From Kiritimatiellia bacterium (lineage in GTDB: Bacteria; Verrucomicrobiota; Kiritimatiellia; SLAD01), in the NCBI GenBank assembly GCA_007136425.1, contig SLGY01000072.1, positions 1 to 42,642 on the forward strand: DNA of 42,642 nucleotides. The letters run 5' to 3'. The notes under the pieces were generated by a model. The model ran no database searches. It had not been told where the DNA came from and worked only from the letters and a program-made list of their open reading frames with translations. The translations under genes were made by a program, and so were the position numbers. This document shows positions 1-42,642 of the stretch, piece after piece. How positions within the stretch are numbered: position 1 is the first letter of the stretch; each line of letters begins with the position of its first letter.

Positions 1-608
1 ATACTGCGCACCATCTTGTAAAGGAACCCATCGCCCACAACGCGCATTACGATTTCCGGCCCCCGTTTCGTGACCGTCAATCGATATACATTGCGGGAGG
101 TGCCGTCCACTTCACGGTTCGGATTCGCGGCGAAGGCGGCGAAATCGTGATACCCTTCCAGGGACTGTGCCGCCTGACACATGGCCGGGACGTCCAGCGG
201 TTCCTTGATCCAGGTCCGATAATGCCGATGAAACGGCGAAAGTACGCCGTCATTATGAATGAAATAGCGGTATTCCTTCCCTTTTGCGCTGAATCGGGCA
301 TGAAAAGAGCGGGCGACCTTGCGCACGTTCAACACACGAATGTCCGCCTCAAGCAAGGCGTTCATGCCGCGTTGCAACGCGGCGGGCTCGAATCTGTTCG
401 AGGGAAAATCGAAATGCGCCACCTGTTCGCGGGCGTGTACGCCGCTGTCCGTGCGCCCGCTGGACTCCACGCGCGTCGGTTGGCCGGACAGTTCGCGCAA
501 GACGCGTTCGAGTTCACCTTGCACCGTGGTATGCCGGGGCTGTACCTGCCACCCCGCATATGCCGTGCCGTCATAGGCCAGAGTGATGCGATATCGTTGT
601 TCGGTCAT
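1..608 (-). CDS. truA: tRNA pseudouridine(38-40) synthase TruA (3' end outside window)
   Basis: Cytoplasmic enzyme that isomerises uridine to pseudouridine at positions 38-40 of the tRNA anticodon arm. The reading frame runs from ATG at 608 off the left edge, giving about 202 residues, so the C-terminus is missing. The N-terminus MTEQRYRI followed by AYDGTAYAGWQ is typical of the family, and SSGRTDSGVHA carries the catalytic aspartate. Later segments NALLEADIRV, FHARFSAKGKEYRY and GDGFLYKMVR are also family hallmarks. The start overlaps the ruvX stop as ATGA, which implies translational coupling. Identification is secure. Confidence 0.96.
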   Translation of the reverse strand, partial: MTEQRYRITLAYDGTAYAGWQVQPRHTTVQGELERVLRELSGQPTRVESSGRTDSGVHAREQVAHFDFPSNRFEPAALQRGMNALLEADIRVLNVRKVARSFHARFSAKGKEYRYFIHNDGVLSPFHRHYRTWIKEPLDVPAMCQAAQSLEGYHDFAAFAANPNREVDGTSRNVYRLTVTKRGPEIVMRVVGDGFLYKMVRS

Positions 609-1048
609 GAAGGGTCGGGGATGGTCGGCGGAATACCCGCTTGGACATCAAGATAATGTTGAAGGAAGATCTGCGCCGCCAGTTTGTCAACATGCTGTTT
701 CCGTTTGGCGCGCCGGGTTCCGCCTTCAATCAACGCATTTTCCGCCGTCATTGTACTGAACCGTTCATCCCAAGCTTCAACAGGAATGGTGAGCTCCGGT
801 TTGAGTTGTTCCGCGAACGCCAGCGTTTTTTCCGCAGAAGGGCCCTGCGTCCCGTCCATCCGTAAGGGCAACCCGATCACGATTCGTTCTATGCCGAGCT
901 CTGCGACACACTCGACAATGTTGCGGATCGCAGCCTTTCGGCTGGTGGCGTCAATCACCCGGTACGGCGTCGCCACCGTACCGGTCGCATCGCTCAGTGC
1001 CAGGCCGATTCGCTTTTCACCATAATCAATGCCAAGCGTCCGGGCCAT
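605..1048 (-). CDS. ruvX: RuvX/YqgF family RNase H-fold nuclease (pre-16S rRNA processing, putative Holliday junction resolvase)
   Basis: A 147-residue protein, the usual family length. It has the RNase H-fold signatures GIDYGEKRIGLALSD at the N-terminus, VIGLPLRMDG in the middle, WDERFSTMTAE, and a C-terminal VDKLAAQIFLQ helix. Acidic residues in the first, third and fourth of these form the metal site in the family. E. coli YqgF acts on the 5' end of 16S rRNA, and a resolvase role has been proposed for relatives. The start lies 3 nt after the stop of the upstream acidic membrane protein, and the stop overlaps truA by 4 nt, so all three are probably cotranscribed. Confidence 0.94.
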   Translation of the reverse strand: MARTLGIDYGEKRIGLALSDATGTVATPYRVIDATSRKAAIRNIVECVAELGIERIVIGLPLRMDGTQGPSAEKTLAFAEQLKPELTIPVEAWDERFSTMTAENALIEGGTRRAKRKQHVDKLAAQIFLQHYLDVQAGIPPTIPDPS

Positions 1049-1051
1049 GAA

Positions 1052-2266
1052 TCACTCGGTCTCCGGCTTCTCGGCAGCCGGCTCTTCATCATCGGATTCA
1101 GGCTCCTCATCCGATTCCGCGTCTTCATCGGATTCCGAATCGTCTTCGACCGGGTCGGCATCCTCTTCCGGGTCTGCGTCCTTTTCCAGGTCCGCAGGGG
1201 CTTCCTCCGCAGGATCGGCCTCGGGTTCCTCTTCCAGAGCCTTGTCTTCGTCGATCAAGGCGGGATCGACATCAACTTCGTCCTGTTTCTCTTCCTCCGC
1301 AGGCGTCGCGTCAGGGAGGTCGAGCTCGGCGTCTTCTTCCAGAATGGCTTCCATTTCTTCCGGTTCAGGAACGACTTCTCCGGCCGGGGTTCTTTCAATG
1401 TCCACCGGCGCCGCTTCGGGATCCGCGTCGATCTCCGGCTCTTCGGGAACGATTTCTTCGTCTTCTTCCGGCTCGATCGCTTCTTCCTCGACTTCGTCCT
1501 CTACGGGCTCCGCATCGTCCGGCACAACGGGATCAGCCTCTTCTTCAAGGTCGGTAATGCTCTTCAGATGTTCGAATGACTCAATGGGAACGGGGACCTC
1601 CGCCGGATCGACCGTCACGGTCGTAGGTCGGGCGCCCAGACCGAAGTAAAGGCCGACGCCCAGCACCGCCAAAGTAACGACCATTAATGTGACAATCATC
1701 CATACCAGCCGCCGTTCCGATCGCTCGAGGATGTTTCGCAAAAGGTCCTCGGAATCGCGGGTCCGTTCCGCCATGGAGGAAACCGTTTGCGAGGTGCGCT
1801 TGCTCATGTCGTCCATCAGCGCAAGGGTCTTGTTGAAGCTGCGCATGCTTTCGACCAGATGGTCCTCGTTGCGCGCGGCGGCTTCCAGCTGCCGTTTGAG
1901 CAGAGCCAGTGTTTCGGTCTGCTGTTCCGAGGCCTTGCCGACGTTTTTCAACCCGTCGACGGCGCCGGGGATATGCTGCATCATGTCCAGCAGCGTTTGC
2001 TGGGTTCGCGCTTGCTGGTCCATGTGCTCGCGAATCGATCGGGTCAGATCGACCAATTCGCTGAAGCCCTCCTGCAGAGTAGCCAACTGTTTTTCCCGTT
2101 TCTGAGGCGCGCGCCATCGGGCCAGCCAGCCGCCGCGCCGTGGTTTATCTTCCGATGCCATACTCGATTGCTCCTTTTCGGGGGTCACATCTATATAAGA
2201 CTGTTCGCCGCTTTGTTCGACCACGTCTTTTCGCCACTTTAGAAATCTTTTCCACCATCCGGCCAT
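1052..2266 (-). CDS. Single-pass membrane protein with coiled-coil domain and long acidic tail (unknown function)
   Basis: I do not recognise a family. The predicted 404 residues comprise a basic N-terminal start (MAGWWKRFLKWRK), a helical, probably coiled-coil stretch at about 55-185 rich in Q, E, R and L, one transmembrane helix at about 187-210, and a tail from about 220 to the end dominated by Glu, Asp, Pro and Ala. With the usual positive-inside rule the tail would be outside the cytoplasm. A longer frame opens at 2335, but the ATG at 2266 begins the plausible protein and follows the predicted promoter at 2303-2330. The gene sits between aroC and ruvX. The tail is low complexity and unlikely to have a catalytic role; a tether or ion-binding role is only a guess. 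Confidence 0.75.
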   Translation of the reverse strand: MAGWWKRFLKWRKDVVEQSGEQSYIDVTPEKEQSSMASEDKPRRGGWLARWRAPQKREKQLATLQEGFSELVDLTRSIREHMDQQARTQQTLLDMMQHIPGAVDGLKNVGKASEQQTETLALLKRQLEAAARNEDHLVESMRSFNKTLALMDDMSKRTSQTVSSMAERTRDSEDLLRNILERSERRLVWMIVTLMVVTLAVLGVGLYFGLGARPTTVTVDPAEVPVPIESFEHLKSITDLEEEADPVVPDDAEPVEDEVEEEAIEPEEDEEIVPEEPEIDADPEAAPVDIERTPAGEVVPEPEEMEAILEEDAELDLPDATPAEEEKQDEVDVDPALIDEDKALEEEPEADPAEEAPADLEKDADPEEDADPVEDDSESDEDAESDEEPESDDEEPAAEKPETE

Positions 2267-2302
2267 TGTCTTGTTCCGTTTCCCGTTCGTTCTTTGGTGG
2301 TT

Positions 2303-2330
2303 AACATATCGCAGGAAGCCGGAAGCGCAA
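2303..2330 (-). promoter_or_regulatory. Predicted sigma70-type promoter for the acidic membrane protein gene
   Basis: Read on the minus strand: TTGCGC, 16-nt spacer, TATGTT. It lies in the 120-bp gap after aroC, with about 36 nt between the -10 box and the ATG at 2266. The downstream genes ruvX and truA could therefore be expressed without aroC. This is a match by eye only. Confidence 0.4.
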
Positions 2331-2386
2331 AGCAAAACAGCGGTTCCGGCGAAAATGACCGCGCCGTCCTACCCCTGTGCGGCGGG

Positions 2387-3472
2387 TCAGTTTGCTGTCC
2401 GCGCACGCTGGCGCAGGGCGAAATCGGCAAGGACCAGCGCCGCCATGCTCTCCACAATCGGTACGGCGCGGTTCACAACGCAGGGATCGTGTCGTCCCGC
2501 CGCTTCAAGTTGCACGGCGCGTCCTTCGAAATCAACGGTATCCTGTTGTTTGCTGATCGTAGCCGGAGGCTTGAATGCCACCCGGAAAACAATGGGTTCG
2601 CCATTGGTAATACCGCCCTGAATACCGCCGCTGAAATTGGTCACGGTTCCGAGACCGTCCCCTTTGCGCACAAAGGCATCGTTGTGCTCGGAACCTTTCA
2701 TGAGGGTCCCATCGAATCCGGAACCGATTTCGAAACCTTTTGTGGCCGGCAACGACATCATGGCCTGCGCCAACTTCGCTTCCACCTTGTCGAAAACCGG
2801 TTCCCCCCACCCGGCTGGAAGATTCCGGCATACGCAGGTTAAGACGCCGCCCATGGAATCGCCGGAATCGCGCGCGGCCAGAATGCGTTCTTCCATCTCG
2901 CCGGCCACCGTCTCGTCCGGGCAACGTACGCTCGTTCGATCCACGATCTCGCGGGTCAACGTTTCGTTCGTCAGATCACGCGCCTGAAGCGAGCCCACGG
3001 CGTTGACCCAGGCGACGATATCAACACCGTACGCTTCGCGCAGAAATTTCTCGGCGATGGCGCCGGCGGCCACGCGTCCGATGGTTTCCCGCGCACTGGA
3101 TCGTCCGCCACCGCTGGAAGCGCGTACGCCGTATTTCATCTGGTACGTGAAGTCGGCGTGCGACGGGCGCGGAACTTGCGACATATCCTTATAATCGCCG
3201 GGCCGCTGATCCTTGTTCTTCACCAATAGTCCGATGGGCGTTCCAAGCGTCACCCCGTTTTCGGTACCGGACAGGATGGCTACCTGGTCCTCCTCCTTAC
3301 GCGGCGTCGCGATCGCGGTCTGGCCCGGTCTTCGGCGTGAGAGTTGCGGTTGGATATCCTCCTCCGTGAGGGCCAGTCGCGGCGGGCAACCGTCCACCAC
3401 GGCGCCCACACCGTAACAGTGCGACTCCCCAAAGGTGGTTACGCGGAATATTGTGCCGAAACTGCTGGACAT
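2387..3472 (-). CDS. aroC: Chorismate synthase
   Basis: Last step of the shikimate pathway: 5-enolpyruvylshikimate-3-phosphate is converted to chorismate with reduced FMN as cofactor. The 361-residue length is normal. Family signatures are visible in order: [18 protein letters not shown] near the N-terminus, [33 protein letters not shown], and a C-terminal [16 protein letters not shown] followed by [14 protein letters not shown]. The ATG at 3472 is preceded by GAGGAG at good spacing. No other shikimate gene is in the window. Confidence 0.97.
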
Positions 3473-3501
3473 GGATTCGTCTCCTCACTCGTTGTGATGG
3501 G

Positions 3502-3529
3502 AGCATACGCGATATCCGATTACGTACAA
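3502..3529 (-). promoter_or_regulatory. Predicted promoter for aroC
   Basis: Minus strand: TTGTAC, 16-nt spacer, TATGCT, then about 29 nt of leader that includes the GAGGAG ribosome binding site. It shares the 127-bp divergent region with the promoter of the plus-strand gene at 3600. Confidence 0.5.
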
Positions 3530-3565
3530 GCAGAATACGGACCGCGCTGCTGAACTGCGACTCGC

Positions 3566-3593
3566 TTGCAATACGCGGCGCGATCCGCATAAT
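3566..3593 (+). promoter_or_regulatory. Predicted promoter giving a leaderless mRNA for the gene at 3600
   Basis: TTGCAA, 16-nt spacer, CATAAT. Only 6 nt separate the -10 box from the ATG at 3600, so transcription would start at or within a base or two of the start codon. No Shine-Dalgarno sequence precedes this ATG. Confidence 0.55.
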
Positions 3594-3599
3594 GCCTTC

Positions 3600-4343
3600 A
3601 TGGAACCGGACAAGGAGATCACTCAACAATCGGACGAACTTCCGTCCTCCGTGTTATCCCGTAAAGACTTGCTCGGCTTGGCACGCGGATTTTCGCGCAT
3701 TCTATGGAGTATCCCGCTAGGATTCTTCCTCTTTACCGGGGCCATGGATTTTGCTTTGAGCATCTATTTCCGGCTCCCTTCCTATATTATCGCCGTCATC
3801 CTGTGCATGTGGGGCCTGGCGGGCTTGCGCCGGATACACAGCCTGGGGCGCACGTGGGTTCGCTACCTGAATATGGCGTTGCTTTTAACCGTGATCCTCA
3901 TCTATTTTGCGCCTTTCATATACTGGTGGATCCGTCATCCCGAGGGGAATCACTTTGTCGTCAACCTGATGGCGATGATCCTGGCCGTCACATGGCTGCT
4001 ATGGATCGTCAACCGGTTGGCGGAAGAAGTAGCGACGGCCCTGCACGATCGCTATTATCTGATCGAGTGCCGTTTGTGCGGGTGGTCGGTGGTGGCGTTC
4101 ATGGCGATGCCGCTGGTGGTCTATTTTGGGCACAGCATGTTGCAGGCCGTTCGGCATGAGATTCCCCTGTATTATGTCCTGGAGAATATCCGTCGCATCC
4201 GACATGCGCCCTGGTTGTTTGCGTTGCTTTTGCTGCCCCTGACCCTGACCGTGGCCATAGCCTGGAAAACGAAGGAACGCGCATTGCGCACATTGACCGA
4301 CAGCGTTGCTCCGACGCCGTCGCCACCTCCGGTCAATCCATGA
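3600..4343 (+). CDS. Six-helix integral membrane protein (unknown function)
   Basis: Not assigned to a family. The 247 residues begin with a polar 30-residue N-terminus, followed by about six hydrophobic helices, for example around LGFFLFTGAMDFALSIYF, YIIAVILCMWGLAGL, MALLLTVILIYFAPFIYWW, NLMAMILAVTWLLWIV, SVVAFMAMPLVVYFG and WLFALLLLPLTLTVAIAW. The tail is short and proline-rich. No catalytic motif is visible. The start at 3600 is chosen because a strong promoter ends 6 nt before it; no later in-frame ATG appears before about residue 43. The 3' end overlaps the convergent MATE gene by 11 bp. Confidence 0.8.
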   Translation: MEPDKEITQQSDELPSSVLSRKDLLGLARGFSRILWSIPLGFFLFTGAMDFALSIYFRLPSYIIAVILCMWGLAGLRRIHSLGRTWVRYLNMALLLTVILIYFAPFIYWWIRHPEGNHFVVNLMAMILAVTWLLWIVNRLAEEVATALHDRYYLIECRLCGWSVVAFMAMPLVVYFGHSMLQAVRHEIPLYYVLENIRRIRHAPWLFALLLLPLTLTVAIAWKTKERALRTLTDSVAPTPSPPPVNP

Positions 4344-5772
4344 CCACCAACGCCTCGGCGCCCGGACGATCCGGCTGAATGGGCCGCTCAATGCCCAACA
4401 CATCGATGGATTTCCAGGTCCCCTTGCGAAAGCGCCAGGTGAAACCGATCGCCATGGCAAAAATATACAGCGCCGTCCACGTCCAGGCGACAACCACGCC
4501 CTGGTCCAGTACATAGACAAGGATCAATTGGCCCGGAACCAGCAGGCCCCAGGCGAGGGCCAGGGAGAACAACATCACGAAACGGGTGTCCCCCGCCCCT
4601 TTCAAGGCGCCGGAAAGAACAAGGTTCGCCGCATCCACCAGGCCCCATAGCGCCATGATGATCATCAGGATACGTCCGACAGGGTACAGTTGTTCCAGCG
4701 TCAACCCGTCTCCGGTCCGGTCGGTAAAAAACGACAGATAAAAGGTCGGAAACAGGATGTACGTGATGCCGATGACGGTCATATAGACAATACCGATCTT
4801 CAGCGCGGTCCAGGCGGCGGTTTCGGCATGATGCGATTGGCGTTTGCCCTGGTACTGGCCCACCACCGTCGCCGCCGCGATACTGATGCCGATCATCGGG
4901 AGAAAGGTCAGCATATTGATGCTCAAGGCGATGTTGCTTGCGGCCAGGGCCACTTCCCCCATGCGCCCCGTCAGCAGCACGAAGATACCAAACGAGGCCA
5001 CGTCCAGCGCCAGATGCACGCCCGACGACGAGCCGAAACGGACCAGTCGCCAGATCAACGCGGTGTCCCAGCGAAACGTGGCGCGGGTGCGATATGCCCG
5101 ATTCGTAGAAGGCGAAAAATAGAGGACCAGGAGAATAGCCGGCAACACGAAACTGGCGATGACCGAAGCCCAGGCCGCACCGCGAATGCCCATGGCGGGG
5201 AACCCCCAGTTCCCGAAGATGAGGGCGTAGTCCAGCACGAGATTCACGAGATTGGATATCACCGTCGCCGTCATGGTTGTCAACGTCTTGCTGCGCCCCG
5301 TGTAAAAGCCGCTGACGGCTGCGCCCAGCGGGGACGCAACGCTGCCGATCATGAGAATATTGAAATAGATGAGTTCCTCTTCCAATACGGCCGGTGCGTG
5401 CCCGCTGTAACGCAGTACGAGATGTCCCACCGGGATCAAGGCCAGCATGATCGGCCACGAAAGGACGGCCACAAAGACGGACTGTGCAGTGGCCCGGGAA
5501 CAGCCGGCCGGATCGCCCGCCCCCATGAATTGCGCCACGAACGTGTTGGAATACCCGGCCAACGCCATGAACCCGCACACGAACGTGAAGGAAAGGATAC
5601 CCGCCGGTACCGCCGCTTGAATGGACACGCTGCTATGCCATGCAAGAAACATGCGATCGACAAACTGCATGAGGGTGAACGACCCCATGCTGATCATCAA
5701 GGGGTAGGCCACCTTCAGTATCTCGCGGTAGCCGCCGGGCGGATACGTCGGTTCATGTCGTGCATGCTGCAT
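4333..5772 (-). CDS. MATE family multidrug/toxin efflux transporter
   Basis: A 479-residue inner-membrane protein with about twelve hydrophobic helices in two repeated halves. It resembles the MATE (NorM/DinF-like) family of Na+- or H+-coupled exporters: an N-terminal YREILKVAYPLMISMGSFTLMQFVDRMFL, a GRSKTLT loop, and a second-half segment LPMIGISIAAATVVGQYQG. A longer frame starts at 5874, but the 34 extra residues are unlike a MATE N-terminus. The ATG at 5772 sits 6 nt below a predicted -10 box (promoter 5779-5806), which supports that start. The substrate cannot be told from sequence. The gene overlaps the convergent gene at 3600-4343 by 11 bp. Confidence 0.9.
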   Translation of the reverse strand: MQHARHEPTYPPGGYREILKVAYPLMISMGSFTLMQFVDRMFLAWHSSVSIQAAVPAGILSFTFVCGFMALAGYSNTFVAQFMGAGDPAGCSRATAQSVFVAVLSWPIMLALIPVGHLVLRYSGHAPAVLEEELIYFNILMIGSVASPLGAAVSGFYTGRSKTLTTMTATVISNLVNLVLDYALIFGNWGFPAMGIRGAAWASVIASFVLPAILLVLYFSPSTNRAYRTRATFRWDTALIWRLVRFGSSSGVHLALDVASFGIFVLLTGRMGEVALAASNIALSINMLTFLPMIGISIAAATVVGQYQGKRQSHHAETAAWTALKIGIVYMTVIGITYILFPTFYLSFFTDRTGDGLTLEQLYPVGRILMIIMALWGLVDAANLVLSGALKGAGDTRFVMLFSLALAWGLLVPGQLILVYVLDQGVVVAWTWTALYIFAMAIGFTWRFRKGTWKSIDVLGIERPIQPDRPGAEALVVMD

Positions 5773-5778
5773 AGGCTG

Positions 5779-5806
5779 TAAATACCGGAATGAATGCTTT
5801 TTGCAA
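5779..5806 (-). promoter_or_regulatory. Predicted promoter giving a leaderless mRNA for the MATE gene
   Basis: Minus strand: TTGCAA, 16-nt spacer, TATTTA, then 6 nt to the ATG at 5772. The -35 box and the geometry match the promoter at 3566-3593 exactly. No ribosome binding site is visible. Confidence 0.5.
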
Positions 5807-5822
5807 GCTGCGCATTCCGGCA

Positions 5823-6962
5823 TCAAGCGGATACCAGACGCGGCAGGCCCTGCATGGTAAAACGCCGCAACCATACCCCGCGTAGCGGCGTGTTGAGCAT
5901 CGTACGGATAAACATTCCTTTAAAGATCGGCGACGACGACGGACGCCCCACCAAGGTGTTATGATGCGCCCGGCGAATGGCCACAGCGGCCCGGCGCCGA
6001 ACGATACGATTATAACTATTAAAGTCACACTCACCGGCCAGCGCCGCCGCCAATTCCCAGGCGTCCATCCAACCGGTATTCATGCCCTGCCCACCGATCG
6101 GGCTCATGATATGAGCCGCATCACCGGCGAGAAACAGCCGACCTTGAACCACACGGCCCGCCACGAAATGTTGTATCCCGAACGCGGTAAGCCCGTTCTC
6201 CGGCAGTCCGGGCAAACGTTCTCCGGTTCGCCTCTCGACTTCCCGGATAAAATCGGTCGGATCCAATTGATGCCCGTTCCGCCTTGTACGCAGGACCCAA
6301 CGCCGCATGCCGGACGGCAATGGAATCGCCTCTACCAACCCTTCGCCGGAAACATAAATACGCGCCGTATCGGGCTCCGGCAAATGGTCCGGAAAGTCGC
6401 CCATCATGTATCGATCGCGATACTGCCCGCCCCGCCACGGGATGCCCGCCCGAGAACGCACCCAGCTATCACGCCCGTCACAACCGATCACGTAAGACGC
6501 CCTGACGTGCGTTTCCTCCCCCACCCCGTTGCGTAGCGTGACCGCCACATGATCGTCATGTTCCTCAAGATCCAGGGGTTCGTATCCCTGCAGTCGGCGC
6601 GCTTCCGTATCGCGTAACGCGTCCCGCATTAATGATTCGGTCCGGTATTGGGGCACGGACACGATATAGGGATAATCGCCGCCCGCATCTGCGAACCGCA
6701 TTTCGCCCAATCGCTGCCGGCCGCAAAAGGCGAGGCCGCGCACAATCGGACAGCCCGCGTCCTCGATTTGTTTCGCCAACCCGATCCGTTCAAACAAGGC
6801 CATGCTCGGCGGATGTATACCGATAGCCCGCGAATGCTGCGAATCCGTTATGCGTCGATCCGCCAATATGCAGGGTATGCCCCTTTGTTGCAGGGCCAGA
6901 CCGAGGAAAAGACCGACCGGTCCGGCTCCGACGATCAATACGGACCGGGACTCAGCAGTCAT
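5823..6962 (-). CDS. FAD-dependent monooxygenase (p-hydroxybenzoate hydroxylase class)
   Basis: A 379-residue group A flavoprotein. The N-terminal dinucleotide motif is VLIVGAGPVGLFLG. The DG motif is IGCDGRDSWVR near residue 165, and the FAD ribityl-binding motif is FLAGDAAHIMSPIGGQGMNT near residue 285. Such enzymes hydroxylate aromatic or polyketide substrates using NAD(P)H and O2. The start overlaps the methyltransferase stop region by 11 bp, so the two form an operon. Methyltransferase plus FAD oxidoreductase pairs commonly accompany type III polyketide synthases, but none is in this window, so the substrate is unknown. Confidence 0.88.
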   Translation of the reverse strand: MTAESRSVLIVGAGPVGLFLGLALQQRGIPCILADRRITDSQHSRAIGIHPPSMALFERIGLAKQIEDAGCPIVRGLAFCGRQRLGEMRFADAGGDYPYIVSVPQYRTESLMRDALRDTEARRLQGYEPLDLEEHDDHVAVTLRNGVGEETHVRASYVIGCDGRDSWVRSRAGIPWRGGQYRDRYMMGDFPDHLPEPDTARIYVSGEGLVEAIPLPSGMRRWVLRTRRNGHQLDPTDFIREVERRTGERLPGLPENGLTAFGIQHFVAGRVVQGRLFLAGDAAHIMSPIGGQGMNTGWMDAWELAAALAGECDFNSYNRIVRRRAAVAIRRAHHNTLVGRPSSSPIFKGMFIRTMLNTPLRGVWLRRFTMQGLPRLVSA

Positions 6963-7659
6963 GTTCCGTCCCGTTCTGCTTCACGACAATGACCCGCCAC
7001 GGTACGCCCGTATAGACGGACCAGCCCTCGGGGACCAACGCCGCCAGCTCGTCTGTACGATAACTCTTGCGTATCGAACGCAATCCGTCCGCCACCGTAA
7101 AGGCGTTGCGAAATAAAAGCGGCATGCTGTACTTGAACAGATAATAGGCAACGGGGCTTCGATATATATCATTATGCAGCACCATGCGCCGCGCGAGCCG
7201 CGCGGAGGTATGAAGGAACACGCCGGTTTCCTCGTCCGTCAGATGATGGAGCACATGGTTTGACAGCACGAAATCGAACAGCGCATGTTCGCGCTCCAAG
7301 GTGTCCAATGTGCAGCATCGATATTCGATTCGATCATGAGCGCGTCGATTGCGCGCAAAGGTCACCGCGCGTTCATCGGCGTCTGTGGCCAGGATCCGCA
7401 AATCGATCCCGTCGCTTTCGGACCATCGCGCGAGACGCGCAGGCACGTCGCCGCCACCGCATCCGATATCCAGAAGCGTGATCGGACCGTTCAGGTCGCG
7501 AAACAGGGGGCGAAACCGCTGACGATATATTCGGCGCCAACCGGAAACAAGTCGGTTCATCAAGGCAAAATGAGCATAAGTGCGGTTGAGTAGTTCCAGA
7601 TCGCAAGCGGGATCATCCATTTCTTCCTGCAATCCCGCCTCACGAATGGCAAAGTTCAT
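6952..7659 (-). CDS. Class I SAM-dependent methyltransferase
   Basis: A 235-residue Rossmann-fold methyltransferase. Motif I is LLDIGCGGGDVPARLA at about residues 62-77, the acidic end of strand 2 is ILATDADERAV, and motif IV is FDFVLSNHVLHHLTDEE. The pattern suits small-molecule methylation (O- or C-methyl transfer) rather than nucleic acid modification. The 3' end overlaps the FAD monooxygenase by 11 bp and the two probably act on the same product. The ATG at 7659 follows GAGAGA at acceptable spacing. Confidence 0.88.
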   Translation of the reverse strand: MNFAIREAGLQEEMDDPACDLELLNRTYAHFALMNRLVSGWRRIYRQRFRPLFRDLNGPITLLDIGCGGGDVPARLARWSESDGIDLRILATDADERAVTFARNRRAHDRIEYRCCTLDTLEREHALFDFVLSNHVLHHLTDEETGVFLHTSARLARRMVLHNDIYRSPVAYYLFKYSMPLLFRNAFTVADGLRSIRKSYRTDELAALVPEGWSVYTGVPWRVIVVKQNGTEHDC

Positions 7660-7701
7660 GCTTGATCTCTCGTGCGCTCTTCCGCTGTGTAAAATACCTG
7701 C

Positions 7702-7959
7702 TCAATCGTCCGGCGGCGGCTCTGCCGTGTCGGTGCCCTCGTCCGTGTCTTGTGACGGCAACACGCATGCCAGCAGTTGCCTGGCTTCGCTCGCCTTGTC
7801 CTCGGGCACCCAGAGTGAGGCGCCGGGCAGCATCTGGACCAGCATCCCGCCGGCATCGTCCAATTTGACGAGATGCGGAATATCGTATTGATCAAGGGCG
7901 TGCCCGATGGTTTCGGCCTCCATGCGGGTGTTGAAACTACCAATCTTTACGAAGTCCAT
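7702..7959 (-). CDS. Small DUF2007-like (putative signal-transducing) protein
   Basis: An 85-residue soluble protein beginning MDFVKIGSFNTRMEAETIGH. The pattern of a short strand, a helix with an E-A-E core and a later LWVPEDKASEARQLL segment resembles the DUF2007 family, whose function is poorly known. The C-terminus is an acidic tail (DTDEGTDTAEPPPDD). A longer frame opens at 8094, but it would overlap murC by about 100 bp. The ATG at 7959 lies 6 nt after a predicted -10 box. The gene follows murC by 31 bp. Confidence 0.72.
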   Translation of the reverse strand: MDFVKIGSFNTRMEAETIGHALDQYDIPHLVKLDDAGGMLVQMLPGASLWVPEDKASEARQLLACVLPSQDTDEGTDTAEPPPDD

Positions 7960-7965
7960 GGCACC

Positions 7966-7994
7966 ATCATACCCCCTTTCCGAAATGCGATCAA
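7966..7994 (-). promoter_or_regulatory. Predicted promoter giving a leaderless mRNA for the DUF2007-like gene
   Basis: Minus strand: TTGATC, 17-nt spacer, TATGAT, then 6 nt to the ATG at 7959. The -35 box overlaps the murC stop codon. A GGGGG tract lies in the spacer and would not be part of the transcript if initiation is at the ATG. Confidence 0.5.
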
Positions 7995-9388
7995 ATGGAA
8001 GCGAGCCGGGCCGCCAGGCGACGGGCGAACTGCGGCAACTCCGGGTCGCGCGCACCCATACACACGACCGCGTCACCGGGTCGTCCGCTCTCAAGTACGG
8101 CGCTCAGGAATGCGTCATAGCCCGATATCCACGTGGCCGGCACGCGATGCTCCTTTAAACGCTCAACAAACATCTCGGCGTCCACTCGTTTTTCCGCCGT
8201 ACCGCCCTCGTAGTACACCGGCGGGATATATAGCCGATCCCCAGGCCGGCATACTTCCTGAAACATCGTACAGAGATCCTCCATCATGGCGGATAACGGC
8301 CCGTACCCGTGCGGACGCCAGAAACCGATAACCCGTTCGGCCTGTTCGGCCACCGCATTCCATGTCGCGCGAATCTTGGCGGGATTATGCGCATAATCAT
8401 CGTACACCGCAACGTCACCTCCTTCGTCGACCCGTTCGAGACGGCGTTCGACGCCCTGGAAACGCGACAGCGTCTCAACAATTGCTTCCCGCTCATACCC
8501 GAGCGCCTCGCACAGGGTAATCGCCAGCTGCGCATTCTCCCGGTTATGCGCGCCAGGCAAAGGCAAGGGATGCGTCCATTCGCAGGCGGGCGGCGCTTCC
8601 CGACATACGGCGCGCAGGTCATTGCGACCCGCAAAAAGCGAGCCGAGACCCGCGCCGCAAATCAACGTTCGTTCCACCTGTTGCACAAACAGTTCGAACA
8701 ACGCGGTGGTCTCTTCCAACGTAAAGTGATCGCGCGAGATGTTCGTAATCACGGCATGCTCGGGAAAGAAACGAAGCAGCGAACGGTCGCTTTCATCCAC
8801 TTCAACCACCCATAGATCGGACGCGCCCATCCGGACATTGCCGATGCAGTCCGTCGACTTCCAATTCAACACGGCCGCGCCGTTGACGACATGGGGGTCC
8901 GCACCCAGTTCCGACAACAGCCAACCAATCATTCCGGTGACGGTGGTCTTGCCGGACGTGCCGGCGACGGCGATGCAGTGTTCCCCGCCGATCAGTGCCG
9001 ACAACATTTCACTCCGATGCCGAACCGGTACGGATCGCCGGCGCGCGGCCTCCAAATCCGGATTATCCTGTTCGATGGCGGTACTGACGACCAGCGCGCC
9101 CGTTTCCGGCGTGACGCCCGATCCGTCCTGCGTGTACAGGGCGATCTCCTGCCGCTGCAACGCATCCAACACAGGCGCGGATAGATTTGTGTCCGTCAAG
9201 CGATCCGATCCGGTTACGCGATATCCGCGTGCACGCAACACTTGCGCCAACGCATTCATTCCAACGCCGGCAATGCCGACCATATGCACGCTTGATCCGG
9301 GCGGCGGCAATGCCATCCCGGAGCCACGCTCTTCCTGTTGAGCGTCCGCAAGGCAAAGCCGGGATTCTTGTTCGCGCTTCGTGTTCAT
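7991..9388 (-). CDS. murC: MurC-type Mur ligase (UDP-N-acetylmuramate--L-alanine ligase or close relative)
   Basis: A 465-residue three-domain Mur ligase. The N-terminal UDP-binding Rossmann fold has SSVHMVGIAGVGMNALAQVL, which is specific to the MurC/Mpl branch. The ATP loop is GTSGKTT (about 143-149), followed by VEVDESDRSLL and an HNREN segment. The C-terminal domain has DDYAHNPAKI. MurC adds L-alanine to UDP-MurNAc in the cytoplasm. Two details are odd: MurC normally reads GTHGKTT, and DDYAHNP is closer to MurE, MurF and Mpl. The gene stands alone, away from any division and cell wall cluster. AGGGGA precedes the ATG at 9388; a start at residue 25 (MALPPPG) is also possible. Confidence 0.82.
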   Translation of the reverse strand: MNTKREQESRLCLADAQQEERGSGMALPPPGSSVHMVGIAGVGMNALAQVLRARGYRVTGSDRLTDTNLSAPVLDALQRQEIALYTQDGSGVTPETGALVVSTAIEQDNPDLEAARRRSVPVRHRSEMLSALIGGEHCIAVAGTSGKTTVTGMIGWLLSELGADPHVVNGAAVLNWKSTDCIGNVRMGASDLWVVEVDESDRSLLRFFPEHAVITNISRDHFTLEETTALFELFVQQVERTLICGAGLGSLFAGRNDLRAVCREAPPACEWTHPLPLPGAHNRENAQLAITLCEALGYEREAIVETLSRFQGVERRLERVDEGGDVAVYDDYAHNPAKIRATWNAVAEQAERVIGFWRPHGYGPLSAMMEDLCTMFQEVCRPGDRLYIPPVYYEGGTAEKRVDAEMFVERLKEHRVPATWISGYDAFLSAVLESGRPGDAVVCMGARDPELPQFARRLAARLASI

Positions 9389-9452
9389 TCATTATTTCCC
9401 CTGGGAGTACGAGAGCATGACAAGGAGCGGGCCGTCGTGACAAGCCCATCGT

Positions 9453-9462
9453 ATGCCCCGTT
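9453..9462. repeat. Left copy of target site duplication flanking the MITE-like element
   Basis: ATGCCCCGTT, repeated exactly at 9719-9728 on the other side of the element. The match extends one further base (C), so the duplication is 10 or 11 bp. Confidence 0.75.
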
Positions 9463-9718
9463 CGGGGCAGACGCATCTAAATTGTTATGTGCTTGCCCGC
9501 AAGGACCGAATGACGAAAGACCCAAATACCTAAGGAAATCCGAATTTCAAAATCCGAAATCCAGATCATCGGACGTTTCTTCGATGTTCGGCCTGAACGG
9601 CCATAGGTTACGAATACACGTTTAGTACGGCTTGCATATTCGGACTTCGGACTTCTTTCGGGCTTGGGTGTTTGGGTATTTAGTCATTTATAACTCGATT
9701 TTAGATGCGTCTGCCCTG
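9463..9718. mobile_element. MITE-like non-autonomous element (256 bp) with inverted terminal repeats
   Basis: The left end reads CGGGGCAGACGCATCTAAA; the right end, reverse complemented, reads CAGGGCAGACGCATCTAAA, so 18 of 19 bases match. Inside the ends both arms carry related blocks: AATGAC-AAA-ACCCAAA-ACC and then CCGAA-rich stretches, so each arm is inverted-repeat-like for about 100 bp. A 10-11 bp direct repeat flanks the element. It contains no credible gene. It fills most of the 418-bp gap between the divergent murC and ankyrin lipoprotein genes. A transposase that recognises these ends must act in trans; the duplication length would suit some IS4-group enzymes, but that is inference. 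Confidence 0.75.
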
Positions 9719-9728
9719 ATGCCCCGTT
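9719..9728. repeat. Right copy of target site duplication flanking the MITE-like element
   Basis: ATGCCCCGTT, identical to 9453-9462. Confidence 0.75.
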
Positions 9729-9741
9729 CATTCCTGTGCGG

Positions 9742-9770
9742 TTGTACTTCTGCGGATCGCATGATAGACT
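9742..9770 (+). promoter_or_regulatory. Predicted promoter for the ankyrin lipoprotein gene
   Basis: TTGTAC, 17-nt spacer, TAGACT, with 36 nt to the ATG at 9807. It begins 13 bp beyond the target duplication, so the element insertion left it intact. The leader has no strong Shine-Dalgarno sequence. Confidence 0.5.
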
Positions 9771-9806
9771 CCCGGCAATCTACAACTTTGAGAAAGTGAT
9801 CAAGTA

Positions 9807-10553
9807 ATGCAGCGTATAATTATTGCGATAAGTTGCTTATTCCTGTTAACCGCCTGCGAAGTGCGTATAGAGGACGACGCCCTTCCAGCGCCCACACCGG
9901 AATTGCCCGACATACATGAGGCCGTGCTGGATAGCGACATGAACGCCTTGCGGCGTCATTATCAGGCGGGCGGGGATTTTAATGCCCGGAATGAACAGGG
10001 TTTGACTCCGCTGCATCTGGCGATTGCGTTAGATGATCGAGACCTTGTCCGGCAACTCCTCGACTGGGGCGCGGATCCCGATGTGACGGATGAACACGGC
10101 TCATCGCCGCTGCACATGGCGGCAAGTCGCGACCTGCGCCATGCCACCCACCTCTTGATCCGTGGCGGCGCCGGGATTGAGGCCCGTGATGGAAAGGGAC
10201 ATACGCCGGCGGAAATCGCCCATTACATGGACCACACGGAGGTGGTCGACTTCCTGATCGCCGCGGGCGCCGACGACCCTCGCGAGCGCGAGGCGCCGGA
10301 AGAAAGGCCCGCCGTATCTCCCAGTCCGGACGTTCTGGCGGAATTACGGACGCCCACGCCCCCGAGCGAGGAGTATCAGACCTGGACAAGCATCGGACGC
10401 GAAGAAGTTTCTGCGCAATTTCTCGGAATAACGAATGATATGGTCGTATTACGCACACCGGATGACCAGACGATCCGTGTTCCCGTGCCGCATTTGCAGG
10501 AGGCCGACCGCGAAAGGGCGATGACGATGCGCAGCCAGCGCGCACTGGAATAA
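9807..10553 (+). CDS. Ankyrin-repeat lipoprotein with C-terminal SHD1-like domain
   Basis: A 248-residue exported protein. The signal peptide ends in a lipobox LTAC with Cys17. Residues about 35-155 hold ankyrin repeats, visible as NARNEQGLTPLHLAIALDD, VTDEHGSSPLHMAASRD and EARDGKGHTPAEIAHYMD. After a proline- and acid-rich linker, residues about 190-240 (YQTWTSIGREEVSAQFLG then VVLRTPDDQTIRVPVPHL) resemble the SLA1 homology 1 (SHD1) domain common in planctomycete and verrucomicrobial exported proteins. It would face the periplasm and bind partners. The gene at 25044-26261 has the same module order with a phospholipase-D domain added, so the two are paralogous. It ends 4 bp from the convergent formyltransferase gene. 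Confidence 0.82.
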   Translation: MQRIIIAISCLFLLTACEVRIEDDALPAPTPELPDIHEAVLDSDMNALRRHYQAGGDFNARNEQGLTPLHLAIALDDRDLVRQLLDWGADPDVTDEHGSSPLHMAASRDLRHATHLLIRGGAGIEARDGKGHTPAEIAHYMDHTEVVDFLIAAGADDPREREAPEERPAVSPSPDVLAELRTPTPPSEEYQTWTSIGREEVSAQFLGITNDMVVLRTPDDQTIRVPVPHLQEADRERAMTMRSQRALE

Positions 10554-10557
10554 CCTA

Positions 10558-11664
10558 TCACCGACGGTTCCGGGTCTGGTCGACACTGCGTTCCACTGTT
10601 CGGCGATCGGTCCGTCTGCGGCGATAACCCGGCGGCATGACCCATGAGGCCGCCGGGTCCTTTCTTGAATTCGCGCCTTGCTTCATGGCGGCGCCCGGAC
10701 GAAGCACCGCCACACCGTCTTGCAGGCGCACGATGGGGCCGTCCCGGAACGGACCGGACCCCTTATAGGCGCCGAGATACTGGCCCGGCAGGCCGGGAAA
10801 TGCGCCGGCATACGTCTCGACGTCTTCGATCACGTGCAGCGCTCCATTGTATTCCGCTTTCAGGCGGATCCCGATATCCTGACCGAGAAACGCACGCCGG
10901 CGACGTTGCACCGCCTCCACGTCGTCTTCAGTAAGGCGAATTACGGACTCTTTACGCGCCTGCTTTCGGGTGGCGTCCTGTTCATGATGTTCTTTCTGCG
11001 GAACCGCCGCCGCTGTCCCGCGCTCCATCCGATCAAGTACGCGCACGATTGTATCCACGCCGTACGCGGTCAGGGTTTCGAAAATCTCCCGGGGCGTCGT
11101 GTAGCGCGTGAGGCGCATCCGCCGCGTATAGGCAAAGATGGGACCGTCATCGTACGCCTCCGTCACTTGATGTACCGTGCCGCGCATGGTGCGGCGGCCC
11201 TGCAATACGGCCATCGTGTCCGGCTCCATGCCGCGCAAATCGGGCAACGGGGCAGGATGATAGTTCAGGAATCCTTTCGGAGGCAGCCGGTACAGGATGG
11301 GCGGAAGCCAGTGCCCGAAAAAAACCACTCCGACATCGGGCTTGAGCGGCTTCAACCGGTCCACCCACTGTTCGACGGTCCGTCGAACCGCTTTATCGGT
11401 TCGCATACGTTCCCTGATTACCCGACACGGCAACGTCAATTCACCGGGCAACACCATCACCGGCACACCCAATCGACGCACCGCCCCCATCAAGGGGTCG
11501 TCCGCACAGAGAATCACACCCACAATTCGATGTCGGCTCTTGCGTATACGATCTATCAACCTCCGGGCCTGGTCCGGTTTCATCCGCGGCCGTAACGGAC
11601 CGACATAGAGCAGCACACGCAAGCCTTGTTTCCTCCGGGACGATGCGCGCGGCGCATGGTTCAT
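10558..11664 (-). CDS. Formyltransferase family protein (methionyl-tRNA formyltransferase-like)
   Basis: About 368 residues. The central segment FLNYHPAPLPDLRG supplies the Asn and His of the family active site, and VTEAYDDGPIF supplies the Asp, so a 10-formyltetrahydrofolate-dependent formyl transfer fold is intact. The N-terminal strand-loop (LRVLLYVGPLRPRMKP) and the very basic C-terminal tail are unlike standard Fmt, and no def gene is adjacent. A sugar- or amine-formyltransferase is therefore as likely as the tRNA enzyme. The frame opens at 11766; ATG at 11664 was chosen because GAGG lies 7 nt before it, with 11688 as the alternative. Confidence 0.72.
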   Translation of the reverse strand: MNHAPRASSRRKQGLRVLLYVGPLRPRMKPDQARRLIDRIRKSRHRIVGVILCADDPLMGAVRRLGVPVMVLPGELTLPCRVIRERMRTDKAVRRTVEQWVDRLKPLKPDVGVVFFGHWLPPILYRLPPKGFLNYHPAPLPDLRGMEPDTMAVLQGRRTMRGTVHQVTEAYDDGPIFAYTRRMRLTRYTTPREIFETLTAYGVDTIVRVLDRMERGTAAAVPQKEHHEQDATRKQARKESVIRLTEDDVEAVQRRRRAFLGQDIGIRLKAEYNGALHVIEDVETYAGAFPGLPGQYLGAYKGSGPFRDGPIVRLQDGVAVLRPGAAMKQGANSRKDPAASWVMPPGYRRRRTDRRTVERSVDQTRNRR

Positions 11665-11737
11665 CCCTTTACCTCGCTTGTTCTTCATACGGGGAAATGA
11701 TCCGGTGCGATGCGACGAAAAGCAAACCAAAAGATCG

Positions 11738-11766
11738 TTGCATACCATCGCCGCACTCATTACCAT
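11738..11766 (+). promoter_or_regulatory. Predicted promoter for the nucleotide-translocase/cNMP operon
   Basis: TTGCAT, 17-nt spacer, TACCAT, 37 nt before the predicted TTG start at 11804. It lies in the divergent region shared with the formyltransferase gene. Confidence 0.4.
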
Positions 11767-11790
11767 CGCCCACTGCTGATGGCCGCTTTC

Positions 11791-11801
11791 GAGGAGGAAG
11801 G
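11791..11801 (+). promoter_or_regulatory. Strong ribosome binding site that selects a TTG start
   Basis: GAGGAGGAAGG ends 2 nt before TTG at 11804; its AGGAGG core is 6 nt from that TTG. The alternative ATG codons at 11834 and 11837 have only a weaker AGGA at long spacing. This favours initiation at TTG. Confidence 0.5.
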
Positions 11802-11803
11802 CA

Positions 11804-14800
11804 TTGCGCGCGGCGCACAGGAAGAAACGGTTGATGATGCAACATATTCTGCAAAGCGTATTCAGAATACAGTCCGGGGAAGGTCAGAAGGTCATTCTCT
11901 TCGCGCTGCTCGGCGCCCTGATGAGCGGCGGGTTGACCATCGGGATGAGCGCGGTGGACGCGATCTTCCTCACCGAAGCCGGGCCCGACCGCCTGCCCCT
12001 GATTTATTTGCTGACCCCGTTGGTCATGCTTTTCTATATTCCCCTCTCCTCGTACCTGCTCGCCCGATACGGTATCGATCGCCTCTTCGACATCACGATC
12101 GGTATTCTGGCCGTAGGGGGGGTCGTTCTTTTCGGACTGCTTTCCGGCGATTACGTGGAGATGAGCCCGGTCCTGCTCATTGCCGTGAAGCTGTACGTAA
12201 ACATGTGGTTGTATGCCTTGTTTACACTGTACTGGAACTTTACCGACAGCTATTTCGATATCCTGGACGCAAAACGGCTCTTCTCCTTTTTCAGCGGCGG
12301 CTCGGCGTTTGGCGCCATGCTGGGCGGCGCCATGACCGCCTGGTTGATTCAGTATATCGAAGTGCATTACCTCTTCCTCGTCTGGACCGGACTGACCCTG
12401 CTCAGCGCCCCGCTGCTTATCCATACCCGGCGCATTGCGACACAGATTGACATGGACGAAACGCTCGACGACACCCCGTTGGGGTTCCTTGAGCAAATGC
12501 GTAACCTGGGGCGCACCCTGCGCTCCTCCCGCTACGTATTCCTGTTATCGCTCATATTCTTCGTCACGCTCGCCATCACCCTGATTTGCGAATACCAGTA
12601 TATGAGCATCTTCTCCGGCTGGGCCGCCGACGTAGCGAAGGAAAAGCTGGCCGCCGATGCCGGGATCGCGGTAACCGGCGCCACCATCGAAACCTATTCC
12701 TCGCGCGAACTGGCGGCCTTATTCGGGCGCTTGAACGCCTATGCCAATGTGTTCAACCTCGTTATCAACCTCTTTCTTTTCAACCGGTTGATCATCTGGT
12801 TGGGGGTACGGAATGTGGCGCTGATTCAACCCTTGGCGTATGTGGTCTCATTCACTTACCTGCTCCTCGCGTACGATTTTCCGGCCGCCGTGGTGGGGTT
12901 CTTCGCCTATCAAGGCGTAATGATCGCCATTGACCAGAACAATCAGAATTTTCTGTTCAACGCGCTGCCCACGGAAGGCAAGAAACAATTGCGCACCTTT
13001 GTCGAGTGCGTGTGTGAACCGTTGGCCGTCGCCACGGCCGGTCTCTTCCTGATCCTGTTTGCCCGCGATGTCGGCACTGTCCCCGTTCAGGATATCCTGA
13101 CCCGCCTGCTCGGCGAGGATACGGCCGCGTTCGTCTTTGATTACCTGCGTTTCGGCTCCATGACGGCGACGGAAATATCCGCCATCGGACTCGGGGGCGC
13201 CGTGCTCTGCCTGCTGCTCGTCTTCGTGCTCCGCGTCGATTATGTGCAGGCCATGATCATCAATCTTAAGAAAGGGTGGCTAGACTTCTCCCGTTCCATC
13301 GGCGAACCGGAGGCCCGCGTGCTGGATCGCGACGTGGCCACTCTGCTTGACGTTGCACGCGCCGGGGACGCCGCACACACGCTGGCCGCGGTGCGTATGT
13401 TGATTAAACGCGACCGCCACACGGCGCTGCGCGCTCTGCTCGATTTCTGGAAACGCGCTACGCCCGAGGAACGGCGGTCCGCCCAACCGTTGCTCGGCGA
13501 ATTACTACAAGACGAAGACGTCGACCGGGTCCGGCTGGTAATGAAATGGCTTGAAGACGAAGCGATTGATCTGGATCCGGCCCTGATCGAGGAACTGGGC
13601 AGCCGTAACCTGATTCAACCGGAAGCCATTCTGCCGTTTATCGATTCGGAACGACCCGAGATGCGGGGCGCGGCGTCCGTGGCCTTGTGGAGCAGTTGGA
13701 ACATCGATCATGGATTGGACTCCTTTCAAACCATCCGCGCCCTGCTGCGCGGATCCGAAGACGAGCGCTGTATGGCCGTGCGGGCCCTCGGCCGCAGTAA
13801 CCGCGAACGTTATGCGCACTCCCTCGCTTCATATCTGGGCGATCCCGCGCCGGCCGTCCGGCGCGAAGCCTTGACGGCCATTCTACGACTGGTCAATCGC
13901 GATTCGGTACGCCTGATTCCCCGTATTATCGAGGCCATTGCCGAGGGCGACACCCCCACGCGCACCCGGGGCATGGAAGTGCTGGGCCGCATCGGAGATT
14001 CGAGTTGCATCGTGCCCCTCCTGGCCGCCGCGCGGTCCTTCACACCGTACGAGCGCCGAAAGGCGGAAGACCTCATTACGCAAATCGGACTCCAAAGCGT
14101 GCCGGCCACCGTCTCGATTCTCCAGGATCGCCACTACCCGCATAAATCGCGTTCCATCGCCGCCCGCGCGCTGGCGCGCCTCTCTTTCGCCCAATTCGAA
14201 GCGCTCGAACGGGAAGTCATCGACGGCGAATTACAGCGCGCCTATGAGTTTGCCATGTGCCAGCAAGGATTGCGCGACGTCTCGCGGGGATCGCATGGCT
14301 TGTCCCTGCTCCTGCGTTTCTATCAGGATATGCAGGAAGTGGTCGTAGATTTCGTGCTGGAAATGATGACCATCGGAGGACGCCTGCCGAGTTATGAATT
14401 GCTGTCTACGTCCTTGCGTTCCACCAATCCCAAAGAGCGCGCGAACGCCATCGAGACTATCGAACAGGGATGTTCCGCTGCGACCTTCCACGCCTTGTTG
14501 CCGCTCATTGCCGGTCGGGACCTCAAGGAAAAGCAGCGGGTGGCCCGTTCACGCTATCGCCTTGCCCCGCAAACCGTCGATACGATCGTCGAACGCGCAT
14601 TAGACAGCGCCATGCCCATCGAATGTTCCGCCGCCCTGCAGTCGGTCTGGGACGCCGGCGGTGACAAGGCCGCGGACACGTTGCGCCATAAATTGCTCCA
14701 TACAAAAGACGATCAGGTACGACAAAACATTCTCCAACTACTGGATAAAGAGGCCGGAGCCGTAACCGTCACGGAGATCGAAAAACTCAATCTGCTCGCC

Positions 14801-15151
14801 CACACGCCCTTCTTCGCAGCTTTCGGAATAGAGGAACTGGCCATCTGCGCGCGCGACGTTACCGAACAAATCTACGAGGACGGAACGCGGATCTATCAGG
14901 CCGGCGATGAGGCCAACGATTTGCATCTCATCGTAGAAGGCCAAGTGGAACTAAACATGAACGGTACGCGCTGGATGCGCGGCGCGGGGGATACCATCGG
15001 CGAGGACGCCGTCATGGGGCTGGACCGGCGCAGCGTCGATGCCGTGTCCGGAGGTGCGCGCGTGCTCACCATATCGCGCAATGCGGTCCTCGACACGGCG
15101 CGCACCTATCCGCGCGTAGCAATCGGTTTGTTGGCCAAGAAGTGGGTGTAG
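11804..15151 (+). CDS. Nucleotide-translocase-like membrane protein fused to HEAT repeats and a cNMP-binding domain
   Basis: An 1115-residue fusion. Residues about 25-490 form a polytopic transporter-like domain with about twelve helices (for example FALLGALMSGGLTIGMSAVD and FSFFSGGSAFGAMLGGAMTA) that resembles the NTT (ATP/ADP translocase, Npt1/Npt2) branch of MFS proteins. Residues about 500-950 are helical HEAT-like repeats. Residues about 990-1115 are a cyclic-nucleotide-binding domain; its phosphate cassette keeps GE but has RSVD where cAMP binders usually have R-A/S-A/T, so the ligand is uncertain. Similar fusions are known in several phyla and probably sense rather than trade nucleotides. 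It heads a four-gene operon with 3-bp or overlapping junctions. Start TTG 11804; ATG 11834 is possible. Confidence 0.8.
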   Translation: MRAAHRKKRLMMQHILQSVFRIQSGEGQKVILFALLGALMSGGLTIGMSAVDAIFLTEAGPDRLPLIYLLTPLVMLFYIPLSSYLLARYGIDRLFDITIGILAVGGVVLFGLLSGDYVEMSPVLLIAVKLYVNMWLYALFTLYWNFTDSYFDILDAKRLFSFFSGGSAFGAMLGGAMTAWLIQYIEVHYLFLVWTGLTLLSAPLLIHTRRIATQIDMDETLDDTPLGFLEQMRNLGRTLRSSRYVFLLSLIFFVTLAITLICEYQYMSIFSGWAADVAKEKLAADAGIAVTGATIETYSSRELAALFGRLNAYANVFNLVINLFLFNRLIIWLGVRNVALIQPLAYVVSFTYLLLAYDFPAAVVGFFAYQGVMIAIDQNNQNFLFNALPTEGKKQLRTFVECVCEPLAVATAGLFLILFARDVGTVPVQDILTRLLGEDTAAFVFDYLRFGSMTATEISAIGLGGAVLCLLLVFVLRVDYVQAMIINLKKGWLDFSRSIGEPEARVLDRDVATLLDVARAGDAAHTLAAVRMLIKRDRHTALRALLDFWKRATPEERRSAQPLLGELLQDEDVDRVRLVMKWLEDEAIDLDPALIEELGSRNLIQPEAILPFIDSERPEMRGAASVALWSSWNIDHGLDSFQTIRALLRGSEDERCMAVRALGRSNRERYAHSLASYLGDPAPAVRREALTAILRLVNRDSVRLIPRIIEAIAEGDTPTRTRGMEVLGRIGDSSCIVPLLAAARSFTPYERRKAEDLITQIGLQSVPATVSILQDRHYPHKSRSIAARALARLSFAQFEALEREVIDGELQRAYEFAMCQQGLRDVSRGSHGLSLLLRFYQDMQEVVVDFVLEMMTIGGRLPSYELLSTSLRSTNPKERANAIETIEQGCSAATFHALLPLIAGRDLKEKQRVARSRYRLAPQTVDTIVERALDSAMPIECSAALQSVWDAGGDKAADTLRHKLLHTKDDQVRQNILQLLDKEAGAVTVTEIEKLNLLAHTPFFAAFGIEELAICARDVTEQIYEDGTRIYQAGDEANDLHLIVEGQVELNMNGTRWMRGAGDTIGEDAVMGLDRRSVDAVSGGARVLTISRNAVLDTARTYPRVAIGLLAKKWV

Positions 15152-15154
15152 ACG

Positions 15155-17326
15155 ATGCCGGCACGTTTCAACATCAAGATGCAACGTATGATCCTGCTCG
15201 CGCTGATCCCGGCGCTGAGCGTCATCACGCTGATCACCGGGATCTGGCTCTATCGCAGTTTGTACCATGTCATTATCGAGGGGTTCGACCGCAAATTATT
15301 CGCGCTGGCCACCACGACGGCGGCCTTCATCGACGGCGAAAAGCTCTTGTCCGTCATCGAACCGTACCAAGTCCACGGCCTGGCGTATGATGCGGATCAG
15401 GAACGGTTGTACGGCGTGGATACCCTCCGTTCCGCGCTCGTCCATATTGACCCGGAACTCGGCGGCGCGGTCGAAATCGGCCCGATCGGATTCGAGGGGA
15501 TCGCCGATCTGGCGTTCGCTCCCGAGCGCCGGGTCCTGTACGGTGTCTGCAATGATACGTCACAACTAATCCGGATCGCCCCCGATTCCGGGGCCGGCGA
15601 AGCGCTCATGCCCGTGCACGAAACCCTGCAAGGGTTGACGTGGGACGGACAGCGACTGCTTGGAAGCGGCGAGGCCCTGGTCGCTATTCGCCCCGACACA
15701 AAGGAGGTCCGGCGCTTGGTCCCCTTCCCCGACGACGTGGCGGCGGATATTACGGGGTTGGCCTTCGATGTCGCGTCAGACACGCTCTATGGCTTGCGCG
15801 GCGAAACCGGGCTGCTTGTCACGATCGATCCCGTTCGCGGCTCGATTGAGGAGGTCGGACCGTTGATTCCCGACGGGCAGGCGTTCGGTGAAGTTCCGTA
15901 CGGGGTTGAGGCGGGCGAATTGCCCGCCTACGGGCTCACCTTCGACACGCACAACGACGCGTTATACGCCTCGGCCGATCGTTTGATGATACTTGATCCG
16001 GAAACCGGTGCGGGCGCGCTGGACCTCTGGCTGTCACGGCATTACTGCAATCCGGCCGGCGAGACGTTTGAATACTTCGCCGCACCGATGCGCGCCATCC
16101 TCGAAGACAAGGGCGTCACCTATCTCTACACGTTCAAGATGGGCGGGCGCAAAGATATCGTCTATATCGTGGACGCCACCCCCGGCGAGGATTGGGCGCC
16201 CATCGGATACGAGGAGGATTTGCCCCCTCAAAACGTCGACGGCCTTGAGCGCGCTGTGGAGGAAGGCATCCCTTTCATCAGCGACGTACTGTATTTCGAG
16301 CTGTGGGGCCTCCTCAAAGTAGCCGCCGCCCCGATCTATGACGACGCAGGCGCCGTGCGCGCACTGGCGGGCGTAGATATCAATATCGATCTGATCCGTA
16401 CAAAGACCCGCGTGGCCCTGTTTCAGGTGCTCGGCTTCGGCGTCCTTTCCCTGATACTCGCAGGGATGGTCTCGTTATGGGTAACCCGCCGCTTGATTCG
16501 ACCGATTAACCAATTGAAAAACAGCGCGCTGAGCATCGCCGCTGGCCAATATCGCGACACACTGGAGGTCGACGATCCCCGGGAATTGCGCGAGCTCTCA
16601 CATTCGCTCAACGGGATCGGCGAAACACTCCGCACGACGGTTAATGATATGACGGCGACAAGCGAGCAAATGGAAATGAGCCGGCGCAAGACCGAACTGG
16701 CAAGAAGTGTACCGAACCAGTTGCCGGACCACGCGCCGGTGGACGGTGAATGCATCGCAATACGTTGGCTGTTTAATCGCCCTCATTGCGCGGACGCGTC
16801 CGGCTGTCTGTCGCGCGATCCGTTGGTGTTGCAATGGATCGGCGGGTCGCAAAAGGATACCTTGCCGGCCGTGAAGCAGCGGTCCGATCTCGGCCTCGCT
16901 CTTGCGGCTTGTCTGCGCCAAATGACCGATCCCTCCGAAATCCAGGAACAGCTCGACACCCTGTATCCGGACGAGGTGCTGGCTTACGTGATCTGCGATA
17001 TACAACGTCATACGCTGCGCATTCTTGCTCGTCGGCCCATGACGCTGTGCAGAATACAAACCGATACGGCGCCCGCAAAGTTTGTCCTGGAACCGGGCAT
17101 CGAGACCTTGTCGCTGAATGACGGGGAAACCATCCTCGTTCTCTCCACCGATCCGGACGGACACTGGATTGATGAGATCGCCGCGCTGCGCCTGAGCGAC
17201 CGTGAGGTTCGACACGCCTCGCATGCGGCCGATCGCGTGCGGGACCTTCTCCATTCACGCAGCCGGGAACTTCGAACACCACGATTCGGTTTATTGACCG
17301 CCTTTACAAGGAGCGACGCCCCATGA
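15155..17326 (+). CDS. Membrane receptor: Cache-like sensor carrying a beta-propeller, HAMP, and degenerate PP2C (SpoIIE/RsbU-type) output
   Basis: A 723-residue protein. TM1 is at about 11-35 and TM2 at about 419-445, so about 380 residues lie outside the cytoplasm. The outer part starts and ends like a Cache domain (FDRKLFALATTTAAFIDGEK; later APIYDDAGAVRALAGVDINI). Between them, at about 68-300, are repeats of the type GLAYDADQERLYGVD, DLAFAPERRVLYGVC, GLAFDVASDTLYGLR and GLTFDTHNDALYASA, which are beta-propeller blades. HAMP follows TM2. The C-terminal part aligns in layout with PP2C phosphatases (ELARSVPNQLPDHAP at the start, NDGETILVLSTDPDG near the end), but the GGD, GD-SGKG and metal-binding Asp residues are gone. 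It starts 3 bp after the fusion gene and overlaps the next gene as ATGA. Confidence 0.8.
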   Translation: MPARFNIKMQRMILLALIPALSVITLITGIWLYRSLYHVIIEGFDRKLFALATTTAAFIDGEKLLSVIEPYQVHGLAYDADQERLYGVDTLRSALVHIDPELGGAVEIGPIGFEGIADLAFAPERRVLYGVCNDTSQLIRIAPDSGAGEALMPVHETLQGLTWDGQRLLGSGEALVAIRPDTKEVRRLVPFPDDVAADITGLAFDVASDTLYGLRGETGLLVTIDPVRGSIEEVGPLIPDGQAFGEVPYGVEAGELPAYGLTFDTHNDALYASADRLMILDPETGAGALDLWLSRHYCNPAGETFEYFAAPMRAILEDKGVTYLYTFKMGGRKDIVYIVDATPGEDWAPIGYEEDLPPQNVDGLERAVEEGIPFISDVLYFELWGLLKVAAAPIYDDAGAVRALAGVDINIDLIRTKTRVALFQVLGFGVLSLILAGMVSLWVTRRLIRPINQLKNSALSIAAGQYRDTLEVDDPRELRELSHSLNGIGETLRTTVNDMTATSEQMEMSRRKTELARSVPNQLPDHAPVDGECIAIRWLFNRPHCADASGCLSRDPLVLQWIGGSQKDTLPAVKQRSDLGLALAACLRQMTDPSEIQEQLDTLYPDEVLAYVICDIQRHTLRILARRPMTLCRIQTDTAPAKFVLEPGIETLSLNDGETILVLSTDPDGHWIDEIAALRLSDREVRHASHAADRVRDLLHSRSRELRTPRFGLLTAFTRSDAP

Positions 17327-17775
17327 ACCAGGCAAACCTTTTACGGCATGGCGACCCGATGACGGTCATTGAACGGTTTTTTAAGCTGCGCGATGTCCCT
17401 CCGTTTGATCGGCTTTATGATTCCGAACTTTCGTTGATTGCCGAGGCGGCGGTGCAGCGGACCTATGCCCCGGGCCACGTCATCCTATCGTCCAACAAGC
17501 TGTTGAAAGCGCTGTTCATCACCCTGGACGGCTGGCTGGAGGATGCCGCAGGCAAACGAATGCCTTCTGTGTTTTCCCCGGAATACCTGTTGATGGGCAT
17601 CCCCGCAGACGGGGACGTCATTGCCTCGAAGGAACGGGGGGCCGTGTGCCTGTTAATCAGCAAAGGCCACTTCTTCACCATTCTCTACGAGTGCCCGATG
17701 TTGACGCTCGGATTCAGTGAATTGCACGGCCCTGATCATGATGCGGAAACCGGACCCGCCCCATCCAACCCATGA
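17323..17775 (+). CDS. Small cyclic-nucleotide-binding-domain protein
   Basis: A 150-residue soluble protein made almost only of a cNMP-binding (CRP-like) beta-barrel: FFKLRDVPPFDRLYDSELSL, then YAPGHVILSSNK, ALFITLDGWLED and a later CLLISKGHFFTILYECPMLT helix. No DNA-binding helix-turn-helix follows. The phosphate-binding cassette is not conserved, so it may bind a protein rather than cAMP. It overlaps both neighbours by 4 bp (ATGA at 17323 and 17772), so it is translated with the two receptors and probably works with them. Confidence 0.78.
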   Translation: MNQANLLRHGDPMTVIERFFKLRDVPPFDRLYDSELSLIAEAAVQRTYAPGHVILSSNKLLKALFITLDGWLEDAAGKRMPSVFSPEYLLMGIPADGDVIASKERGAVCLLISKGHFFTILYECPMLTLGFSELHGPDHDAETGPAPSNP

Positions 17776-19109
17776 AGATTCGTACACAGAACATGTTGGC
17801 GATTATGCCGCTCTTTCTGGGCTTGGCCGTCCTGATCGGGGCGCTCATGTATATCGTACAATATCGCGAACTCATATGGGGACTCGACGAAGAAACCACG
17901 TCCATCGCCGTCGCCACGGCCCGCCATCTTGATGCCGAACAGGTTCGCGCGCTCGAAGACGAATCGACAGCGCCTTCCTTTCTGGATGCGGCAAGAGCCG
18001 TGCTGGATTGGGACAAGGCACGGCGCATGGCCGTTTTGTCACCGCAGATGCAGGTGCTGTTCGATAGCGCCGAGGATCCGGCGCAGGCCCGCCCCATTGC
18101 CCTGCCCCCCGCCCAACGAGCCCGGCTGGACAACGAGCCCTATGTGAGCACGTCCGTGGAGCAGGATGCCCGCGGTCGTTACGTCATGGCCTTCAGCCCC
18201 GTCCGCGACGATGACGGCGTAGCGGCCATCGTCATGGTCGAAACGGACGCGGACGTGCTGACCGCGCACGAGCAACGCATACGTCGCAACGTACAAGGGC
18301 TCATTGTCGTGGCCGCGCTCATTGGCGTCGGTATCGCTTTATTGATCTCGCGTATTATCAGCCGCCGTATCGATCGCTTGACCCGTATGGCTTCCGCCAT
18401 AGGCGAAGGCCACTACGAACAGGCCGACGAAACGGGCGGCATCCAGGAAATCCAGGATCTAAGCAGGACCTTCAACACCATGAGCAGTGTCCTGAGCGAA
18501 GTCGTGTCCAGAACCCGGCGCGCCGTAGTCGAAGCCGAGCAATTCCGGACGGACGACGACCTCGCGCGCGCCTTCGTTGACACGTTCATGCCCGCCGAAC
18601 ATCGACAGGTTCAGGGCGTTGAACTATCCGCAGTGAACATGTCCTCCCGTTCCAGCGGGCATTTCTTCGGTATCTGGGAAAAACAACAGCACGTCATGGC
18701 CGTGGTCGGTGAAATTGATGCGGAGCCCGGATTGCGAGCACCGCTCAACGCGTCCGCCGCCGCCTCCTTGTTACGCGAGTATTGGAAGACCCGCGACATG
18801 GAAGCCGCCTGCACGGCGTGGGGAAATCTTTTCAATATCCGCTCCGCGCACGCGCTGACCTGGGACGCGGACAGCGACGGTATTACCCATTGCCGCTGGG
18901 ATTCGGACAGAGCGACATTCGTCACGCAGAATAGCACATGGACTGACGCGCCCGTGGTGTTGCATACCATTCCGGAACAGGAATCCCACCGTATCCGACT
19001 TTATGTGAGCACCTATGCCCACTTGACGCCGAAAGAGCTTACGCAGGAAATCCGGCTCACACTGAACAAGGACCAACAGGGCGCTATCATCGTCCTCAAA
19101 CGGAGTTGA
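17772..19109 (+). CDS. HAMP-domain membrane receptor with degenerate PP2C (SpoIIE/RsbU-type) output
   Basis: A 445-residue protein. TM1 is at about 9-31, an outer sensor of about 140 residues follows, TM2 is at about 177-196 and HAMP at about 196-250 (RLTRMASAIGEGHYEQADE). Residues about 255-440 follow the PP2C layout: DLARAFVDTFMPAEHRQVQG matches the entry helix and strand, and HVMAVVGEIDAEPGLRAPL sits where active enzymes have GVGDVSGKGVPAAL. The GGD motif is replaced by SSG and the second metal-binding motif by GEIDAEPG, so phosphatase activity is unlikely. It is the last gene of the operon, overlapping the cNMP-domain gene by 4 bp. Confidence 0.8.
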   Translation: MKIRTQNMLAIMPLFLGLAVLIGALMYIVQYRELIWGLDEETTSIAVATARHLDAEQVRALEDESTAPSFLDAARAVLDWDKARRMAVLSPQMQVLFDSAEDPAQARPIALPPAQRARLDNEPYVSTSVEQDARGRYVMAFSPVRDDDGVAAIVMVETDADVLTAHEQRIRRNVQGLIVVAALIGVGIALLISRIISRRIDRLTRMASAIGEGHYEQADETGGIQEIQDLSRTFNTMSSVLSEVVSRTRRAVVEAEQFRTDDDLARAFVDTFMPAEHRQVQGVELSAVNMSSRSSGHFFGIWEKQQHVMAVVGEIDAEPGLRAPLNASAAASLLREYWKTRDMEAACTAWGNLFNIRSAHALTWDADSDGITHCRWDSDRATFVTQNSTWTDAPVVLHTIPEQESHRIRLYVSTYAHLTPKELTQEIRLTLNKDQQGAIIVLKRS

Positions 19110-19126
19110 AGCGGCCCGTCGGTTGT

Positions 19127-19714
19127 TCATTCGGGCGCAAAGGCGATCTTTACCGAAAACGTGGTGGTTACCCCCGCGCTGATATGTACGTTCCAATCCG
19201 CGCCGGCATCGGTTGGATGAGATAATACAATGGGCGCCTCGCCATGCCACTGTCTACGCCGCAAGGTGTCCCCTTCACGCAGCCAGGCGCTCATGGTCCC
19301 GGCCTCTTCCCAGTCCACTACCGCTGTGATCACGCCCGCTCCCGGTGCGCCGTACGTCGGCGTGGAGAAGTCGCGGCCCTCTAAAATCCGGGTCTTCGTA
19401 GTATATAGCACCTGCGGTCCGGCCGCCGGCTCTTCCGCGGCTTCCGCCGGTTCATCCGGCTGCTCCGCCGCTTCCGGCGCGTCCACCGAATCGGCCGGCA
19501 CTACGTTGGTAACAATGACGGGTTCCCCGTCGATAATGTTCGTGGTTACCACGACGATCGTGTCATTGCCGCTGTCACTGCTGCTGAAACATCCAAGCCC
19601 CAGCCATGCGCCGACAACGAAAAGGCCAAATAAGAGCAGTACGGCGGGTAGATTGCCCTGGGGGTATCCGGCGGGCGTTCCATTACGTGTGACGACACTC
19701 GATTCAGTCTTCAT
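19127..19714 (-). CDS. Membrane-anchored protein with acidic linker and C-terminal beta domain (unknown)
   Basis: A 195-residue protein I cannot assign. A polar N-terminus of about 21 residues is followed by one hydrophobic helix (about 22-43, ending LGLGCFSSSD). The cysteine there is not in a clear lipobox, so a membrane anchor is more likely than a lipoprotein. Then come a TIVVVTTNIIDGEPVIVTNV stretch, an Ala/Glu/Pro linker and a C-terminal domain of about 80 residues predicted to be mostly beta strand. Start ATG 19714 has GGAGAGG at 6-nt spacing; a longer frame opens at 19780. It is convergent with the receptor operon and divergent from the PP2C gene. Confidence 0.7.
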   Translation of the reverse strand: MKTESSVVTRNGTPAGYPQGNLPAVLLLFGLFVVGAWLGLGCFSSSDSGNDTIVVVTTNIIDGEPVIVTNVVPADSVDAPEAAEQPDEPAEAAEEPAAGPQVLYTTKTRILEGRDFSTPTYGAPGAGVITAVVDWEEAGTMSAWLREGDTLRRRQWHGEAPIVLSHPTDAGADWNVHISAGVTTTFSVKIAFAPE

Positions 19715-19754
19715 GGTGCACCTCTCCGCAAGGGTTCCAATTGAGCAAGTTGCA

Positions 19755-19784
19755 ATTATATAGAAAATCGCAATAGGCATTCAA
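19755..19784 (-). promoter_or_regulatory. Predicted promoter for the anchored protein gene at 19127-19714
   Basis: Minus strand: TTGAAT, 18-nt spacer, TATAAT (perfect -10). The leader of about 35 nt includes the GGAGAGG ribosome binding site. Confidence 0.55.
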
Positions 19785-19798
19785 CACTCCGTAGACAT

Positions 19799-19838
19799 TT
19801 CATGGAATCACCGACACCTGAATCAGTGTTCATGGAAT
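19799..19838 (+). repeat. Direct repeat TTCATGGAAT (x2), possible operator upstream of the PP2C promoter
   Basis: TTCATGGAAT occurs at 19799-19808 and 19829-19838. The copies start 30 bp apart, close to three helical turns, and end 10 bp before the -35 box of the PP2C promoter. The spacing and position fit an activator or repressor site, but this is inference from two copies only. Confidence 0.35.
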
Positions 19839-19848
19839 GCTCTTCTCC

Positions 19849-19876
19849 TTGACCGGGATGCGGCGATCCCTATACT
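19849..19876 (+). promoter_or_regulatory. Strong predicted promoter giving a leaderless mRNA for the PP2C receptor
   Basis: TTGACC, 16-nt spacer, TATACT. Only 8 nt lie between the -10 box and the ATG at 19885, so the mRNA would begin at the start codon or 1-2 nt before it. In-frame ATGs at 19837 and 19858 lie inside or upstream of this promoter. Confidence 0.6.
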
Positions 19877-19884
19877 GCACAGCC

Positions 19885-21495
19885 ATGAAGGAGCATCCGC
19901 GATTCGTAAGCATTCGTCGGAAGATCATGCTGGCCATTTTCCTGATCAGCCTGTTTTCCACCATCGCTTTCACCTTCTACGCCTACACCATTCAGCGGAA
20001 TGAAATCCTCAACGGGCATCTCAATCAACTTCAGGTCGCTGCGCTGGCCGTTCCGCATCTGTTGCCGCCCGGATTCCATGACCGGATTGAGGACGAACAT
20101 TCCGTGTCTGAAGAAGAACATTTGGATCTCATGTGGATGATGACCGACTGGGCGCATGAGGCGGGCGTATCTTTTGTGTATTCCTTCGTGCGGCGCAATG
20201 ACACCGTCTATTTCACGTCCACCAGTGGTACGGAAGAACAACGACGTGAAGGGACGTGGGTCCCCTTCTTTGAACCGTACGACGCCTCCGAGGAGGTGCT
20301 CGCCATTTTTGACACGCAAGAACCGCAGCGGGCCGAAGAGGAAGACGAATTCGGGCATTTCCTCTCCGTCGTGCTTCCCATGACCAATCAGACGGGAGAA
20401 ATCTATCTGGCGGGCGCCGACGTATACATCGATAAGGTCCGGGAACAGTTGCGCGCAACGATCATAAATTGTGTGGCCATTGGATTGCTCATATTCGGCA
20501 TCATGTCCGCCGTCGGCGTGGGAATCAGCAATCGTATCGCGCGCCCGGTAATCGCACTGGCGGATCAAACAAAGCGATTGAGTGATCAAGGGTTTTCGCC
20601 CGACGACGATTTTGAGCGGGAGACGGGCAAGGTCGCAACGCAGTCTTCGGACGAAGTCGGTCGCCTGGCGTCCGCGACGATTCAGATGGTGCACAAACTT
20701 CAGGACTATATTGAGAACATCAAGCGCTTCACAGCCGCCAAGGAGCGACTGGAGAGCGAGCTGAATATTGCGCGCAATATTCAGATGAGTTTCCTGCCGA
20801 AACAATTTCCGCCGTATCCCGGAATCAACGAGTTTGACCTGTACGCGATGCTCGAACCGGCCCGCGAAGTCGGCGGCGATCTGTACGACTTCTTCATGCT
20901 CGACGAAGATCACCTCTTCTTTGGTGTGGGAGACGTATCCGGCAAGGGCGTTCCGTCCGCCCTCTTCATGGCCGTGACCAAAACGCTTTTCAAAGGCATG
21001 GCGCACCCGGATCTTTCGCCCTCCACAATCATGGCGCGGGTGAACGACGAATTGCGCGAAAGCAATGAGGCCTTGATGTTTGTCACTGTATTCTGCGGGA
21101 TCCTGAACATTCGAACGGGCGAGTTTCAATACACCAATGCAGGGCATAACCCGCCGGTATACATCCCCAGGGATCGTGATCCCGAATGGCTGAAGATACC
21201 CCGGGGCTTCATTCTCGGGGTGGAGGAATTCGCGTACGCAACCCAAACCCTGCAGATGAAACCGGGCGACCAGATCCTGCTCTACACCGACGGTGTAACG
21301 GAGGCGATGAATACCGAGAAGAAACTCTACGGAGACCCGCGCATGATGGAGACCATCGCCGCCGCGCCGAAGGACCCGCCGCGCGCGCTCGTTGAATCGT
21401 TAATGCAGTCGGTGCATGCCTACGCCGCAGGGGAACCCCAATCCGATGATGTGACCATCCTGAGCGTCACCTATTACGGGCCCCAGCCCGATTGA
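19885..21495 (+). CDS. Membrane receptor with HAMP and active PP2C (SpoIIE/RsbU-type) serine phosphatase domain
   Basis: A 536-residue protein. TM1 is at about 12-35, an outer sensor of about 155 residues follows, TM2 is near 190-215 and HAMP comes next. A coiled linker (AKERLESELNIARNIQMSFL) leads to the PP2C domain, which keeps all metal-binding signatures: GGDLYDF (about 330), GDVSGKG (about 349), YTDGVTEAM (about 467) and DDVTIL near the end. Relatives dephosphorylate anti-sigma-factor antagonists (RsbV/SpoIIAA type) in partner-switching pathways; no such antagonist or RsbW kinase is in this window. Start chosen at 19885 because of the promoter just upstream; 19837 and 19858 are in-frame alternatives. 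The degraded PP2C receptors upstream resemble it in layout. Confidence 0.9.
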   Translation: MKEHPRFVSIRRKIMLAIFLISLFSTIAFTFYAYTIQRNEILNGHLNQLQVAALAVPHLLPPGFHDRIEDEHSVSEEEHLDLMWMMTDWAHEAGVSFVYSFVRRNDTVYFTSTSGTEEQRREGTWVPFFEPYDASEEVLAIFDTQEPQRAEEEDEFGHFLSVVLPMTNQTGEIYLAGADVYIDKVREQLRATIINCVAIGLLIFGIMSAVGVGISNRIARPVIALADQTKRLSDQGFSPDDDFERETGKVATQSSDEVGRLASATIQMVHKLQDYIENIKRFTAAKERLESELNIARNIQMSFLPKQFPPYPGINEFDLYAMLEPAREVGGDLYDFFMLDEDHLFFGVGDVSGKGVPSALFMAVTKTLFKGMAHPDLSPSTIMARVNDELRESNEALMFVTVFCGILNIRTGEFQYTNAGHNPPVYIPRDRDPEWLKIPRGFILGVEEFAYATQTLQMKPGDQILLYTDGVTEAMNTEKKLYGDPRMMETIAAAPKDPPRALVESLMQSVHAYAAGEPQSDDVTILSVTYYGPQPD

Positions 21496-21530
21496 TCCGC
21501 GGCGCCGCACGAGTTCCTGTCAAAAGATGT

Positions 21531-21559
21531 TTGGCGGTTGTCCCGGGCGGCAGTACTGT
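21531..21559 (+). promoter_or_regulatory. Weak predicted promoter, possibly leaderless, for the site-2 protease gene
   Basis: TTGGCG, 17-nt spacer, TACTGT, then 6 nt to the ATG at 21566. The boxes are poor, but the distance to the ATG equals that of the better cases, and no Shine-Dalgarno sequence is present. Confidence 0.25.
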
Positions 21560-21565
21560 GTGGAC

Positions 21566-22429
21566 ATGTTCGGTTCATATCATATCGGTGCGGTGCTCGG
21601 GATTCCCCTGCGCGTGCATATCACCTTGATCATCTTCTTGCCATTGATCGCCATTCAGATCGCGGCGGTCATGGGCATCCAGTCCATCCTCTGGGGGTTG
21701 ATTGCGGCCGTCGGCCTTTTTGCCAGCGTGGCGTTGCATGAGCTGGGACATGCCGTGGTGGCCATGCAAAAAGGGATCCGCGTCCGGCAAATCCTGCTGC
21801 TGCCCATCGGCGGCCTGGCCCAGTTGGAGGGCATGACCGACGAACCGCGCGACGAAATGCATATTGCGTTCGCCGGTCCGGTCGTGAGCTTCATGCTGGC
21901 CGTATTCTTTGGCCTGTGGGCCAGACTGTTTGCCGGGCCGGAACCCGGTTTGATTATCTACATGCTCCTGCTCTTAAGCGGCATGAACCTTGTTCTGGCC
22001 ATCTTTAACCTCTTGCCGTCCTTCCCCATGGATGGCGGGCGCATCTTCCGGGCCTGGCTGACTCCGCGGCTCGGTCGCGTAGCCGCAACGCTCTTGGCGG
22101 CCAAGATCGGGCGGTTCATGGCCATTGTGCTCGGTATCTGGGGCTTTCTGCAGTTCAGCATATTGACCATCGCCGTGGCGGTTTTCATCTATATGGCCGC
22201 CGGCGCGGAGTATCGAATGGTCGTGCTGCAGGAACGCCTCCAACGTCCGTTCGGCGGTTTCGGAAGCCCGCCGCCGCCGACATCACCGCCGGAAGACGAC
22301 GAGACCATCGTGGTCGGTCCCCCGCCGTATGCGCGAAAAGGTCCCGATCCGAGCGCCTGGTGGCGCGACCTGATGCGTCGTCCGCGCCGGCTGTTCGACC
22401 ATCTCTTTGATGATTGGTCCAAGCCTTGA
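21566..22429 (+). CDS. Site-2 protease family (M50) membrane metalloprotease
   Basis: A 287-residue polytopic membrane protein. The zinc site HELGH lies within ASVALHELGHAVVAMQKGI, and the second motif NLLPSFPMDGGRIFRAWL supplies the distal Asp. The middle FAGPVVSFMLAVFFGLW is typical of the compact M50 group. These enzymes cut transmembrane segments within the bilayer, often releasing anti-sigma factors or transcription factors; the substrate here is unknown. The tail after about residue 235 is proline-rich and basic and lies in the cytoplasm. An upstream in-frame ATG at 21527 is possible, but MFGSYHIGAVLGIPLRVH fits the family N-terminus better. It follows the PP2C gene by 70 bp. Confidence 0.88.
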   Translation: MFGSYHIGAVLGIPLRVHITLIIFLPLIAIQIAAVMGIQSILWGLIAAVGLFASVALHELGHAVVAMQKGIRVRQILLLPIGGLAQLEGMTDEPRDEMHIAFAGPVVSFMLAVFFGLWARLFAGPEPGLIIYMLLLLSGMNLVLAIFNLLPSFPMDGGRIFRAWLTPRLGRVAATLLAAKIGRFMAIVLGIWGFLQFSILTIAVAVFIYMAAGAEYRMVVLQERLQRPFGGFGSPPPPTSPPEDDETIVVGPPPYARKGPDPSAWWRDLMRRPRRLFDHLFDDWSKP

Positions 22430-22474
22430 GTGAGCAGGACGGACATCCGGCGACAAAAACCGAAAGAACGGGCG

Positions 22475-23443
22475 TCAACGCAACATGACGCGCACGGCCG
22501 CGTCGAGATCGCCGCCGCGCAAGTCGCGTCCGACAATCACGCCGTTTCGGTCCACGAGAAAGTTCCGTGCATCGCCGAAGATGCCCATCCGGGCAAGCGT
22601 TCGTTGATCCACGCGTACCTGGGGCCAGGGCATCCCATGTTGTCGGATCGCCGCATCAATACGGCGATCGTCGCGTCCTAGCGGAACCCCCAGCACCTCG
22701 AATCCCTGCGGTTGGTATGTTCGATGCAAACGTACCAGACCCGGCGCATGACGTTCCCATGCCGTGAAGCCGGGGAACCAGAAATCCACCAACACCAGCT
22801 TCCCCCGATAATCGGACAGGCTGACGTGGCGCCCGGTGCGATCCTCGCCTGCGATCTCCGGCATGGATCGACCGGGGGCAAAACGCGCTTGATTACGGTA
22901 TCGTTCCATGGTGCTGACGGTAATCGAATCATTCCCCGCAGCTTGCGGTCGAGTTACGGCGAGAGGTACCTCGCGGCCATACCCGCCGGAGAAAGGATAC
23001 TGGACGGGATCGAAATGGGGACTTTCGCGAAACTCTTCGATCAATGCGGATATGGCGGCTTCGTTCCCGGTCCGGGCGTGTAATCGCGCCGTTTCCGTAT
23101 AGACCCGTCTCAGATTCGCTACCGGCCGGCCGGCGTAGGTCTCCCGGGTTTCATCGAGTATGGCCAGCGCCTTCTCCGGATTCGCCCGCATGTCGTGATG
23201 GATCATGGCTTCCATGGTGTTGAGCGCGACGATCTCTTCATGGTTCTGCGCGCGTTCCGCCCGTGCGCGCAGCGATGATAGTTCTGTAAAAACATCATCC
23301 CATTGCGCTTCACTGTAGTAGCCGTGACTCATGGACTGAACCCGGCTCATCAAGGTCAGGCGCTCGGCGGCCGGGGACGCCGCGAGTATCAGTTGCGGGT
23401 AAAGGAACGCGGATACCGCAAGAAGGAGCATACATCGCTTCAT
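22475..23443 (-). CDS. Exported TlpA-like thioredoxin-fold protein lacking the CxxC motif
   Basis: A 322-residue protein with a signal peptide (cleavage near ILAASPAAE). Residues about 30-170 are helical and TPR-like. Residues about 185-322 have the TlpA/AhpC-type thioredoxin fold: FAPGRSMPEIAGEDRTGRHV, LSDYRGKLVLVDFWFPGF, RTYQPQGFEVLGVPL and FLVDRNGVIVGRDLRGGDL. Where family members have WCxxC, this one has GFTAW; both cysteines are replaced (Phe226, Trp229). The only cysteine is Cys4 in the signal peptide, so the mature protein cannot do thiol-disulfide chemistry. It may bind peptides or act as a scaffold. The gene is convergent with the site-2 protease gene. Confidence 0.82.
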   Translation of the reverse strand: MKRCMLLLAVSAFLYPQLILAASPAAERLTLMSRVQSMSHGYYSEAQWDDVFTELSSLRARAERAQNHEEIVALNTMEAMIHHDMRANPEKALAILDETRETYAGRPVANLRRVYTETARLHARTGNEAAISALIEEFRESPHFDPVQYPFSGGYGREVPLAVTRPQAAGNDSITVSTMERYRNQARFAPGRSMPEIAGEDRTGRHVSLSDYRGKLVLVDFWFPGFTAWERHAPGLVRLHRTYQPQGFEVLGVPLGRDDRRIDAAIRQHGMPWPQVRVDQRTLARMGIFGDARNFLVDRNGVIVGRDLRGGDLDAAVRVMLR

Positions 23444-23545
23444 AACAAAACATCCGGTTTAGGGGTTGAACATTCTTAGATATACATACTACGTTCTTCG
23501 AATCAAATCAACGCCAAGCTGAAACAGAGATGCCACGGAGACGTC

Positions 23546-25057
23546 ATGGAACATTGGATAAGTCGCGCTGTTAACTATCAAATCAATCTGCGAGCGATGG
23601 CCGCGCGTGAACCGCGCAACCCCTTTGAAGCGCGTGAGCAAGCGCCGCCCACCACTTCGCCGCTCGCCTATGTGACGGAAAATTTGGAGGCCTTGCAGGA
23701 ACTGGGTGTGACGGTACTGCACGTCATGCCGCCCTTTGCGATCGGCCGGGAAGGCCGAAAAGGCATCGGATCGCCCTATGCCGTAAGAGATTTCCTGGCG
23801 ATCGAACCCGAGTTCGGGTCAGCCGAAGAATGGGCCGAACTGGTACGTCGCGCCCATGCCCTGGACTTCAAGGTGATTGTGGGCATGATGCCCAACCACA
23901 CCAGTCGGGATCATGTATGGATCGCGTCCAACCCCGACTATTATGTCAAAGACGATGCCGGCGACATTGCCTACGACTTGGACTGGTCCGACACCGCCAA
24001 ATTGGACTATACGAGCCCGGGACTGCGACGGGCGATGCTGGAGGTATACGATCATTGGCTCGGCTTTCTGGGCAAGGACGGCGACGGACGCCCGCAGGGC
24101 GTGGACGGGTTTCGACTGGATATGGCGCACTTCATCAATGACCGCTCTTTTTGGGATGAAACCCTGCCCGAACTGAAGGCGCGCCATGCCGGCCGCGAGC
24201 TGTTGTTCATGGCCGAGTGCTACGGCATGGACAACAACAAAGACCTGTTCCGACGCGGAATGAACGCGGCCTATGACGACGATTTCTACAAGTTACAACT
24301 CTATTTGTACGGTTTGGATGAACAAGGAGAAACGATCATCCTGCCCGACCATGAGGATGCCCCGCGCAATAATGATTTCCGCGCCAAATACGAAGTATTC
24401 AAGGAAGGTGGGATTGCGGCGGCCGCTGAAAAGTGCCTGATGGATTATGAACGCGATCTGGATCCCGGCCCCGCCGCTCCGCGCCTGGCCCGGTACACGG
24501 ATAACCACGATGAAGGACGCGGCGTGTACCGGTTCGGCGCCGGCGCCGTGCGGGCGATGATGCAACTGGCGTTTCTTTCGCCGCACGGAATTCCCTTCCT
24601 TTTTTGCGGCCAGGAGTTCGGCGCGGTCAATCGCCCCCCTATCCACGAGCGGATTCAACCGTGCGACAAAGGCTATCGCATGCGGCAAGGCGACAAGGTT
24701 ATTAAGCGCGAGGGCGTGGAATTCGAGGGCAATCTGTTTGCACGAAACCCTCAGGAACGAAACGCATGGTTCGCCTTCTACAGGGAGTTGATCGCCTTGC
24801 GCCGGAACCAGTCTCCATTGACGGATGGCGAATTCGCGCTGCTGGACGTGGAAGAACAATGTGAAAGACACGATCGGCACGTGATCGCGTTCTCACGGTC
24901 GCACGCAGAGAATTCGCTGCATTGCGCCGTGAATCTCGGTCCGGAACGACGCACCCTGAGCCGCTCGGACCTGTTCCAGGGTGAATGCCTGTATGGAGGA
25001 CTCGAGGGAGAAGCCCTCGCCCCGTTTTCGGCCGTCGTAACCGTCAACGCCCCCTGA
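23546..25057 (+). CDS. GH13 (alpha-amylase family) glycoside hydrolase or transglycosylase, cytoplasmic
   Basis: A 503-residue (beta/alpha)8 enzyme with no signal peptide. Conserved regions are in order: VGMMPNHTS (region I), GVDGFRLDMAH with nucleophile Asp192 (II), LLFMAECYG with acid/base Glu224 (III), and YTDNHDEGR with the third acid Asp322 (IV). All three catalytic residues are present, so it should act on alpha-glucosidic bonds; specificity (maltodextrin, trehalose, sucrose) cannot be told. The ATG at 23546 has GGAG 5 nt upstream. The last 14 bp overlap the convergent ankyrin/PLD gene. No other sugar-metabolism gene is nearby. Confidence 0.9.
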   Translation: MEHWISRAVNYQINLRAMAAREPRNPFEAREQAPPTTSPLAYVTENLEALQELGVTVLHVMPPFAIGREGRKGIGSPYAVRDFLAIEPEFGSAEEWAELVRRAHALDFKVIVGMMPNHTSRDHVWIASNPDYYVKDDAGDIAYDLDWSDTAKLDYTSPGLRRAMLEVYDHWLGFLGKDGDGRPQGVDGFRLDMAHFINDRSFWDETLPELKARHAGRELLFMAECYGMDNNKDLFRRGMNAAYDDDFYKLQLYLYGLDEQGETIILPDHEDAPRNNDFRAKYEVFKEGGIAAAAEKCLMDYERDLDPGPAAPRLARYTDNHDEGRGVYRFGAGAVRAMMQLAFLSPHGIPFLFCGQEFGAVNRPPIHERIQPCDKGYRMRQGDKVIKREGVEFEGNLFARNPQERNAWFAFYRELIALRRNQSPLTDGEFALLDVEEQCERHDRHVIAFSRSHAENSLHCAVNLGPERRTLSRSDLFQGECLYGGLEGEALAPFSAVVTVNAP

Positions 25058-26261
25058 TCCGTTCAAATTCACGTACGAACTCGCGCGCGACAACGGGCGA
25101 CTCGATCAAAACGCAGTTTTCGTAATTCTGCGTAGTGGCCATCACGGTAAAATTGAACGAACCGGTAAAGACTTGCACACGATCGATCACGGCGAACTTG
25201 TGATGCATTGAGGCGTATCGTCCGGTCATGGAAATGGGAATCATTTCCGCGCCGCGATCCTCAAGGCTATCGATCAATTCCTGCATGCGACTGACGGGCG
25301 CCTGTCCGACATCGTATTTTATCCGTACATTCACGCCACGACCGACCGCGGACGACAGCGCCCGTTCAATTTGGGGACGTGTCAGGGTGTAAATCGCGAC
25401 GAGCACCTCTTCGCGCGCCTGTTGGATGGCGCGAACGAGCATGCGTTCACAATCCCTGCTGAATCCGGCGTCCACACGCACATGGCTTGGATCCATCGCC
25501 GGTCGGCCCGGGCCGGTGCGCATGGTTGCCAAATCGCCCAACGCCATTTCGCGCGCGCGGATTTGGTCGTCGCGACTCAATTGTGTGATCGGAACACGCG
25601 ACACGCGTCCGTCGCGGGAACCAAGGACCACGATATCCTGTTGCATCTCGATGAACGCGGCCTCGACTTCCTGGCCCGCGGAACTGGTCCAGGTGTCAAA
25701 TTCGAGATCTTCCCATTCTTCCGGAAGTTCCGGTTCGGGCACGTCCACCACCTCGACCGGCTCTTCAATCTCCGGTTCGGGCATTTCTTCGAAATCGATT
25801 TCCTCGTATTCGACAAGAACTGCGCCGTACTCAAGCAGTAAATCGACGATGTGCTCCTGCTCCATGAACGAAGCCAATTGAACCGGCGTAAAGCCACTTT
25901 CATCCATGGCCTCCACGTCCGCATCGCGTTCCAGCAGCCATTGCACCACGTCCTCATGACCGGCCGACGCGGCTTCGTGCAACAACGTTGCTCCGTACTC
26001 GTCGCGCTGATCGATATCGGTTCCCAGTTCCACATGGCGCTGCAACACATCCAACGCCCCCCGCCGCGCGGCGCTGTGCGGGGGGATTTCTGGTACGGCG
26101 ACCACCTCGGGCTCGGGCGGCGGTGCGGGTTCCGGTTCAACGGGCGCCGGCGGTTCGCAGGCGGTGTGCAAAAGAATCATGCTTCCGGTAATCAACCACG
26201 GCAGCGGGGCCGCGACGATGCGCCGAAACCACGAAGGGCTATGCAAGGGCAAGACTCTCAT
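25044..26261 (-). CDS. Ankyrin/SHD1 lipoprotein with a phospholipase D-like (HKD) domain
   Basis: 405 residues from the preferred start. A signal peptide with lipobox HTAC (Cys36 counting from 26264) is followed by a Pro/Glu linker and ankyrin repeats at about 60-150 (RDEYGATLLHEAASAGHED, MDESGFTPVQLASF). A second acidic linker and an SHD1-like segment (EFDTWTSSAGQEVEAAF, VSRVPITQL) follow. From about 260 there is a PLD domain with one complete HKD motif: His354, Lys356, Asp361 and the GSFN at 368-371. One HKD per chain is usual in Nuc-type endonucleases, which work as dimers. It should sit in the periplasm. Start: ATGATG at 26261-26264; the predicted promoter places initiation at the second ATG. 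Confidence 0.85.
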   Translation of the reverse strand: MRVLPLHSPSWFRRIVAAPLPWLITGSMILLHTACEPPAPVEPEPAPPPEPEVVAVPEIPPHSAARRGALDVLQRHVELGTDIDQRDEYGATLLHEAASAGHEDVVQWLLERDADVEAMDESGFTPVQLASFMEQEHIVDLLLEYGAVLVEYEEIDFEEMPEPEIEEPVEVVDVPEPELPEEWEDLEFDTWTSSAGQEVEAAFIEMQQDIVVLGSRDGRVSRVPITQLSRDDQIRAREMALGDLATMRTGPGRPAMDPSHVRVDAGFSRDCERMLVRAIQQAREEVLVAIYTLTRPQIERALSSAVGRGVNVRIKYDVGQAPVSRMQELIDSLEDRGAEMIPISMTGRYASMHHKFAVIDRVQVFTGSFNFTVMATTQNYENCVLIESPVVAREFVREFERIRGR

Positions 26262-26267
26262 CATGTA

Positions 26268-26296
26268 AATATGCCATGAATAATCATGCCGGGCAA
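26268..26296 (-). promoter_or_regulatory. Predicted promoter giving a leaderless mRNA for the ankyrin/PLD lipoprotein
   Basis: Minus strand: TTGCCC, 17-nt spacer, CATATT, 6 nt before the ATG at 26261 (3 nt before that at 26264). Initiation 6-7 nt past the -10 box would fall on the second ATG. Confidence 0.45.
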
Positions 26297-26346
26297 GTCC
26301 GGGCGCACGGGTTGGCGCGGGTACATGGGATCCGTCCTATGCGGCG

Positions 26347-27342
26347 TCAGACCTCTTTATCCAGACGGGCGAGCGCCGCTTCAGCTACGCGTTCCGGGCT
26401 GAGATCGCGCATGCAAGCGATATCCTTCTCCGGCCTTGCGCACGTACGCGATCGGCACGGCTGACACGACAGTCCGCCATGCTGTATGACGTCATGGCCT
26501 TTGCCATAGGGCCCCGTGCGCGCCGGGTCCGTAGAGCCGAACAAGGCCAGTACCGGCACGCCCACCGCCACGGCCATGTGCATGGGGCCGGAATCGACGG
26601 TCACAAGCAGGTCCATCGCCTTCAAAATGCCGCCCAGCTCGACCAGATTCGTCCGTCCACAAAGGTTTTCCACGTGCGATTCCTGTGCGGAAGCGATTTC
26701 ATCACATACGCTGGCGTCTTCCCGGCCGCCCAACAAGTACGCCGTCCCGCCCGCCCGCGCGTGCACCCGGCGTATGAGCGCCGAGAAATGCGCCGGCGGC
26801 CAGTTCTTGGTCGGCCATCGCGAACAGGGCAAATACGCGACACGCGGCCCGGCGCCTCGTACGGACTGTTCCGGAAAGGTCACGGGAAATCGAGGCTCGT
26901 CGACGGTGAGCCCCAGATGCTCGACAAAATCAAGCGCTTCATCCACGGCGTGCCGATTCTTGTCCCGGCGGCCGGCTCGTTCATGATAGAAGAAACGTGC
27001 ACCCTCGCGGGCATAGGAAGGCCCGATACGTCTTTCGGCTCGCGACAAACCCGTTGCCAGCCCGCTCTTGAACAGCCCCTGAAAGTCAAATGCGTAATCA
27101 TACGATTCCGAGCGGAGCTCGCGCAACCATGCGGGGAACGAACGGAGAAAACGACGTCGGGGAAAAGTCCGAACGTGATCCACGTCATCAAAGCAAGCGA
27201 CCAAGTCGGCGTATTCCGGTTGTGTCATCCAGTCAACAGTCAGTCCTAATTCTCTTTTGAGAACGTGGATGGCGGGCAAGGAATGAAACAAATCCCCCAA
27301 CGAGCTTAGCTTCATCACCAGAGCTCTGGAATCTCCGTCCAT
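26347..27342 (-). CDS. Glycosyltransferase family 9 (heptosyltransferase-like)
   Basis: A 331-residue GT-B enzyme of the WaaC/WaaF/RfaQ type, which add heptose to the lipopolysaccharide core at the inner face of the inner membrane. The N-terminus ALVMKLSSLGDLFHSLPAIH is diagnostic, YLPCSRWPTKNWPPAHF is the mid-protein signature, and LLVTVDSGPMHMAVAVGVPV with LFGSTDPARTGPYG forms the nucleotide-sugar site. A frame opens at 27498, but that stretch lies inside argF; ATG 27342 is 8 bp from the argF stop. The last cysteine-rich segment (CQPCRSRTCAR) is common in the family. Exact acceptor unknown. Confidence 0.88.
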   Translation of the reverse strand: MDGDSRALVMKLSSLGDLFHSLPAIHVLKRELGLTVDWMTQPEYADLVACFDDVDHVRTFPRRRFLRSFPAWLRELRSESYDYAFDFQGLFKSGLATGLSRAERRIGPSYAREGARFFYHERAGRRDKNRHAVDEALDFVEHLGLTVDEPRFPVTFPEQSVRGAGPRVAYLPCSRWPTKNWPPAHFSALIRRVHARAGGTAYLLGGREDASVCDEIASAQESHVENLCGRTNLVELGGILKAMDLLVTVDSGPMHMAVAVGVPVLALFGSTDPARTGPYGKGHDVIQHGGLSCQPCRSRTCARPEKDIACMRDLSPERVAEAALARLDKEV

Positions 27343-27350
27343 GGCCTGAG

Positions 27351-28295
27351 TTACGGCAGCCTGCCCGCCGCCTTCATCAGTGTGATGATCACCGCCTTCT
27401 GCGCGTGCAACCGGTTCTCGGCTTGATCGATGACCACGGATTGCGGCCCGTCGATCACTTCTGCGGTTTGCTCGTAACCGCGCATGGCGGGAAGGCAATT
27501 CATGAATATCGCATTCGGGTCCGCTTTTTCCATCAGCGCCTGATTAACCTGATACGGGGTGAAACGTTGCACCCGGGCCTCCAGGTCGTCTTTCGGGATG
27601 TGATAACTCATCCAGGAATCCGTATAAACGACGTCCGCCCCCCTAACAGCCTCCGCGGCGTCATGCACAACATTCAATTGTGCGCCGCTCGTTTCCGCCA
27701 ATCGATTCGCGCTTTCAAGGACAGAACGCCGGGGCACGTAGTCATCCCCGTCCGGACAGCCCACGGATATGTGTATCCCGGTTATCGCGCAACCGATCAA
27801 CAGCGAATGCGTGACATTGTTGTTGCTGTCGCCCAGATAGGCCAATTTCAAGCCCTTCAACTGGCCCTTTTTCTCGCGGATCGTCATCAGGTCGGCCAGG
27901 ATCTGGCATGGATGTGCGAGATCCGTCAACGCATTGATGACGGGCACCTGCGCATAGCGGGCCAACTCGGCAAGATGCTCATGGTCAAAGAGCCGCGCCA
28001 TGACGATGTCGACATATCGGCTGAAGGTCTTGGCCGTGTCGTGCAGCGATTCTTTGCCCGCCCCCATCGGCGATGTGCTCGTATCATAATAGATCGCATG
28101 TCCGCCCATCTGCGTCATGCCCGTTTCGAAAGAGAGCCGGGTACGCAGGCTGGGTTTCTCGAAGATCATAAGGAGGGTGCGCTGGCGCAAGGTCTCGGAA
28201 TAATCCGCCGGTTTGGCCTTTATTTCATGACCCAATACGAGGGTGCGCTCGACTTCCTCGGGAGTCCAATCATCCAGTGTCAACAAATGCTTCAT
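27351..28295 (-). CDS. argF: Ornithine carbamoyltransferase
   Basis: A 314-residue enzyme joining ornithine and carbamoyl phosphate to citrulline. The carbamoyl-phosphate motif is FEKPSLRTRLSFETG, then DLAHPCQILADLMT (HPxQ) and DSWMSYHI. The usual HCLP ornithine-loop motif reads NCLP here (FMNCLPAMRG), so the His is replaced by Asn while the Cys is kept. A related transcarbamylase acting on another amine is therefore possible. Start ATG 28295 is preferred over 28322 because MKHLLTLDDW is the family N-terminus. It follows pyrB by 42 bp and precedes the glycosyltransferase by 8 bp. Confidence 0.88.
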   Translation of the reverse strand: MKHLLTLDDWTPEEVERTLVLGHEIKAKPADYSETLRQRTLLMIFEKPSLRTRLSFETGMTQMGGHAIYYDTSTSPMGAGKESLHDTAKTFSRYVDIVMARLFDHEHLAELARYAQVPVINALTDLAHPCQILADLMTIREKKGQLKGLKLAYLGDSNNNVTHSLLIGCAITGIHISVGCPDGDDYVPRRSVLESANRLAETSGAQLNVVHDAAEAVRGADVVYTDSWMSYHIPKDDLEARVQRFTPYQVNQALMEKADPNAIFMNCLPAMRGYEQTAEVIDGPQSVVIDQAENRLHAQKAVIITLMKAAGRLP

Positions 28296-28340
28296 CGTCC
28301 ATCCATTCTGCCAACCGTCCATCTGTCCATTCGTCCATTA
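28293..28340. repeat. Degenerate 8-bp tandem repeat between pyrB and argF
   Basis: On the plus strand, three contiguous octamers GTCCATYN lie at 28317-28340, and a further GTCCATC lies at 28297-28303 with a decayed unit between. The run covers the pyrB stop codon and the argF upstream region, so copy-number change would alter the spacing before the argF start. Confidence 0.45.
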
Positions 28341-29423
28341 CCTGATCAAGTCTTGGTAATATCGATCCACCTCGTTGTCACGCTCAAAGATCGTCAACAT
28401 CAGAGCCACGCGGATCCACATCCCGTTGCGCACCTGCCGCCAATACATCGCGCGCGGATCGCGATCCACCGCCGGATCGATTTCGTGGCGGCGCGGAAGC
28501 GGATGCATCAGGATCGCGTGGGGTTGAAGGATATCAAGATCCTCCACCTGGAAATGAAAGGCGTTCGTGTTCGGGGATTCGCTCTCCTGCTCATCATCCC
28601 ATTCGTCTTGCAGCCGCGTCATATAGATCGCGTCTGCCACGGGTATGATCGATCGGAAATCATCGGTCACTTCATAAGCCATCCCGGCCGCATCCAATAC
28701 GGCCAGAATATCGCCCCCCATCTGGAGCGCGTCCGGTGCGACGAAGTACGCCTTGACCCCTTTGAAATGACGCAACAGGCAGGCCAGCGAGCGCACGGTA
28801 CGCCCGCGCGCCAGGTCGCCTACAAAGGCCACTTGCTTCCCGTCAATACCGCCCCGATCCTCAAAGCTGCGTTGCAGGGTGTAGATGTCCAGCAAGGCCT
28901 GGGTCGGATGCTGATCCTTCCCTGATCCGGCGTTGATCACAGGAACTGGCCGATCCGATTGCGATAGCATCCATGCGATACGTTCGGCGAAGCCGCCGAC
29001 GGGATGACGCATAATCAACAGATCAAAATAGGAACTGAACGTGCGGACGGAATCCTCCTGGGACTCGCCTTTGATTTCACTCGAGGTGGACGCATCGCGG
29101 ACCTCCGCTGTTTGCATGCCGAGAATCTGACAAGCGGCATAGAAGGAAAGAAATGTCCGGGTCGACGGCTGCGCGAAATAGAGCATGGCGCGCTTTTCAC
29201 AAAGGAGATCCTGCAGAAACCGCATGCCGCCCCGCGTCTTGGCTATTCGACGCACGCGCGTGGCCAAGTCACACAAGCGTTCCATCGTAGGGCGATCGTA
29301 TTGTTGGGCGAAGAGTACGTGATAGGGCTTATCATCGCGTAGAAAATACGGGGCGCGATCATTCACGGGCAGAGCTAGATACTCGGTCCAGTCGATCTGT
29401 TTGAGCGGATTATCGCGAAACAT
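28338..29423 (-). CDS. pyrB: Aspartate carbamoyltransferase (long form)
   Basis: A 361-residue enzyme making carbamoyl-aspartate, the first committed step of pyrimidine synthesis. Signatures: YFAQPSTRTFLSFYAACQIL (carbamoyl-phosphate site), KGESQEDSVRTFSSYFD (the shared active-site lysine loop), IMRHP, HPTQALLDIYTLQ, VGDLARGRTVRSLA, and HPLPRRHEID near the C-terminus. It is about 50 residues longer than E. coli PyrB, with an N-terminal extension of about 50 and a longer central loop, and the usual STRTR is STRTF. GAGGAG precedes ATG 29423. pyrB, argF and the GT9 gene are likely one operon. Confidence 0.92.
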   Translation of the reverse strand: MFRDNPLKQIDWTEYLALPVNDRAPYFLRDDKPYHVLFAQQYDRPTMERLCDLATRVRRIAKTRGGMRFLQDLLCEKRAMLYFAQPSTRTFLSFYAACQILGMQTAEVRDASTSSEIKGESQEDSVRTFSSYFDLLIMRHPVGGFAERIAWMLSQSDRPVPVINAGSGKDQHPTQALLDIYTLQRSFEDRGGIDGKQVAFVGDLARGRTVRSLACLLRHFKGVKAYFVAPDALQMGGDILAVLDAAGMAYEVTDDFRSIIPVADAIYMTRLQDEWDDEQESESPNTNAFHFQVEDLDILQPHAILMHPLPRRHEIDPAVDRDPRAMYWRQVRNGMWIRVALMLTIFERDNEVDRYYQDLIR

Positions 29424-29513
29424 GGTACTCCTCAGATTGGGATGAATGATTTGCACCGGAGAGTACAGCAATGCCGGACTAAGAAAAGTCGGATTTTCCG
29501 GCTGTGAAGGAAT

Positions 29514-29588
29514 TGGAGCGGGAGACCGGGATCGAACCGGCGACGTTCAGCTTGGGAAGCTGACATTCTACCACTGAATTACTCCCGC
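29514..29588 (-). tRNA. tRNA-Gly (anticodon CCC)
   Basis: A 75-nt cloverleaf read on the minus strand. Acceptor GCGGGAG pairs with CTCCCGC; D stem ATTC/GAAT; anticodon stem TCAGC/GCTGA with loop TTCCCAA, so the anticodon is CCC reading GGG; T loop TTCGATC; the 3' CCA is encoded. It lies upstream of pyrB on the same strand. Confidence 0.95.
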
Positions 29589-29598
29589 TTGAGAATGG

Positions 29599-29627
29599 AC
29601 TATCTCACGAACGCCATTGACAATCAA
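29599..29627 (-). promoter_or_regulatory. Predicted promoter for tRNA-Gly
   Basis: Minus strand: TTGATT, 17-nt spacer, GATAGT, ending 10 nt before the 5' end of the mature tRNA. Confidence 0.45.
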
Positions 29628-29709
29628 GCGCGAGGATCACCTAACCCATGAAATGTTCATCGGAAAGTCTCTGTCCCCGTCCTTGCTCCGTCCTTGGGCA
29701 AATTCCCCC

Positions 29710-29738
29710 TTGCATCGACCCGTCTAGCCGGATAGAGT
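29710..29738 (+). promoter_or_regulatory. Predicted promoter for metH
   Basis: TTGCAT, 17-nt spacer, TAGAGT, 47 nt before the metH ATG. A second -10-like TTATAT lies at about 29762-29767 without a clear -35. I see no cobalamin or SAM riboswitch in the 197-bp gap before metH. Confidence 0.4.
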
Positions 29739-29785
29739 AATATACCAATATTTTCAATAGGTTATATAGACTGGTCAAGTGATAC

Positions 29786-32700
29786 ATGAACGATAAAAGC
29801 GATACTGAGAAGCTGCTCCGCGAGCTGATGTCCCAACGCATCCTGATCTTGGATGGCGCGATGGGTACCATGATCCAGAGCTATAAGCTCGAGGAGGCGG
29901 ACTATCGCGGGGAACGGTTTGCCGATCATCCGGCGGATCTGAAGGGCAACAATGATCTGCTCGTCCTGACGCGCCCCGATATCATCAAAGCGATCCACCT
30001 CGCCTATTTCAATGCCGGGGCGGATATCGTGGAAACCAACACGTTCAACGCCACTTCCATCGCCATGGCGGACTATAAGATGGAGTCCCTGGTGTATGAA
30101 CTCAACGTCGAGGCCGCCCGCTTGGCCAAGGCGGCCGCCGACGAGGTTACCGCGAAAGAACCGGATAAGCCGCGCTTTGTGGCCGGTGTGCTGGGCCCGA
30201 CGAATCGGACGGCTTCCATCTCTCCGGATGTGAATAATCCGGGCTATCGAAACACTTCCTTCGACGAACTGGTCGAAGCGTACACGGAAGCCACGCGCGG
30301 CCTGCTCGACGGCGGCGCGGATGTCCTGATGGTCGAAACAGTCTTCGACACCCTGAACTGCAAAGCGGCCCTGTTCGCCATCCAGACCTATCTGGAAGCG
30401 AACGAGCTGAATGTGCCGATCATGATCAGCGGAACCATCACGGATGCGAGCGGACGCACCCTGTCCGGTCAGACGCCGGAAGCCTTCTGGAATTCCGTGT
30501 CGCATGTGAAACCGTTGAGCATCGGATTGAACTGTGCGCTGGGCGCGAAACAGCTTCGACCGTATGCGGAAGAACTATCCAGTGTCGCCGATTGCTTCGT
30601 GAGTGTGCATCCGAATGCCGGCCTGCCCAACGAATTCGGCGAATACGATGACACGCCCGAAGAAATGGCGGCGGTGCTGCGCGAATTTGCCGACGCCGGA
30701 TTCCTGAACATTGTCGGCGGCTGTTGTGGATCCACCCCACCCCACATCAAAGCCATCACGGCCGCCATGGCGGACCAGAAACCGCGTGTGCCGCCCGAAC
30801 TGAAGCATTGGCTGCGCCTGAGCGGCTTGGAACCGTTTACGGTGCGACCGGACAGTAATTTTGTGAACGTGGGCGAGCGAACCAACGTCACCGGATCGAT
30901 CAAGTTCGCTAAGCTGATTAAAGCGGAAGACTATGAGACGGCGCTCGATGTGGCCCGTGAACAGGTCGAAAACGGCGCGCAGATCATCGATATCAACATG
31001 GACGAGGGCCTCCTCGATTCGAAGGAGGTCATGGTCACCTTCCTGAACCTTGTCGCCTCCGAACCCGACATTTCCCGCGTGCCGATCATGATTGATTCCT
31101 CCAAGTGGGAGGTTATCGAGGCGGGCTTGAAATGCGTCCAAGGAAAATCGATTGTCAATTCCATCAGCCTGAAGGAGGGCGAAGAGGAATTCATACGCGA
31201 GGCGCGCCTGGTACGGAAATACGGCGCCGCCGTGATTGTGATGGCCTTCGACGAAAAGGGGCAGGCCGATACCAAAGAGCGAAAGGTTGAAATCTGTGGG
31301 CGCGCGTACCGCATACTCACGGAACAGGTCGGCTTCCCGCCCGAGGACATCATTTTCGACCCCAACATCTTTGCCATCGGCACCGGTATCGAGGAACACA
31401 ACAATTACGCCGTCGATTTCATTGAGGCGTGCACCGCGATCCGCGAGCAGTGTCCGTACGTGAACATCAGCGGCGGGGTGAGTAACGTGTCGTTTTCGTT
31501 TCGTGGCAACAATGCCGTACGCGAAGCCATCCACTCGGTCTTTCTCTATCACGCCATCAAATCGGGCCTCTCCATGGGCATCGTCAACGCGGGCCAGTTG
31601 GCCGTGTATGAAGATCTACCCGACGAATTGCGGGAGCGGGTTGAGGACGTCGTACTGAATCGCCGCGAGGATGCGACGGAACGGTTGATGGAAATCGCCG
31701 ACAAGTATTCGGGCCAGAAGCGGAAACAGACACAGGATACGCGCTGGCGCGAGGAAGGCGTGAAGGAGCGACTTGCGCATGCACTCGTGCATGGCATCGC
31801 GGATTATGTCGAAGCGGACACGGAAGAGGCGCGACAGCAGTTCGACCGGCCCATTCAAGTGATCGAAGGCCCCTTGATGGACGGCATGAAAATCGTCGGC
31901 GACCTCTTTGGCGCCGGCAAGATGTTCCTGCCGCAGGTCGTCAAGAGCGCCCGCGTCATGAAAAAGGCCGTCGCTTACCTCATCCCGTTCATTGAAGAGG
32001 AAAAAAGGGCCTCGGCGTCGACCGGGACGAATGGCAAGGTCGTGATCGCCACGGTCAAGGGCGATGTGCATGATATCGGCAAGAATATCGTGGCCGTCGT
32101 GCTCCGTTGCAATAATTACGACGTGGTGGATATGGGCGTCATGGTCCCCTGCGCGAAGATCCTCGACAAAGCGATTGAGGAAAAGGCGGACGTCATCGGG
32201 TTAAGCGGACTGATCACCCCCTCTCTCGACGAGATGGTGCATGTGGCGAAGGAGATGACGCGCGAAGGCTTCACCATCCCGTTGCTGATCGGTGGCGCTA
32301 CCACCTCCAAGGTGCATACGGCCGTGAAGATTGCGCCCGGCTATGAGCACGGCGTCATTCACGTTACCGACGCCTCGCGCGCGGTCGGCGTGGTCAGCCG
32401 GCTCCTGAATCAGGAAGATCGTGCGGGCTATCTGGACGAAATCCGGTCGGATTATCAGGAGATTCGGACCCGTCACGGCGGGAAGAAGAAGAGACAGAAC
32501 TGGTGCACGATTCAAGAGGCGCGCGCCAATAAGCACCCGACGGATTGGACCCAATACCAACCGCCCCGCCCCCGGCAGCCGGGCGTGCACGTAATGCGCG
32601 ACTATCCGTTGGAGACGTTGAAGGACTATATCGACTGGACCCCGTTCTTTGGGGCCTGGGAAATGGCCGGTCAATATCCACGCATTCTGGATGACGAAGT

Positions 32701-33493
32701 CATCGGCGCGGAAGCCAGAAAACTCTTTGACGATGCCCGGGAACTGCTGACGCGGATGATCACCGAACGTATGGTACGGGCGCATGCCGTGATCGGCTTT
32801 TTTCCCGCCAACTCGATCAATGACGACGACATCGAAGTGTACACGGACGATTCGCGGACGGAGGTCCTGACCGTTCTGCATTCCGTCCGCCAACAGATGG
32901 TCAAACCGCCCGGACGCCCGAACATGTGCCTGGCGGATTTCGTTGCTCCGAAGGATACGGGCGTGAAAGATTATGTCGGCGCGTTCGCCGTAACCGCCGG
33001 GGACGGCACGGACGAAGCCGTAGCGCAGTTTGAAGCCGACCACGACGATTACAACAGCATCATGGTCAAGGCCCTCGCCGACCGGCTGGCGGAGGCTTTC
33101 GCCGAGCACATGCACGAGCGGGTGCGCCGCGAGTTCTGGGGGTACGAGACGGACGAGCGGCTCACGAACGATGAATTGATCGCCGAACATTATCGGGGTA
33201 TTCGGCCCGCGCCCGGTTATCCGGCTTGTCCAGATCACACGGAGAAGGGTACCCTGTTCGATCTGATCGACGTGTCCCCGAATATTGGGCTCCGGTTGAC
33301 GGAGAGTTATGCCATGTGGCCGAGCGCAGCCGTGAGCGGCTGGTATTTCTCCCACCCGGAATCCGCGTATTTCGGGATCGGCAAAATCAATAAAGATCAG
33401 GTTGAAGACTACGCCGCGCGTAAGCGAATGGATGTGGCCACGATGGAGAAGTGGTTGTCCCCGATACTGGGTTATGAACCGGATGCGCCATGA
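29786..33493 (+). CDS. metH: Cobalamin-dependent methionine synthase
   Basis: Transfers the methyl group of 5-methyltetrahydrofolate to homocysteine through methylcobalamin. The 1235 residues cover all four modules. The homocysteine domain (about 1-330) has [13 protein letters not shown] and the zinc ligands in LNCALGA and GGCCGS. The pterin domain (about 360-620) starts [12 protein letters not shown]. The cobalamin cap and binding domain (about 650-900) has the axial-ligand motif [10 protein letters not shown] near residue 759. The SAM-dependent activation domain (about 920-1235) ends with [14 protein letters not shown]. Full length, no missing motif. No Shine-Dalgarno sequence is obvious before the ATG. 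Confidence 0.97.
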
Positions 33494-33536
33494 TCAACAT
33501 ATTGAACAGGAGACCGCGGAGACCGTGCGAGTCGGT

Positions 33537-33718
33537 ATAGAGCCTGTCCACAGACTGCCGCACTGGAGTCCGTATTATTGTTGATATAGGTACTCATCGT
33601 CTCATAATAGCCTATACAGAAATTGTAGGGCCGCCGCTTGCGGCGCGCCGGGACAGACCCACGCGCCACTGAGCGGTCTTCGCAAGCGAAGCCCCTACAA
33701 AGTCAGTCTGGGCTCTAT
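33537..33718. repeat. Nested inverted-repeat element (about 180 bp) in the metH-nudix gap
   Basis: The outer arms ATAGAGCC...CAGACTG (33537-33557) and CAGTCTGGGCTCTAT (33704-33718) are reverse complements except for 6 extra bases in the left arm. An inner pair, TTGTAGGG at 33623-33630 and CCCTACAA at 33693-33700, bounds a 78-bp core. The core carries two small palindromes, CGCCGCTTGCGGCG and CTTCGCAAGCGAAG. The 259-bp gap holds no gene that I can see. It could be a palindromic mobile repeat or a transcript-end structure for metH; there is no T-run typical of an intrinsic terminator. Confidence 0.5.
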
Positions 33719-33752
33719 TCTATCTGTTCAAACTAAATTCCAAGGGATCTTC

Positions 33753-34265
33753 ATGCAGTATACAGATATAGATTGGTCGACGTGGGAGCCGGTGGAGCGG
33801 GCTACACTCCTGTTTGTCATGCAGGACGGACAGATTCTCCTGATCCACAAGAAGCGCGGCCTCGGAGCGGGGAAGATCAATGGGCCGGGCGGACGCCTTG
33901 ATCCGGGTGAACATTCCCGGGACTGCGCCGTACGCGAAGTGCAGGAGGAAATCTGTGTCACGCCTGTTGGTGTGCGTCCCTGCGGTGAATTGCAATTCCA
34001 ATTCGTGGACGGTCACAGCATTCACGGGATGGTCTATCGCGCCGACGACATCGAAGGCGAACCGAAAGAAACCGACGAAGCCACGCCTGAATGGTTTGCC
34101 CTTGAAGATGTGCCCTATGGCAGGATGTGGATGGATGATCGCATCTGGTTTCCGTTGATGTTGAAGGATCAATACTTCACGGGCCGATTTCTTTTTGATG
34201 ACGATCTCATGCTGGGCTGCGAAATTATTCCGCGGAACGGTGTCCCCGCCACGCCCCCCTTTTAA
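33753..34265 (+). CDS. Nudix hydrolase (8-oxo-dGTPase/MTH1-like)
   Basis: A 170-residue Nudix protein. The Nudix box begins GGRLDPGEHSRDCAVREV and ends QEEICV, with the Glu residues for metal binding present and the usual Gly before the last position replaced by Cys. HKKRGLGAGKINGPGGR and the C-terminal WFALEDVPYGRMWMDD with FPLMLKDQYFTGRFLFDD resemble the MTH1 branch, which removes oxidised purine nucleoside triphosphates from the pool. AAGGGA lies 5 nt before the ATG. It precedes the PHP phosphatase gene by 25 bp, so the two are likely cotranscribed. Confidence 0.88.
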   Translation: MQYTDIDWSTWEPVERATLLFVMQDGQILLIHKKRGLGAGKINGPGGRLDPGEHSRDCAVREVQEEICVTPVGVRPCGELQFQFVDGHSIHGMVYRADDIEGEPKETDEATPEWFALEDVPYGRMWMDDRIWFPLMLKDQYFTGRFLFDDDLMLGCEIIPRNGVPATPPF

Positions 34266-34290
34266 TCCCCGGCCCGTAAAGGACGAATCC

Positions 34291-35133
34291 ATGAACACCA
34301 TCGTATTGCCGCCTGATTATCATTCACACTCGCTATTATGCAAACATGCCGAAGGTCGGCCCATTGACTACGCGCGTGCGGCGCGAGCCGCCGGCCTGAC
34401 GGAGATGGCCTGCACGGAACATGTGCCCGTGCCCGAACCCTTCGATCCGGAACATCGCATGGACTTCGAGGAATTCTCCGTATACCTCGACTGGGTGGAC
34501 GAAGCACGATCCGTTGAAGGGATCGACGTGCTGCTCGGTATCGAGGCGGATTATTATGATGGGTGCGAACATTTTCTCTCCGCATGGCTCCCGGAACAGG
34601 ATTTCGATTATGTGCTGGGTTCCGTGCATTATAACGGTTATGATCGGGACCAGCAGCACGCCTTGACCGGGGTCTTTGATCCCAACGATATCGAAGGCTG
34701 TTGGACGGAATATTTCCGGCGCATCCGACTGTTGGCGGACAGCGGACTCTATGATGCGGCGGCGCATCTCGACCTGCCCAAGAAATTCGGCGCCCGCCCC
34801 GCACCGGACTACATGGAAAGCCTGGTCAAACCGGCGCTCGACCATCTTGCGCGGGCGAATATGGCCATGGAGATCAATACCTCCGGCTGGATTCATGACG
34901 TGCGGGAACAGTATCCCTCTCTTCAGATTTTGACCTGGGCCCGGGAACGCGATATTCCAATCACTTTCGGCTCGGATTCCCACGTTCCACAACGGATGGG
35001 CGCGGATTTCGGGCGGGCGACGCGACTGGCAGCCGAGGCGGGCTATACGGAACGGGCTGAATTCCGGAAGCGGAAACGTACGATGGTGCCGCTTATTGCA
35101 GTGCCTGATTCAACGAAAGAATCGGCAGAATAA
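34291..35133 (+). CDS. PHP-domain histidinol-phosphatase-like phosphoesterase (HisJ type)
   Basis: A 280-residue PHP-family protein. Metal-binding motifs in order are DYHSHSLLCKHAEG near the N-terminus, MACTEHVPVPE, LLGIEADYYDG, YVLGSVHY, AAHLDLPKKFG and TFGSDSHVPQRMG near the C-terminus. This order matches HisJ/HisK-type histidinol-phosphatases (histidine pathway), although no his gene is nearby, so another phosphoester is possible. Start ATG 34291 has AAAGGA upstream; the longer frame from 34195 would overlap the Nudix gene. The last 41 bp overlap the convergent gspF gene. Confidence 0.85.
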   Translation: MNTIVLPPDYHSHSLLCKHAEGRPIDYARAARAAGLTEMACTEHVPVPEPFDPEHRMDFEEFSVYLDWVDEARSVEGIDVLLGIEADYYDGCEHFLSAWLPEQDFDYVLGSVHYNGYDRDQQHALTGVFDPNDIEGCWTEYFRRIRLLADSGLYDAAAHLDLPKKFGARPAPDYMESLVKPALDHLARANMAMEINTSGWIHDVREQYPSLQILTWARERDIPITFGSDSHVPQRMGADFGRATRLAAEAGYTERAEFRKRKRTMVPLIAVPDSTKESAE

Positions 35134-36304
35134 TCGATAACGCGAGGATAAAGACCATCAACCCGACCGCGATGACCAGTCCCGATTCTATCATCGTCAT
35201 CGTGCGCGTAATCCAGCGGTCCCAGACCTGTTGACTTCGATCCGCGGCATGTTTCAACATGGCCTGTAATTCCCCGCTTGCCTCTCCGGCGCGCACCCAG
35301 CCGGGCAAGGTCCCGCTGAGCGGAGGAATGCGGCTGAGTGCATCGGACAGGGACGCGCCATGTCGTACCGACTCGATTTCCCGGTCAACCAGATAGCCGA
35401 TCCAAGGACTGCCGGAAGCCTGAGCGGATTGTCCCATGGCGTCGAGCAACGGCAGGCCGCTGTCCAGCAACATGGACATCGTCCGTGTGAACCGGATATT
35501 GGCCAGGACCGCCGCGAACGAGCGATACACGGGTATACGATAGAGTCGCCTGTCCATGGCCACGCGAAATTCCGGATTGTCTCGCCATTGCCTGCGGAAC
35601 CACCAGCCGCCGGCCAGTCCGAGTATCAGGAGTCCCGGCACCGCCCACGCCCCCACCCCGGCAACACCCATTACCGCACGGGTGATCCAAGGCATATCCA
35701 AACCGGTTTCCTGTAACAGATTCTGGAACGCCGGCAACATGAAAATCAACATCGCCATGCCGACCACAATACTGAGCGCAAGAATAATGGCCGGATACAG
35801 CAACGCCGAAAGTAAGCGATCCCGCAGTTTGCGTTCCTCTTCAAGAAAATCCGCCAATCGATTCAAGACCTCGTCCAAACGCCCCGACCGTTCGCCGGTG
35901 CTCACCACGGCCTTTTCAAAGGCGGTTACCCGAGGGGAAACGGATGCCATGGCCTCCGCCATGGGTTTTCCCTCCCCGATTCGATCGCGAATCCCGGCGA
36001 TCAGCGACCGGTTGTTACCCATTTCCGGCGCATCAACCAACAGGGTTAACGCACCGGATAACGGTAAGCCGGCGCTGAGAATGGATGCCAGTTCGCGATA
36101 GAAGGCCGCTCGCGTATCGAGCGTGAAGAGCACATCCCGTCGGCGCCAGACCCAACGACGCGCTTCCCCGGCGGGGTTCACGGATTCCGCTAGGACCCCC
36201 TGATGCGACAATTTTTCGCGGGCATCCTTCAGATCCAGTGCCTCGATCAACCCGCGCCGTGCCTCTCCTCCGGTGCTGTACCCTTTGTATTCAAATGTTC
36301 TCAT
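35093..36304 (-). CDS. gspF: Type II secretion system inner-membrane protein GspF
   Basis: A 403-residue platform protein with two repeated T2SSF domains, FYRELASILSAGLPLSGALT (about 68-190) and FTRTMSMLLDSGLPLLDAM (about 270-390). Hydrophobic helices lie near 170, 220 and 370-400. It anchors the assembly platform for pseudopilus or type IV-like pilus assembly. The ATG at 36304 overlaps the gspE stop as ATGA. The 3' end overlaps the PHP phosphatase gene on the other strand by 41 bp. Confidence 0.93.
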   Translation of the reverse strand: MRTFEYKGYSTGGEARRGLIEALDLKDAREKLSHQGVLAESVNPAGEARRWVWRRRDVLFTLDTRAAFYRELASILSAGLPLSGALTLLVDAPEMGNNRSLIAGIRDRIGEGKPMAEAMASVSPRVTAFEKAVVSTGERSGRLDEVLNRLADFLEEERKLRDRLLSALLYPAIILALSIVVGMAMLIFMLPAFQNLLQETGLDMPWITRAVMGVAGVGAWAVPGLLILGLAGGWWFRRQWRDNPEFRVAMDRRLYRIPVYRSFAAVLANIRFTRTMSMLLDSGLPLLDAMGQSAQASGSPWIGYLVDREIESVRHGASLSDALSRIPPLSGTLPGWVRAGEASGELQAMLKHAADRSQQVWDRWITRTMTMIESGLVIAVGLMVFILALSIILPILSLNQALQ

Positions 36305-38004
36305 CGGGCATCGGACCCGTGCCCCACGACGCGCAGCACTTCATCCAGGCTCGTCTTTCCTTCGGCCACCTTGTCCAATCCGTCATCCAGCAAGGTCGCC
36401 ATGCCGCGCTCCGCGGCGGCGCGCCGCAGACTCTGTAGATTTGCGCCTTCCCGAATGATGTCCTGCAAATCGCCGTCCAATTCGACAAGCTCGAACAATC
36501 CAATGCGCCCCCGGTACCCCCCGGAACAGGCGTCACAGCCCGGCGACGCCGACCATAGAGAAGTCGCTTCCAACCGCTCCGCCCGATCCCCCAGAGCCGC
36601 GCGGAGGTCTTCCGTTAATTCCGCCGGCCTACGGCAGTGCGGACACAATTGACGCACCAACCGTTGTGCCATGGCCGCACGCGTGGCGGCGGCGACAAGA
36701 TAGGGTTCAATGCCCATATCGATGAGGCGAACGGCGGCGGATATGGCGTCGTTGGTATGTAATGTGCTGAAGACGAGATGACCGGTCAACGAAGACCGCA
36801 CAACAATCTCCGCCGTTTCCTGGTCGCGCGTTTCCCCGACGAGAATGACGTCGGGATCCTGTCGCAGAATATGCCGCAGCCCGCGCGCAAAAGTCAGTCC
36901 GATTTTGGGTTTAATGCCGATCTGGCTGATGGTTGGAAGTTGATATTCCACAGGATCTTCGATGGTGATGACATTGAGCTGTTTCGTATCCAGTTCCTGC
37001 AAGGCGGCGTAGAGGGTGGTGGTCTTTCCGCTTCCGGTGGGGCCGGTTACCCAGATCACACCGAACGGCTCCGCCAGCAGCGTTCTGACCCGCGCCAGCA
37101 TCGCGGGCGCGATGCCCAGCTCGGCCAAGGGCAACAAGGTCGATTCCCGGTTGAGCAGGCGTAACACAATCCGTTCGCCATCCGCCACGGGTACTGTAGA
37201 GGTGCGGATATCAATTTCGCGCTCGCCGATGCGTACCCGGGCGGTTCCGTCCTGTGGCATGCGTTTCTCGGCAATATCCAGATGTGCCATGACTTTCAGC
37301 CGCGAGACCAGAGCGGCCTCAAGATGTTTCGGCGGCGGATCTTTCGCATACAGGATTCCGTCGATTCTGAACCGCAGGCGCAGGCTCTTCTGGTACGGCT
37401 CGATATGAATATCCGACGCGCCGCTCTTCATCGCATCGAGCAGGATCAGATTGATCAATTGTGTGACCGGCGCGTTATCCGCCATGCGCAGCAGGTCGTC
37501 GCCGCCCGTATCGCCGAGCCGGTCCATATCCGCCGGCGCCGGTTCCAAGGTGCGCAGAAACTCGCCCGTCTCGTCTTCGCGGTTATAATAACACCATTCG
37601 ATAGCGCGATTGATTTCCTCCATGGGCGCAAGCGCCGTAATCAATTCCTCGCCCAACAATAGGCCGAGCGTGTCTTGATGCTGGATTTGCGTCGGATCAG
37701 ACGTGACCGCGGCAATCCGGTCCTTGAGACGAATCGGCAGCATATGGCGGCTTCTCGCCCAGTCGACGGGTAGACGGCGAACGAGGGAGGAGTCGAGATG
37801 ATCTTCCGTGATGTGCGGCAGGACGACGGTGTTGAATTGAGCGGCTAAGGCTTTCAGCACCTCCATCTCGGTGCAGAGCCCCTGTTCCATGAGCCAGTCG
37901 CTCAATTCCGTGGCGCCGCCTTCGGTCTCGTGTTGTTGAATGAGCTGGGCCAGACGGTCGGCGGTCAGCGTGCCTTGTTCCACCAATATTTCGCCCAATT
38001 GCAT
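36301..38004 (-). CDS. gspE: Type II secretion/type IV pilus assembly ATPase GspE
   Basis: A 567-residue cytoplasmic ATPase. The N-terminal MshEN-type domain starts MQLGEILVEQGTLTADRLAQ. Walker A is GPTGSGKTTTLYAAL, the Asp box is VITIEDPVEY, Walker B is DPDVILVGETRDQETA and the His box is VFSTLHTNDAISA. A C-terminal tetracysteine zinc site reads CPHC and CDAC. It powers pseudopilus assembly. ATG 38004 follows AGGGGG by 4 nt. It starts 15 bp after gspD. Confidence 0.94.
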   Translation of the reverse strand: MQLGEILVEQGTLTADRLAQLIQQHETEGGATELSDWLMEQGLCTEMEVLKALAAQFNTVVLPHITEDHLDSSLVRRLPVDWARSRHMLPIRLKDRIAAVTSDPTQIQHQDTLGLLLGEELITALAPMEEINRAIEWCYYNREDETGEFLRTLEPAPADMDRLGDTGGDDLLRMADNAPVTQLINLILLDAMKSGASDIHIEPYQKSLRLRFRIDGILYAKDPPPKHLEAALVSRLKVMAHLDIAEKRMPQDGTARVRIGEREIDIRTSTVPVADGERIVLRLLNRESTLLPLAELGIAPAMLARVRTLLAEPFGVIWVTGPTGSGKTTTLYAALQELDTKQLNVITIEDPVEYQLPTISQIGIKPKIGLTFARGLRHILRQDPDVILVGETRDQETAEIVVRSSLTGHLVFSTLHTNDAISAAVRLIDMGIEPYLVAAATRAAMAQRLVRQLCPHCRRPAELTEDLRAALGDRAERLEATSLWSASPGCDACSGGYRGRIGLFELVELDGDLQDIIREGANLQSLRRAAAERGMATLLDDGLDKVAEGKTSLDEVLRVVGHGSDAR

Positions 38005-38019
38005 CGGTCCCCCTGCGCG

Positions 38020-39969
38020 TTACTCCGTGACGGCGTCCGTATCACTGTCCGGCAGGCGCAATTCCGCTCCGCGACGATCAATCTGTGTTTGATCTTCCAA
38101 CGCATCGCGCATCAGCGCCGCGGATTCGAGGTCGGTGACAATATGCGGGGTGACGAAAATCAGCAGATTCGTACGCTCCGTCCGATCCGCCGTACGGCGG
38201 AAGAGATGGCCCAACAACGGGATATCGCCCAGCAACGGGACCTTGGACACGGCGCGGACCTGGTCTTCGCGCATCAACCCGCTGATAACGACCGTGGCCT
38301 TGTCGGGAATAGTCACCATCGTATCGACTTCGCGCCGCGCGATGGTCGGCGCAAATTGCAGATCCGCGGGGCCTTCGTCAATGATGGCCTCAATTATGGG
38401 ATTGAGTTTCATCCGTACTTCGTTGTCGGGATTTACATACGGGGTGACTTTCAACTGAATCCCGACATCCGTACGCTCGATATTCTGGATGACATCACGG
38501 GTTACGCCCGCCCCGCCTTCGATGGTGGATTTCAGCACGGGGATATTGTCTACCACGCTGACGCTCGCTTCCATGTTGTTTTGAGCCCATAACGGGATGT
38601 TCGAAAGAATCTTTACATCCCGATCTTCGGCCATCGCCCGCACGAGAAAGGGGACGCGCGGCAGCACGCGCCCTTGGGCGTCGGTAAATGTTCCGCGCGC
38701 TACGCCAACGGTAAGTCCCTCGGGGAACGTACCGTCCAGGATATCCTGCATGGTGTCCTCCCGGCCTGGACGGCTACGACCGATGATCGTTGTCCGACCG
38801 CTTTCCGGCGCGTCGATGGTCGACCAGTCCACGCCCAGATCCAGTTGTTTCCCCATGGTGACTTCGGCGATGAGAATCTCGACCATGACCTGCTGGGGCG
38901 GGATATCCAGTTGGGCGACCAATTCCCGCACCAACTCAAAATCGCGGGGCAAGGCGTCGACCAGCAACGCATTGTTCGCTATGCTGGGTTCCACAGACAG
39001 GATTGCGCGTTCTTCTCGATCAGCGCTCTGCTGCAACAACCCGTTCAGACTCTTTGCGGCCTCCTCCGCGTTCAGGTACTTGAGAAAAATCACATTCAGT
39101 CGCCCATAACCGGTCGGGGCCTCCACGTCGAGCTGGTCCACCAACTCGCGCAACTCGGCGATTTGCACCGGCGCACCGATGAGCAGGAGGCTGTTGGAAT
39201 GCGGGACCGCCACGACCAGTGACTCGCCGGCCAGGGCGGCGCCGCCTTCCGCGATCTGCTGCATATGCCTTGAGAGCCGGCGTCCGGCCGTCTCCGCGCC
39301 TTTGAGCGCAACGGTCAGTTGCCGCGCCAGTTCATCGGCCGAGGCATGTTCCAGCGGAAGAACTTCCACGGTACTGGACGCCCCCTTTTGGTCCAGCTCC
39401 GCAATCAACTGTTCAATCCGACGAATCCCTTCGATCGTATCCGTTACAATCAGATGATTGGTTGGTCCGAATGCGGTCAGTGCTCCCGCCTGGCCGCCGG
39501 GCACGATGGGTTCGAGCGTGCGCCGTAATTCCAGGGCGCTGATATGTTCCACGCGCAGGACGCGCGTGATCAGCCCGCGCACTTCCGAGATGTCATCGCC
39601 GGGCCCGAAAACCGGCGCGCCCGGAAGTTGACGCTCGGGCAGGCGCACCACATGATGCACCCCGTCCTGTTCGACAACCGACAGGCCGCGCGATTGCAGA
39701 ATCGTCAGGAGAAACGGGTAGATCTGGTCCGTTGGGATTTCCGGCGGCGTGACCACCGTGACGGCCCCCTGCACGTCTTGATCCACCACGAATTTCTTGC
39801 CGGTCATGTCGCCGACAAGTTTGATCACCAGTCGAAGATCGGCTTCGTCAAAGCTGAAGTTGACATGCGCCCCGTTGTTCGAACGCGCAAAGTCCCCCGG
39901 AGCCGCCGCCAACAGACTCAGGACGAGCGGCAGGATGATAAGCCTGGGCATAATGGATGATGACGCCAT
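38020..39969 (-). CDS. gspD: Type II secretion system secretin GspD
   Basis: A 649-residue outer-membrane secretin. The signal peptide is LIILPLVLSLLAAAPGDFA. N0 starts NFSFDEADLRLVIKLVGDM, and three N1-N3 repeats follow, such as LLLIGAPVQIAELRELVDQL. The secretin core includes VMVEILIAEVTMGKQLDLGV, NNMEASVSVVDNIPVL, VISGLMREDQ and VPLLGDIPLLGHLFR. ATG 39969 abuts the lpxA stop directly; ATG 39951 (MPRLIILPL) gives a more typical signal peptide and is equally possible, since neither has a ribosome binding site. Confidence 0.93.
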   Translation of the reverse strand: MASSSIMPRLIILPLVLSLLAAAPGDFARSNNGAHVNFSFDEADLRLVIKLVGDMTGKKFVVDQDVQGAVTVVTPPEIPTDQIYPFLLTILQSRGLSVVEQDGVHHVVRLPERQLPGAPVFGPGDDISEVRGLITRVLRVEHISALELRRTLEPIVPGGQAGALTAFGPTNHLIVTDTIEGIRRIEQLIAELDQKGASSTVEVLPLEHASADELARQLTVALKGAETAGRRLSRHMQQIAEGGAALAGESLVVAVPHSNSLLLIGAPVQIAELRELVDQLDVEAPTGYGRLNVIFLKYLNAEEAAKSLNGLLQQSADREERAILSVEPSIANNALLVDALPRDFELVRELVAQLDIPPQQVMVEILIAEVTMGKQLDLGVDWSTIDAPESGRTTIIGRSRPGREDTMQDILDGTFPEGLTVGVARGTFTDAQGRVLPRVPFLVRAMAEDRDVKILSNIPLWAQNNMEASVSVVDNIPVLKSTIEGGAGVTRDVIQNIERTDVGIQLKVTPYVNPDNEVRMKLNPIIEAIIDEGPADLQFAPTIARREVDTMVTIPDKATVVISGLMREDQVRAVSKVPLLGDIPLLGHLFRRTADRTERTNLLIFVTPHIVTDLESAALMRDALEDQTQIDRRGAELRLPDSDTDAVTE

Positions 39970-40743
39970 TTATTTTGTTATGCCGCGTTCGGAGGTCTTT
40001 ACGAACTCGACAAGATGTCGTATTTCCGTCGTTTGTTCCAGTTCGGTTTCCAGTCTTTCGACGGCCTGACTCGTGGACAGGTCTTCCCGGTACAAGATCT
40101 TATGCGCTTTCTTCAAAAGCCGCTGCGCATCCGCGGAGATTCCCTTACGTTTTAAACCAATAGCATTAATCGTCCGCACTTGCAACGGATTCCCGTCGGA
40201 CATCATGTACGGGGGCACGTCCTGAGTAACCTTAGAGCAGCCCCCGATAATGCTCAAGCGGCCTACCCGCACAAACTGATGGACGGCGCTCAGTCCTCCG
40301 AGGATTACCTGATCCTCCAGAAAGACGTGTCCCGCGAGCGTGCCGCAATTGGCCATAATGACTTCGTCTCCCACGCGGCAATCGTGCGCGACATGTGCGT
40401 AGGCCATGATATGACATCGCGAGCCGATACGGGTCACACCGCCGTCGTCCGTGGCGGCGTTGACGGTTACGTACTCGCGAATGGTCGTCTTGTCGCCAAT
40501 ATCGACATGTGCGACTCCGCCCCGGTATTTCAGATCCTGTGTTTGCGTGCCGATACAGGCATGGGGAAACACGGTACAGCCGCGTCCCAGGGTCGTGTGC
40601 CCGTCGAGTACGACATGGGAGCGAATGCACGTGCCCTCGCCGATCCGCACATGGGGCCCGACCACGCTGTACGGCCCGACTTCGACATCGTCCGCCAATG
40701 AGGCCGAGGGCGCAATGACTGCCGTGGGATGAATGCCGGACAT
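39970..40743 (-). CDS. lpxA: Acyl-ACP--UDP-N-acetylglucosamine O-acyltransferase
   Basis: First step of lipid A synthesis: adds a 3-hydroxyacyl chain to UDP-GlcNAc. The 257 residues show left-handed beta-helix hexapeptides (VEVGPYSVVGPHVRIGEGT) and the catalytic His in AYAHVAHDCRVGD. GGLSAVHQFVRVG and a helical C-terminus that begins INAIGLKRKGIS are also typical. It follows fabZ by 7 bp, a common pairing. Its presence implies a lipopolysaccharide-type outer membrane. Confidence 0.96.
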   Translation of the reverse strand: MSGIHPTAVIAPSASLADDVEVGPYSVVGPHVRIGEGTCIRSHVVLDGHTTLGRGCTVFPHACIGTQTQDLKYRGGVAHVDIGDKTTIREYVTVNAATDDGGVTRIGSRCHIMAYAHVAHDCRVGDEVIMANCGTLAGHVFLEDQVILGGLSAVHQFVRVGRLSIIGGCSKVTQDVPPYMMSDGNPLQVRTINAIGLKRKGISADAQRLLKKAHKILYREDLSTSQAVERLETELEQTTEIRHLVEFVKTSERGITK

Positions 40744-40750
40744 GAAGCGC

Positions 40751-41173
40751 CTATTCCTTGCGCCCGAACATCAGGTCCGCTTCGCACGCCACTTCCCCGT
40801 CGAGCAGGACCTGTCCATGCACGCGCCACATCTTCGAACGATTCCTTACCATTCGCACTTCAATACGCAATTGATCGCCCGGCCTCAGCACCTTTCGGAA
40901 ACGCGCCTTATCGACGGCCAGGAAGTAGGCGATGGCCCCTTCGCATTGGGAGACCTTGTTGACCAATATCCCGGCCGCCTGGGCCATGGCTTCCAACTGC
41001 AGCACACCCGGCATCACGGGATCATCGGGGAAATGGCCTTGGAAATAGGATTCGGTGGCGGACAGGTTCTTTATGGCGACAATCCATTCCTTGTCGTCGC
41101 ATTCCAGCACGCGATCCACCAGCAGCATCGGATAGCGATGCGGCAGTATCTTCATGATCTCATTGACATCCAT
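40751..41173 (-). CDS. fabZ: 3-hydroxyacyl-ACP dehydratase
   Basis: A 140-residue hot-dog-fold dehydratase of fatty acid elongation. Catalytic His lies in LPHRYPMLLVDRV and Glu in PGVLQLEAMAQAAG; GHFPDDPVMPG is the signature loop. AAGGAG precedes ATG 41173 by 9 nt. It is a separate protein here, not fused to LpxC as in some Verrucomicrobia and Bacteroidetes. It competes with lpxA for 3-hydroxyacyl-ACP, which explains the pairing. Confidence 0.95.
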   Translation of the reverse strand: MDVNEIMKILPHRYPMLLVDRVLECDDKEWIVAIKNLSATESYFQGHFPDDPVMPGVLQLEAMAQAAGILVNKVSQCEGAIAYFLAVDKARFRKVLRPGDQLRIEVRMVRNRSKMWRVHGQVLLDGEVACEADLMFGRKE

Positions 41174-41316
41174 TACACCTAGCTCCTTCCGTCCCGGCGA
41201 TGAGGCGATACGCTGCCTTCCGGTTGATCATCCCGTCATGGTCACGCATCATGCCCTGATCATCGCGATTGGGCAAGATAGGAATGTGGCGTTTGCGGGG
41301 AGCTGGCACGAGTGCG

Positions 41317-41952
41317 TCATTGCGGTCGGGCGCGATGTCCCATCATGCCGAAACGAATCAGTTCGTGTACGTCCAGCAATTCATAGGCCACATCGACATC
41401 TTCGTGCCAAGCCAGATGACGGGCTCGCTTGAACACGTCAAAACTGTCGTCCCTTACGAGAAAAGCGATCATTTCCTCTTCGACATCAATACTCGCGAGA
41501 ATACTGCCATACCAGTCGCGCGGTCCTTCCCGCTCCCAATCATCCAGCGGATATCCCGACACGCCTGCCACCGGACGAACCGCGAACTGACCCACCATGA
41601 AGTAAGTCAAGTCGATCTCATACTCTTCCGTGCCCAACTGCGTCTCATTCATCATCTGCAGGACCCGTTCCGTGTTCCCGCCGGCCGCGCGACTGATCTC
41701 GCGCAGGCCGTCTTCCGCCATCACCTGCAAGTCCTCCAATGGGACTCGGAACAGTTCGTTGTTTCGCGCTTCAATGAATATAGGACGCTTGTCGGTATCG
41801 TATTCCATGGGGGTGGGAATCAGCACGCGAATCTGTGCGGCGTCCAAGCCGGTCATGATGATGATGAGGATGAGCACCCCCACCAAGCAGGTCATGATGT
41901 CGAGGAAGGAGTCGAGATTTACGCTGGCGCCTTGGTCTTTCTGGCGAGCCAT
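41317..41952 (-). CDS. ExbD-like single-pass membrane protein (long form, B)
   Basis: A 211-residue protein. The N-terminus MARQKDQGASVNLDSFLDIM is followed by one membrane helix (TCLVGVLILIIIMTGLDAAQ). The Asp in the SFLDIM motif just before the helix sits where ExbD/TolR have their proton-conducting Asp. The rest is a periplasmic domain with no known motif. It starts directly after the stop of the similar gene upstream. It probably forms part of a proton-driven stator-like complex; the cargo or partner is unknown. 143 bp separate it from fabZ. Confidence 0.68.
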   Translation of the reverse strand: MARQKDQGASVNLDSFLDIMTCLVGVLILIIIMTGLDAAQIRVLIPTPMEYDTDKRPIFIEARNNELFRVPLEDLQVMAEDGLREISRAAGGNTERVLQMMNETQLGTEEYEIDLTYFMVGQFAVRPVAGVSGYPLDDWEREGPRDWYGSILASIDVEEEMIAFLVRDDSFDVFKRARHLAWHEDVDVAYELLDVHELIRFGMMGHRARPQ

Positions 41953-42483
41953 CTAGAATTTCCCTTCGGTGGCGGCCCGGCGTGCTTCATAATTGACGGC
42001 GCGACCGGCTTCAAAAAGCTCGTGCCCCAAGTCAATGTCCCGGTCACGCACGGCCTTGGTCAGCCGCCTTGACACCAGCGCCGCACGAGGCCGAACCAAC
42101 AGGACGACATACTCTTCGTGCCGATTCTCATGAACGCGTTCAAGGAACTGTTCGAGCGCATTACGCGGCCGATCCAATTCCCGCACGGGCAGCACCTCCC
42201 CGCCCGGATACATGATGATCCGGTCCGGATGGACATCGATGTACACGGGCTCTTTCATCATGTTCCCATGGGGAAACGGCATGCCGCCTTCCGTTCCGTC
42301 ACCGGTCGGAGGCGGGATAAAGAGCGACGAAGTAACCACGGAGGTGATGGCGGTATTCTCCGGGTTGGCCATGATGATCACGGTATTCGATACCAACAAG
42401 ACGATCAACGCGCCAATCGTCATGATCAATATGGCCATGAACGACGACAGATCCTGCTTCGCCTGGGCTTTCTTTCTAGCCAT
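41953..42483 (-). CDS. ExbD-like single-pass membrane protein (long form, A)
   Basis: A 176-residue protein starting MARKKAQAKQDLSSFMAILI, with one helix (MTIGALIVLLVSNTVIIM) and a periplasmic part that includes KEPVYIDVHPDRIIMYPGGE. The layout matches the next gene (MARxKxQ, short cytoplasmic tail, one helix), but the proton-relay Asp is absent. Paired ExbD-like proteins of this type, one with and one without the Asp, occur in PVC genomes near a MotA/TolQ/ExbB protein, as I recall. The stop codon abuts the start of the partner gene. Confidence 0.66.
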   Translation of the reverse strand: MARKKAQAKQDLSSFMAILIMTIGALIVLLVSNTVIIMANPENTAITSVVTSSLFIPPPTGDGTEGGMPFPHGNMMKEPVYIDVHPDRIIMYPGGEVLPVRELDRPRNALEQFLERVHENRHEEYVVLLVRPRAALVSRRLTKAVRDRDIDLGHELFEAGRAVNYEARRAATEGKF

Positions 42484-42513
42484 GACTACACCCTACCCGA
42501 TTATTCTGAAGAC

Positions 42514-42642
42514 TCATCCCACATCTTCTCGTAACGTGATCACACGCGGTTTGCTCAAACGTTTGCAGAAATCGTCGGTTGTTTGCAGGTGACTGCGCAG
42601 GGATTGCAGCGTCTGCTGCAATTCTTCGGACGCGGCGATATC
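42514..42642 (-). CDS. C-terminus of an upstream protein, possibly ExbB/TolQ-like (partial)
   Basis: The last 42 codons of an open frame entering from the right edge. It is predicted helical (EELQQTLQSLRSHLQTTDDF) and ends with a TGA at 42514-42516, 30 bp before the ExbD-like gene A. Position suggests a MotA/TolQ/ExbB channel partner, but the segment alone has no diagnostic motif. Confidence 0.45.
   Translation of the reverse strand, partial: DIAASEELQQTLQSLRSHLQTTDDFCKRLSKPRVITLREDVG

Follow-up and report, generated by a model that had tools for sequence, protein, structure and literature searches.

The window analysed here is the whole stretch of 42,642 nucleotides, contig C226 of a Kiritimatiellia genome of 2.60 Mb (226 contigs, 89.1% complete). 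Between two divergent genes it contains a short segment with inverted ends and a sequence repeated at both borders, which raises the question of what this segment is and which enzyme moved it. Our analysis indicates that it is very probably a MITE with ends that ISAs1-family DDE transposases recognise, a reading drawn from sequence comparison.

Results

Architecture and fold of the element

The element itself spans 9463–9718 and measures 256 bp (Table 1); the first-pass annotation had given 9453–9728, which counts in both target duplications. An inverted-repeat search returns arms at 9462–9481 and 9700–9719, 20 nt long and 95% complementary (19/20), in agreement with the 18/19 inverted ends annotated earlier, and a scan of the window for the 17-mer end, allowing up to 3 mismatches, gives two sites where 0.10 would be expected. 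The 10-mer ATGCCCCGTT, likewise annotated as a target duplication, is read directly and without a change at 9453–9462 and 9719–9728, and the chance of an identical 10-mer on both borders is about one in a million. Inside the ends lies a second layer of inverted similarity, between element positions ~46–98 and 177–229, which extends the arms to ~100 bp in total, the length first proposed. The Mur ligase gene on the minus strand and the ankyrin-repeat gene on the plus strand diverge from each other with the element between them, and the ankyrin-repeat protein has a lipoprotein-like start as read from the sequence. The element thus has the size and coding status of a MITE (under ~600 bp, with no transposase gene in the list of open reading frames) together with terminal inverted repeats and a target-site duplication. 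The window genome holds it in full length at four unrelated sites, and autonomous elements share its ends, so that the earlier description of the element as MITE-like and non-autonomous holds.

Folded as RNA, the element reaches –105.7 kcal/mol, compared with –66.5 ± 4.6 kcal/mol for 200 shuffled sequences (z –8.6). This very stable fold, and the conservation of the arms between genera, would also suit a fixed intergenic repeat, such as a termination or RNA-processing hairpin, that merely resembles a transposon. However, the copies lie at different places with different duplications, Rfam gives no match to the element up to E 1, and no terminator-like or promoter-like site is found in 9380–9810; we therefore regard a fixed repeat as very improbable.

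Table 1. Coordinates of the element, its parts, its neighbours and the related type B and type C elements. Plain positions refer to the window
Feature	Position	Strand	Basis or remarks
Target-site duplication, left copy, ATGCCCCGTT	9453–9462		Read directly; 10 bp is usual with such ends
MITE with ISAs1-type ends, no transposase gene, 256 bp	9463–9718		Four full-length genome copies; alignment
Left terminal inverted repeat, CGGGGCAGACGCATCTAAAT	9463–9482	+	Inverted-repeat search; full-length ISAs1 elements end in the same 18–19 bp
Left internal hairpin arm (element 46–98), AATGACGAA..ACCCAA..CCGAA type	9508–9560	+	91% conservation between genera; also in types B and C
Right internal hairpin arm (element 177–229)	9639–9691	–	91% conservation between genera; pairs with left arm in consensus fold
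Right terminal inverted repeat, reverse complement CAGGGCAGACGCATCTAAAA	9699–9718	–	Inverted-repeat search
Target-site duplication, right copy	9719–9728		Read directly
Flanking gene, Mur ligase	7991–9388	–	Pfam PF01225/PF08245/PF02875; element 74 bp upstream of start; context
Flanking gene, ankyrin-repeat protein	9807–10553	+	Pfam PF12796; element 88 bp upstream; context
Type B element, 285 bp	L297 77–361 (G000:C54)		Ends CAGCGCATATTC/CAGGGCTGATTC; exact 9-bp duplication CATAATCTT
Type C element, 642 bp	L324:128–769 (G000:C136)		Perfect 18-nt ends GGGCGCATATCACTTCTG; exact 9-bp duplication GTGCGCGTC
Type C element, second copy	L323:1306–1947 (G007:C303)		Exact 9-bp duplication TAACGGCAA

The ends recur in other genomes and go with a 10-bp target duplication

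The first-pass annotation had proposed a search for the ends in the rest of the genome and in relatives. Besides the four copies in its own genome, the 18-nt end (up to 2 mismatches) is found in 27 of 97 genomes, that of the window included, and a genome collection contains its exact form in at least 113 stretches. By our own estimate ~7 chance matches are expected in that collection, so that lone end hits in distant phyla are not trustworthy singly. We extracted 66 distinct two-ended elements of 41–2,599 bp, allowing up to 3 mismatches in 19 at the ends, and requiring 14 bp of flank on both sides; those truncated at the end of a contig were left out. With the flanks compared at offset 10, 21 of these elements match exactly and 30 within one mismatch. 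Offsets 6–9 and 11–14 never give more than 3 of 66, and re-paired flanks gave 0 of 12,990. The other 36 elements have no 10-bp duplication within one mismatch; the copy on contig C138, with its left end one base short, falls out of register by one and is scored as a miss in this count.

The sequences enclosed by these ends are highly diverse. By interior, fifty small elements (91–600 bp) form 30 clusters, of which 23 have a single member; ISAs1-type ends therefore enclose at least 30 unrelated interiors, and many of these passengers share only ~20 bp. Four of the 66 elements are shorter than 90 bp and consist of almost nothing other than two ISAs1 ends. One of 56 bp (L161:3679–3734) has an exact 10-bp duplication, and three of 47 bp (L152:1649–1695, L180:6626–6672 and L193:745–791) have duplications matching at 9, 8 and 2 of 10 positions, respectively. 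Such elements may be among the smallest mobile elements.

Long elements with these ends mostly encode ISAs1 transposases

Twelve of the 66 elements exceed 1 kb, and 11 of them, including L069 (= L089), L090 (= G072:C9) and L225, carry an ISAs1 transposase, as does L092, an element at a contig end that lies outside the 12. The transposases between these ends score up to 422 bits with the ISAs1 model NF033564 (cut-off 70), and exact 10-bp duplications flank the full-length ISAs1 elements L143, L069, L209 and L225. The target duplications of the ISAs1 family range from 8 to 10 bp in ISfinder. A full-length insertion sequence with the same ends, another of the searches first proposed, is thus present in relatives, and the 11 of 12 long elements assign the ends to the ISAs1 system rather than to IS4. 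The element of the window shares the ends and the 10-bp duplication of the ISAs1 elements with this end type and encodes no ISAs1 transposase; it is at most ISAs1-mobilised, and not itself an ISAs1 insertion sequence.

The earlier attribution to the IS4 group is not upheld by these data. That an enzyme of the IS4 family (IS4, IS10 and IS231 groups) moves the element would fit the length of the duplication, which lies within the range of that group. It would also fit the protein fold, as the IS4 family belongs to the DDE_Tnp_1 fold family PF01609, and the ISAs1-type transposases between these ends carry PF01609 too. However, every typed full-length element with these ends is ISAs1 except one of the IS1634 family, none of the cognate elements encodes an IS4 transposase, and IS4 models score the same transposases at only 20.7–25 bits against a cut-off of 115. 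We consider the involvement of an IS4-family enzyme extremely improbable and reject the attribution.

The single exception, L094:1708–4081 (G051:C15), encloses an IS1634-family transposase between ISAs1-type ends, lacks a clean duplication and is perhaps a nested insertion or an end exchange. At seven other loci (L282, L124, L113, L134, L115, L122 and L138, in the relatives G002, G035, G027, G023, G041, G038 and G054) the end of the DDE domain of an ISAs1-type transposase lies in another frame. In six of the seven the frames overlap and contain homopolymer runs such as C6T4, T4C6, T7C3 and A7G5, a hint of possible programmed frameshifting. In L282 and L113, the two loci searched with Pfam, the ISAs1-type transposase is fused to a Druantia DruA-like domain (PF14236).

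Helper and descent of the element

The six frames of the window genome contain no PF01609 (DDE_Tnp_1) domain, no NF033564 (ISAs1) match and no relative of the G072 transposase. Among 17 other end-bearing genomes, seven have some ISAs1 match and four a match above the cut-off. The assemblies are incomplete and copies of insertion sequences tend to collapse in them, so that an absent helper looks the same as an unassembled one. With no ISAs1 gene found in this incomplete genome, mobilisation in trans by a resident gene is something that we infer. Comparison with the 12 long elements reveals that only the ends are common, and homology stops ~21 bp from each end; descent by internal deletion from any of the 12 therefore finds no support beyond ~21 bp. 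Given that only the outer ~20 bp are common with full-length insertion sequences and that at least 30 unrelated interiors exist, the element is no visible deletion derivative. The original designation as a non-autonomous derivative mobilised in trans is thus right as to non-autonomy and half right as to 'derivative'.

Copies of the element and its mobility

The window genome holds four full-length copies with differing flanks, each with its own flanking repeat. The copies on C138 and C128 are 97% identical to the window copy and that on C66 94%. The duplication of the window copy is exact over 10 bp, as is that of the C138 copy (ACAAGGCCGC), whose left end is one base shorter; the C128 duplication matches at 9 of 10 positions and the C66 duplication is imperfect (8/10). 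Two genomes of another genus hold copies 80–86% identical, one with the exact duplication TCCGGGGATT. A search of plasmids with the MITE gave no match.

In the same-genus genome G002, the Mur ligase and ankyrin genes are present with other sequence between them and without the element. Joined flanks of the window element align to G002 with a score of 53, where 200 shuffles reach no more than 45; this margin is too small to identify the single target copy. An empty site, as first suggested for a check, is thus found at the level of the neighbouring genes, but the exact target site has diverged too far for a single ATGCCCCGTT to be recognised.

These observations bear on whether the element is an old, dead insertion, once mobile and now only inherited, a reading that concerns present activity and is compatible with an ISAs1-mobilised MITE. 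No transposase was found in the window genome and the C66 and C128 duplications have decayed, as such an insertion would lead one to expect. The exact window and C138 duplications, copies 94–97% like the window copy, and the absence of the element between the same genes in G002 speak against it. We hold a dead insertion to be a real possibility, somewhat short of an even chance.

The C138 copy (L002:1490–1790 = G000:C138:18126–18426) has a further peculiarity. After its right duplication the first 17 bases of the left end occur again, including the private G-to-A change of that left end, and together they form a 27-bp direct repeat, which a single insertion does not explain.

Conserved inner arms recur in elements with other ends

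Two inner arms of ~53 nt each, pairing with each other, lie inside the ends of the window element. Eight copies from three genomes were aligned, one of them without its first 14 bases. Between the four copies of the window genome and the four others, identity is 0.91 in each arm, 0.91–0.93 in the ends and 0.66 in the centre, and 20 of 106 columns vary in the arms as compared with 41 of 78 in the centre (Fisher p 3e-6, a guide only, as columns are not independent of descent). Both-sided changes occur in just 5 of 76 pairs and the covariation term is slightly unfavourable; with so few, the data show a conserved sequence and do not prove an RNA structure.

The arms are also present in two other types of mobile element of the window genome, here called B and C. 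Among ten arm-bearing loci tried, five have ends and a duplication (the window, two of type B and two of type C), and the other five, which gave no clean ends by script, were read by eye. A general hairpin of IVP genes is rejected as an account of the interior: in 30 IVP loci, a subset of the 63 IVP matches listed, the arms occur at two, both copies of one mobile element.

Type B elements have the end sequence CAGGGCTGATTCGTGTATACACGCAA, unlike the ends of the window element. Their ends lie near the edges of several contigs (C54, C138, C147, C192, C201 and C210), as expected of a high-copy repeat, and type B is apparently a second MITE family of high copy number that seems to interrupt the assembly. 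The two type C copies are 95% identical, and they occur in two genera with unrelated flanks and different duplications. Their product matches the 23S rRNA IVP family PF05635 (36.7 bits, cut-off 33.8), and as RNA the ends and arms pair around the open reading frame. Of the differences between the two copies, 13 are in synonymous codons and 8 in others; this pattern suggests that the function of the IVP gene is maintained. A plasmid search with type C gave no match, and the single viral match to its end, an isolated 18-mer accompanied by neither a second end nor an IVP, is most likely due to chance.

Discussion

We propose that an ISAs1 transposase, supplied in trans, would bind the ~20-bp ends of the window element, excise the element and insert it where the target is cut with a 10-bp stagger; repair of the gaps would then produce the ATGCCCCGTT duplication. 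The inner arms are as conserved as the ends, and may for this reason matter for the spread or maintenance of the element. In kind, the element is an ordinary ISAs1-mobilised MITE; its details are new and its inner cassette is unusual. It is part of a clear case in which many unrelated passengers carry the ends of the ISAs1 transposase family and have only ~20 bp in common.

A bolder reading, which we think unlikely on present evidence but state for what it would imply, is that the hairpin is a functional cassette reused in three end types (A, ISAs1; B, CAGGGCTGATTC; C, GGGCGCATATCAC), with ends and interiors swapped as modules. In type C this cassette would enclose a selected 23S rRNA IVP gene and move between genera by transposition, and such elements would be living relatives of the suspected mobile ancestor of 23S rRNA intervening sequences. 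Were the arms a shared cassette, they would reveal what a non-autonomous element requires internally in addition to its ends. Transposition as the origin of rRNA intervening sequences is an old hypothesis, according to PMC4990558, and the 642-bp IVP-carrying element makes this proposal testable.

Several known systems can be compared with these elements. In the literature searched on ISAs1 ends and duplications, MITEs and Kiritimatiellae, which includes PMC11578231, PMC3281130 and PMC5756416 as partial texts, we found no account of ISAs1-ended MITEs. The 23S rRNA intervening sequences with an S23/IVP open reading frame, as described in an excerpt of PMC4990558, resemble type C only, in the long stem around an IVP open reading frame; type C differs by its terminal inverted repeats and target duplications. 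MITEPye1 of Paracoccus yeei, which has IS1182-type ends, is, in the portion of PMC11578231 consulted, likewise small, non-coding, of low copy number and built as a long stem-loop with the ends of an autonomous insertion sequence, whereas it belongs with another IS family, and the inner arms of the window element also occur in elements with different ends. Types B and C share those inner arms and differ from the window element in their ends and in their 9-bp duplications. ISAs1-family insertion sequences themselves (NF033564; PF13808 and PF01609) have the same 18–19 bp ends and, in the four full-length elements named above, the exact 10-bp duplication, while the window element has no transposase and an unrelated interior.
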